A stretch of 64,000 bases of DNA from Ceratodon purpureus (taxonomy: Eukaryota; Streptophyta; Bryopsida; Pseudoditrichales; Ditrichaceae), in contig CM026421.1 in the NCBI GenBank assembly GCA_014871385.1, positions 25,972,752-26,036,751 on the forward strand. Direction: 5' to 3'. The notes under the pieces were generated by a model that made no database searches, had not been told where the DNA came from, and was given only the letters and a program-made list of their open reading frames with translations. Below, piece by piece: positions 1-64,000 of the stretch. Positions within the stretch are counted from its first letter, which is position 1. Every line of letters begins with the position of its first letter. The position numbers and the translations under genes are program-made.

Positions 1-835
1 AATCCAAGCTCTGCTCATCTCGAGGCCGTCCGATGAGTGCCGCTTATAAAGTCACCGAAATTCAGACAAGCTTGGATGGTTTATGGACGGCCATTGATCG
101 ATCATGGTGCCGCTTCTGATATGTGTACTACAGTAAAAAGCTATTCGGATCATGATTGCGCTGTGTGGGTTGCTCTGCCATGAAAAAGTATCCTGTCTTC
201 ATGGATTTTCGAAGCCTCGATTTGATCTAATCATGCCGAGTACTTAATGATCAACAGTTCTTTGTCTGTATTGCTCTAATATCCTCCTTCTCAATTCGTC
301 TGGCATGCTAGTTCCATTCCTAATTCACATCAAGCGCATCTTCAGCTCCGATGAACATATGCATACGAGACTACCTTCAAGTCTTTTCATGTGTAGTAAA
401 TCTCTCCCTATGCATCGATCGGCGCTGTTGCTGTCCACTAGAAGAAGACGAAGTTCTAACATGTCCTCTTCGCGCTCACACATTTTCTCCAGTTCTCGGC
501 GCTTGCAACGATATCACTGGGGTCACAAACGAGCGCAAGGTGTTGCCAGGGCTAGGGTTTCTGAATGAGAGTGTCGAGACAGAATGCCAAAAGGAACAAT
601 TCAATCTACTCACACATTATCAAAGTTTCCCTCACCTTCTTGCTCGTTGACATGAGTTCGAGAAAAGATTACCCAAAACACGCAACGAATGAGAGAAACG
701 TGATTTCTAATGTCCAATATAGTAGCCCAAGTTGGAGAATTAGGTCACAGAAGTTTTACAAGTGAGTGAGGCTGGTGGAGCGAGCTTCGCATATTTCAAT
801 GGAGGGTTTGTAGTTTTGAGGTGGGGCCGGTTTAC
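1..835. other. No gene recognised; upstream flank of IPT9-like gene
   Basis: The open frames here are short, overlap one another and resemble no family I know. The interval ends at the first in-frame ATG of the IPT9-like gene and presumably contains its promoter and 5' UTR. No clear TATA box or repeat was found. Confidence 0.5.
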
Positions 836-3800
836 ATGTTGACTCACCGCGCACAGGCCTGCCTGTGCAGTTGCACTGGCGGGTTGAAGCTCATTCGCAG
901 CGTGTCTTCATTTCGCGGTGGAGAGATTTCTCTGCCGACATCCTTCAATTACCAGTGCGTGACTTGGGGAAAATCCCGCTTGTATGCGACGTCGTTTGGG
1001 AGTTTCTCAAGGAGTTGTCCCTCTCTTTCTAGAATCGAACTAAGCACTGCGTTGCGTGGTAAAGATAGTGCCCTGAATTTGAGAGTTGGTCGGATACGAA
1101 GGGCTGGCTCCGCGAACAATTCCGAAAAACCGAGGGTAGCGGAGACGGTAGCGTCGGGGGAGAGGTCGACGATGGCGGAAGACAACGCCGAGGATGAGGA
1201 GGTTAAGGATCGAAAGGGGAAGGTGATAATCATCGCTGGTCCGACCGGAGTGGGCAAGACCCGTCTGGCGCTGGCGCTCGCTAAGCGCCTCGGTGGAGAG
1301 ATTATCAGCGCCGACTCTGTCCAGGTGCGTGCCAATTCCCTCTTCCTTTCTTCCACCCCCAATGTTGCCGTGCCTCATCGTGCACTGAGCTTCTAGAAGC
1401 CATTACTGGATGTGGCTGCGGATTTGGTGCGAATCTCTACAATTTTTCTTGCGATGCCTCTACACTTGGGACATAACGCGACCTGCACTCGAGCTCAAGC
1501 CGAAAAGAGAAGAATCTGTTAGGTTGAAGCGCATTTAAATGTTATGAAATTGTCTTGATTACGAAGGACGGACAAATGAACCCCGTTCACGGGATTTTAG
1601 GTTTTAGGGTTCAGGGTTTAAGAAGGAGAGGACGTAGCCAGGATGGTCTGTGTAGGCATTGCTTAGTTGAAACTCCAGTGGACCTTGATCGTCGTTTTCT
1701 GAATCACAACTTGCTGGTTTACGGGCCATCTCAGTTGGGATATGTCGCTTGGAACACGATTCTCCATGCCTAGCTAAATAAGCTCATAATCGAATGTTTT
1801 GAGAGTTGCAGGTTTATAGGAATCTCGATGTTGGCAGTGCGAAGACACCTTTGCATGAACGCGAGGTAATTCTTTTCGGGGTTTTCACTTGGATATGTTT
1901 ATGCGCCTCGTTTACTCGTCTGTTTTCATGCAGAATACAATTTGCAATGAGATGTTTGCCTTGTTAAGGAGGCTCCAGAATTTCCAAGAGGCATCATTGT
2001 AGGCGCTATTGTTATCCTCACTCGACTCTTCCTCTGTTATGCAGGGAATTCCACATCATCTAATTGACATTGTCGATCCCTCTCAAGGTTTGTCACACTG
2101 GAAGATCTCTAGGGTTGGGTTTCTAGTTTCTTCCTCCCTTTGAACCACATCAAACCAAATATTGTCTTGCATTTGAGCCTTGTCTACTTTGTTTCATACG
2201 TGCACTTTCAGTATTTGTCATGGATCGTAACAAAAGCGGTCAGCTTATGTTTGCAGAATACACCGCTGGATATTTTTATGATGATGCAAGGGCGGCCACA
2301 GATTTGGTTCTGTCTAAAGGATCTGTACCCATTGTTGTTGGGGGAACAGGCATGTATCTACGCTGGTAGGCTATTCGAATTTCCTAAGGTTTTACCGCAC
2401 GTTGAAGGTTTATATTTTGGTAGTAGGTATATGCTTCTTATGTTATGAGTCAGATAATATGCAGTTCTTTTTGAGGTTATCTGCGAATTAAAGTGAGGGG
2501 CCATGGAGTCGATTAAACAGAGCCTATTCCATCTGAGCCTTGGTTTTTAGAAATGTGCATATTGTTCACTATTGACTCGGATTGATGGCTCTTTATTTTA
2601 GTTAAATATTCAAGTAGTTTTCTTTCCTACGTTTTTTAAATAAGGCATAGCAGTCCTGGGTCCCATTGGTTTCAACAGTAACAGAGAATTCTACACTTGT
2701 TATGACAGGTACATGAACGGAAAGGTAGGAGCTCCAAAGGCTACAAAGGAAGTGTTTGCAGCAGTTGAGGAAGAGGTTGACCGGCTGATTAGCCAAGGTG
2801 GAGGATGGGATGCTGGCCTAAGCATGCTTGCAGATGCTGGTGACCTGACCACCGGTCCAAGCTTGGCCCGAAATGACTGGTACAGACTGCGCCGAGCTCT
2901 TGAGATTATCAAGGTACTGGAGCTTAAAGTTGTGATTAGCGTCTACTGATTTTGTCTCCTGCGCAAACATGGTTTCCAGTCATAGGTACTTTTCAGGGTT
3001 TCAGATGAGTTGTGTCAAATAAAAAAGAATAACCCTGACAGTCACCAAGTTGGGCCGTACATGCTTGAAGTTATCAGATGAATACCATTACGGAATAGTT
3101 TTCATGAAAGTTTTTGTGATTGTGCTGCAGACATCAGGTCAACCTAAAAGTGCTTTTTCGAAGTTGAGGAATGACGATGAAGATAATGTGATCGAAGGTG
3201 CAAACTGGGATTATGATTTCCACTGTTACTTTCTTTATCAACCTCGTCCGGACCTTTACCGAAAGATAGACGAACGGTGTGAGCAGATGGTTCAAGGTAT
3301 GAATCGCCATAGGTGATTACTTTTATGTGCTTTGATGATATTTGATTACTTCAAAAAAACAATCTGTCGCAACAATCGTCGTCATCTGTGATAACTGGTT
3401 TTCATTGAGGCTTCTTTATTCAATCATCCTCATCCAGTATTACTTGGCGATTTTCATACAAATATTTTGTGTCATCTTTCTGCATTTTATGTGGAATTTA
3501 AAGTGTGTGTTCTCTTTTTGTTTCAAAACCTTTAAGATGTCAATGTAAGAAATTGTTCATTCGTCTTTCAGAGGGTCTGCTGGAGGAAGCCTCGTCATTG
3601 CTGAATGCTGGCCTCCAGCCTAGTTCTAATTCAGCTACAAGATCCATTGGCTATCAATTGGTACGCTTTTTCTCTGAGTTGGGATTTGAACTAGAAGTGT
3701 TTCAAACGGTGTCTTTGTTTTGGATATCCTCGTATTTCTTGTCATGTAGTTCGAGACACTGCTTTGCACCAGAAGCTCTTGCCTTGCATATTCCGGTTCC

Positions 3801-4764
3801 GTCATTCTCTTCTTAGCCAGTCACATAGGCAGAGGCGATTAAATTGAGGCCATATACTTTCTGTTGGCGGTATGCTGACCTTTTCATGAAGCATTGCAGG
3901 CGATGGAGTTCTTGATGGAGTGCCGTGAATTGGGGGGCATGGCCATAGAGGAGCGGTTCTTGATTTTCTTAGAGGAATTCCAACGAGCCTCCAGGTCTCC
4001 TATCTTTGTCCTGCATACATTCATGTTGTGATCATCCGGGCGCGCGCTGCAAATAATCACTGTCTGAATCACATTTTGATGGCTCTATTGGATGGCAGGA
4101 ATTATGTCAAGAGGCAGGTAACATGGTTTCGAAATAAAGGCCTAAGTGAGCAGTTGTTCAACTGGACGGATGCCACTCAGCCCCTGGTGAGTTGTACATC
4201 ACTCTACCTTTTTGTCGGACTTGCACGATGGTTTGTTTTTTTTGTTTTTTTTGCAAAAGCAGACCTATGTAGGTTGAATCCTACAATACAAGAAAGGCTT
4301 CAAAGCTCATCAATAACCCAGATTTGTTGCTGAATTTATTACTCTCTCAGGAAGTGATGGTGGAAGCAGTAGCGAAAGAGTATGAGAGACCCACTGAAGA
4401 GGTGAGCGTTGGCCTGAAGGAGGCAAGTGCTGCTGTTAGAGAGTCCAGCTACACGGAAGAGAAACTCTTGAAGGTGTACCGAACTCGAAATAAGTGAGTA
4501 GATTACCATGCTGATATGCTCCAAGTACTTTTATCTGGTTGCATTTTTCCCACTGAAACTTATTGTTTGTAATCTTGAAGTTCTTACGAGAAGTCCACTC
4601 GGCATTTACACCTTGTTATCTTCCATTGCAGGATTTTTTCTCCTAACAGTGAGGCGATTAAACAAGTATTAGACTGGATACGAAGCACACAGTGTCAAAA
4701 GCAAAGCGGATATTGTGGCGATGACATCCATAAGAGCACGGAACCAATTTTGACAACTACTTAA
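836..4764 (+). CDS. IPT9: tRNA dimethylallyltransferase, plastid-type (IPT9-like)
   Basis: Transfers a dimethylallyl group to A37 of tRNAs; in plants these tRNA isopentenyltransferases are also the source of cis-zeatin-type cytokinins. Eleven exons fit GT-AG rules and join to 537 codons: 836-1324, 1812-1865, 2045-2087, 2257-2365, 2709-2913, 3131-3296, 3572-3660, 3900-3994, 4099-4186, 4351-4493, 4632-4764. Visible motifs in order are the P-loop GPTGVGKT, the ISADSVQVYRNLDVGSAK tRNA/DMAPP-site region, PHHLIDIVDPSQ, VGGTGMYLRW and NDWYRLRRALEI, as in bacterial MiaA and Arabidopsis IPT9. The first roughly 110 residues are Ser/Arg-rich with few acidic residues, which fits a transit peptide. No C-terminal zinc finger of the eukaryotic IPT2 type is seen. 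The ATG at 836 was chosen as the first in frame; a Met just before the acidic run preceding the P-loop is a possible alternative. Nothing looks broken. Confidence 0.93.
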
Positions 4765-5316
4765 TAGTTTCAGGTTGCGGTTAGCTTAAATCTTAGTATT
4801 GTTTGTGAAATTCCGGTGATATATTGAGAAACGATGTCAAACAAATCCAACGGCAGTATTGATGATGTGAAATACATTTTACTTTTTTCTGTTAGGATTT
4901 TTTGGCAGAATCGCAACAAAAAAGCAGCACCTGTCGTCTAATGAACTACCACAGCTCTTCCACATTTAATTACAGATTATGATAGGCCAGTGTATTTTTG
5001 GCCACATGCAACTAGATTGCCACAAAATTTGATGGTGCTCTTTACAGATGAGATAAATGGAGAATCTAGATAAGAATTAGTTTCATCTAGGACAATGGAT
5101 GGTGTAGCCAATTTTTGTATGAATATATAGATGAAAAATATAATGTATCCAAAATATTCATGAATGCAGAAGTAATTGACTATACTATTTTACACATTTT
5201 AGGATATGAAAATAAATAAATAAACATTTTAGGATATAAAAATTGAAAATGTTGTGATAAGCTCATTAGAATTAGACCAGTAATTTAATGCAATATGTAT
5301 CACCATTAGAGACTGG

Positions 5317-5325
5317 TTCTAGTGG
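5317..5325. repeat. Left 9-bp target site duplication (TTCTAGTGG)
   Basis: TTCTAGTGG is found here and again at 23803-23811, each time directly abutting the inverted-repeat ends of the large transposon. The flanking bases differ (GG before the left copy, AA after the right), so the match is exactly 9 bp, the usual Mutator-superfamily duplication length. Confidence 0.85.
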
Positions 5326-5475
5326 GGTCGCACTAACTACCCCCCACAAACTCTACATTTTGCACATTTCGGGCAGGAGGGGGCTGCCCGGTACAGGCTG
5401 TCTCTCCCATGACCATCCCGGGTCTCAGTGGGACCCGGCCTTCTGACAGCGAACCCGTGACGGCTATGCCAGCTG
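5326..5475 (+). repeat. Left terminal inverted repeat of the MULE
   Basis: The strongest match to the right end is the first roughly 30 bases (TAACTACCCCCCACAAAC). Further in, shared words recur in the same order: CGGGC-G, ATCCCGGG, CCCGTGA-GG and TATGCCAGCT (5465-5474, about 139 bp from the end). This is a long, diverged TIR of roughly 150 bp, typical of MULEs. Confidence 0.75.
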
Positions 5476-5970
5476 TCTTTGTCAGCCCTGCGTGGCCTAT
5501 GGATGAGCATTAACGACTTTTGGTTGGGCTCTGTTACCCCAGGCAGGGCTTGTCCTGCAGTGGGGTTTTATGAATGGCGGGTCCCATAAGTTTTTGTGCT
5601 GCCAACTAATCCGGATCTGAGAATTTAAACTACACTTTAGATAACGGATAATTCCGACATTCTTCTAAGAATGGGGGTATCTAAAGGTTTAGGCAAATCA
5701 TGCAGTGCAGATTATTTGTTGTTCTACTAGGATCCAAAAATTAGGGTTCCTTTTGGTATTAGGGTTAGAGTGGATGCGGCTTAGGGTTTATGCTGCACCA
5801 AACACATGTTCTGCTTAAAAGATGTATTTCGTCCTGCAACAAACGTGTGCAATGAAGAGGAATTAGAGAGGAACTGATGTGGTTTAGGTTTCTTTGTTTT
5901 GTGTGAGTGAATTGTTTGTCTTCCCTTTGATTATATGGTTTAGGGTTGACTTACTACGTAGTTCTCAAAA

Positions 5971-8900
5971 ATGGCCCCAGGTGTTGATCTGTCAAGTGAT
6001 GACTCGGACTGTTGCATTGTCCCTAGGCGTTTACATGAAGCAGTGAAGCTCAGTAAGAAGGTGATAGGAGGTCCTTATGAACTAGGTGCAGCATTTGTTG
6101 ACCTGACAATTGAGAAACATCTTGATGAAACTAGAGAAGCAGGGAATGGAAAGTCTAGGGAGGATCCAATTCAGATTGGTGGGTCGTTGAAGAAAGGAGA
6201 AGTTGGTCCATCATTTGTTGATTTATGTTCTGAGTACAGCAGTGATTCCACGTTCAATTTGAATGATGCTGGATTTAGGTATTCCAAGAGCTCAGTAGTG
6301 GACCTTTGGGAGGGTTCATCTCAGCCTTCTTTCTATGAGCGTCCTGTGCACATTGATGTCACAAGTGATAACACGTTGTCTAGGGACTTTTCAACTTACC
6401 ACAATTCCCAAAACTCTGCTGGTATAGGTGGTCCAGTGAGGAGGGAAGTTGTTAGTGATGAGTCTTCTATGCTATCCTCTGGAACTGATGATGTTATTGA
6501 GAGACTCCGTTCTTTAAGTACTGGAATGAAAGAGATGTATGTAGACTCTGAAGTATACTTGTCAGAACATTCTTCTGCTTCTGAGAACTATACTGATGTA
6601 GATCTGGGTAAGGGGAACGGTATGGGAGAATGTGGAAACGCAGCTGATGTCAAGTGTGATCAGCTGCCAACATCGACGGTTGCAGATTTTAAGAGTACGA
6701 AGGTCAATCTGACTGAGATTCAAGGCCCTTCAAAACAGGCAACTCCAGGGTGTGGGACGAAGTCACGGAACGTGGGAGAAGGTCTTTCTACCGATGGTGC
6801 TTTGAAGAAAGCTGTAGGGGCTCGTGGTGCTCCAAAGGCAGAGGCCGTTCCTGCAGCATCACCAAAACGGCGATCTGCAAGGCCTACAGTCCGGAAGAGG
6901 AACTTCTGTACACGCTCAGGAAAGGCACCACCGATTGTACTTGTTGATGACTGGGATACCGAAGAGTTCCCTTACCAGGGACCAGAGCGCGAGAAGGAGC
7001 TTCTGAAGAAACTGAGGGAATTCAAGCAAACTCCACCACCAGGACCTTTTTGCAAAGATGACATCGCCTGGGAGCCAATTCGAACTCAAAGTGCAGGACA
7101 ATACTTTTTACACGAGGTTGCCGTAATTCCATGGAGCAGATTGGATGACTTCAGAACTGGAGAAGGTATGGATAAAAATTTCCCGTGCAGGTTCACTAAG
7201 GAGACTCAAAGGAAGAGGGCACCAGGCTCTCTGAATATCCCTCGAGCAAATAGCGCGTCCAAGGTTATTAGGTAATGAATCCCTGATGCCTGTTTCATAT
7301 GGTTTCGAGCAGATTCTGAAGTTAAAAATGAATCTGAACCTTCAAATTCTAAACGTTGTTCTGCAATACATTGCTCAGGTTCAGTTGTAACTACGGTCCT
7401 GCTGATGACTCCGCTATCTATATCAAGGACCTGAAGGGTCTCCTACAAGCAGAGCAATTGAAGAGGAAGAAGACAATAGCCACTGTATTACAGAAGAAGA
7501 AGCGAGGGAAAAATCCCGTGGCAGATTATGATGTCATGTCCTCTGACAGAAAAACATGCCATCAGAAGACTCGCATCGGTCAGAAGGAGGCTGGAACCTC
7601 GATGAAGAGGGGGTGCTTGCGGCACTTCATTGCAAAGCAGAACTACATGGATAACAGCTTGTGTCAGCTTGTATACAAGATAAGCGAGCATGTGAATAGC
7701 AATGGGGATCAGTGTCACGGTGTGGCTGTGGCTGGTTTCAAACATTCTATGGGCACATGTCTCTCTGATAAGAAGAAGAGTGAGCTCACTGAACTCCTGG
7801 ATTGTGGCTTAACACCAACTCAGGTGATGGTACAGCACAAGGCGCACATGATGGAGCTCGCCTTACAGAATGTCCCAGTGCATAGGGACATGATCGTCTT
7901 GCCTCATGACGTCAGGAACTTGGCCAACAAGCGTGCAGGGGATTTGTGGATGAAGCACAAGAACGAGGTTGTGAGCTTGAGAATGTGGAAGGACGAGAAC
8001 ATTAAACGTGTTTTTTTTTACCAGGAGCACAGCTTGCTCGACATGAATATCACTGAGCAGCAGAACAACCCCTTTGCACTCGGATTTCAAACTGAATGGC
8101 AATTTGAAATGTTGCTCAAGTTTGGAAATAAAGGGGCCCTTGCAATCGATGCTACCTTCGGCACAAGCCACTCAAGGGTAAGACAATCTCAGTTGCTGTT
8201 TTGTGTTTTGTTTTGAATGCTGCTGTTGAGGAGGTTCTGTGACCTCATAGTAAACAATCGAAGTGTAGAGTGTTTACACATTCGTGGACTACGCCTAAGC
8301 ATATCTCCGTTGTCTGGATTGCACTACAAGCCAACCCCTGTTACTAACTGCTCTTGTAAATATGTTCTCCAGTATCCTCTATACACCGTGATGGTGTTTG
8401 ACGAATGGAGAAGCGGGATACCTGTAGCGTACTTCTTCTCTTCTTCAGCAAAAGAAGAACATCTACAGCCTATACTACAGGCCTTGAAGGACAAAGTCAC
8501 CAAGAAACTACCTTCCTGGGAGCCTTCTTCTATCATTGTTGACAATGCCCAAGCGGAAATTAACGTCTTGCAGTAAGTTATTAGAAGAGTTTAGGGTCTA
8601 AATGAATAGCATGTTTCATACATCAACACTGGTTTGCTTTGTCTTGTCTTGCTTTGTCCAGTGATCCTGACTTATTCATTGTCTTGCTGGACTGTAGAAA
8701 GCTCTGGCCACAGTCGAAGATCCTTCTTTGCTTCTGGCACGTGAAGAAGGCATGGGCCGAGAATGCTAGAACAAAGATAAGTCGCATTGAGGATAGGGCT
8801 AAAACATTGAAGGAAGTTGGAGACATCATGTATGGGAAGGGATTCGTCCACGGGAATGATCCTGTGGAGTGGGCCAACAGCGAACTTGATAAGATTCGAT

Positions 8901-9922
8901 TGCGTCGCCCATCTGCAGAGAGATTCATGAAATACATTGATAAACATTGGAGGAAGAAGATAGGGATGTGGTGCATCTCGAATCGGAATATTCCTCATGC
9001 AGGACAGAACACGAACGCTGCTATAGAGTCGTACCACGCTAATCTAAAGCGCATACTGTACCTGGAGAAGCAACGATTTATGGGGCGGCGAATGGATTGG
9101 ACGGCTGATGATCTGCAGCGAGTAGTGACTGGGCACTACTGGTACTTCAGGGTGTTAAAGGAGTACGGATTCATTCGGAACAGGAAGCAAGAGATTATCA
9201 TTTGTAGTGCCATATTGGCCGCCCAAGAAATCCCAGATGACTACGTTAGCTTGAATCCAGGGGGCGAGGATATTGCACTTGTTGTCTCAGTGAACAATTA
9301 TCCCCAGGTACATACCGTTTATGGACCTGATACTGAATGGGCTCAGTGTGATTGTTTTATGGCAGAACAGGGCACAATGTGCAAGCATGTGATGAAGTGT
9401 TTTGTCATGAAACACCCTGACATTGAGGAGGGCCTTATCCTTCGGGAGGCAGGATCAAAGTGTGGAGTACAGAGGACAATCCCACTAGCTCAGTGTTTTG
9501 AATCTATGCCCCGAGAAGAGGATGAGGATGTGGGCGGTGCAGAATCAGACAACAGTTCTAGTGCATCATGTGTAATAGGGCCAAGTATTGGTAGTGCAAA
9601 GAACCCTATCGTTCTAAACAGTACGGAGATGCAGTACAACACTGCACCAACAGCACAACGACCACTCACACAGGACAGCCCAGAGGTTGTTTTCAAGGAC
9701 CTTCTATGTACTGCTGCACAACACACTGCACTGCAGCTTCATCTGGTGTCAGACTTAAAAATCATAAGAGGGAAGTACAAAAGGATGATAGCTCGTGGAA
9801 TAGTTCGTCCTGACAGTAAGGATACCCCTGCGGCATTTCCACTTAGAGGTGGGGACTGGTCCTTAAAGAGAAAACCAGGTCGCCTTGAAACACCAAAATC
9901 TGGTAAACGATCTAGGGTGTAG
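5971..9922 (+). CDS. MULE transposase with SWIM zinc finger
   Basis: Four exons (5971-7271, 7379-8177, 8373-8572, 8662-9922) join in frame to 1186 residues with GT-AG junctions and no internal stop. The first roughly 310 residues are acidic, Ser-rich and low-complexity. A Cys/His-containing region follows (FSCNYGP, later MKRGCLRHF and DQCHGVAV) that could be the N-terminal DNA-binding domain of MuDR/FAR1-like proteins. The catalytic core has ALAIDATFG (first Asp, near residue 691) and IIVDNAQAE (second Asp, about 65 residues on), then LLCFWHVKKAW. I did not assign the catalytic Glu with certainty. A SWIM finger (CDCFMAEQGTMCKH, CxC...CxH) follows at about 9340-9390. The C-terminus is basic (PKSGKRSRV), a plausible nuclear signal. 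The protein should cut and rejoin the element ends. The intact frame suggests recent activity or selection. Confidence 0.88.
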
Positions 9923-11001
9923 CATTCAGTCGGGCCTGATACTTCTCTTTCCCTCAAGCTATGTGCTGTTTAGAGTTAATGATCATTACATGTGTGATGA
10001 AGGTAATGTGGAGCCTTTATTATGTAGTGCTCCTTATAGGCTATATCTTTTTGTCTGCTTTAGTATTTCTCGTTTGCCCGTTAGGCATATTGTGTACCAG
10101 GGTTCGTACCTACCATTTCATATATAAACATCAGAGTATTCTATACTAAGTCTACCACGTTGTTGCATTGTTATTGCATCGGACATGAAGGAGTTCCCTT
10201 TGTAATATACAACAACAGTACCCATACATGCAGTACATATATATTTCTTATAAAATGTGCACAACAATCTCATGTGTTGTGGATACATGACACCACAGAG
10301 GTGCATCCACAATGCTTCAACCCTCCAGACTCCACTCTACTCTTCCATCTAGAAAATCCTCCCAAAAGTTGAACATACGTACTGCTGGGCTTAACACATT
10401 TAAACTGATCTCGTGTTGGAAAAGGCACGACTTGCAACGGTGCACCCCTGTGACTTGCACCACGTACTACTGAAAGCCCTCTATGTCTGTGTTGCTGCGA
10501 TGGTACCTTTCGGCGATTAGAAAGGGACAGTGGCATCCGTCTCCCTGCTCCAGATCGGTCTACTTGAGGCTGCTCTTCTTGCTTGTCACGGGCGGGAGGA
10601 CACTGAAGGTCCGCCATTGCCACCAGGATTTCCTTCACCTCTAACTCTAGCTTCTCCATAACCTAGTGGGTAAACGAAATAGAAGAACAGAAGAATGTAA
10701 GGGAGTACACGTCTTACTCAAACGATCTCAAGCAATGGCTGTGAAAGAGAGGACGAATACCATACGGGTGAGATCTTATGTAGTCATCTCAGTCACCCCC
10801 TGCGTGGGCCCCCCTAAACCCTAAATTTTGTACAACTGTGCAGCCCACTTGGGCAGCACAAAAAACACCTATTTTAGGGCACCACCCTCATGAGAATAAT
10901 GCAGTTTAAATTAACAAGAAATCATGTCCATACATTCAGAGTACTCAGACGAAGTGTGATACCGAAAGAACTATAGTATCAAATTGGTCCATATCTTGTG
11001 C
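9923..11001. other. Convergent intergenic region between transposase and accessory gene 1
   Basis: The transposase stop and the accessory-gene-1 stop (11002) face each other across about 1.1 kb, so this interval should hold both 3' UTRs. No further coding sequence is recognised. It contains the TIR-like block near 10797-10862. Confidence 0.5.
10797..10862 (+). repeat. Internal sequence resembling the MULE left terminus
   Basis: From about 10807 the + strand reads CCCCCCTAAACCCTAAATTT and continues TTGTACAAC, then a GGGCAG motif. The left terminus reads CCCCCCACAAACTCTACATT and continues TTGCACATT, then CGGGCAGG, in the same orientation. It could be the fossil left end of a formerly separate accessory-gene element now fused behind the transposase, or a subterminal repeat. 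No matching 9-bp duplication was found beside it. Confidence 0.45.
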
Positions 11002-14000
11002 CTACCCCCATGTCGCCCCAGTTTTCTCTTTAATGCGCCCCGATCGCCGAGGTGGGGACGCGTCTCCTCTCTTTCCCTTAGTTCTGTCTTGTACTTTGCT
11101 TGTGATTACGTCATGGAAGCCCACGCTTACCTTACATTCCGAATCATCCACAAGCCCGGTAACTATGGCGCGCAAGATTGCGATCTTCAATTCGGCTTTG
11201 ATCTCAAGAACCTCCTTCTCTCCAAATATGTGAGACATCTGGATCAATAAAGGAGACTAGTGAGATTTGAAGTTCCTGTTTGAAAAAAAAAACTTACTTC
11301 AAAGCTTAGCAATGTTGCAGGACAACACACCTCCTGCCTCCAGTCCACAAACCGCTTGTTCGACCAGTATGTCACGTACATGATAATGTAGCACATCACG
11401 TAATATCCGCAAGACCAGTCATCACCTTGCTGTGGACATTTCACACGGATCTAGGAGTTTAGGTCTGTGGCATTCACCCATGTGGCAGATCCTTCCTTGT
11501 GTCCCACAGCCATGCACCACAACTTCCCTAGGGACTGATGTAGTTTCGTAGAGCCATGCAATGTTTCTCCGGAATTTGAATCGAACTTCAAGAAATGTTC
11601 ACTGGAGAGAATCGCCAGGCTCCAATGCTCACTGTTAACAATAGGGACCATGATAGTGTTGCCCTTCACGTGCCTGAACCCGGAGCTCATATGAAAGCAC
11701 CGACGCAGTGCTTCGATGTCCGTTGTCTTCCGGATGACTTCGTACAGGGCTGTTGCTGGCAGTGAATTACAAAGGAGAATTGGCTCTGGCACGCAGTCTT
11801 GAAACCAAGCACAAAAGAAGTCCATCAAGGGGGAACTGACTCTACCTTCTGGCGAGTCTACTAACTGCATGTCCGGGTCGGGGTACAAGGTTGTGCTGCC
11901 TTTCCGGAAGACAAAGGACAGGAATGCCGCCTCCTCTGGGCCGTGATCTTCAGATATACGTTCCCTTGATATTCTGTACGCGCTGCATGAAGGACATGAG
12001 AGTTCAAATATAAGTACAAAGTACGTTCCAAGGCTGTAGCACAAAGAAGAACATGCAATATGTTGCAAGGCTATAGTACAAAAAAGAACACACAGTAGAG
12101 GGATGGCAAAGTTTGAAAGGACGATGAAGAGGATTTTGTTCTAGCAACTGTATGAAAATTTACATGGGATAAGCTACGGTCTATACTACCTACTGGGCTG
12201 GGCCCATACTGTGGAGGTTCGAGGTGCCGGATCTGTAAGAGGTCGCGGTATCCCCAATGGCAAGGACTGTGCTGATTTGTAATCTTTTGTTGGTGAATTA
12301 GTCGACTCATTGAGGTTAAAGGCTGCTGGTGCGGAAGCCGGATCTTCTGGTGTACGTAGCAATCCAATCAATGGTCTTGCTTGCAGGAAATGGGCTACGA
12401 TCCGCGACGGTGGTGTTACGGGAGATGGAGTTGCATCCATGTGTTGACCCCGATCTGGGGCAATAGTCGCTAGAGGGAGCACTTCTGGTATACTGCTGGA
12501 TGGAGGAAGACCATCACCCACACAGTCGGTATGCAGGACATGTGATCTGTTCACCGGCGGCTGGATGCTTCTGGGGGGGTCTTGTCCTGCTATGTCTTCT
12601 ATGGGATAGGAACCAAGGTCACTGCCGAGATCCAGAGGTCGCATGGGGGAAATAGCGGCAGATATACGGGACGGCCCCAGCTTTAAAGCCAGATGTGCTG
12701 GAGTTCGGCGGTACCACCTCTGGTTCGGTAGAAGCACCGATGGACTGGGATTCTTCATATGCTCATACAATATCCTCCTCTCTCTCTCACCCCCGTGAGC
12801 CTCTAGAGACACCTCTATATTCCCCCAATCTATCTGAAATGTTTGGGAGCTAATCAATTGAGAGCAGAAAGGGATATCTAAATGTGCGAGATCGATGGAC
12901 GGCTGCGCTCCTTTATATCCAAGCCTCTGGAAAGTCAATTCCAATTCCTTCTCGCGGAGGTCCATTAGCGCCTGTACTGCCTTATCAACATACTTCTTCA
13001 AAGATGGAGGGGGGTACGGTACATTATCCAGTCCAAGCATTCCCCAACCAACATCAACGTCCTCACGTACATATAGTATCTTAGAAGTAACCTGACATAT
13101 ACACAGACTTCAGATGTTATAAGTCCTGTAACCATTCTGCAGTACATCAAAACCAAATGCAGCAAATAACATAGACATTGTATTTCAAGCACATTACAAC
13201 CGAATTGTCTGTTTAATACCTCGTCACAATGTTTTCGAAGCAAAGTTGGATCGCTTGGGCCCTGTGCCCACCACATGGCAGCAAGCACATCTCCGTACGC
13301 ATCAGTACGATGCATGTCTAGCACAGCACGTCTGGCAACACGACAGAGAAAACTCTCAATTTTCTCCAGTACGGGTTCCTGGTTCCAGCCTTGAAACGCC
13401 ATAAGACCAACCATATCCCTCGAACATGTACTGAGAGGATAACAGAACCCTACCTTTATGCAAGGAAACAATGACCACCCAATGTCTATTATGTCTTGCG
13501 CACAAGAGGATAGTCTCTGCGACTCTATCCTGTCCCTAGCAATGGCCAACACTTTTTCCCTCGTCATCCCATTCACGGGATGGGCGAGAGCACAAGTGCG
13601 CCCCAGCGACACTCTGGTATACAACTTCAAAGCCCTTACGATATGTGGGCACTCTAGCTCTAAGGTCATTGGTTCAGCTGTAGCTTCCTTCTGCAGCACA
13701 GCCAAAATACTCTCCAGTTCCTCTGAAGTGTGGTTCCAGGGTCGATCTGGTAGCCCCTGAACAGTCTGCCGTGTTAATATCCTGAAAAGAGGAGACCATG
13801 CCCATGTACTGTCTTCAACTTTCATTCTCTCTTTGTCCTCAAATCGCCGCAGCTGAGTTCGAATGTGAGCCTCTCGCTTCTCCTGTAGTGCTATCTCAGC
13901 ATTGAGCTTAAGGGACACGTACTCTGCCTTTTCCCCTAGATACTTCAAGTACAATCTCAGCTTCTTTAGTTCTGCTTTCCTACCCTCCAGGTTTGCTGGT

Positions 14001-15975
14001 TTTATGTATGGATTCCAAGGCTTAACGGACATCATGACAAACTGGACCACTTCTGCGTGATGTTCTCCGTCTTTACCAGCACCCTGCAGTACAAAATAAC
14101 AAGTTTATACCACAAATTTTATTTAGTGTATCCCATTGAATGCAATACCAAAGTCTCATGGACTGCCCCATATGCCATGTTACAAAGCACCGCAAAGACA
14201 ACCTAATTCTTGCAGTACTGCACACTGAATTAGGATCCGCAGTACAAAGTGTTCAGTACCTGAGCTTCTCTCCACGCCACCCAAGGCCCGATAGATGCTA
14301 AGATCTTTGCGCCTAGTTGGTCATGTATCTCCAGTTCTTCTAACGCCATCATGCACGATTCAGGGTCGTGGAGCAATGATCGCTCTACTATTATAGCCTT
14401 AGGGGATTCTTGAAGGAGGTAGTACAATCCTGCAATGCTTTGGGGAACAGGGGGGGGGGCCAGCTTGTATTCACCGTCGAGAGTAAGCGATGCTGCGTAC
14501 TGTTGAGCCCTCTGCATTACATCTTCTCTACTCATGTTGTCGCCAATGTAGTGCAGATCATCATTGTCTACAGATGAGCTTCGAACTGGTAAATTCGGTC
14601 CAGGCACTGAAATTTTGGGAGCCTCCAATCCTGCACCCAAGTCACGTACCCTTCCACTCTCATCCCCGCCATCCAAATGCTCTGCGGCGTAGAACTGGGA
14701 GACATAAAGAATGTCTTCCATGACGTCTGAATCCGATCTCACATTGTCTAACCCCTGTAGGACATCAGGTCCTTCTGGCACCTTAAACCTCTTGCGTTTC
14801 CTATCATCCCAGGTCTCTGACTCCTTGTTCGGAGGAAAAGAATGTTCCGTGCTCACTCGACATATGGTGTCTTGTAGCTCTTCCACCTGTTTTCTACCTA
14901 CGCGCCCCTGACCTGTCCTGACTTTTCTAACTTGTGCTGCAGTTTGTTTTGCCACCCCTGTTTTCCCCTTTTCGCTCTCTACCTTCTGTTTACCCCTTTC
15001 TGACACTCGAAGATCTGTCTCCTGCACTACACCTGTCACTGTTGTAGTCCGCGGATTCCAAGGACGACTGCCCTCTTCTCTAGGAAACGACAAGTGAAAC
15101 TCTGCAAGAATGTCCTTCACCGCCCCTCGTTCACTCTGCAGAAACGTTGGGTACATTTTAAGCACACCTGTACCGTCCTTCTTCCACGCATCGCATTGAT
15201 CCTTGTAACGGTGATAAGATAGTGCATTTTTATCCGAAAAATCTTGATGACAGTACCTGCACCAATAGTAATACCGTTTCTCCAGCGGCGGGTCTTGCCA
15301 GTAGTGGTTTCGGCATAGATAATGAGCCTCAATGACTAGCTCCTTGAACTCCCGCTCAGTGTATAAACAGGCACAAGGTACTCTCCCTTGTTTTAGCTCA
15401 GACCGGTACACAGGCTCCCCTCCGACCGTGACCCCCTACATTTCAATACATCTTCAATTACCGAGCACAAAGCCGATACACTAAAACCGTCCCAGAAATC
15501 AAATCCACTAAGACATTAGAATGTAACGCACCTGTAATTTGCCCACAGCTCCTCGCAGAATCAGCTCTTTCCAACGCTCGTATCCTAGCCCTTCAATTAG
15601 ACGTGTGTCTTTATTCACTATCAGCTTCTCGTCCTCGGGGAAAGACACTCGACCAGCCGTGAATCCGATGTTCAGGTGAGTGGATGACCCTTTGATACCA
15701 TTTGCCCCTCCTGGTTCCATCACAGTCCATCTACGAGGGATGGGTTTCTTCTTAATTTCTGCAAAGTCGGAGTCTGAACTGGTTGCAGAAGAGTTTGCTT
15801 CATGACCTCCTCCAGACCCTCCAGGAACCCCTTCTCGTAAACCTAATAGCGGCTCAACTGCAGCGTCAATTCCCTCAGCTAGCACAGAGTTCCGTTGCGA
15901 TCTCGCCCTTGTGCTTCTACCTAGTCCATACAACAACCGTGCCCAATAGATTTCAGGACAAGAAAACAACAGCAA
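11002..15975 (-). CDS. MULE accessory gene copy 1: zinc-finger / Ulp1 C48 protease protein (one in-frame TAG)
   Basis: Exons (- strand order) 15975-15532, 15435-14260, 14083-13220, 13091-12190, 11982-11331 and 11238-11002 join in phase to about 1424 codons. The N-terminal part has CACLYT...HYLCRNH and CRYCHQDF...HRYKDQC (C-x2-C-x12-H-x5-C), likely zinc-binding and shared with copy 2. The middle (VKPWNPY, AWSPLF, ECPHIVRALK, SLFPCI) matches copy 2 but no family I know. The C-terminal third is a Ulp1/C48 protease: EHWSLAIL (His), FLKFDS (Asp), KCPQQGDDWSCGYY (Gln and Cys). Ulp1-family enzymes cleave SUMO or related ubiquitin-like proteins. A TAG at 11453-11451 falls between the Asp and the Cys where copy 2 has Trp, so normal translation would omit the catalytic Cys. 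The start is uncertain: a splice-acceptor-like site (GACTAG before GTAGAAGC) near 15920 hints at an upstream exon, perhaps within 16162-16374. Confidence 0.72.
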
Positions 15976-16639
15976 AACGTTGCCCTAAATAGACCATACT
16001 TTTAGAGTTTTGGAACCCAACAAATAGTTCAACACTGGAAACCAACGTATCATATTCAACAGCAAATTCACGAAATAGAAGTCACGAAGGAAAACCCATA
16101 ATTTATCTGTTCGAAATTCCAACTCAAAAATGCGATAGACTGCAAACCCTATACTCTAGTCCTACCTGCATCTCCGTTGGTGACCACCTTCACTCGCCCC
16201 ATCCCCCTTTGAGCACTTTTCTACAAGCGCTCCCCAGTCCTCCCGGCCGCTCATCAGCTTCTCCCTCCCGTCTTCAAAGTTGCCTTGCGAACCCTGTACC
16301 CGCAACCACGCCCCCGTTGATGTAGCGATTCCCCTATCAAAACACATCAATGGAGGCACCGTGAAGAAGCACACTCCCTAAACTTCGCAATGGAAATATA
16401 AGACTCTTCGCTGCAGCACAAGTGTAAGCTACAATGCGCTAAAATCAAGTATGCAGTACAACCACTTAACAGGACAAACGATGTCAATGAGAACCACTCT
16501 CTGTATTGTAAATTACTCAAACTCCGACACCACGGTAGAATTCAGGAAACCTTAAACCAGTCTCTTATAAACATGAATCTGTAGATGCTCTTGTCCCACC
16601 AGACGGTACTGAACCTTAGAAACAAGAGTATTGGAGTCG
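15976..16639. other. Upstream region of accessory gene 1
   Basis: Moderate GC. It contains an open - strand stretch (16374-16162) that could be a 5' exon or UTR of accessory gene 1, but I see no counterpart upstream of copy 2 that would confirm it. No other feature was found. Confidence 0.35.
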
Positions 16640-18370
16640 TATGTCTTGGAATTGAAAATATTCAAATTTTTTAAATTTGTAATCATGTCTCATAATTTTA
16701 TCAAACTATATTCGAATCATACATATGAATATGTATATTATATTGTTCTTTCTTTACTACTCATTAAAATCCCAAGTACTTATTTATCTTCTGCATATAT
16801 ATTCTTTAATTTGACATTTACTCTTTATTATATTATTTTTATGTTTTTTTTCCATATTAGCAATGTGAACATAGTTTTCTATTTATTAAGAATTTATTTT
16901 GTTTTCCCATTGAATTTCTCTATTTCCTTTTCTTGAATATTTAAATGTTTCTTCCAACCTTTGTTTATTAGTTTTCATATATATCATTTAATTTATTTAC
17001 ATTGTTGTATTTAAATCATTTGTTATCATCTATAGTTCTCTTTTTAATTCATTTTATACCTTCTAAATTTTGTATACATCATTCTATTTTTGTTTATGTT
17101 GTTTCTTTAATTTTGTTTTGAATTTATTTTCTTTGTTCTATTTAAATCATTGATTATCGTCTTTTGTTTTCTTTTTAGTTCATTTCGTCCTCTTAAAATT
17201 TCTATACATCATTTTGTTTTTGTTTGTGATGTTTTCGTTTCTTCAGATTTAATTTAATTTATATTTTATTTCATTTATTTACTTTATTTTTTTCATTTCT
17301 GTTCTTGCTATTTATATTTCATTTCTACATTTTATCTTTTTTTTTTCTTTTTTTTTTAAAAATTTTGCTTCATTTAATTTAATTTCTTTCCTTTTCTATA
17401 TTGTTTTTTGTTTGGTACAACTCCATTCAACGTTGTTATTTTATATTTCTCAACCATCTCAATATTTGCCCATCCAAGTACTGCAATTCTAAATCTTTAT
17501 TTTATACTATTTCAATTTTTTGGTCTTTTTGTTTGTTTTTTTAATCGTACACTCGTATTGCATTGTGAACTCTCTCCCTCTCTCTAAATATATGTAGTAA
17601 TTATATATATATTAAATATTCTCCATTAAATCTACCTCATTGGTGTATTATAATAAATTCGTCCATACATTTTCATTTCTGGTTTTATTCCTTTACATGT
17701 TTTTTTTTTTTTTTTTTTTTAAAAATATTTTTATTCTTTTTTTTTTGTAATATCTTTATTCTCCTACTATTTATCTTCTTGCTCTTGACCTCTTCATTTA
17801 CCCATTCCGTTTTTTTCCTTCTTATTTAATTTTCCCTTTTGTACGTTTATCAGTTTATCCTTATATTTAAAACATCTTTACCAACTTCCACAATTTTTAA
17901 TTTCTTTAATTTTGTTTTTTTTTTTCCATAAATTTACGACGTCCCTTTTAATACCCAAAGTGTTTTATTATGTATCTTCTATTATTTGTCCCCTTATTTT
18001 TTTGTGCTACTATGTATTTATTCGAAATTTTAATCCCCTTTTCTTTTTATTAGATGCTGAATGTTGTTTTTCCCTATAACTGGAGAGTACAGTACCCTTG
18101 ACCAAGAATTTGTAATTTTGTGCTGCAGTTTAGATATTCCTTTTGCTCTATTTCACCTATCACTTTCTAGCACAAATTCTTCATCCCTTAATTATCTTTT
18201 GTTTTTTGGGCCAATGTTGTCATTTATCTTCATTGGTTTATTTTATTTATTTATTTATTTTTCATTCTCTACTTTCCTTTGTGCTTGGATCTAGGTTTTC
18301 TTTTATCACGCCTTCGAATGCTTTGTACTATTTATGTACTGCACATTCATATCCTGGTAAATCTTAGAGA
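16640..18370. repeat. T-rich low-complexity segment inside the MULE, with a degenerate 131-bp tandem repeat
   Basis: About 1.7 kb in which the + strand is overwhelmingly T then A, with long T runs (for example 17700-17722). The composition is sharply different from the roughly balanced sequence on either side. A degenerate tandem repeat is visible: TATTTAAATCATT at 17008 recurs at 17139, with aligned words after it (TATACATCATT, TTTTTGTTT), giving a period of 131 bp. There is no credible coding sequence. It lies between the 5' side of accessory gene 1 and the 3' end of accessory gene 2. Confidence 0.7.
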
Positions 18371-18571
18371 CCTCTACACCAGCATTACAGATCAATATGA
18401 ATAATGGGGCGAGCATTCAAACATTTAAAGAGCGTGGAAAGCGGGACCCAAAGTACTTCTAAAAGACATCATTTACAAACTTAGTGACGCCAAGGTCAAT
18501 ACCGTCCAAACGATAGCATCCAAGTGCACCTAAACCTATTTTCACATCCAGAGCTGGAATTAGGTCATTCA

Positions 18572-21500
18572 CTATGGCTCCAAAATTTGCACTTCGCTGC
18601 GACAGCGGTACAAGGTAGAGTTCTTCTCCTGTAGTATGCTCAATACAGCCTTTTGCAAGTCGGATCTCACCTCTCCAACGGCATCAGCTCCAAAGATATC
18701 GCTCATCTGCCAAACAAATAAACACAGCTTATCAATAAAATGCGGCATGGCTAACATAAATGTAGAGAGGAGTTACTTTCAGTAGAAAGAACAGTGAATT
18801 AGGGGAACTATGCAGTACTTACGTCACTCAATAGTTCAGGCGTTTTTAGTTGCCTCACGTGATTATTGTACATTATCATGTAGGAAATTACATAATAACC
18901 ACAAGACCAACTGTCATTCTGTTGTGGGCACTTTACGTGCACCCATGAATTAATGTTGCTGGCCAGTTTCCAGGCATGAGATCCCTGGCTATGACCCACT
19001 GCCATACACCAGATCTTGGCTAGAGCCTCGTGAAACCTCTGAGGGCCATGGAAATTTGTATTGCCCACAAAGCCAGAATCAAACTTCAGGAAACCCTTCT
19101 CACTCAAAACAGCCAAACTCCAATGCCCATAGTCACACACTGGAACAATGAGAGTACTCCACTTCCTTGCATTGCCATTCAGATGCACCTTCATAAATTC
19201 TTGTAGTGCACCCACTTTCGTAGTCTTGTCGGTGAGGTGCCGCAAAGCTATGGCAAAAACTGTAGGACATACCAGAATTTCTGGAGATAGGGAGGTCTGA
19301 AACCAGAGCGAAAAAAAGTCCATGAGGGGGGCACCCAGTTTTCCCTGATTCTCGTCGAGCACTACCATATCAGGATCAGGCCTCAGAATTGTACTTCCCG
19401 TCTCGAATGTAAACTCAACACACCCGTGTTGTACGTGACCGCGTTCTTCATTAATTCTCTTTGACATAACCTCGTACAGACTAACAATTAAACTTTGAGT
19501 TAAGTGTTGTCTTTTAGATGAAGACATGTAGAATGTTAGAAGCTACAGTACAACAGTAGCTTCCTGAACTACAAGGTTCACAAGTACGGGCTTCGGGGAG
19601 TTACAAACCTAAGTAAGAGACCGCTATCAGTAGTTGATGTGGATATCTTCTCGTTCTGATCATCTTGTCCCGCTGCCGTTGGTTGTTCTGCTTCAATAGT
19701 CAGTGTAGGACTTGGACTACTGTTCGTATTTATGCATTGCAAGGGAATTACACCCGGCCCATCCGTGTTGTCATCGACCACGCTCGATGTAACATGGTGT
19801 TCCTGCGTATGGCCAACACTGACAGGACTATGCAGTACATCCGAACCGACCTCTGTCTTGCTATAGCCTAGCACGTCGAATGCAACCTCCAAGCCCTTTT
19901 CACGAAGTTCCACCAGTGCCTTAGTTGCATTGTCGAAGCTACTGTGGATCTCATCGGAGGAGTTCGTCGCTTGTCCTGCACCCAACAGCGCCCACCCTGT
20001 ATCCACGTCTTCTCTAACAGCGAGCATAGTGGAGAAGACCTGCGACAAACCAAAGGTAATCAGAGGTGTTTAGTTCTCTTCTTTGTGTATTAAGTGCGTC
20101 CATGTTATTCACTACAATAATTAAGCTTAGCAACTGCTGTTCCCTACAGAAATCTTTAGCATCTGCACTACGCTGTCATTGTTCTGCTTTTATCTTAGGA
20201 ATTTTTAGTACCTAGCATTATAAGCACCATAGCATGTATGTTAGAAACTGTACCTGTAGGGATTCAGCCGTCGGTGAAGAGTCGAGGTCGGAGGTAGAAC
20301 GTGTCCACATAGCCAATAGGTGTTTGTAAGAATTATTTGTCTGGCGCATGTCAAGGAAGGCCTGCTGATTGATACGACTAAAGAAAGAGTGAATTTTCTG
20401 AAGTACAGCCCCTTGTTTTTCAAATTCTCCCCCAATCAGAGAGTAAATATCCTGTGAGCAGTTAGAGAGTGATTCCACGGGTTTACAGCGAATACACGGG
20501 AAAAGAGTCCATCCAAACTCTGACACTTGCTGAGCGCAGCAAAGTAACCTCTGAGACTCCACTTGGTTATTGGCCATCTCCAACAACCTCTGTCGTGTAT
20601 ATCCTAGCGTAGGGTGACACACCGGAGTAAACCGCGACATCGACAGCCGTCCATGAATTTTTAGTACACGCACTACATGGGGGCAGTCCTCCTCCATAGT
20701 GGTCTGGGTCCTCTGGTCATCGCCTTGTACTGCATCAAGTATTAAGTTTAACTCATCTTCAGAGTGCTTCCACGGCCTCGGTGGTGCACACTTAGGTAAG
20801 TAACCGACCAAGGCTTGGAACAGTGGAGACCACGCCCACTCCTTATTCTCAGCGTCAAGCATCTGTTTTGCCTCATACTCATTTAGAACCGTCTCAATGT
20901 ACTTCTCCCTTGCCAACTGAATCAAATTTGTAGCCCTCACCTCATACGCGGCCTGCTCTTCTACGTATCCCAGGTAAGATGCGAGTTTTTTGAGCTCCTG
21001 CTGCCGTCCTTCTAAATCCGGGCTGCTCACGTACGGATTCCATGGCATAGTTGTTAGGTGCACAAACTCTTCCTTGTTGTCCTTGTCCAATGTACCCTGT
21101 AAGTAGAGGCCATTAACATTAATTCTATAACATGAGGGTATTGCAAGGAAAAAATGTAACCATCAGAAAATAAGGGACTGCATATAGTTTTCAACCTAAA
21201 CCGTAAAACAAAAACCATCGGAACTTACCAATTGTGCTCTTCTCCAATGGATCTAGGGCCCCACTGCAGCCATAATTTTGTCACTGAGAACACCGTTTTC
21301 CTCAAATGTGGTTAGAGCAGTCATGCAGACCTCCGACTTCTTCAAAAGAGCCGTGTCCACAATGTGCATCGGAGACTCGGACAGAAGGTAGAACAAACCC
21401 GGTACTTTCCGGATTAAGGGAGGGGGGCCAATCTCTGGTATGTCCGCAGCACAAATGCTATCAGCATGCCTTTGTGCTGCGGCATACACTGCCTCCCGAG

Positions 21501-22761
21501 TATCTGACTTGCTATTATACCCATCGTCGAGGATACTCCTACTTCCGGGAGTCGCCACCCCTTCCATGTCGTTCGGAGATACAGGTTCTTTCAATTTAGG
21601 CCCTTTGGACTTCTTCGGTCGCTGGGGGGGTGAGCCAATAGGACTTGCAGCACAGGATGTTCCGCCATCTACGTCCCCTGGTTGTGACTGTAGGGACGAC
21701 AGAGTCCGGCCTTCATGTCTGAAGCGTAGGAAATAACGTGGCGGGGCATCATCTTCGTAGGTTAGTATCTTCTTGGTATCCGAAGACGTGTCGGGTTCAA
21801 AAATCCTCTTTAGGCGCTTTAAGGAGGTGGTACCACTCCGTACCCTAGGTGAGTTACCTTTCTCTTGAGGCACTACATTACCTGCTTCATTCTTCAGCTC
21901 AGCGTCTCCACTCACTCCACCTTCAGGCTCCATCAGAGTCGAAGACCCTTCCATCGCAAACCCGGTCGTCACGCTGACTTCCGGCTCCGACCCTGTAGAT
22001 CTTGATCCCTGTATGTACGTCCTTCTTCTATCCTTTGGTTTCGTTTTCTTCTCCTTAGAGTTGCATTGCTCCTCTATAGCCATCTGCTGTCTTGGTGCCC
22101 ACGGTCGAAGCTCTGGAGGGGCAGGAAACCTAAGTCCTACTTCCTTTAGAATAGTACTAGTGATCTTCTTGTCGCTAGGACAGAAGGTTGGGTACATTTT
22201 TAGAACAAGTCCACCTTTTCCCTCACCCTCCTTCCAAGTAGAGCACTGGTCTTTGTGTCGGTGGTACGAAAGTCCATTTTTATCCTTAAAATCCTGTTTG
22301 CAGAACAAACACCAAGACCAGCGACGGTTATCATTATAGTAATGATACCTGCAAGTGTAGTGCGATTCTATAACAAGTTGCTTGAACTCATTGTCGGTGT
22401 ATAGGCACACACAATAAACCCTTCCCTGCTTCAGTGAGTATCGATGTACAGCCTCTCCTCCCACTGTGACACCCTCTAGTATCCCGACAGATTCAGAATG
22501 TACCAAATCAAGCCACTTCTGAAACCCCAACTCCTTAATTAGCCGATGATCCTCATTGACATTAAAGCCCTTACATAAAAACTTACTAACAACCCGCCTT
22601 CCAGTAGTACCCCCTCCGCTTTTAAACTGTGCGACAATTCCTCCCTCCGCAGCCAAAGAAGTCCTGGGGCACAATTCTCTGTACTGTACAGACAAGTCTT
22701 CAGGTGCAAGGCTCGATGAGGCAATTAGATTGAGTCCACTGTTCTGCCTACTGTCCTCCAT
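18572..22761 (-). CDS. MULE accessory gene copy 2: zinc-finger / Ulp1 C48 protease protein (one in-frame TAG)
   Basis: Diverged paralogue of the gene at 11002-15975, same strand and domain order. Exons (- strand order) 22761-21229, 21096-20254, 20039-19609, 19480-18823 and 18706-18572 join in phase to about 1199 codons. It shares CVCLYT...HYTCRYH and CLFCKQDF...HRHKDQC (possible zinc sites), the middle landmarks PWNPY, EWAWSPLFQAL, CPHVVRVLK and TLFPCIRC, and REDVDTGWALLG. The Ulp1 part has GHWSLAVL (His), FLKFDS (Asp), KCPQQNDSWSCGYY (Gln, Cys). It lacks the intron that copy 1 has between KLQ and GVTVGGEPV: here ILEGVTVGGEAV is contiguous. A TAG at 21255-21253 replaces the Trp of copy 1 (GPWVAW), 26 bases before a donor site. 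The first ATG of the open stretch (MEDSRQNSG) is taken as start. Target of the protease unknown. Confidence 0.72.
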
Positions 22762-23638
22762 TACTTCCTATAACCCCATCCCAATCAAATGTTCTAATCT
22801 AAAACCTATGTTCTTGTCTTCCTCGGATGTTGTACTGTGTGATGTTTTCGTGGCCATTCCCTTCCATAAACCCTAAACCTAGGTGATGCTCTTCCCGAGA
22901 TCTGATTTCCCTAAACACTCCAACATAGGAAAACAGCATTAGTAAACCCTAGCAGTCCTTCCAAATGCACTCACAACAGAGGTATGAACAGTAGACGAAG
23001 TACAACAATGAACCCTCCGCATCAAACTAAAACACCCATAAAACCGAATCAAAGATAAATTTTTGTAACACATATATCAATAATAAATCAAAATAAAGGT
23101 AAAGAACAAATGAAATACCTTGCATTAGGAGCCTTCAAAGTCTCTGAATCCAAAAATGTCTCCTTTGCCGACCCTAAGCACCCTAAACCCAATAAATTAC
23201 ATATAACACATTCCAGGAGCATAACAACGTCATCAGCGAAGAAAATAAAAGGAACTTGACTTATATCACGACTGAAATGCCATACCTCGGAGCTGGAGCC
23301 TTCAAGTCTTCACACCGACGTTGAACTTCGCATCTTCACCTAGGTTTACAATACCAATTCTCCCGCACACCATACCGGAAGCACTCCACGCCATCCCAAC
23401 GCCGTCGATGCTGTACTATCTAAACCCTAATGTACTCATCCTACTCCATTTTACAGGAAAGACAACTAAACGTACTTCCAGGACAACTAGTCTCACTGTG
23501 ATAATGCAGCACAAAAGTGGGTGGCAGCACAGCCACATCAACGTAGAACAAGACTCCGCCCAGAATAAAACCCGACTACCACTGTAGACGATGAAGTCTA
23601 ATGAAGGAGCGAAGGGAACTTGGACGAAAAGGTTTGCA
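22762..23638. other. 5' flank of accessory gene 2
   Basis: No coding region recognised. The motif CCCTAAAC recurs and the composition suggests an untranslated leader, possibly spliced, upstream of accessory gene 2, but no exon could be fixed. Confidence 0.35.
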
Positions 23639-23802
23639 AGCTGGCATACCGCGTGGGCCCGGGACCTGGGCCATCACGGGCCGCCCGGGATCTGGAGGGA
23701 GCCGGGCCCGCCATAGACCCAGCCGCCATTTCGACGGGCAGGGTAAGGCAGCCCGCAACATTGGCGGAATGGGGTTTGTGGGGGGGTAGCTAACGTCCGG
23801 CG
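23639..23802 (-). repeat. Right terminal inverted repeat of the MULE
   Basis: GC-rich end, inverted relative to 5326-5475. Read inward it begins CGCCGGACGTTAGCTACC and continues through a C run to ACAAAC, then CGGGCTG, ATCCCGGGC, CCCGTGATGG and TATGCCAGCT (complement of 23639-23648), the same order of words as the left end. Confidence 0.75.
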
Positions 23803-23811
23803 TTCTAGTGG
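23803..23811. repeat. Right 9-bp target site duplication (TTCTAGTGG)
   Basis: Identical to 5317-5325 and immediately outside the right inverted repeat. Confidence 0.85.
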
Positions 23812-24262
23812 AACTTCTTCAACAAAGAAAAGTCCTACCAAATTTTACTGGAATATACAACATGCAAACAATGCAAGAACCAAATACAATCACAGGGAAA
23901 AAGAAACCAAGTCTCTCACATACCATAATGGTGATGAAGAGGAATGAATTGGTCTCGTACACTCATAATATCCAACAAATATTTTGTGAAAATGTTCCTA
24001 AATCTCATCCTCAAGAAACCCCTTTGAAACACAACAAAACACGACCAAGGAAACCATATTACTAAAAAACTGGCGATAATTAGTGAAACAGAATGCCAAT
24101 GATGAACAATGCACAGTTACAACTTACGAATAGTACATCGATGACGAACACTCAAAGAAACATCCATCGCTTTCATCTGCCAATACAATACAACAACAAA
24201 ACCCTAACCAGTTGGCGCCAGAAACTAGTGTACCGTTGAAGCCCCGTCCCCCCTCCGTTTCA

Positions 24263-24340
24263 GCGCGGGAAGCCCTTCCCGCCACTTTCTGAATCTCCCG
24301 CCATTCCCTCAACTCCCTCCTCAACTCAACCCATATAAGT
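24263..24340 (+). promoter_or_regulatory. Histone H3 promoter: E2F-like sites and TATA box
   Basis: Three E2F-consensus-like words lie 185-225 bp upstream of the ATG: GCGCGGGAA at 24263-24271, TTCCCGCC at 24276-24283 and TCTCCCGCC near 24294-24302. A TATA-like CATATAAG is at 24332-24339, about 150 bp before the start codon. E2F sites are typical of S-phase histone genes, consistent with replication-coupled expression. Binding is inferred from sequence only. Confidence 0.6.
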
Positions 24341-24469
24341 CCCCCTCCATTCCCTCATCCATCAGCAATCTCGTTTTCACATTCTTCTCACTTCCAACTA
24401 GTCCCTGTTTTCATATCAGTGTTGGATCGTGACTAGTCGTAAGTTGTAGCAATCCAGAGTTCGCTTTGA

Positions 24470-24898
<429 letters not shown>

Positions 24899-26945
24899 GG
24901 AGTTGGTGTCTCGGGACATGGTGTCTGAGTGCACTGTCAATTTTTGTAGTGGGGTTCGCGGTGAAAGAGTTTTTGGTATCGGAAAAGTTCGTGCTCTCGG
25001 CTACGTTTCAGGCGATGCGGCATTTCCCCCTGTTCCACCGAGAGTCTAGGTTAGACGAACAGTACTCTGTCACTGTCGCTCTCTAGACCGTTAGAACTTT
25101 GTAAATATTTGCATCTTTTATGAAATCCGCGAAAGAGCTGTGCTGCATTTCTGTACACGGTGTTGTTCGAACTTGAGGGTTGTTCATATCTCGTCCATGT
25201 GGACTGTGGATCGGCTACTTAATGGTTGTTGATGCCCTGAATTGCTATGTGGAATGTGAGTGTAACTTATATCTCTGCTATATAAGTGTAACTTATATCT
25301 TACGAATCGTAGGTGGAGCTATTGCATACAACTGTGCTTCACGTATAGTGTCCGCTCCACTAACTGTTGTGATCATCAACATGGAATTGGTCTGTAATAA
25401 GTATGTTAGGTCTGCATAGGCGCTTTCTTCTAAATAGCTGTGTTGCATTTGTTACTCTTGAGGCATGGCTTTCCAAGCAATTAGAGGATGTCACCATACA
25501 CCTTTGTCCCACTTCGATGGAAATCTTCATCGCGAACTTGTAACATCAATCTGTCTTTCGGGGCTGAATGTTCTACCTGATATATGAGTCGTTACTTCCA
25601 AATTACGCGGGGCGCAATGTTACCTGAATTTGGGAACAGGGTCACCTTGCGCGAAGAAGTGAAGTCAGGGAGCAAACTTGCTGTGGTTAGGTCAAAGGAG
25701 AAGCTCGGTGGTGCAAAACGCATGTTGGAATATCGTAGCTGACGATTACATTGACATGGTGGTAAGCATGTTCTCCAAGCCACTACTTCTCTCCTCTTTT
25801 CCAAGCATCTTTAATGACATGTTTCAATTCCAGCCCGAGGGTATGTAACTTTTCAGGGCTCAGTTGTATATAGCGAGGGAGTTGAAACCTTTGATTTAGC
25901 AGCTTAATTGTTTCATTGTAATGATGGTTGAGTCATGCAAAGTCAAGCAGCAATTTCAAGTATGGTAATCGTATGGACTGAATTTTCTTTGTGAGTAATG
26001 TTCTTGTTGGAGGTTCTCGAAAAGAAAGTGTCCTTAATGTCAAGTCTACATGAACTACTAGACACAGTAGTTCTTGATGCCGGTAGCTGCTCCTTCAGCA
26101 ATGCCATCCTCTGCTTACCTTAGTATCTAGAGTATTCAGATTTAGCCTCTCCTGCTATGAATCCATGCTATGACAAAGTTCTGACATCAAATTACTTCCT
26201 GCGGCTGTTCAGAGAAACCACATAGATGCAAGGAACGATTCTCGCATAACCTATGCAAGAAATAAGTCTAGCATAACTCATTCCGTTTTCATCACTGAGA
26301 ATCTGCCCTCAACCTGACGAAGGTGTGGCCATGACTTCTCAATCTCGGAACGCCACATCGATTCAGAGCTTCGGCATTCTAGCTACATTGACTAGATCAC
26401 TAATGCTTCAATTTTTGAACCATGATAATTCTCTCAACTCCCTCTTCTCAACCTCGTCCCGACCATATCAGTCATTAGTCCCAGACATGCAATCAAGACA
26501 CCAGTAATGCACCCAAACCTGGTGTACAGTACACCTTCAAATCCATGTTGTCTCGAAAATCTCAGCAGATTTTTTACAACGCCAATTATATACTTCAGAT
26601 AACTTTTTTTTCAGGCTCAAAGGTGATTTTCTTTTTCCTGCTAATTTTGCCTCTATTGATTATTGTTTTTTTTATAAGAACGCAGTTCTGGAGAGAGATG
26701 TTATTGTCGGAGGATTCTGGTTGTTGAAGAGAGCAATTTTTCAACGAATCTTCTATGTGTGCTGATTGTGAATTTTTGAAGCGCTTCTGTAATAATCCTA
26801 AAAGCTCAGTTTAGCGGATCGAAGCAATCTCCTGATTCAGTGTGGCTTGCTGTGATTGATTTCAAACTTAAGTCAGGTTTTTTTCTGGAGAATCTGGAAC
26901 TAGAGAGGCGTGATCATCAAAACAGTTTCTAATGGTTCTTGTACC
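24899..26945. other. No gene recognised downstream of histone H3
   Basis: Presumably holds the H3 3' UTR. A short direct repeat (TATAAGTGTAACTTATATCT-like, about 25260-25300) is seen. Open frames are short and unconvincing. Confidence 0.45.
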
Positions 26946-27202
26946 TGTTGGAATATGTGATTGTTACACACTTATAGTAGTTACTACGTTTGACCAAGCT
27001 GTTATAACAACCTCACCATGTGATGGCAAACTAGATAGGTTAGGAGATTTCTTAGTGTTAATCAGGTTATTTGTTTGATGATTAGTCAAAGGTTGAAGAC
27101 TTCCTCTTAGGAATTATCTAATGCTTGAAGTGTAGATGAAGATCACTTGTGTGGTCAATTAATTGATAATGTAACACTCAACATGGTATTAGAGTAGCAA
27201 GG
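26946..27202 (+). mobile_element. Copia-like LTR with primer-binding site
   Basis: A 238-bp stretch starts TGTTGGAATATG (26946) and ends CACTCAACA (27183), giving short inverted ends TGTTG/CAACA. It is followed at once by TGGTATTAGAG (27184), close to the tRNA-iMet primer-binding site TGGTATCAGAGC of plant Copia elements. No gag-pol frame or second LTR was found in the following 2 kb, so this is an eroded or truncated element. Confidence 0.6.
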
Positions 27203-27878
27203 CGTGGAGAGAAAGACTAGCCTAGTTTAGTGTGTGTTTTCATCATTAAAAGGTGGATAGGACTATATGGATAAAGAATATTAGTTCCTACTAACAAGTA
27301 GGTTCACTATTTATTAAGGTATATGTACTAATACAAATTTGTGTAACTTTAAACCTATTTTCTAATGAACTACAAGGTTCTATTCTATCTAAGTCTAAAG
27401 CCAAATTCAAGGTTTCACTACTATAGGTCTAAGTTCTTGTACTTGCATCTACTACTATAGGTTACTAGAAGCTTAGGCATTGTTTTGCCTAATAATTAAT
27501 TAAAATTCAAAAAGGATTGGTCATTTAGAAAAATAAAATTTCAAAGTCATGCAGTTTTTAGATTATGATTAATATGAGCTAGAAAAATAATATCTCACAG
27601 TCATGGATGGTGGCTATTTCTACATTTAACTTTACTCTAATTGCTTGCATTAGTAACCTTAAACAATATATTGTTGTGTGCTACAGTTTTGTTGTGCAAC
27701 ATGCCACTTTTTAGACATGCCACTTGAATTCATGTAATTTTGGATAGCATTGTAGTTTAATTTTTTTACGACAAACAAAGTCAAGAATTTCCAAAAGAAT
27801 TAGGCAGACTTGTAATTAATTATTTTCTGCCTAAGGTGCTAGTAACCTATGGTAGTTGATTGCTATGTCAATCAACTA

Positions 27879-27969
27879 GCATAGGTCTTGAAGCATTGGT
27901 CTAGATTAGAAAGCATTGACAACATTGAAAGCTTATTTCTAATCTAGACCAATGCTTCAAGACCAATGC
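27879..27969. repeat. Perfect 29-bp inverted repeat (hairpin)
   Basis: The left arm 27884-27912 (GGTCTTGAAGCATTGG... ) is perfectly complementary to the right arm 27936-27964, with a 23-base loop. With one mismatch the arms extend about six bases further on each side. A second small palindrome (GTTGATTG/CAATCAAC, about 27855-27877) lies just upstream. Confidence 0.85.
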
Positions 27970-28491
27970 TTAAGGATAAACTTGTGGTAATATGTTTGTA
28001 GTAGAGAACCTCAATTCAGGATTGCTGAGGTGAAAATTGCTCGATATTCTTTTGTCACCTCTACTAGTAGAACACTGTAAAGAACATTATTAAGAGTACT
28101 TCTACTGAGACATTGATAAGAATTATTCACAATTTCTCGTATTAAGTTTTGGCAGCTATGCGTTAAATGTCTCCACTTCTCTAAAAGTTCCAAGGTCTGA
28201 TTTGTTGACTTCACTTTTTGGCTCTATAAGTTAGACAAGTGTAGTAGCCGTGGTTGATGTTGCTTTCATGTCCACCACCTTGATTTAAATTGATTTTCCC
28301 AAATTGCACCACCAAAGCGTCTTTCTTGGTGTTTGACATAACATTGTGATCCATCTTATTATAAATTTCTTCTTAAATCACAAAAGCTAAGATATTTGTT
28401 AAAGATGGAAAATTCCTTTGATGTTGTATTGAGTGGTCTTGACTTAGAAAAAGAAGATTCTAACTAGCTTATTGTTTTTAAATGTCTTGCT

Positions 28492-28569
28492 CATGTCACC
28501 ATTGATTACAATGTGTCTAAGATTATTCATCATGTCACCATTGATTACAATGAGTCTAAGATTATTCAT
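28492..28569 (+). repeat. 39-bp tandem duplication
   Basis: Two adjacent units starting CATGTCACCATTGATTACAA (28492-28530 and 28531-28569) differ by one base. The 39-base unit keeps frame, but there is no recognisable gene around it. Confidence 0.8.
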
Positions 28570-29840
28570 TATGGTAAGACCAACATATCATGCATATTAT
28601 TGTAACTAATAGCTTTCCGTACACTGATTAATAGTTGTAAACATTTTTTCTCTTTTTTTAAGAAATAAAATTTGTCAAAATTTATTATGTGGCTGATATC
28701 TCATGCAATTTATTACCAGTTCATGGTGAGCTTACATATAAAGGCTATGTACTCATATTTGATAACTCTCCATGCCTTTTTTACGGACTAAAAAATTGTT
28801 AGAATGAAGGTGTGAACATGGTTCTCGCCTCTTTTGATATGTTATATCTAATTCCATGCTAGAGTCTATGTTGTTCCGTCTTTCAAAGTTGTCGATCTTG
28901 GATATTGATGTGTTGCACACTTGAACATCTAATTGAAAGAAGTTGGCTTTGAATATTGATTAATTTCCAAAGTCAAAGACAAATATCTCACCTGTCTTTT
29001 AGAAAAACGTTTTTTGGTGAAAAAAAACTAAGTAATTGAGCATCAAGCAATAGTCCCGCTAGTAGTATTTCACAATAATATCTACAATATAATTCAACTT
29101 GCTTCTGTTATAGATGTACACTAATATACCAATGCAAAACTTTTTAAATTTATAAATAAAGCCATTGAATAAGTTAGTATATAAAGACCACATACAAATA
29201 CATATGTGTGTATGTGCATGTATGAATGTATGTAGAATATGGTGAAATGATGCGCTCTACACCTTAAACAAATCCCAAACTTTGTTATAAACGTGTACAG
29301 CGAATAAGGGAAACAAATTCATGCATGAAAAGGCAAAATGATTTCATGTTTCAAAACATTATTTAAACCCACGTACCTCTCTACCTTCCCGAAACTCCAG
29401 ATGTTCATTCCTCTTGGTCTCGGTATTCCTCCTTAGCAACAAAGAGTCACCAATTGCTATAATCATTAAACACTCTCGTGGTAGGTATCCATGGCAACAA
29501 ACTTAGTACAACTAACTTCCCGACGCTACTCAAGACAAGAATCCGATGAGCCTGGAAGTGGACAACGATGGAGTCGAAAGAGCAGATCCAAGCATGACAT
29601 GCCCCTGCCGATTCCGTTACCAAGTCACTCAGTGCCTGTCAACTTCGAGTACCGAGCCAAGTCAGCCACCCTGGAGCCGCCGAGCCTGGAGCGAAGCCAT
29701 TGCCCAACCAAGCCGAGACACCCAAACATCCCCTCCGACCCCCCACACAGCCTCTGCACTCCTAACATCGATTACCGGCGTCATTAGCGCATTAGGCCCA
29801 CCTAATTTTGCACAACACGAACCAACTCACTCACAGCCGC
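28570..29840. other. AT-rich stretch without recognised gene
   Basis: No credible coding sequence; composition becomes GC-rich near 29500. Short open frames there show no family signature. Confidence 0.4.
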
Positions 29841-29848
29841 CCCTACGC

Positions 29849-29915
29849 CCATCGGACGGAGCATCCCCCTATCGGACGGAGCATCCCCTATCGGACGGAG
29901 CCTCCCCCATCTGAC
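29849..29915 (+). repeat. Short tandem repeat, about 20-bp unit
   Basis: Three imperfect copies of ATCGGACGGAGCATCCCC-like units in tandem, followed by a fourth, degraded one. They lie in GC-rich sequence upstream of the Pumilio fragment, possibly its former promoter or leader. Confidence 0.65.
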
Positions 29916-30531
29916 GGCATCCGGGGCACGGTTCCGCCCTTCCCTAATATGGGAGCACGAACGGGGGGTAGAGGGGAGGCGCGGGGGCCGTCGGATGGAC
30001 GATCTGAGGGCGTTGAGGGGCGTGTCGTGAGGGAGGGGAGAGGGGGGGAGCAACAACAACAGGAGGGGCGATGATGCTGTGAATGCGAATTCGACGCTAT
30101 CGCCCTCTCTCCACTGCAACGGGGTTCGCACTACAGCGGGGAGCTTAGCCGGGGAAGCACGCGTCGGACACACCTTCGTCGCCTGCTCTGCTCTGCTCTC
30201 GGCCGCCTGCCCTCGCCATTCGTTTACTGCTCTGCCTGCAGTAGTGTCGCCGGTGGTGTGCAAGGACGGGGGATTACGTCTGGCAGGTAACTTCGGTGTG
30301 TGGCTGCTTGAATTTTGATGCTGGGGTTTTTTCGGGTTCTTGTGCCCTAAATCTTTACGTTTCGGAGTTTGTCATCGGGGAAATAGGTCGCGAAGGCATT
30401 TGGAATGGGAGTGGATATGAGTGAGGTTTTAGGGGACGTGGTTGGATTTGTATTGTTTAGGGTGTTGGGAGGTTGTGGGAGCTAGTTGTTGAAGTTTGAG
30501 TGGGAATCAGGGGTTTAGCTTGGTTGAGTCT

Positions 30532-30914
30532 CATTACGTGCAAAAACAGGTCTAGAAAAGGCCGTGTAAGCGGTTCGTGAGAGAAAAAAATGGGGCCTTC
30601 CCGAATACTTTTCGACGTGGTCGCACTCGTGCTAGCGTGGTGCCAGCAACGCCGCTGCAGGGGGTTGAACCAATGACCTTAGCGAAGGGCGTGTGTCGGG
30701 CGTCGCTATAGTGACGCGCTGACAGCAATCTGCCACTTGGGACCAAACCCCGAGCCGACCACTCATGTCAGATAGGATATTCCGAGGACCCTTGTTAACT
30801 GTGCGGGAGCAATTCTGGTATCCGCTGCCAGCGGCAAAGGGGCTTTGGGCAGGGGGTTCACCTAATATGGGCAGGCTTACACGGCCTTTTGGAGACCCTG
30901 TTTTGCACGTAATG
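30532..30914 (-). mobile_element. TIR element family A, copy 1 (383 bp), with pol III-like boxes
   Basis: Ends are inverted repeats of about 40 bp: CATTACGTGCAAAA... and, after an outer variable part, AAAAGGCCGTGTAAGC. On the - strand it contains an A-box-like TGGTCCCAAGTGG and a B-box GGTTCAACCCC. The inner 16 bp of the TIR and the box region match copy 2 at 32292-32692, which has the opposite internal orientation. No clear target duplication was found. Confidence 0.65.
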
Positions 30915-32245
30915 TTGTCTGTGGTTTTAGAGGCGCTCAGGCTGGGTGGTGGAATTCGTGTGGTTAGCGCTTTGGTTTGTGAGAGTGCTGGAATATTAAT
31001 TGTCGTTCTTTCGGTGTGGCCATTTTGTGTGATGAGTAGGATAAAAACAGTAAGCTGTTTGAGATCTGTCTCTAGGAAGTGAAGAATGGTATTAATTTTG
31101 TTGGTGATGGAGACTAGGGCAGGTGCTTGGGAATTTTGGATTCCTTGCGTCGGTTTTCAAGGTGAAAATATTGCAGTTTTTTTGTCTGGTTGTGGTGAAG
31201 TCCTTGACGGCACATGTGTTAGTTGCCGGATTCCTGTCAGGTTTATCAGTTATTGACATTACTCTCGGCGCACAGTTGTAGCTCAGGTAGGGATTGTTTT
31301 TAGGCTCAGGTTTAAGCACAAGCCCTGTAGGCTTGACTGACCTAATGCCTAATGCAACATGAGCTTCTTCCTTTAGCCTCGTCGAAGTCGTGCAAGCCGT
31401 CCATCTCTTCGAGGCTTTGTGACTAGTGTACTTATCAATGGCGTATTTTGTTTGTGGTTCTGAGAAACTACTTTGGCTTTAGCAAGATTCACGGAATTCT
31501 GTATTTTTCTCCGACCGATTACAGTTTGTGTCATTGTGTGAAGAGTCTGGGCGAGGTTTTGGGCTAAAGGGTTGTATTGATCTGAGTAATTTTCACCTCA
31601 TCGGGTGTGAGTGTACGAGATGATTCTTTGGACGACGGCGTTCTAATCACAACATGACCTAACAACCTGAGCTATTTGTAGAGGTTGGAGGCGCGCAACT
31701 GGCCCTTCATTTTGCCATGGAGGAAATTTAGAGGACGGCAGATAGCTTCCAAGAAGACGTCGAGCCTTGGCAGGGCATAGTTGCAATTGTCGACATATTG
31801 GTGATGGCCAGAAGAGGCGAGGTGGACGGCCAATGCTTGTAATTCGAGGTCGTGCCGAAGAGATGTGAATAGTTGTGTCAGTGAGTGTACAGTGGAATGA
31901 CGATAGAGAGTCCTATCAGGATGATATCAGGAGGTATGAGAGGTAGCATGGGAGGGTTCGGAGAAGGCACTAGGGTTGAGAATGGAAGCTCACAAACTTT
32001 GGATGGAGTTGTTGAGTTGGGTCGACTTCTGAAAGGGCGAACACGGTTTGACAACATTTTGAATTCGGGACATGTACCGCAGCGGAGCGGCAGTGCTCCT
32101 CCTAGCGTGGAGGGGTCACTCGCAGCGATAGGCGGGCTGTTGGACATGCCGACGAGCCCGAAGGGCCGCAACTCCAACGCACCGTCGGGAGAGGAGGATG
32201 TCTTGGATGCAGAGGAAGCGCAGCGCGCGGATCCCAAGTATCTAA

Positions 32246-33036
32246 GGTATACACACCCATGAGGGATCACTTACCTATGAGGGATCAGTAGCATTAGGAG
32301 AAATTTGGGGTCATGAAAAGGCCGTGTAAGCCTGCCCTTTCTAGGTGAACTCCCTGCTGCCCCCCGCACTGTCGCTGGCAGCGGGTGCCAGAGTCGCTGC
32401 CCGCACAGAACTGTGTGGCGCACTGTGATTAACGGTTCTCGGAATAATTCTTGAGACATGAACGACTTGTCTCGGGGTTTGGTCCCAAGTGGGCAGATGG
32501 TGTCAGCCCGACACTGTAGATTGTGTCCTCCACACGCCTCGCTCGGAGCTCATTGGTTCGAGCCCCCGTGGCGGTTGCTGGCACCACGGTGGCACCTCAC
32601 ATGCCATGTCAAAAAGTACTCGGGCAGCGCCTGTTTTTTTCTCTCACGTGCCGCTTACACGGCCTTTTTGTGACCCGATTTTTCTCCTAATGGCTTCCCC
32701 ATTCCAGAGCAATGGGAAACTAGTAAAGGATAATTGATGAACAGTAGATTTAGGGTATTTCCTCCAATAGAATGCCTCTGTGAGTGTGACGGAATCTGTT
32801 TGTTCACTGATCTGAGTATGGTCGGTCATTGGTACACCTATATGTCAATCATGGGTAATACTAACTTTTGGACAAAAAAATTTGTAGTAATTTGAATTTT
32901 ACTGAATTAATTTTGAAAAAATGCTCATTCTTCATGAACCTTATGATACTACGTGCAAAAAATAACTCCTTATTGAAAACCCAAGATTTACTATGCTGAA
33001 ATGCTTAAGTGATCGGTCATAGGTGTATATACCTTA
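32246..33036. mobile_element. TIR element family B, copy 1, splitting the Pumilio fragment
   Basis: The left end CTAAGGTATACACACC and right end GGTGTATATACCTTAG are inverted repeats extending inward (GATCACTTA / TAAGTGATC). GTAT flanks both sides (CCCAAGTAT before, TGTATTAC after), and removing the element with one GTAT restores AAG TAT TAC TAC in the Pumilio frame. A family A element is nested at 32292-32692. The right part (32822-33035) is similar, in opposite orientation, to 47305-47510. Confidence 0.65.
32292..32692 (+). mobile_element. TIR element family A, copy 2 (401 bp), with pol III-like boxes
   Basis: Bounded by CATTAGGAGAAA... and its complement ending TTTCTCCTAATG, with the same inner AAAAGGCCGTGTAAGC as copy 1. 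On the + strand it has an A-box-like TGGTCCCAAGTGG at 32480-32492 and a B-box GGTTCGAGCCC at 32555-32565, about 75 bp apart as in tRNA-derived promoters. It is nested inside the family B element. Confidence 0.65.
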
Positions 33037-33439
33037 GTGTATTACTACAACAACATCAACCTGAATCCAAGGCTGCCCCCGCCGTTGATCTCGTGGAACA
33101 ATTATCGACTGGCACAGAGGTTACAATTTGGAATGGGAGCTAGCGGATTGGACAAGAAGAAGCTGCGATCGATGGATGACAGCAGCAATAGGTCGTTATT
33201 TTCTGGTCAGCCGCTATTGCCGACACATAGGGAGGAGCCGGAACTTCGGAAGCCCTGGAGGAGGACAACTCACCGATGGGCGCCTTTGCTAGAGCGGTGT
33301 CGAGTGACTGGGCAGAAAGAGGAGACAGTTTCATGGGTCTGTCATCGGGACTAGGGCCCCGTCCGAAGAGCCTGGTGGATTTGTATTAAGTAACCAGCGG
33401 GAGGAGCCTAGTTACTGGGGGAGGACGAGTCGCGGAGCG

Positions 33440-33510
33440 ACGATTGGATGAGAGATCTGAGAGAGAGATGGACAACCTTCACATGATTAGGGTTACAAAT
33501 GACCTCAAGC
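33440..33510 (+). repeat. Dispersed LTR-like repeat fragment
   Basis: GAGAGATCTGAGAGAGAGAT then ATGATTAGGGTTACAAATG resembles segments at 45660-45700 and, inverted, 50045-50110. Confidence 0.5.
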
Positions 33511-34698
33511 CCATTGTTACGTCATATACCGTATCTCTAGTTTAATTATGTCGTGGTGTACCATCACCTTTTCCATAACATCAATTAAGGCTTTTTGCTC
33601 TTCTAAATAAATCTTTCATATTTAAAATGATAGAGCAAACTTTTAAATATATATATTTTTTGTTTTGTTAATTCTCCTATTCATTTTTTCTAAAATTTAG
33701 TTATAGATGGTATAGAGAAAACTCATTTGTATCCCTAATGCACCACTAGAAAAATGGATGAGATTTAACCTGCAGTTAAATATTATATGTCCAAAGTCTC
33801 TTTAGACAACTCTTTTCACACTCCACTCCAATGACTAGGTAGTTTTTCAAAGATCACACCACAAAAATTGAAATACTTTCCTCAACTTCATGGAGTTATA
33901 CGTGCCCTGCATCTGAAAGTATTAGATCATATTACGTCAAAGGCCACAATCTTTAGCTAAACAATGACAATAAAAAGAATATTATAATCCAAAAAGAATC
34001 TATCAGAGGGCTTAAATTATTTTAATTTAAAGGAATCTAAATTCTTCTTACCTTAATAAATATATTCTCTACCTACAAGAATATTGGATACATATGGTGC
34101 GATCACACTTCAGCTTAGAAGCTCCATGTAACAGTATCGACCAAGAAACATCTAGTTCGTTTAAAAACATTCTCAAATCATTTTTAAGGTCTGACCATGA
34201 TTGTGATTTCGAGTCATATGATTTTAAAGGAGTCACAATTCTAAAATTCCTCACCCCCTTCCATGTTCTTAAAGAGAAGAAATTTCTCAGCATGGCTGGT
34301 TTTCAAACACAAGCCACAATCCCAAAAAATTCACGAGGTGCACGATAGTGAACTCCAACTTTTCCCTGACCGTAAGCTTTGCAGCATCCCCTCTATATTG
34401 ATACAATACCTCACATCCCAAAGATGGACGTGAGGCGTTTCCTAAGAGCACCAATGAAAGACTACACCCCTCTAAATAAAGAATCGTTTTTTACAGGAAT
34501 GTACCGTTTAGGTAGACAGCCTGCAGGTTAATACTGCGAGCACTAGAACTAAGAACAATCTAACGTTGCTGTCGAATGAGGAGCCAAAATCGAACCATTT
34601 CCGAGACGCCAGAAATGAAGTTCAGTGTGTATACATATACAAAACTGGATCACCTCAGGTGAGACAAGTTTGATGTTTTCAGGAATACGCTGGGGAAA
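33511..34698. other. AT-rich interval without recognised gene
   Basis: Contains the presumed 3' UTR of the kinase gene at its right edge. The open frames on both strands near 34070-34350 show no known domain. Confidence 0.45.
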
Positions 34699-37600
34699 TC
34701 ATGCCCGAAAGGATGCATTTGTTGCCCTCCTCCTTGAAGCTACTCTTCTTGAAGGCGGTGGGATAACCATGTTTTCAAGAATGTTGAGTACCTGCTCAAA
34801 TATGAAATACAAATCAGTACGCTAGCTTGGTCAAGCCAAAATTAGACATAACTAGCCTCCAAACTTTCGGAAAAAACCAGGCTTATTGATTGCGACAAGC
34901 CAATACTGGCTACACCTTATTAGAGAAGACGTGATCAACCTATGTATGGTGTAAATGTTCTGAAAACTGCTTCTAAAGTGTAAAATCCACTCGCAGATTG
35001 TAAAGAAAAAACCAAAACCAATATCAAATTGTTTTTTGTACCTCACTGAATTCTGGTCTTTCCCATGGATCCTTGTGCCAGCATCTTTGCATCAGGTTTG
35101 CTAAAACATCAGGTACATGTGGTGTAGTTTCCGGACGTAATCCCCTGAAACAATTATGTACACAGCTGTCACATTCCTATTCAAAACTCTGGTTTATATA
35201 ATATTTCTATATAGGCATAAAGCGGACATCGTCAACAAGCTCTAGAAAAGTAAATTAAAATAGAAAAAATAGGCTTTGCCATAGTCTTAACCCGAATCTC
35301 AAACATGTGGAAAATAACAACTTTCAGAGAACTTAGTTCGGAAGATTGACACGCACCTTTGAACAACACCAATTGCTGCTTGCAAAGGGGTAAGACCAGC
35401 ATATGGTATGTCACCAGTTAAAACTTCCCTGTTACCGCCACAAATGTTCAATTAGTGAAAAGATTGAATACAATAAATATATACTGAAGGTTTTCCCCCA
35501 AAAAAACAGGTGATGGAATAATGACACAATTAAATTCAAGCACTTCAGAAACTACTACTGTAATCCCAGGGACAAAACATTCAGTAGTAAGACATACCAC
35601 ATTGTGATCCCGAAGGAGTAGACATCTGCTTTGTGATCGTACGATTTATGCTCCAACATCTTTTACACAAACAAAAGAAGCAAAAGCACGTCAAAGAAAT
35701 TTCAAACACCTAATTAGGATCTGGTAGGTGAAGACTTGCTCTTGGCACATTAGAACACGGATTTAACTATTCTGTTACTATGCAACTTGAAAGATTTTTA
35801 AGAATGAATAACAGGTGATGAATTAAGATATGTACCTCAGGAGACATCCACCGGTAAGTTCCTGTCTCAGCCGTCATCTCAGCGGAATAATTGCTTTTTT
35901 CAGCAGCGCTGATTGAGGTAGGTTTAAGGCGAGCAACACCGAAATCGCAAACTTTGACAACCTGTAACAACAATAGTAGTACTCTCAAATCAGAACCGGT
36001 CGTCACTTAAACTGTGAAATGGCAGCGTAAACAAGAGTATTGGATGACTTACGTTATGTTCATCGATCAGTAAATTAGCAGCTTTCATGTCTCTATGTAC
36101 AATCCCTCTCCTGTTCCATGAACAATTGCGTTAGAAAATCCGACGTAAAAACAACTAAAAAGATCTACCACTACAAAGACTAGGATTGTCAACTGCTCTT
36201 AGAACACCTGCCAACATAAAATCGTCGGAATTATGACGATACCAGGGACTCTCAAAACCGTTAATGGATGAGCCCATGCTGCAAATTATGGCTGTTGTGG
36301 AAAAGTTGGTTCGTAGGTCTATATTGTTACGACTTCTCGTCTTCTACCGACTGAGGAAACGAAGCACATTTCTCATTCTAGTGATCATAAAACTATAGAT
36401 ATCTACGGCAGAAAGGGATATTGTTTCCTTGGGATCAAAATAAAACCCGTTGTTGATCAAAAACCCAATCTTCAAAACTAACCAGATCTGCTTTATCAAG
36501 GCAATGATCCACTCACTTGTGTAGAAAATCCATCCCTCTCGCTGAATCACGTAGAACTTTTATTGCTGACGCAATGTCTAGACCACCCATTCGATGATCA
36601 AGAAGGTCTCGGACACTGCGTCCACAAAAAGCACACAAAAAAACAGATAAGTTGCCACAGGCCAAATGTTTTCAAAATTTAAGTTTCAATACCACTGAGA
36701 AGTATCCTGTAATGTGCCAACATTAGCAACTACCACTAAGTTTCACTAAAAACATTAAAGCAGATAGTCTTAGTGATGAGCAATCATAAAACCACTGTCT
36801 TGGTTTGCCGTGAAACCATAGCGAACACTTCTGCATAATGCTATTCAAAGTAGAAAATAACCATATAGCTATGGTAAGGGCTGGACATTGTTTCACCTGC
36901 CACCAGCCATTAGTTCGGTAACAATGCAGAGTTTCGGCCAATTTGAACAAGCGCCTATGAACTGCACCACATTCTTATGTCTCACCAATCTGCACCCAGA
37001 TATTTCCCGTTCAGGTATGGTTTCAGACCCTTCAAATGAGAACCATGTAATAAGTTCCGACTTGGATAACAACAGATAGCCAATTAACGAAGAGTGTAAC
37101 AACGAGCTGTAAATTTTCAAAATACTCACGAGAGGCAACAGAACTGCGACTGAGGTACGAACCAACTGTGACCGAGGAAACTGAAACTATTTACCACGCA
37201 GACTCAAAGGTATATCAAACTACTTCACAACATCACCAAAAGTAGCTGAATTCCCCGCGTGCCTACCTCATGATAGAAACCTCTTGCTTGTAAATCTGAA
37301 GCCTCTCAGACGCAGGAGCAGACCTGTGAGTGTCTGAATCTGTTCCACTACTGTTGTATTCGTCTATCTCGATTACTTTAATCGCGACATCTTGAGACAA
37401 ATATTTGCCCTTATATAACCTGCCTGTCGATCCATTTCCGAGTTTCTCACCAATCTCGAGCTGCACAGTTAAAAAATTACAAACTCAATACTGAAATCTT
37501 CGAAACGGCTTCTCACTAATAGATTCAACAAGAAACCACATGGTTTCACTAGTACGCTAAAATATACAAATCATATCTATTCATTAGCACCAACCTGTGA

Positions 37601-40293
37601 AGACTGCAAATTAGTCTGATAAAACAAAAACATACCAAATTGAAGTCCACAGCCCAGTCTTCGTATTGAATGGCTTCAGCAGCAGCACGCAACCTTGAAT
37701 CTCTAGATCGCTTTCCTCTAACATCCGATTTTTCCTCTAAAGCCTCTAGAACAGCTTGCCGAAGTTCTTCCGCCTACAACACTCAAATTCGAAGGCTCAG
37801 ATTACAAAAGAAAGTCCATTACGTTCAGTAACTGGCGCATCAGAAACAAAAAAGCTAGAATATGAGAAACACTACACAACATTAGGAGACGACACGAAAA
37901 TACATCAAAGAACTCACCTCATCTCCAGGCCAACCTTCTACTACAAAAACCTCCAATGCCATTCCATCTGTTAGGCTGAATACGTGAGCTTCCTGTAATG
38001 AAGCCGACAGCTCTGTAAGATAGTTGCAACAACCCTCAACTTAAACTACTAGTTGCCAAAAGCAGAGGCATTGGCATTTATCTAAAGCCAGCAGTAACGA
38101 AGGTGAACATTGAGAATTTCACACCAAACAACAAAACGAGGTTTGCACAGATTTTACATTGAAAGTGACTTTAGTGAAATTCTTCACCATTCAGGAATGG
38201 ACATGGATGCGAATGAAACAACATGCCTACGTGTATAAAATTGAGCAGAAAAAGCAACTCTAACATACCTTGATATTCAACTGCAGATGTGAATCGCTGA
38301 GAGCTGCTGTGAAGTATTTAAGAAGCCCTACTCTATCAGTAGTGGCAAAAGTTACTTCATAGCCGAAGGTTGGGGAGGCATCGTCATGTTCGCTGGTATA
38401 CCCCGGGCCTTCATCGTTGGAATGCAAAGCGTTTGAGAATTTTCCAAATGCAGGGCGAGGAATGGTGTGCTGCGGCGGGCCGCTGCAGCTAAGTGGTGTT
38501 TCTCCAAAAGAAGGGAGACGGGTAGGGATTCCTCGCAGCGGAGTTGAAAATGACCTGCACAATGCAGGCTCCGACGAATGAAGTTTTGCGCTACCGCACA
38601 GTCCCAGGCCTGCCAAATTTGATCCAGACCCGAAGGCAGGCTTTGGAATATGTAGATCTTTCCTATGAAGAGCACCCTCTCTTGGTGAAAATGCGGGTGG
38701 AGGAATATGGCAATCTAGCGCATCGCCAGGAAGTGACCCGAACCCCGCCAGCTGCACTTTCCGTACGTGAACCAGTGGAGTGGGGGCGGCAGAGTCTCCG
38801 TAACTGCTACAACTAGAGGCATATTCTGCCTCTCGAGCCTCTTGTAGTAACTCCATGTGAAGCAGCACGTCCTCATGGCTATGAGGATCGATATTTAAAG
38901 TGTACCTGCAAACATATGACAGTGAGGTCAGCACTTGCAGGGATTGAACGATTTTTGCGTAACCAAATTCCCTTTCGGACAGTTAGACTTGAAGTACTCG
39001 AAAGAAGGATACTTCGCTCCAAACTGAAAACTATTTATCCTCTCCGAAAGATCCCTCACATTCAAGTGCGGCTCTCCTCGGTCATAATTCTAATCGTTGT
39101 GGACTAAGCAAATTAACGTCCCGCATTTAACAATCAGAAGATTCACAATGTGCACCGTACGTTATTCTTAGGGTTTTCACTACTGAAAACATAGAGAAGC
39201 CAGAGATTAATATACATGACGACTGAGTTACATCAAGTGTACTACTTCGTATCTCGATTATCCAGGATATGTCCTCTTCAAAGAGGTCTACAAATTGTTC
39301 TAGCCTCTAACGCCAAAACAAGTACATGTAAACGTCCTGCCTATCGACGCACTTGGCAAAATGCATCCAACCAAACTCAAGCCTTACGCAGGCATGAGGG
39401 GATCCGAATATCGGCCATATGACAATCGAATACACAAATCACGTAACGTAGGCATAAAGTTGAACCGATACAGTAGATTGAACGGTGCCTAAACTGCCAA
39501 AAGCCTCAGGAAGCACCTGAAAACCTACCAGCTTGGGACCTGGTTTCAGGTTGCTTGGCAGACTCGTTTTACGCATATGCAACTAGCTAAAATCCTAAAT
39601 AGTATCGACGAAGATAAAGAGCGAAGATGTAAATACAAAAAACACTTGCCAGAGTAACTGTGAACCAAGGCATGTGTCACGCAGATTGAATGGCTTCTAT
39701 CGCTGGCAAGAAGCATACAGAAGAGGAATTTGATGTACGTACACGGAGAGAGCTTGATAAAAGGACGACACTAGGACTGACATGTGTGTAAAAATTCATC
39801 ACTGCTAGCCACAGCGCTGCCAAGAAACTGCAACAGGTAAGAAAGAGAGAGTGAGAGCACTCTACCGAGCCGGAAGCCGAGCGAAGTGCTCACGAAACTC
39901 TTTGCACACCTCCTCGCCGTAACCAGAAGCGCGCACGCTCTCCAACACTTGCATCACCACGTTATCCAGCGCCTTCAAAGACGACGACGACATGCCTCGG
40001 CTCTTCCTTCCCGAATCGCTGCACCAGTCATGATTCTCCTCCATCCGAGTCGACGAGCCCAGCGAGGAGGTACTGTTGGAGGTATTGTTGGCGCTGTTGG
40101 AGGTGCTGTTGGTGCCGTCCCCGCTGCAGCAACCTGCGTCCGGCAGCAGCTCCTCCTCGCTCCCCTGCAGCACCACTGCCTCCGCATATGCGTGCGAATT
40201 CGACACACCATTGCTCCTCGCAAGCTCCAAAGATCCGTTCCTGTTCTCAATGTAGTCTAGCGATCCAGCAACCCCATTCTCGTTGAAGTGCAT
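34699..40293 (-). CDS. ACT-domain protein kinase, STY8/STY17/STY46 family
   Basis: A Raf-like dual-specificity kinase; in Arabidopsis, STY8/17/46 phosphorylate transit peptides of chloroplast preproteins in the cytosol. Thirteen exons (- strand) sum to 725 codons in frame: 40293-39866, 38905-38269, 37992-37918, 37773-37636, 37460-37267, 36989-36897, 36615-36517, 36110-36053, 35961-35836, 35659-35598, 35428-35357, 35144-35042, 34791-34699. Seen: the family hallmark FARLPARYTLNI, an ACT domain ([20 protein letters not shown] ... [21 protein letters not shown]), then the kinase: [64 protein letters not shown]. All catalytic residues are present; APE is SPE. The start is uncertain: the frame is open upstream to a TTG-repeat leader, and a Met at 40044 (MEENHDWC) is an alternative. 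Confidence 0.9.
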
Positions 40294-40436
40294 ACTAACA
40301 TTTCCTAATGTAAACCCGGGTAGCACTAGGGTACCTATGGCTTCCGGCTTCCGGTCTCGCCTCCCCTTGGACGGTTTCAAACCTCCCCGGGCCCCGTACG
40401 GCCCTCCTCCTCCCCCTTTCGTGTGACACCACAACC

Positions 40437-40462
40437 AGAACAACAACAACAACAACAACACA
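40437..40462. repeat. AAC trinucleotide repeat in kinase leader
   Basis: About eight AAC units on the + strand, that is GTT units in the sense of the kinase gene. Translating it gives a Leu run that I take as untranslated leader. Confidence 0.8.
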
Positions 40463-42035
40463 GTCGAACGTTACGCACCTTCCGGACTGGGAGCCCTCAC
40501 CCGGCCCAGCGCTCTCCTAAACAACTATATCTCCTTCCTCCCTCCCTCTCCCGCTCCAAACGCGCAAAACCACCCCCCGTGAGAGAGAGAGAGTTTCCAA
40601 AACCCCTTCCAGAATATTCTAGCTGTCCAAGCTAGCTAGCCCCGATCCTAACAACACCAACCCCCGGGAGGATGCGTAGCCTGCGTGAAGAAACTACTCC
40701 GCCACGGATTGCGAAGTCGCGCCTCCTGCTCTACCACTGCATACATGCCTCATCACCAGAACCAAACCAAAAGGCTAGAAGAAGAACGCAGAGTAAGTCA
40801 TGACGCAGAGTCCAGCAGCGGAGCTCCCGAATTGAGCGTGAACGTCGGCCAGCACCAGTTCAGTTCAATGGGCGTACAGTCTGTGCTGGGAACTGTAGAG
40901 CTCAACTTTGATAGCCTCGTGGAACGCACCCCAGCTGCCTCTCTCTTTGTGTGTGTGTGTGTGTGTGTGTGTGTATAGAGTCACTAACCAGGAGTTACTA
41001 GTTAAGTTACGCCGGAACGGCAATCAGTGAGAGAGTGGAATGGGCTGGCGAGATGATTAGTGAGTTGGGGGAGCACAGCACGTACGGGAGTCACTGTGGG
41101 CAGCGATGGAATGGAGACGGCCGAGCGCTACAACAGTGAGTGAGCGGAGGGGAGTGAGCATACTCTTCCACTTCTACAGTACAGTGGTTGCTGTCTCTAT
41201 GGGTTTGGTGGATTGGAGGGGGCGGGTGTACGTGATGGGTAGATGAAGCCATAGGGGCTGGTTTGAGGGAGGGTTGGTCTGGCTAGAAAGGGGAAAAGGA
41301 GGGGGTGAGTCGGGGGAGAGACAAGAGTGGGCAGTGGGCAGTGGGGAGGAAAGGGAAAGAGTGGGGAAGTGGGTCCCACGCGGAGGGGAGGGGTTGGTGA
41401 GGCTGAGAGAAGGCCGTATTAACTTAGTAAGTTCACTGCTGAGCTTTGCTGCTTCACAATTTGATCTCCTTTGCGGAGTGCTCTCATGTGCTCCCTGAGT
41501 CCGTCCGCTTGGCTCATCCGGCTCCATTGGGCGCTCTCTTCTCTGCCTATACGGAGGGAGGGTTGGAAACGGGGGCCCAGGTCTGCCGGTGGAGTGGGGT
41601 GTGATGAGATACACTCGGCAGCTCTGGACCTCCCACGCTCTCCTTCGCACCGCACGGTCTCAACCAGTCCCACTGCTGCTCCTTGTCTTACAACAAAACA
41701 ACAAACAACAAGAACAATGTTGGCTTTACACAAGTTCTTGTGAATACCTTACAGTGTCTTTTCATGCCACACTCAACACTCACTAACAAATTCAGGGGAC
41801 TATTGTTTTTCAATGTGGAATCATGGAAATTTTTTGATAATCTCTACTTTTCTAATTCATGAGAGGTATTGTTGTCTTTATTGCTAATTGTAATATTGCA
41901 GCTTCCTAGTAGTATAGGTAGTTCTTTGCCTAGTGTTTTATCTAAAGGATATTCAATATGCTTAGCTTAGTTGTTTATTAATTTAGCCCACCAAACACAT
42001 GACAATATGGAATTTTCTTTCTATCGGCTTTTGAC
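40463..42035. other. Kinase upstream region, no gene recognised
   Basis: Includes a GT dinucleotide tract (40949-40973) and GC- and purine-rich sequence to about 41700, probably the kinase promoter and leader. Open frames at 41174-41740 are proline-rich compositional artefacts. From 41750 the sequence becomes AT-rich. Confidence 0.4.
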
Positions 42036-42850
42036 ATCAATTTGGTCTCAGAGTGTTCCGATACATAAGCATTAGACATGAGGTTCTCATTTTATCATGT
42101 AGCAACATTAACTTGGTCTTAAAGTCGTGTGGTCAGCAAAACATTGGAATATAAAGTTTTCATACGGTCTTAAAGTCGTGTGGTCAGCAAAGCATAGGAA
42201 TTTGAGGTTTTGATTCTCCCACCTTGCAACATCAACTTGGTGTTAAAGCCATGTAGCCACAAAAAGCATGAGACATTGGAATTGTCATTCTATCAACTAA
42301 CAACATCAATTTGGTCTCAGAGCCGTGTGGTCAGTAAAACATTGGAATATGAGGTTTTCATTCGGTGCTAGAGCCGTGTGATATGCAAAGTATCGGAAAT
42401 TGAGGTTTTGATTCTCGCAGCTTACAACATCAATTTGGTGTCAAAGCCATGTAGCCACATAAGCATTAGACGTTTAAATTCTCATTTTATCACCTAGCAA
42501 CATCAACTTGGTCTCAGAGTTGTGTGGTCAACAAAGCATTGAAATGTGAGGTATTCATTCTCTCAGCTTGCAACGTCATCAATATGGTGTTGAAGCCATT
42601 TAGCCACAAAAGCATTACACCTATGGATTCCCATTTTATCAAGTAACAACATCAACTTGGTTTTAGAACCTTGTGCTCACAAAGCATTATCATCTAGAAT
42701 TCTTATTGTATTTGCAAGTAACATCAATTTGGTCGTAGAACCTTGTGGCCACTAAAGCACTAGAATCTGGGGTTTCTATTCAACCAATTTGGTTTCAATG
42801 CCATATGGCCAACAAATCACTAGAATACAAGATTCTCATTCCATTTCATC
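42036..42850 (+). repeat. Degenerate higher-order tandem array, about 197-bp period
   Basis: Monomers begin with TTGGTCTCAGAGCCGTGTGG or variants, followed by CAAAGCATTAGAAT and ...AACATCAACT. Starts at about 42112, 42166, 42237, 42310, 42363, 42434 and 42507 give spacings 54, 71, 73, 53, 71, 73, so three monomers make a 197-198-bp higher-order unit. The array decays towards 42850. The lead motif resembles a retrotransposon primer-binding site. Confidence 0.8.
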
Positions 42851-45400
42851 CAAATGACAAAATCCATTTAATTCTTAAAAAATACATTGCTACAATTGGT
42901 TTAAAATTTATATAGTTACCTTGAATGTTTAAATATATCATAAATTTTGGTGAAAATTTTAATAATTATTTAGGCTATATTTTGTTTTAAGTCAAATTAG
43001 AAGGATTGAAGTGCATAATAAAAGAAATTGTTAGTGATTGACAGTAATGGAATGACGCATGATATCTTAATTTACACAAGAAAATTATGGATTTGAATCC
43101 ATTCAAATATTTTAGTTTAAATCTAAGTTTATTTTTTAAGCCCATTCTAATATTAACACTAAGCCCACATCCTCTCTCCTCTCATTCTTTCTTTCATTTT
43201 TATTTATTTTATGACAAAAAGATCCTTCCATGTTGCATGGAAGTTATTCCACTTAGGATGGCCTCACTCTTTGAAAATGATTTCATTTGCAAGTATGGCA
43301 TGGAGCCCCACTTTTTTGGTACCAGCTTTAGATTGCTGCAACCCATGCCTGAGTGTTGAATTGTAAACAACACCAAAGGATGATTCCCCATCTCACAATT
43401 GAATGGACCAACAAAGTGGAGCATGGACCCATAAGGGAAATGGAGAGAGCAGTGAAAGTGGCTTCAATAGTGGCAACCATTATTTGATGGCTATTGTGGC
43501 CGGTGGGTGGTCCCAAATGGGACAATTGAGGGAGGCTGCAAAGTAGTGTGATGTAAGTTTGTACAAGCAGTAAGCACAGTGCGCGCACACTCAATGTCTT
43601 TGTATTCCAGTGTGGGGGTACATGCACACCACGCCCGGTCATCAATATTCAGAGATTTGCATCACAGAGATGATATTATAATAAGGGCGGAGGTAAATTA
43701 GGAGATTTAGTGCTGGAACTCAAACATGTTTGAGCTTAGAGGTCCTCTTCCCAAACAAGCCAAGTGGAGAACATTTCAGAATTGTTGTGCATGAATATGA
43801 TAATGTGCAGTCTCAATGCTTCTCTCAAAACATGATCAAATCTAGGCTTGAGGTAGCAACACCTTCGTATCGGTAAGTGTCTTTTCTAAAATCATGAAAA
43901 TTTAGGGAAGTGAATAGATACAATTCTAAGGATGTATCACATTTGAACATTAGACACTAGGATCGGCATTAGGTGTATCTATGATAAACTCTTCAAAAAA
44001 TCATAACTTATTCACAGAATCTCCAAATAATGCATTTTGAAGTGCATTGAAATTATTTTCTCTTGCTAATCTAATCCAATAAAATTTGAAAATTCTATAA
44101 ATATATAACATGCTCAAAACCCTTAAAGTCACAGTTTTGAGTGTTGCAACCTTATGGTATTGTGATCGAACTCGGCCAAGTTGCTGAGTAATGCAAATCC
44201 ATGTGGCCTGCACAAAAGAAATTTGAAAACCCAAACCTGGGCTTGTAACTGCTTGTACTTCTTGTTACCAATGTTACATTGATCCTCTAGCTTCCAGTCA
44301 AACTTGGAGATCTCTGATGGACTGATTCTGTATGTATAAGCAAAGAAAGTTTCAATGATATTCATGAGTACTGTCCTACCTCAGCGACTCCAATTACTGT
44401 ATGTTGTTTGGTCCTTGCCAACTTGCACAAAGTCTAGTAATGAAGGCCAAAAGCCTGACTACAAGACAGAATGGATGTACCTGAATGTTAATCTCAGCGG
44501 ACTACAGTCTACACCCAGTCTTCATGTATCCAATTGGCATCAAATCTTTGGTTTTAACTTATTCCTCCCAAATCTCAACACTAATCAGAATGCTTCCTCC
44601 TCTATATTGTCCTCATTCCATCCTATCATAACTTCTGGCAAGTTGATGGTGTCAAGTTTCAAGTTCCAAATACGTGTTACCAAGAAAATTGCTTTTTGGA
44701 AAAAATTATGGGTGTGAAACACAACGTCCAAACATGTAAAGATTGTACATTGGTAAAAATAGTGAATTTTATTTTATTTGTCAATCTTTAAGCATAGAAT
44801 TATTGTCACTTTAATATTACTCTAGATGGCTTTCGAATTCCTAAAGAAGCTACTAGGTTTTCAAAAATATGTTATTTAGATCATGAAATTAGTTTGCGCA
44901 AGATAGATAGAAACACCAATCCTTTGACGGGGCCGGCGTGAAATAGAGTGTCCATTTGTGGTGCCTTTGACCCGGTGCCTACATGAGAAGGGGTGATTTG
45001 CGTAACTTTTAAATAAGTTGATTATATCACATGACGTAAGTTTACACACTTTGTGGATTTTATGAATTATTACTAATTAAATGATTTACATGATCACGAA
45101 GTTGAATTCACCTACATATAATATCCACTTTTCAAAGAGAAGAAAAATACATTATTTAAAAAGAAGTAGAAAAAAATTACCATATACTACTTCCAAAGTT
45201 ATCCACATACACTCATAATAATTTGTGTCCAATTATAAAGATAAATTGAACTTACTTTAAACTAATGTACGATGATGAGGTTGGATGAGAGATTGTCCGT
45301 GGTCTTAAAAAGAATTGGCTTACAAAATTACAATTTACATATTCGCCTTTTCTTTGAAATTGGAAGTCCGGAGCCAAGACCGTGCAGAGCCGAGGTGATC
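42851..45400. other. AT-rich stretch without recognised gene
   Basis: Open frames are short and unrelated to known families. No transposon ends were identified. Confidence 0.45.
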
Positions 45401-45403
45401 TAG

Positions 45404-45741
45404 GTGTTATTGTATTTGGAAGTCAAAAGAAACTTGACTATTCATGTAATTGGAAGAGAGCTCCAAGAGAGGTGGAAAGCCCCCCATAGGATTAATGTTA
45501 CAAATGAGCACATGTCTGTCCTCTCTTTTTATACACATATTCGTGGTTTGAACCGGAAGTTTGGAGCTTATCCACACTCAATACCAAGGGTACCTCGAGA
45601 TTACTCTATTTGGAGATCAAGAGAACTTGACTACTACTATGATAAAAAAAGAGCTCTGAGAGAGGTGGCGAACCCTCATAGGATTAGGGTTACAAATGGT
45701 GCAAAGTGTGTCTCCCCTTCATATACCCGTACCCCGGTTTA
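45404..45741 (+). repeat. Two tandem copies of a dispersed LTR-like repeat, about 190 bp each
   Basis: TATTTGGAAGTCAAAAGAAA... and TATTTGGAGATCAAGAGAAC... start two parallel units, each with AGAGCTC-GAGAGAGGTGG, CATAGGATTA-GGTTACAAATG and TATAC near the end. A related copy lies inverted at about 49990-50165 and a fragment at 33440-33510. They look like fragments of one LTR. Confidence 0.65.
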
Positions 45742-45880
45742 ATGATCAAATTAGTGTCTCCACATCACACTTCATGGATGGGAACAAATCCTATGTCTCC
45801 TTGAATGGTAACAAATTTCCACCACATGAGTTTATCTAGTACACCCTGAAATTTAGGTTTTTTCCATGCTCTCTCACGTA

Positions 45881-46214
45881 CTCCCTCTGTTTCCAAAAGA
45901 AATGGTGTTTTCCATTTCAGGCCAAGATTAAGCACAATGACACGGTGACGCATCAGCAGTAGTGCTCATTGGCTGTGTAGTGGAAAAGTCACGTTTCCTC
46001 CTAGTTTCAATGCAGCAGCTGCCAAGCTGCCATTAACTTAAGATAAAGAGCCCTCTGAAATTCCCTCAATGGTGCCACCTTGTTGATTTCAGGTTTGTGG
46101 CAGTTTCCTCATTTGAATTCTTGACGGTGGACTTCTTGGTAATAATGAAACCATTGTTTCTTTGTGAAACAAAGACTTTGTGGAAACCATGGTTTCTTTT
46201 GGAAACAGAGGGAG
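45881..46214. mobile_element. Stowaway-type (Tc1/mariner) TIR element, 334 bp
   Basis: Left end CTCCCTCTGTTTCCAAAAGA and right end TCTTTTGGAAACAGAGGGAG are inverted, flanked on both sides by TA (45879-45880 and 46215-46216), the mariner target duplication. CTCCCTC is the typical Stowaway terminus. No transposase inside; non-autonomous. Confidence 0.8.
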
Positions 46215-47284
46215 TAGCATTCTTGTCTTGTCGTAAGACAAACACTTCTATTGCAACTAAAGGCGATGTGGCATATAATAAATGCACTGACACACTTCAA
46301 CAGCTTCTGCCTGCCGCTGCCTGCAATGTGAAGTGGGCCTCAGAGAAAAGTGCTCCGAAGCGGGGCGCCACATCGGATGTGAGCGACACTGGATACGGTG
46401 GGCTGGAGCGAATGCGTGACTTGGCCGACACATCATCGCCCCGTCACCCACAGAGCTCCTCAGAGCGAAGCGTGAAGGCTTGCTTATATACAGAGAGAGA
46501 GAGAGACGACCGAGTTGGCTTTTGGGGAGCGGAAGGGGCGTCATATGGGGAAATCAGCAGCAAAACGAAAGAGTTGGAGCGTCCAGAGGGTGGTGAGGTG
46601 GACTGAGCAGGAGCTGAGTCATGCGGCCGACGTGGCTCGGGGGGGTTATCCACGAGGGATCTGGATCCAGGGTGCCCCGGGTATCTGGACCCTGCCCTAA
46701 CTGCGTTTTCCGCTCCCTGGAGTCCTGGACCCATACTTGTCCTTTGCATCTTTTAATACCCATCTCTTTTGTACTTTCCCACCATCACATCAGGATGGTG
46801 CTCATTCGGCTGTTTTCTTTGATGGTCTCTCATTCCATAAAAAAGTGCTTCATCACTGATTGGAATAAGGTAGGAATACCAGAAACGGTGAAAATAAGGT
46901 GATTCGACCAGAAGGAATGGAGTTAGAAATCATGTGAAATTTTTTTTGAGATGATGAAGAAGAAATGGTGAAGAATGGAATTTTTTTTGTATTTTTATTC
47001 CCTGTAAATAATTCTCTAGAATTTCTCAAAGTGGGAAGTTCATTAAACCCCCTTCTTGTATACTAGACTCTTCCTAAACCAAACGTGATGGTGGTTCAAA
47101 ACGGTTAACTAACATCATGGAAAAGTGAACGTAAGAAAACCACAATTGACATTATGTGGCAGAACTTCATTAGTCCACCAAAACTTCTCCATTTTGAGTC
47201 CACCATGCAGAAATTCTTCATTTTGAGTTCACCATGTCCATGTTTCACCGTGACTCTACTGCACACTTTGTGAGCTTGATCGGT
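46215..47284. other. No gene recognised
   Basis: GC-rich to about 46750, including a GA tract at 46491-46512, then AT-rich. Open frames on both strands show no domain. Confidence 0.4.
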
Positions 47285-47702
47285 TTATGGTATTCCTACC
47301 TTACACACCTATAACCAATAACTTAAGCATTTCAGCATAGTATATATTGGGTTATCAAAAAGGAGTTATTTTTTGTGCATAGGAAAACAAGGTTCACAAA
47401 GAATGAGTTTTTTTTCAAAATTATTTAAGTAAAATTAGAATTAGTACTGATTTTTTTGTTTGAAAGTTGATCAGAATCCATAACCAACATATAGCTTCAC
47501 CTATGACCAACAACAACAAGAGTAGTGAACAAACACAAGACTATTTATTTCCGTAACAGTCACAAAGGCATTCTATTGAAGAACTCATCATGAATCTCTT
47601 GTTCATCAATTATCGGCTACTGGTTTTCTATTGCTCAGGAACTATGATGTTTATTGATCTGTAATGGGTGCAGTATTGGTTATGGGTGTGCATACCTTAG
47701 TT
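47285..47702. mobile_element. TIR element family B, copy 2 (about 415 bp)
   Basis: Left CCTTACACACCTATAACCAA and right TTGGTTATGGGTGTGCATAC are inverted ends. The segment 47305-47510 is clearly similar to the reverse complement of 32822-33035 (shared ACTTAAGCATTTCAGCATAG and AAGGAGTTATTTTTTG). Confidence 0.65.
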
Positions 47703-49984
47703 AGCTCCAACGTGTCCAAAAAAAACAATGGGCGTTGTACTTTAAATTACTATTATAAAAAAAATGTAATTCAAAAAATTATCCCACGTTTTAGAATATT
47801 TTTTTTCCTTATAATGTTAAATGGCCCATAGTAGAAGCTTCTAGAAGTAACTTCTTTAACTTTCTATAGATGTGAAAATAATATTTTTTTTTTTATTGTT
47901 GTAGACACTTAAAGGTTGATACTACTTGAAACCTAAAATCTACAAGTTGTTTGCGTTGCATAAAAGTAAGGTGTTCAATTTGCCATCTATTTAATTAAAC
48001 ATACTTTCTATTATTAAATTTAGAATTTATAAGATTTTATGACTTAACTTCTTAATTTTATGTTAATTTTTTGAATTTATAATATAGATAATCAACTTGA
48101 ATGATGAAATTATTAAGATAAAATACTTTTAATGTGTGTTACGAAGGTTTTTTACATTTCCATAATTCAAACATTATATCAACTTGATTTATAGTTTTTG
48201 CAACCAACAAGGTCCAAATCTTTTGATAAATTTTGACACCTTTTTAATTTTATGTTTTTCAATAATTGCTAGGATGATAGAATTTAGAACATTAATCATA
48301 TCTTTAAATAGATTTTTCATATATTTTTGGCTATGATCATAATATCTACTTCAAATTACAAATAATTTATAAATAATTCAAAAATGAAACATACTTTGTT
48401 AACAAAACTTTTGAGGATAACATGGTATGAAATCAAGATGTTTAATTTGTACTTGCTGATGTTCTTCTATTAATACAAAAGAATATAGGTAGATCCCTAA
48501 TAATCTAATTTCTATAAATGCACTAAATCAAAGAAGTATACTATTTGCTTCATTAAACAAACATTACCAAATTTAAAAAAAATTATTCGGTACAACATTG
48601 CATAATACAAGTATAGAAGTTTGAACTTCACCTTTTGTTGAATATATATTGGATATATGTGTTGTAATTACACAAAATAGATGTATGTTGCAAATTGTTT
48701 TGTTATATGGATTTTCATAAATTCAACTGTATACAAAATATAATATAGATGATATATTGTTGTCCAATGTAATGTATAAAAATGAAATATAGGATAGCCA
48801 CTAATGACAATCTAAAAGATGCTTGAAATTACAGATCAAAAATTGATTTCTAAAGGTAATCAAATCTATATTATAACATAGAATTCTTGTATGACAAAGT
48901 TGTGAAACCAAATATCCATGGAGCATTTCATGGCACAACTATCTCCCAATGATATCACCACATATACAAAGTATGTTCAATACATGAAAACTAAATAGCT
49001 AAAAAATAAATTATTATAGAATTGTTGTAAAAATTCAACTACAATAAACAAAGTTATGGCTCTTCTTCAAATTCCTATATTATGCCTATTGAAGTTTGCA
49101 CACTCAAATTATAACGGCGCATTATATTTAATTTGTATACTTGTAAATTTGTTTCTCAAAATTATCCCCCATAATTGCATCTTTTTACCATTTATATTTA
49201 AGATTGAAAAGTCCTTTAATAGCATGATGGAGGGCTGTAGTAGGAGGTTCATTTGAAATTTGACGTGGTTTTTCCTTGAGTTAGATTCATTGGGAAAATG
49301 TGTAGAAAGACTCAGTTGAACTATGGTAGGAACTAAAAAGACAAAACAAAACAAAAAACAAAAAATTTAAGATTAAAAAAATAAAAAATAAAAAATGGAA
49401 AACCACTTAACCCTGGTTCCATTCAAGAAAGAAGAACTTCGAACCCTATGGTAGTCATCACACTCAGTTGACAGTTTACACTCCACGGGGCCTGCCGCCT
49501 CCCCACTGTTGAGTGAAGTATATCTATAACATTACCAGTACCCCTAGAATCTGCTTCTCCTGTCTCCGTGGAGTTTGTGGTAGACCATTGAATACACAGT
49601 GATTTGTCTGGCAAATGGTGAACATCGATATCAATTTAGTTGTCCTAGATTTCCACAATCTTTGACTATTCTTCTCTAATCTCTCTAGCATGTTCTCAAA
49701 GACCAGGTAAGTTACAACCATGTTTTAATAGAATTTCTTCATATTTTGGTAGTCTTCTTCATAAAATCTGGCTACTTTCACAAAAAATGTAAAGAAAATT
49801 TGGCGAAAAAAATCATTTTTTTCTTATTTTTTCCCTTAACAAAAGAGAAATGCCATATTTTGTAGAGAAATCTTGCAAAATATAGCCATTAAAAAAATGT
49901 TGGATGTATGTTGTTATCAAAAAGGAAATAAGCATTTCATGACCATGTACACAATTTCATCATGTGAAACTTGAAACTCAAGGC
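47703..49984. other. AT-rich stretch without recognised gene
   Basis: Long A- and T-rich tracts; no coding sequence or defined repeat boundaries found. Confidence 0.45.
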
Positions 49985-50170
49985 CACTTTATATTTGCGG
50001 TTTAATTGAACCGAGAGTCTGAGTATATAAAGCGGGGATAGACTCTGCACCATTTGAAACCCTAATCCTGTGAGGTCTTTTCACCTCTCTCGGAGCTCTG
50101 AACAAATTACAACACTAGTCAAAATTGTGTGACTCCGAATTTAAAAAGAAGGGAGGTAACCTCGGCATTG
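49985..50170 (-). repeat. Inverted copy of the dispersed LTR-like repeat
   Basis: The complement reads GAGCTCCGAGAGAGGTG, then GGATTAGGGTTTCAAATGGT and TTTATATACTC, matching the second unit at 45650-45741. Confidence 0.6.
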
Positions 50171-51976
50171 ATGCGGGGACTACCGGTTTAAGGACCGGCC
50201 TTAAACCCTTCAAATTTAAATCGATAGGATTGCTTAATTGTTTCAAATTGGGCCCAACGGTTTTATACTAAGGTCCAACTAGAACTTCAATCTATCCCAT
50301 GTGGCATTCTACATGGCATAGTTTTGGCGCCAAAATGTTTGGGCCTCACTGATGCAATTGGGACAAAGTTTCGCTTGACCCAAACTCCTAACTTGGACCT
50401 GAACTCTTGGACAAATTGGAGGCTCCAAAAACTTAGAATCTGGCCCTTCCTTCGACCAGCCCTAGATCGTGAATAAAGTGGGCCTTACTCGAACCTGTAA
50501 GTTGAAGTGCTGAGTTCATACTCTAGCCCATTTCCATCTGCAATAACACTGTAACACTAAGATTTCAGGACTTTTGGTGAGAATTTTACTAAGTTTAAGA
50601 ATAAATGATTAAACTTTCACTCATTTATTCAAACAATTTTTGTTCTAAAATGTTGTTAGGTTTATGCATTCTTCTTTTGTTCTTGGTATAATTTGGTAAG
50701 TTGGAAAAGTGTGGTCTTTGGTCAATATTTAAAATGACTTTTATTACATTCTGTGGTGATAAAAAATTGTTCACTCATGTGTTAGCAAGAAAGAAAATAA
50801 ATGAATCAAAACATTGATTATATTACAATTTATGTATTAACATGTAATGAAGTAATGAAGAGAGTTTCATGTGGTGGCTTTCTCCATAGAATCTTTTGCC
50901 ATTTGAAATTTCTTTTAGATATAGTGTTCACTTGTTGCGTCATAGATTCAAAGAAACTTCATTAAAATAAGTACATTATATCTATAGAAGCTAGATTTGA
51001 CTTTATAACAGAAGCTTAGTTGCAAATATGTTGTGTAGCATAATTGATTTCAAGTCTCATGATGCTTGAAATGTATTCAGGAAATTACCAAAGTGCAAAA
51101 AATCAACATTTTAAATTTATATGAGTTTGCATTTATCATGCATTGGAACTATAGACATCAAAAGAAATATTCTAAGTAAAAACACAAAAGGACTCTACAA
51201 GGAAAGTAGAACTACAAGGTATTAGACATTTCTTGGCAAGACAACCAATAGTAAGTTCCAATAAGATGGAATTCTAAGTCTAAATAATAGGCTAGCCTTC
51301 ATTCTTGTTTTTGCTAATATTTGACTATGTACATCTTGGAATCGTGGAGTCTCTTTATTTCTTCCCAACGAGTGTGGCTCATAAATTGACCATATTCGTT
51401 ATTTTGAGACAATTTTTGAAGTTCAAGACTTTTGCCTACAATTTCAGCAATTGTTTTGAGACAATTTGAACTTTTTTTGATTATGGTCGACTCAAGGATA
51501 ATCTTCCGATATATAGTCCAAAAGTTTCTGACAAATATGGATTCAATCAAGAAATCAATGAAAAATCTACAGTCAAGCATTAAATTCAGCTTATGAAAAG
51601 TCTCAATTTAACGAATATGGTGTTATATGCCAAACTCAATTGGGTCCAAATTTATGGCCCTCCCCATTTTGGATCTTAGGGTTTATTTGTTTTTTCTTTT
51701 GCCTAATTTGGAGCCTACAACCTTACTTAATCCACATGAGGCCCCATTGAGATCAAACAAGGCCTCAATTAAATATAATGATATGGACAAGGATCTACCC
51801 CATTCCTCCTACCTCCTTCTAAGCAAGGGCTCCTCAGCCCCGCTTAATGCGGGGATTTAGATAACTTCAAAATTATAGGCTTGGGGAAGGTTGTGAAAAA
51901 AATGATACCCTAAGGAAGACTACCATATTGCAGGTTTGCACTTTGTGCCAACATGAGCAAAAAGCTATTGGATAGT
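50171..51976. other. No gene recognised
   Basis: AT-rich with a moderately balanced part at 50200-50560 that may be further retroelement sequence. No domain visible. Confidence 0.35.
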
Positions 51977-52535
51977 ATGGTAGGAGCACCTAAAATCACA
52001 AACTTAAGCAATTTGTCCTATATTTAGCAATTCAAAAATCCTTAAAAAATATTTTAATCTTCAAAATAGGATTTCATGAGGAATGCAAAAATTTGCAATC
52101 CTCAATTTTATAGAAAATCTCAAAGTACAAATATGACTCATTTTTAACTTAGAAATTTCCTATGAGCAGTAATAGTGGTCCTCAACTTTGCAATCCAAAA
52201 TTGTATTCTTTGATTGTAAGAGTTCTAGGTAAGGTGACCACTAGCAAGGTGATCAATAAACAAATTAGTCCTCCAAATAAGGATTGACAATTCTCTTTTA
52301 AAGATTTTGGAGGGTGGTGGGATCATACCAGTGTTGGTCTGTTATGGCATCTTCTATAGTGAAATGAATCAATCAGAGTCATTATGAGAAGTCGTGGACC
52401 TCAAACGGATATTTAGAATGAACCACTGTCCAATGTTTCACTGTAGAAAGATGCCATAACAGACCAACACTGGATCATACTTGGGGTTGGTGATTTTGGG
52501 GGCTGTGGTGGTTTTAGGTGCTCCTACCATAGGTT
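51975..52535. mobile_element. TIR element (about 560 bp) hosting a nested hAT MITE
   Basis: TGGTAGGAGCACCTAAAA near 51979 and TTTTAGGTGCTCCTACCA near 52514 are perfect inverted ends flanked by TA on both sides. Subterminal AAAATCAC-AAC is also shared. A TA duplication suggests a mariner-type origin, but the family is not certain. Confidence 0.65.
52329..52472. mobile_element. hAT-type MITE, 144 bp, with 8-bp target duplication
   Basis: Inverted ends of about 37 bp (CAGTGTTGGTCTGTTATGGC... and its complement) with few mismatches. GATCATAC at 52321-52328 recurs at 52473-52480 as an exact 8-bp duplication. An 8-bp duplication with CAGTG termini is the hAT signature. No coding capacity. Confidence 0.9.
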
Positions 52536-54293
52536 TCGTACTGAATTTCTAGGTTAGAAGCCATGAAAACCAACCTTTGTTATAGAAATTTAGGAGGTGA
52601 CCTACTGCCGATTATGCTTCAGGAGCAGGAAGTGAAAACTTACCCACAGAAAAAGCATCGGAACCAGCTGCGAGAGAGAATTACAATATTAAGTCCCGGC
52701 CACATGTCCATATTTCTGCCGTAGTGTGGAACCAATAGTATTTGAGAATATAATGAAGGAACGAGCAAGGGAGCGAAAAGGGAGGGCATGGGATGGCCAA
52801 TAAAGGAAAAGAGCCAGCGCCGCCTACCACCCTTATCCGTGGTTTCCATCTCCCTCCATCGGAGGGCCAGGATGCCGCTATGCCAAGATATGGGCCCCAA
52901 AAGGGAAAAAGATTTTCGTATAATAATATAAGCTCGCAGACAGGGTGCAGATGTCGTGAAATTAACAGACAATTCCCTTGCCCTAAGGCTGTGTGGCTAT
53001 AGAGTTGTCTTTTACATTCTCTCGCCTTTGTTCTGTTTGCCAGGTCCTGTTCGCTTTGCCCCTCCCGTTCCGTATTTGTGTCGGAGGGACGGAACGGAGG
53101 CTGGAGCTCAGGGGTCTGTCTTGCCCTGTTTCTACGAAGCCCTCCTCGAGCATATTCTTAGACCAAGAAATTTTATGATTAGTTTACTAATAGAGAGCTG
53201 ATTCCCTTTCATTCGGGGCTTCCACGTGGTCTCTTCTCATCTGGAATGGCCACTAAAATCGATAAATGGCCTGTGGAAGTTTCTAAGTTATGCCGAAAGT
53301 GTCGTTGATAGGAACGCTGCATCGGGGCTGGTGAAACCGAATGGTTACTTTCTACCAGAGCTTCGCCTTGCTGTCATGTTATAAGGATTTGAAATTTGAA
53401 TTACGGGTCTGTTGCTGTAACTTGCGTCACAACTCACGAGCACCATGACAATATAAATTGGACATTTCTCTGATTTGTACGCACGAGAATCTGGTGACGT
53501 CTTGGACTCTTTGCAATAGATGGAATCATGTGATAACATAGTTTGATTAATACGTGTTCAAAGCATGCATGTTTAGGGTGTCATATGTGACTCACGCTGA
53601 AATGGCAACCCAAGTGCTGGCCTGGCGTTTTGAAGATTAGCATGCTTTGCTGGCAATCCTGCAACCGCCCATATGTCGACCAGCCTGCTTCAGTTGTTTA
53701 CCTGGGACCCGACTTCCTTGGTTCGGTATGTTGCCAAAAGCACTGGCATATATTGATGTATATCTTTAGTAAGAAATTGCTGGGCTGAAACTGGGTGCGA
53801 GAATGGAGTAGTAATACACGTAGATATGGGAACATTATGTTTTGAATACAACATCGTAACCATGACGGAGAATCGGAAAAATGGAAGAGAGGTATGCGAA
53901 TTGCTGATTAAGCTTTGAATCATCACGCGTTGCCAGGAAGAGGACTTATCCTGCGTTTCGCTCATCTCTAATCTGCAACTTCGGAGCAGTGGAGCTTAAA
54001 CAATGCACCGAAACATGGCATCGAATCGGAGGCTGCAACTAAGGGTTCCATTCAGGCCCTGGAAGGGGTCCATTATAATCTTTGACCTGATTCCACAATA
54101 CCGACATTTTAGTCCAAACAGTTCATGAGTCGTGGCTTGATTATTTTTCACGAATGCCAACAGACTGGGTGCATTCTGGCGAAACTCGATCACAATCTTC
54201 TTCGCAGGCTGGAAAAGGTAAGGAATTTCAGCTGAAAGCAAAAGGCAATAAAGAATGAGGATGGAGAGTAAGAACTAGTTGCCGATGAGCAAT
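52536..54293. other. Region downstream of VPS51, no gene recognised
   Basis: Contains a GC-richer block at about 52640-53170 with open frames on both strands but no recognisable domain, then the presumed VPS51 3' UTR. Confidence 0.4.
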
Positions 54294-57200
54294 TTATACA
54301 GGGTGCCCTTCTTCAATCTCTATATTGGATTTCTTCATCTGCACAAGTTTATCCAGAACCTCTGTCTCGAGGGGTACTGGGTCCTGACATCGTTCTGATG
54401 CTGCTGAACAGACCTACAGTACTCAAAGGTGAAATAAGTAATTAGTTCGTTTCCACAAACTTTTGTTTCAAGTCCTTTTCAATGTCATGTGTTAATTAGA
54501 TTTAATGATAATGTCTACGGAAACATATTTTCTGTGTTACCTCCACCACGCATATTACTGACAAAACTTTAGATTTTGCCGAAACCTATCATGACAAACG
54601 ACGCAATTGCAGGTCAAATTTAGTAAGGTTACTTACTTCATCTAACATGATTTCAACTAGTGCCCCAGGGTCGATCAGGTTTTGCAGCGGCTCTTTTAAA
54701 TAATGACAATCTAACTGTATCTGTTGATAACCGCCCCGATTGAAAGTCTGGAGTCGCACACACTCTTCAAAAGTTTTGAGCGTCATTTTCACCACAGTTG
54801 ATATCACCCACGCCTGGCATGCCAAAAACAAAAGGCTAAGTTTGGAATCAGGTGACACTTTCATGGCAGTCTGAGTCTTTCTGAAGTCAATACACTATGA
54901 AGCACTCTAAGAAACAAGTAGAATTGAATTGCTTTTACGTGTATAAAGATCAATGCTTGGGGCTTGGACGACTAACCTGGTTGTACTCAAGTTTTTTGAA
55001 GATCTCAACTTTCTCTGTAAACAGCCTCTCCATATCCCTCTCTAAAAATTGGCCCCGTGCATTGGAAGGATTAGACACGACACGAAGGCCATCTTCCCTC
55101 ATAGGGGCACTTCGGGATGATCCAAGCCTACTGCCAGAACTATCCGAGTTTCGGTGGGTCCGAGGAGGGCCGGGAGGAAGTAATTGCTGCAAATCCGCTT
55201 GAAGTCTCTCCACCTACAAGCGACATATAAGTTATGCATATCAACAGACAAAAGGCCACCTTTCAGATACTCAGTGTTCTGAAAGTGAAAGTACGTAGTC
55301 CCATCACAAATTGCATGCACACCCTGGCTTGGTACATTAGTTTCAGCACATAACTGAATCAACGGTTCTGGCTTTCTCAAAGCCCTGTTAAACGACTGAT
55401 CACAACGAGGCTTTGAACTCAATTTAATGTGATAAGTCCCATGCCCGCTTAATTGCTTATTGCATCAACTGTCTCATCTATGTGATGGTCATTTTCAGAT
55501 CTCAGCCATATTTTAACAATACCATAAACTACTACAGCATATCTGAAGAGACTCTGACCAACCTGGTATCAGGAAAGGGATTAAAGTCGTACCTCTTGCA
55601 AGAGTAAGTCTGCAAATATACGAATATCTTGTGGCTCCTTGTACTGCAAGCTACACAACATGCAAATATTATCCTCTTAAATTATTTACAGCCAAAAGCA
55701 ATGTCAAGAGACACTGCAGTTCTCCCAACTCCTATTAACGTAATAAAGAACCAACGAACGAAGTACTAAGAATCAATCTTTAAGGAGGGGTTCCTGATAA
55801 ACTCATTACACACCTTCAACCAGTTAGGAGTATCCACAGCCTTCCGCACTATAACAGATAATGTGCGAGCTTGTATGTCAACATACTGCCACCAAAGCAA
55901 ACTCAATTGAGTGAACGAACATCTCTCAAACAGTACGAAAATTTAATCAACTTAATTTTATCTATGTGAACTCGAGAAAGATAAGGTTCTTTGCTTTGAC
56001 GGAAACAATAAGAACAAGAAGGAAGACCTGTTGAAGAAGCCTTTCTCCAGCAGTATTGAAAAAACGACAAATTTCAGAAGGAACGAATGCTGGACGTCCC
56101 TCAGATCCCATTGCACCCCCACCAGGAAACCAAGTCCCCACCAGCTGCAAGTAGTACCCAGATATGATACTTGTCATTACTGTTCCAGCCAAATAACAAA
56201 AGTCATGTCTTCACAAGGATCAAACGTTTAGACTTGTCAAGCTGTGACATAATCAACATCCATGTGGAGTCTAGTATGCTGAAAATAATCACAAAACAGT
56301 TTTAGTACAGAGCCTGCCCTCACCTCCGTGATTTGTGGAACAGCAGTTTGATAGAGATACACTGAAAGAAGGGACACCAAAAGAATCAAGCTTGGAGTCA
56401 CTGCCTGTGCAGATTGTGGCTTGTCTGACGGTGACGAAGTTTCAACAGATCGGACACATAGGTAAAGAAAATGATCAACAAGATTGGTGAAAAGCTCTTG
56501 GAAGCCTCCCTGGACAAGGTCAGTGTATTCATCTGCCCAACGAAGTAAATAAAATTTGCTGTTGTCCAGGAGATCCTTTAGGTCCTGAAAAATAAACACA
56601 TATCACAATTGAAAAGGTGTCACAAAAACAATTAGAACTCTTTAGAACGAAAGTCATAGGTCCCAAACATCTTCAGCTTCCACGGCCAACAATTAACCAG
56701 TACATATATATATATATATACAATTTTAAAAAGAAAACCTCATAACCATTTACAAAGTTGAAGGTGCCCCTGATTTGTAGACGGGAAATCCTCAAGATGG
56801 CAATTTGTCCCAAATTTGCAGATTTCACTATATGAAAAAATGACCAAGAGTCGCAGACCTGTAAGACCTCGAGGCTGCCATCTATGACTGTCTTTTGTGC
56901 AATCTCAAGGAAAGATTTGAGAGTCTTTGGAGGCTGTTTAGAATCTGGTTTCCTTGAGAGGTCCACTACGGTCAGAGAGACTACAATCACAACCACAAAT
57001 CACTACCCACTTAGCAATTTCGATAGTAGTTGGAGATAATTAAGTTCCTTCAGGACTACAATATTATACCAGAACGAGCCGGAAAGATAATCGTGCCTCC
57101 GTGAACATGTAGATCAGGAAGTGCACCACTTAAAAGAATCATAAGAGCTCCAACCTTGTCATGATTCTTTAGGCGGTTCCAACTAAGACAATTATTAATT

Positions 57201-60200
57201 AGAATGGATTGTCCATGGGTTTGCAGGAATTGGGAAGACTCAGCTCATGTCAGTACCGTACATAGACAACAAACCATCCTGAATCAATATACTTGCGGTG
57301 CTATAAATAGGGGCAATACCCACGGCAGGTTGTGAAGGCAAGGTACAACATTATATGAAACAATTTGTTGAGGACAAAGATTAAATAGCCACACCTTTAA
57401 TGCGACTGTAAAGACTCCGAAACTTCTTTTTCACATGTTTCCGCACAGCGTTTTCCACGGCCTAAAGTTGGACAAGCAGAAGTAAGTAATTCTATGCTTC
57501 AAGAGAGACCAGTAAACTATCGGTTTAAAAGTGAATGATCCAATTTGTTGTTTGAGCTATCCACCAGACTGAAACCGGATAATTACTGGATCAAATGAAT
57601 AAACATGGCAATATAAACACGATAAAAGTGCCCTCAGGTTTTAAGACACTAGGAAACACTTTTAAGTTACACGAGGCTAAGAATTACCTGCGAAGCACGT
57701 GCTGGGAGATTTGCCTCTGGAACTAACTCATTCATCCTTGTTACATCCTTTGCAAGTTGCCCTGTGTGCACATTACCAACCAAACTGGTCAAAGATGTAG
57801 ATTTCCTTAAGATATACTTCATTACTTCGCATCGTGAAAGCCAGGGATCCGGTGGCTATCAATTAGAGATGATAAATGCAGCAAAACCTGAAACGTATTT
57901 ATTTTTTGAAATGATGTTCAGCGCCTTGGCTAAAAAGATATGCAGCGCCTCAGTGAGAAGCAAAGTCCAAGGCATGAAGATATAGTTGAGTCAAAATGCA
58001 AACTCACGGAAACAAGCATTGAGCTCTGCTGCCGATAAGTGTCCACTCTCGGGCTGTAATGAAAGCTGGACAATCTTGAAGTAACTACAGAAAATCAACC
58101 GGAAAACACAGTATCATCAGCAAAGTTTGCAGATACTGGTTGATCCGAAGGCATTAAGAATCTAAACTAGAATGATCTTGAAAGAAGACGGGGTACCACT
58201 GAAACACAAGGATTTCGTGATAGGATAAAATACATCAACATCTTCATATACAGGCATAAGAAGAGAACGGACAACAAAAGTCAGAGTCGTACTCATCAAA
58301 AAATTCAGTTGAAGCCTGTAAAAGACGCCCTTCACCATTTGGAAAAAGATTCTGGAATGTGACTGCTTTGTCTAAAAATTCTTGTATGAAGTCCTGATAC
58401 ACGTAGAGAAGACGTAAAGGCAAGAACACATCAACAATTTGCAGAAAGTGATTAATGTGATGTTATTTCTACAATCGACATACCAAGATCTCGCATGCAA
58501 AACTATTGTTGAAGGGCATTATACCTTCTCGTCTTCCGTGTGCAAATCGTTTCGTGAAGCTGAAGTCTCCAATACCTTGAAGACCTTGGTGAGAAGCAAG
58601 CCGTTTAGTTAGATCGAAATCTGGTTTAACTCCGTCTTCCCCATGACGTGACAGAAAATGTCCATCATTGTGTCCACCTAAAAACCGTGATTGACCAACT
58701 TGTGCACATGAGCAGTTTTCCTTGCGTTGAGTACATTATGTGTCCTCTGTCACATATGAGCATGCCACCCTATCTCATTCCCATGGGCAACAAGAGTGAA
58801 GCAAATGGACAACCAGTGGACTGAGAAAGCAAAATCTACTAAAACAGGACAAAATACGTTCCTCATGAATGTGAGAGAAGAATGAGGCTCAGACCGGACG
58901 ATTCAGTTGCTGGAGAAGTGAAACTGCTTGAGCTCGTGCAGGAAGCAGGACCTTAGGATTCATCAGCTGGGCCTGAGGACAAAGACATTAAAAAATAAAA
59001 ATAAAAATAAAAAACATTTATTTGAGAAAACAAAGTTCAAGGAAAATGTAAACCTTTCTTAAGATTTTGGGTTTAAAATAGAGGATGCAACCCTTAACTA
59101 TTAATTAGACAGACGAGCTAACAAGCGAAACTATAAGGATGTGAGTAGTGTAGAGGTTGCGCGTACCTGTAAGTGTTTGATAAGGGTACTTATAATTGCA
59201 TCCGATTCTTCCTTGCATTTCCGGAAAGATGATTTACCGTATGTCTATTCTTGTCACAGTTTACAGCACCGCATAAAGAAAGCATAATCAAACATGCAAC
59301 GCTAACCAAATCAGAAGAGCATGACATAACAATTTGAGCCAGACTACGATTTACAGCGCTAAAGAAATATAACTTGGCATCCAGCACAAAGGTCCTGCTT
59401 ACGGGGTACGAGAAGAGTTACCTTCAAGATCGGAAGAGCACCTTGATAATACTTCACAGCTCCAACATAATTCTCAGCACTCATGCATTTGCGAAGGCGT
59501 TGTGGCAGGTCAAAAAGGAACTGCACATTCAAGATACAACGCTTAATTGAATACCGCGAGTCCCCTCAAATAGGAAGAAATACATTTAACATCTTCACAT
59601 CACATCATGATACTTGATACAGTGTCAAAATGGAAAAACTTATGCTAGATTCCAGCAAAACTATACGGTACTTAAAAAATCGTGATTATACGCTGTACTT
59701 GAACCAGCTACATTGGTCATGACAAGTTATAAAGGGTTGGACATTATCAATAGGAGCTACTTTCACGCAAGTCAAGTCTCTACCTAGTATCCCCTCTGTC
59801 AGGTTGTGCTAGCAAGATGTTCGCATCCTTGCAGCGCATGTCAATATCATAAACCACACAATGGGATTTTCTACAAACACTGTGCCTAAGAGATCGGTGC
59901 TCTTCTTGAATTTTGTACTCCTACGGCTACACAATACGACATGCTCTGCACCTCTCCTCTTCGTTTTATAAACATAGATTCACCTGAACTTTCCGAAGAA
60001 GACCTCGAGTACCATTGAGTTCCTCAATCCTTTCACGGCGTTCACACAAGGAAGCATTGATGCCATCACTCTTCTCCCTCACAACAGTGACCTGTTCAGT
60101 GAGAGCATGAATGTTAAATCGAGCCACAATAACCGTTATCACCTTGAATCTGCACCACATGTAAAAGGTTTCATTCTTGCAAGGCAGAAACAGATTCATC

Positions 60201-61353
60201 AGTTCCAGGTCAGCTGAACCTAATTCTTTTATATATTATGTATGTGATGTGAGCGCGTCCTCTTCTTTCCCTCGCCACATTTGACCTAAATTCTCCAAAA
60301 TTCACCTTCAGATGATGGGAGGAGCCACGAACCTTGTAGAAATCATACTGGAATATTGGAGGAGGTTTTCTAAACTGGCTCGGGCATAAGACCTATCACT
60401 AGCTTTGCCGTCATCACCGAACAATAAATAAGTGTTCAAAGATGCACACAATTCACTTGTAAGAACAGATAGAAAGTGGCTTATGATTTACCGTTTTGAG
60501 AAGTTGATCCATACTAGACTCCATGCCAGATACATTCTCCTTCATACTGCAATAGCAGGCAAGCAGCATGTCAAGCGTAGCATGATCAGGCTAGAGGTAC
60601 AAGAAAGCGATGCTCGTTCCAGAGTGGCCTGTAATCACCATAATTACCATCAGTACAAAATTTGCGAAGCGCGCAGATATCAAACCTACCGTCGAATTGT
60701 ATCAGTTGCACTAATGAATTTGTTGTAATTTTCGTACACCAGCATTTGCATATCATTATCCAGATTTTTGATCTCAGCTGCCATTTCCACATTCCGTTGC
60801 AGCAAGGGATTCAAAGGTGTCTTGCGAAGCTGTATATGCACGGTACAATGTGAATTCAGACTAAGGTTGCAGGTCAGGATGGAGGGGGAAAGAGAACGAC
60901 GTGACCGAAATGCCAGTGTCAGCCTATGTTCTAGTAGAGATCTGAAAGCTATTTCATCTCTGGTGCACTATTTCCTACATGCTGTCCACTGCTCTAAAAA
61001 GCGGATTGCGAAAAAAAAATATATATATAAAATTCTCTACACTGTACTGATTCACCATATTGCGAGAACCTCCACTCCTGAATCTAACTCTGAAATGCAA
61101 ACGAGCATGTAATTAGCAGCTCCAACATCAAAACAAAACCACTCTGCTCACAACGGGAGCACAGAGGAAGGCAGTAAACCTAAAATTGACAACATACCAC
61201 AGATGAAATGTAGTGATCGGAATCAAAGCTCGGAAGGTTGATCCCTTCCATCGTCGGGCGCCGCGACTCAGACTCAATCGAGTCGGAGCCATAGAAAGTG
61301 TTCCAAAGCTCCCGCAAGCGCTTCGACTTCTCGTCCTGCTCCTTGCCCGCCAT
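54294..61353 (-). CDS. VPS51: Vacuolar protein sorting-associated protein 51 (GARP/EARP subunit)
   Basis: VPS51 is the small-N-terminal subunit of the GARP and EARP complexes, which tether endosome-derived vesicles at the trans-Golgi. At least 20 exons are seen on the - strand. Exon 1 (61353-61198) starts [20 protein letters not shown] and has SFDSDHYI. Then come 60829-60690 ([33 protein letters not shown]), 60546-60492, 60091-59984 ([20 protein letters not shown]), 59520-59422, 59244-59167, 58973-58896, about 58680-58546, 58393-58313, 58084-58008, 57761-57688, 57461-57395, about 57156-57071, 56980-56859, 56586-56324 ([17 protein letters not shown]), 56145-56027 ([20 protein letters not shown]), 55888-55820, 55650-55593, 55213-54978 and 54813-54640 ([20 protein letters not shown]). 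The last exon has [20 protein letters not shown] and a TAA at 54296. The order follows Arabidopsis VPS51. The junction between the seventh and eighth listed exons does not keep frame as I drew it. Confidence 0.88.
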
Positions 61354-62243
61354 CGGTACGTGCCGCCGTTCTCTATCTTCCTCACCAGGTCACCCGGACC
61401 TCAATCAACACCGCCAAACCACACCAGCGGATCCCTCTGGATCCCGCTCCAAAACAAAAGTCCGAATCCGCAACTCGATCATCCTCCAAAGATGAACACT
61501 CCACTGTCCTGATCGATCTCCACAGGTTGCTCGCACATAGGCCTCCCAACTTAAACGCATCCATCGCTCACAAACTCAAACGATCCCATTCCAAAACTAA
61601 ATTGAAGCATGGAGAAAGCTCTTCTCCTCCGTCCTCTCCTCCGGACCGTCCTCCCAACGCAGAGTTGCACTGTGCCTGCAATTACAGTCCATGTAACGCC
61701 ATGCAATCCATGAACTGCAATAACTTACTCTCTCCACAACGACACTTGAGTCTCCTCCGAAAGTATATGATTCAGTGCACACCTCGATTGATATCTATGC
61801 AACACTTCTATATTACTGGTATAATACCCGTATGATACCCGGATGATACTGGGACGATCTTGTTCATGGTACCGGCACTCACTTGACGTTCGTATTGTTT
61901 ATGTTGCTTCCATGTTTTGTAGTCTTTGGTGAATTTTCTGCATGATGGTTTTGAGGGTGTTTGTTTAGAATTTTGTTCCGAGGATGAGAGTTGATTCAGG
62001 CACTTTTAAACGAGACTGACAAAAAAGTAACAGTGTTTATGTGATTAAGGGATTGTGACATTTTGATGGAAGTATTGTCTTGTTTATAATATTTTATTTT
62101 ATTAATTCTTAATTGTAGAATGAAGGTATTTTGTTTTAATATAGTATGATTTAGATGTAGTAATAGAAGATATTCGAAAATTAAGGTATTATGTAGGCCG
62201 ATGTTTGTAAAGTGTTTTAGATGGTTATGATTTTTGCTCATAT
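61354..62243. other. VPS51 upstream region
   Basis: No gene recognised. Should contain the VPS51 promoter; becomes AT-rich after about 62000. Confidence 0.4.
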
Positions 62244-62843
62244 CTGCTAAATTTCAACGTCACGAGATTCACCAAAAAATGTTTAATCAAAATCTACCAC
62301 CGTGGAAAGTTTTTCATTGCTCCCAACTTTGACAACTTCCCAAATATTGAACTGTTTCTTTCTATAAAAATTTCAAAGCCCAAAGATTAATACAGAATAA
62401 GATATTAACAATATACCAACAGGTGTAGTTGTGGGAAACAATGGGGGGAAACCGTTTCCTTGCTACCAATGGTTGAGAAATTGTCTATTTACGACGAGAT
62501 TTGGCATGAATGTTGATATGATTTATATCATGTTGTGCCACAAATCTCATGGTTAATAGAGACAATTTCTCAACCGTTGGTAGCAAAGAAACAGTTTCCC
62601 CTATTGTTTTCCACAACACATGTTGGTCTATTGTTAATATCTTGTTTCGTATTAATCTTTTGGCTTTGAAATTTTTATAAATTTTTATTGACATAAAGAG
62701 GTTTTTGTTCCATGAATTTCATGGCAAGAAAGAAATAGTTCAATATTTGGAAAGTTGTCAAAGTTGGGAGCAGTGAAAAACTTTCAACGGTGGTAGATTT
62801 TGATTAAATGTTTTTTGGTGAATCTCGTGGCCTTGAAATTTGG
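62244..62843. repeat. 600-bp long inverted repeat (foldback or MITE)
   Basis: The sequence from about 62244 to 62522 is nearly the reverse complement of 62525-62843: shared words include CACGAGATTCACCAAAAAA, TTAATCAAAATCTACCACCG, CAAAGATTAATAC and GAGAAATTGTCT, in mirror order. It is flanked by GCTCATAT (62236-62243) and GCTCACAT (62844-62851), a one-mismatch 8-bp repeat that may be a target duplication. No coding sequence. Confidence 0.85.
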
Positions 62844-63250
62844 GCTCACATAGGATGAACACCCCAATGTTATAATAATACTCTTATAGAGACTGCAAGG
62901 ATAATTCTTTTGAGAATGGATCTTTTTGAATTAGGCCCAATGCCCCTCAGCAGACCCAAAAAATGATGGCAGATGACTTGGACCTAAGCATACCAAGAGT
63001 GGACAATGGAAAGGGATTTTGAAGGATCCTCAAAGGATCTCCATTCTTTCAAAGTAAAGTGGGTAGCTGTGCATGTGAAGAATGCTATTTACACCTCTGC
63101 TATATCACAGTGTTCCCTATCGAAGTCCACTTCATTATGAACTAAAAACATCAAAACGTGATGCTTTGCCACTCCAAAAGCAGAAAAGTCAGGAATCTCC
63201 TGCAATGATCGCATACTGAAAAGATTAAAATTGAACTAAGTATAAAAGAA

Positions 63251-63920
63251 TCAGTGTTTATGTGTATGAGAGTGCCGCCTCTTCCCGAAGACATCTCCCT
63301 TCAATCCTTGTGCCTGTTTGTCTTTAAATCTAAGTCCAGCAGTTACTGCACCGATTAAAGCAAGTGCATAGTATGCCTTGTAGGGAGCCAGTGCTAATCC
63401 AGCAAAGTAACAATACAAACCTGCCATGCCATAAATAAAGCTGAAACCTGCTTCAGCGGCTTTTGGTCCTAACAGAGGGGATAATGGAATGAATGCTACG
63501 TTGGCGTCTGAAACGCTCAGATAGAGCCCGTGAAGGACGATGCCGAAGCAAAGAACAGAATCAAGAAACGAAGGTAATGTTTGATCCATTCCAGCCCTCT
63601 GCAACAATTCCAACCGAAACATTTCTGAGGACAAAGCGTTTAATCGGGATAATTCAAAACGATACATTCGAAACCAAGATAAAATACTTGTGGCAACGGT
63701 AGAGGGTAGAGGAACAACCTGAACCCATGCAGCCAAGGAAGGGCCAAGCATTATAGCAGTGAGAAGGTGGAGCAGCAAAAGTCCTTGACGGTATCGATAG
63801 CTCTCGAGGTGATTTTCTCCGTATGTAAGTGCAGCAGGCTTATTCAACTCATCACTCAAAGTTCTGACTTGGTCGTCTTCTTTTTTCGCATTCCATTGAA
63901 GTGTCTTCTGTAGCCGATGA
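63251..63920 (-). CDS. PGAP1-like GPI inositol-deacylase, last exon (partial)
   Basis: The terminal exon begins after an acceptor (GTGTGTGCAG) at 63920 and ends with TGA at 63251-63253; the rest of the gene lies beyond the window. About 222 residues with several hydrophobic segments: LLLLHLLTAIMLGPSLAAWV, SVLCFGIVLHGLYLSV, FSFIYGMAGLYCYFAGLALA, YYALALIGAVTAG, then a basic, His-rich tail (KRRHSHTHKH). The pattern LPSFLDSVLC...GIVLHG, GLALAPYKAYYALA and the His-rich end match what I recall of the C-terminus of plant PGAP1-family proteins, ER membrane enzymes that remove the inositol acyl chain of GPI anchors. The lipase motif would be in upstream exons not visible here. A different polytopic ER protein cannot be excluded. 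Confidence 0.55.
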
Positions 63921-64000
63921 CTGCACACACACAACGAATTAGCATCAAATATACATCTCCCTCGTCTGCTGACTGCAAATTGAGTGCCCTAAGTAACTAC

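Follow-up and report, generated by a model that had tools for sequence, protein, structure and literature searches.

The window analyzed here, a 64,000-nucleotide stretch of the genome of the moss Ceratodon purpureus, contains an 18,477 bp element at 5325–23801 (+ strand) that is a member of an autonomous-type Mutator-like element (MULE) family, and that combines a transposase gene with two passenger genes, A and B. The element is dotted with a family-specific tag, the word GCAGNACA, which suggests that an element-encoded protein recognizes and protects the element's own DNA. We lean toward a reading in which A and B form a VANC-like self-recognition pair, with word binding, SUMO removal and escape from silencing as its parts, in an element that is also a mobile unit with a history of recombination.

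The borders of the element were set by comparison with 10 other copies from the same genome, and are flanked by a 9 bp target site duplication, GTTCTAGTG, at 5316–5324 on the left and 23802–23810 on the right. Ten letters, GTTCTAGTGG, are common to both flanks, of which only the first nine are the duplication; the flanking repeats and inverted termini on which the earlier sequence-only reading based its borders are borne out, with the positions themselves corrected by one base. The termini (left, GGGTCGCACTAACTACCCCCCACAAAC, 5325–5351, + strand; right, 23774–23801, – strand) form an imperfect inverted repeat of about 27–28 bp with the core CTACCCCCC(C)ACAAAC. TIR-MULEs carry long terminal inverted repeats. 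With termini this short and imperfect, the element is close to a non-TIR MULE; such repeats are absent from some MULEs (PMC6446971). When the genome was searched with both termini, as that reading had proposed, matches to the left end numbered 26, spread over 25 places, and those to the right end 22, spread over 21 places; 17 of the 25 left ends have a facing right end within 60 kb. A perfect 9 bp duplication flanks 8 of 11 copies (the window's own and seven others); in C6_20.3 the duplication is only offset and imperfect, none was found beside the ends of C6_92.5, and recognizable ends of C6_13.2 were not found. Contrary to the possibility, raised at the outset, that the termini might occur apart from the genes in other copies, transposase and passenger sequence was present in each of the 10 additional copies retrieved, although two of them (C6_18.1 and C6_20.3) have lost most of A. 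Flanking repeats arising by chance are ruled out by the paired ends and duplications genome-wide: the element is real and recurs as a mobile unit.

The transposase gene (+ strand; exons 1–4 at 5971–7271, 7379–8177, 8373–8572 and 8698–9922) is full, as had been read from the letters, with an open frame of 1174 aa. Its MULE transposase domain (PF10551; 61.7 bits against a cut-off of 27.6) covers residues 688–784 and spans exons 2–4, exon 3 lying within that span, and a SWIM-like CxC..CxH was read by eye in exon 4. Judging from its sequence, the window's copy could still be a source of transposase, and the ends and duplications of many copies suggest that this protein, with its MULE domain and SWIM-like finger, would recognize the short termini and insert the entire 18.5 kb unit with a 9 bp duplication. 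A search of a protein collection with B (against the 8000 candidates sharing most words) and with transposase residues 430–1000 (against 6039 candidates) found nothing at E ≤ 0.01, so that the comparison rests on one genome.

The two passengers are diverged zinc-finger/Ulp1 genes that lie in tandem on the – strand opposite the transposase, which confirms the overall architecture first proposed for this autonomous-type element. The proximal passenger, A (10270–15720), has a 7-exon model (15720–15532, 15435–14260, 14083–13220, 13091–12190, 11982–11298, 11238–11131 and 10662–10270) in which there is less certainty about the start codon and the final exon, and the distal passenger, B (18572–22761), a 5-exon model (22761–21229, 21096–20254, 20039–19609, 19480–18823 and 18706–18572), with an AT-rich spacer between the two (16600–18400; 68–83% A+T in 200 bp steps). 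What is not confirmed is that both are working protease genes: in-frame stops at codon 1221 of A and codon 503 of B each lie ahead of the catalytic cysteine. The A stop is limited to the window's copy (a sense codon in 7 others aligned at the site) and the B stop to the window's copy and C2_20.9 (a sense codon in 8 others); with both genes interrupted, passenger function in the window's copy would have to be supplied by other copies.

In the read-through model, the Ulp1-like protease domain of B (Peptidase_C48; 18823–19479, – strand) has the residues H1055, D1070, Q1123 and C1129. Among the domains that had been proposed for checking by HMM, the MULE domain is recovered with the score given above, and PF02902 (Peptidase_C48) matches B exactly at its cut-off (20.7 bits against 20.7); Pfam does not match the Ulp1 piece of A up to its stop, which is assigned as Ulp1 by homology to B. 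The best solved-structure match of the passenger Ulp1 is 6dg4, a Ulp1-like SUMO protease (E 0.00027). The C2HC finger is a weak Pfam match in A (17 bits; cut-off 27) and no match at all in B. Neither DUF1985 nor DUF287 was reported among the exons scanned, namely the five of B (exon 1 up to the stop) and the seven of A (exon 5 up to the stop). A weak match to DUF3452 in B exon 2 (18 bits against 26.3) was not accepted as a domain, and predicted structure models had a mean pLDDT of 42 and 45, too low to interpret.

The two-passenger arrangement was unfamiliar to the sequence-only reading, but it is normal for the clade and occurs in many related elements of this genome, where 25 further same-strand passenger pairs, 7.1–8.4 kb apart, were counted in other families from the genome listing. 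A and B fall on separate branches with a support of 0.98 in both trees, all 12 domains checked have the Ulp1 residues H-D-Q-C (the window's A being read past its stop), the C2HC finger is found at 11 places (A and/or B of families F1, F2, F5 and F6, plus L035), and dN/dS between B types is 0.24–0.32. A and B thus appear to be ancient paralogues that belong to the element. The same findings bear on the possibility that A and B are host genes captured as cargo, with no role for the element, in the manner of Pack-MULE transduplication: Ulp1 is a host-type domain, gene capture is frequent in MULEs (PMC2528002), and both genes are interrupted in the window's copy, but the recurrence of the pairs in other families, an ancient A/B split that speaks against recent capture, the conserved catalytic residues and a dN/dS well below 1 make cargo of this kind quite unlikely. 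The distant relatives L035 and L036 (both partial) show a single diverged passenger together with enriched words of their own, which ruled them out as passenger-free MULE controls, and no Ulp1 was found within the partial stretches examined. L037, from a distant lineage, matches the end of A.

The element is a mosaic. Two copies compared with each other have a synonymous divergence of 0.019 in their transposase and 1.007 in B, and identity falls sharply near 15.9 kb. Comparison of the copies delimits an exchangeable module (15930–23147), comprising the A upstream region, the spacer and B, of which there are three types, with about 55–86% identity in 600 bp windows; the left halves joined to these three types are mostly 93–100% identical. 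This is what would be expected if recombination between element copies had combined a single recent transposase/A half with three B halves that are old and diverged. An assembly chimaera could likewise produce so sharp a drop in identity, but types I and II are each found on C6 as well as elsewhere among the contigs, intact 9 bp duplications enclose the entire element in several copies, and the same borders recur, such that we regard a chimaera as extremely improbable. Retargeting of the element by exchange of B was ruled out, as F1 types I–III have the same top word despite this exchange, which indicates that the target is unchanged by it. The mosaic structure, like the stops, the dispersed word and the paired passengers as the norm of the clade, was absent from the sequence-only reading.

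The word GCAGNACA occurs at 38 sites in the element (5551–23531; 22 in coding exons and 16 outside), versus 5 in 45.5 kb of neighboring DNA, where the count equals the shuffle expectation. The 21 forward sites have their first letters at 7093, 8060, 8999, 9362, 9631, 10230, 10853, 11317, 12533, 13139, 13693, 14086, 14239, 16413, 16453, 19832, 21446, 21647, 22300, 23506 and 23524, and the 17 reverse sites at 5551, 5595, 5807, 7357, 9707, 11892, 12583, 12973, 14933, 18119, 18335, 19684, 19972, 20180, 20726, 21473 and 22740; this lack of a marked strand preference points to recognition of DNA rather than RNA. The word is absent between 16,461 and 18,118, and some sites lie 226–300 bp from the element ends. 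It exceeds synonymous-codon shuffles in A and in B (0/500 each), with a weak excess in the transposase coding sequence (6 versus 2.7, reached by 17/500 shuffles). Between type I and type II right modules, 7 of 14 sites are kept, versus a background of 7.3%; the retention of 4 of 12 type II sites in type III is not significant (p 0.19), and left-module sites are conserved at about the background rate.

An enriched word was also found in all 6 other lineages sampled, with one having the same word, two GCACTACA, and three their own words; TTAGGACA is a further element word. A blind search returned GCAGNACA as the top word in F1 types I, II and III and in F2, and other top words in F5, F6, L035, L036 and L037, with none of 6 overlapping host chunks reaching the level of the weakest element. 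When one position is left free, every one of the seven lineages exceeds the six host chunks. A count of plain 8-mers under an order-3 background does not separate F2 from the host chunks (–5.3 versus –5.9 for the best host) and barely separates L035 (–6.1). The words are largely lineage-specific and mostly dispersed, a few short tandem runs being present in F5, and a word is common to lineages with about 88% similarity between their transposase cores but not to those at about 75–76%.

It is improbable, in our view, that the word is instead the target of a host factor, be it a transcription factor, a silencing factor or a codon/mRNA constraint. Telobox-like words (AACCCTAA), which are promoter elements in plants, are also enriched in the noncoding parts, but GCAGNACA gives way to other words among lineages of one genome, stands at expectation in the flanks, is more frequent in A and B than in their synonymous shuffles, and does not markedly favor either strand. 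Unlikely to a similar degree is that the dispersed word serves as a binding site for the transposase or a transposition complex while the passengers do something else. Subterminal repeats are such sites in other plant transposons, a transposase is present in every lineage with a word, and some sites are near the ends; against this, the sites run through the entire 18.5 kb, including passenger coding sequence, and the sharing of words with core similarity is at least as compatible with the passengers, which change faster.

In the self-recognition reading that we prefer, the conserved N-terminal part of A and B, with its C2HC finger, would bind the word repeated across the element DNA, and the Ulp1 domain would take SUMO off silencing or chromatin proteins at the element, with the element evading host silencing and host genes without the dense word being spared. 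A single finger would not be sufficient to read 8 bp, which counts against this proposal, and the enriched words of L035 and L036, where no Ulp1 was found, suggest that the word may not require the protease. More tentatively, mosses may have independently evolved sequence-specific anti-silencing, in an ancient MULE clade with finger/SUMO-protease pairs, a word throughout the element (coding exons included) that changes with its binding protein by lineage, and passenger modules swapped by recombination. If this holds, a bryophyte would have seen self-tagging arise, with a matching binding protein encoded by the element, independently of the VANC family, and a SUMO protease would be linked to escape from silencing. 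It would then become testable how transposons tell their own DNA from that of the host, what purpose the Ulp1 domain of KIU genes serves, and how dozens of sites change in step with the DNA-binding protein that recognizes them, the lineage words being ready candidate protein/target pairs within one genome.

The accessory genes of Jittery/Hop/MuDR-type plant MULEs, such as mudrB, are not known to be protease genes. The zinc-finger/Ulp1 protease genes of the moss element set it apart from these elements, with which it shares the PF10551 core, a SWIM finger and an 8–10 bp duplication (partly PMC6446971). KIU/Kaonashi elements (KI-MULEs) likewise encode Ulp1 opposite the transposase (PMC2528002, PMC13317346), but there it is one gene of three in the element and built on VANC, KIU being a VANC with Ulp1 (PMC13317346), whereas the moss element has two tandem genes that join Ulp1 to a C2HC-finger protein, neither DUF1985 nor DUF287 being reported for the exons scanned, and its distant relatives L035 and L036 (partial) show a single passenger in which Ulp1 was not detected. 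The kinship with Kaonashi elements that had been suggested extends only to layout and perhaps function; the Pfam results (PF02902 at cut-off in B, no match of its own for the A Ulp1, and no DUF1985/DUF287 in the exons scanned) argue against a closer relationship.

The closest known system is the VANC/KIU anti-silencing of Arabidopsis VANDALs. VANC21 binds YAGTATTAY, the targets of VANC6 contain AGTTGTCC/AC, and both proteins remove methylation from specific VANDALs (PMC5735166); these Arabidopsis words are not enriched in F1, with 0 to 2 matches each. The moss element resembles VANDALs as a MULE with a SWIM transposase and 9 bp duplications (PMC6446971), and in its degenerate termini (PMC10398659), an accessory protein with lower conservation than that of the transposase, and dense, short, lineage-specific words in the element DNA (PMC5735166). 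It differs in having two paralogous passengers, with a C2HC finger and Ulp1 in place of DUF1985/DUF287 (none reported in the A and B exons scanned), and, whereas the word arrays of VANDAL21 are mainly noncoding and in the same orientation (PMC5735166), its words lie in both orientations (21/17), with 22/38 in coding exons, and are mostly dispersed. We infer an anti-silencing system that would be analogous to VANC/KIU and built from different proteins.

In a genome-wide search, the left 200 bp of the element at 5325–23801 (18,477 bp) gave 26 matches at 25 places, and 22 matches at 21 places were obtained with the right 200 bp; a right end faces the left end within 60 kb in 17 of the 25 left-end places. 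We compared the window's own copy with the shorter 10 of the 16 other end pairs (12.8–19.4 kb; the remaining six span 20.2 kb in one case and 27–53 kb in five). When copies are taken to start at GGGTCGCAC and end at CGTCCGGC, 8 of these 11 are bordered by a perfect 9-bp duplication, the letters of which differ per copy; the duplication of C6_20.3 is offset and imperfect, none adjoins the ends of C6_92.5, and C6_13.2 has no recognizable ends. As these duplications recur across copies at the adjusted ends, the border coordinates of the sequence-only reading are off by one base and otherwise correct. We note that end pairs 27–53 kb apart lie on contig C6 at 47.52, 56.32, 74.13, 38.17, and 92.45 Mb, which suggests nested insertions into copies of this family (F1).

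The window lies on contig C1 of the 362-Mb genome, and the element is flanked on one side by an IPT gene (IPT9 in the sequence-only reading), exon 1 of which scores 26.5 bits for PF01745 (cut-off 20), and on the other by a histone H3 gene (PF00125, 165.7 bits). A decayed tandem array of 198/149-bp units is also found at 42063–42661. Contig C6 (110.5 Mb, 30.5% of the assembly) is probably a sex chromosome; an excerpt of PMC8000587 describes a 360-Mb Ceratodon purpureus genome with sex chromosomes of >100 Mb each, together ∼30%. Against this 30.5% share of the assembly, C6 holds 20 of the 25 left-end places (binomial p 4.6e-7), as would be expected if old copies accumulate on a non-recombining sex chromosome.

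The transposase gene (+ strand) has four exons encoding 1174 amino acids without an internal stop, matches the MULE domain (61.7 bits), and carries, as read by eye, a SWIM-like CxC..CxH motif. The passenger genes on the − strand, A (proximal) and B (distal), were modeled on their mutual homology, with the start and last exon of A being least certain. Each encodes a C2HC finger, C-x2-C-x12-H-x5-C (for which Pfam gives a weak match in A, 17 bits against a cut-off of 27, and none in B), and a C-terminal Ulp1 domain, which in B matches PF02902 at 20.7 bits, exactly the cut-off, and whose best relative of solved structure is the Ulp1-like SUMO protease 6dg4 (E 0.00027). For the part of the Ulp1 domain of A ahead of the stop, which Pfam does not recognize, the assignment relies on homology to B (41% and 59% across two stretches). 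In the window's copy, A is interrupted by an in-frame stop at codon 1221 and B by one at codon 503; among the copies aligned at each site, the former is private to the window's copy and the latter occurs there and in C2_20.9 only. Projection of the models indicates that no fetched copy has all its genes intact, one or more being interrupted or deleted (C6_13.2 not being projectable), while single genes are still open in a few, such as the transposase of C2_20.9, C6_90.3, and C6_20.3. At position 15002 (exon 2 of A), ∼48–51 bp present in the other copies keeping this exon are absent from the window's copy and C2_20.9.

Alignment of 10 of the 11 copies (C6_13.2 could not be trimmed) reveals a mosaic. 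Left halves are mostly 93–100% identical to the window's copy per 600-bp window (minimum 90.2%), and right halves split into type I (the window's copy, C2_20.9, and C6_62.5), type II (C1_22.2, C6_90.3, C6_18.1, and C6_33.9, with C6_13.2 placed by blast profile), and type III (C6_20.3, C6_92.5, and C6_94.5). Between the window's copy and C1_22.2, dS is 0.019 for the transposase, 0.027 for A, and 1.007 for B; for C6_92.5, the corresponding values are 0.071, 0.072, and 0.579. Selection on B is evident at the sequence level, with dN/dS of 0.24 and 0.32 in these two comparisons; the value of 0.84 between C1_22.2 and C6_90.3, based on few changes, is expected of decaying copies. The switch point lies at ∼15.9 kb, immediately upstream of the modeled coding start of A; types II and III are ∼92% alike from there to ∼17.3 kb, and types I and II reconverge past ∼23.15 kb. 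The window's copy diverges from C2_20.9 by as much as 2% per 600-bp window in the left half and matches it exactly from ∼17.9 kb onward, and thus exchange is both recent and old, likely through gap repair or ectopic recombination among copies.

A k-mer search of the element returned GCAGTAC and relatives. Within the 18.5 kb, the word GCAGNACA has 38 occurrences, compared with an average of 2.1 and at most 9 in 100 order-1 random sequences; in the 45.5-kb flanks it has 5, against an expectation of 5.8. It is found 16 times in noncoding DNA of the element (0.7 expected), 7 times in A (1.6), and 9 times in B (1.8), the latter two counts each being reached by 0 of 500 synonymous shuffles, with a weak excess in the transposase (6 vs 2.7, reached by 17 of 500). 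The noncoding DNA within 5325–23801 is also enriched in telobox-like AACCCTAA and CCTAAACC.

A blind word search (one free position, order-3 background, six overlapping host chunks as control) likewise ranked GCAGNACA first in F1 (10^-19, 10^-16.8, and 10^-11.7 for types I, II, and III) and in F2, another family with a similar passenger pair (10^-7.4). The top words were GCACTACA-type in the further such families F5 and F6 (10^-19.6 and 10^-19.1), and AGGACG-type, TGTCCTAA-type, and AGTGTCAC-type in partial stretches of the distant MULE lineages L035 (10^-6.8), L036 (10^-11.2), and L037 (10^-12.9); the best host chunk reached 10^-5.7. Exact 8-mers gave a weaker contrast, with F2 inside the host range and L035 barely outside. 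The cross-table of words and lineages is near diagonal, except for the word common to F5 and F6 and that shared by F1 and F2; F1 additionally carries 10 GCACTACA. By our reading, four of the five words have an A-[GC]-N-A-C core, which that of L037 does not fit; such sharing would be consistent with a single family of proteins whose specificity drifts. In F5 (L031–L032), some GCACTACA stand in short tandem runs with 17- and 28-bp spacing, resembling VANDAL target repeats. For right modules, comparison of types I and II finds 7 of 14 sites intact (7.3% for random sites, p 2.5e-5), that of I and III 6 of 14 (p 0.006), and that of II and III 4 of 12 (p 0.19); left-module sites show no conservation excess between copies. 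This comparison points to partial retention and partial turnover, with right-module site numbers staying at 14, 12, and 9 (types I, II, and III).

The two-passenger arrangement is ancient. With the Ulp1 domain of B as query, 150 of 251 candidates in the same genome gave scored matches, and by our count the matches listed include 25 same-strand pairs outside F1, 7.1–8.4 kb apart. Three were fetched: F5 and F6 have a transposase (from residue 323 on) with A-like and B-like genes in a layout identical to F1, and the F2 stretch has two passengers beside the transposase C-terminus alone (residues 987–1174). In each of two trees of 12 sequences, one branch (support 0.98 in both) splits proximal from distal proteins. 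The catalytic H, D, Q, and C are present in 12 of 12 Ulp1 domains; the finger pattern is matched in 11 places and unmatched in A of C6_92.5, A of F5, and the partial stretches of L036 and L037. Since L035 and L036 encode a diverged passenger (∼25% identity) with no Ulp1 detected in these partial stretches, we suggest that the finger protein is the oldest component, with the protease and the duplication being added afterwards.

We found no published description of such an element in open-licence literature on moss/bryophyte Mutator-like elements, Ulp1, VANC, and anti-silencing, where two papers on anti-silencing and bryophytes are unrelated judging from their titles, and none of the best 12 of 14 titles on moss and Mutator-like elements concerns it, although an earlier description is possible. 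Structure, unit-wise recurrence with duplications, pairing, words, and exchange are established from sequence; beyond these, we propose that A and B may bind the word, that their Ulp1 domains would target SUMO in silenced chromatin, and that anti-silencing could result. As the Arabidopsis VANC words are not enriched in F1, and neither DUF1985 nor DUF287 was reported among the scanned exons of A and B, we consider this system analogous to VANC, rather than a member. In excerpts of PMC5735166, VANC21 binds YAGTATTAY, VANC6 targets contain AGTTGTCC/AGTTGTAC, VANC localization depends on motif density, and VANC21 and VANC6 each remove methylation from their own element set; Ulp1 is described in some VANCs (KIU; excerpt of PMC13317346). 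VANC provides a parallel for the predicted word binding and anti-silencing by A and B.
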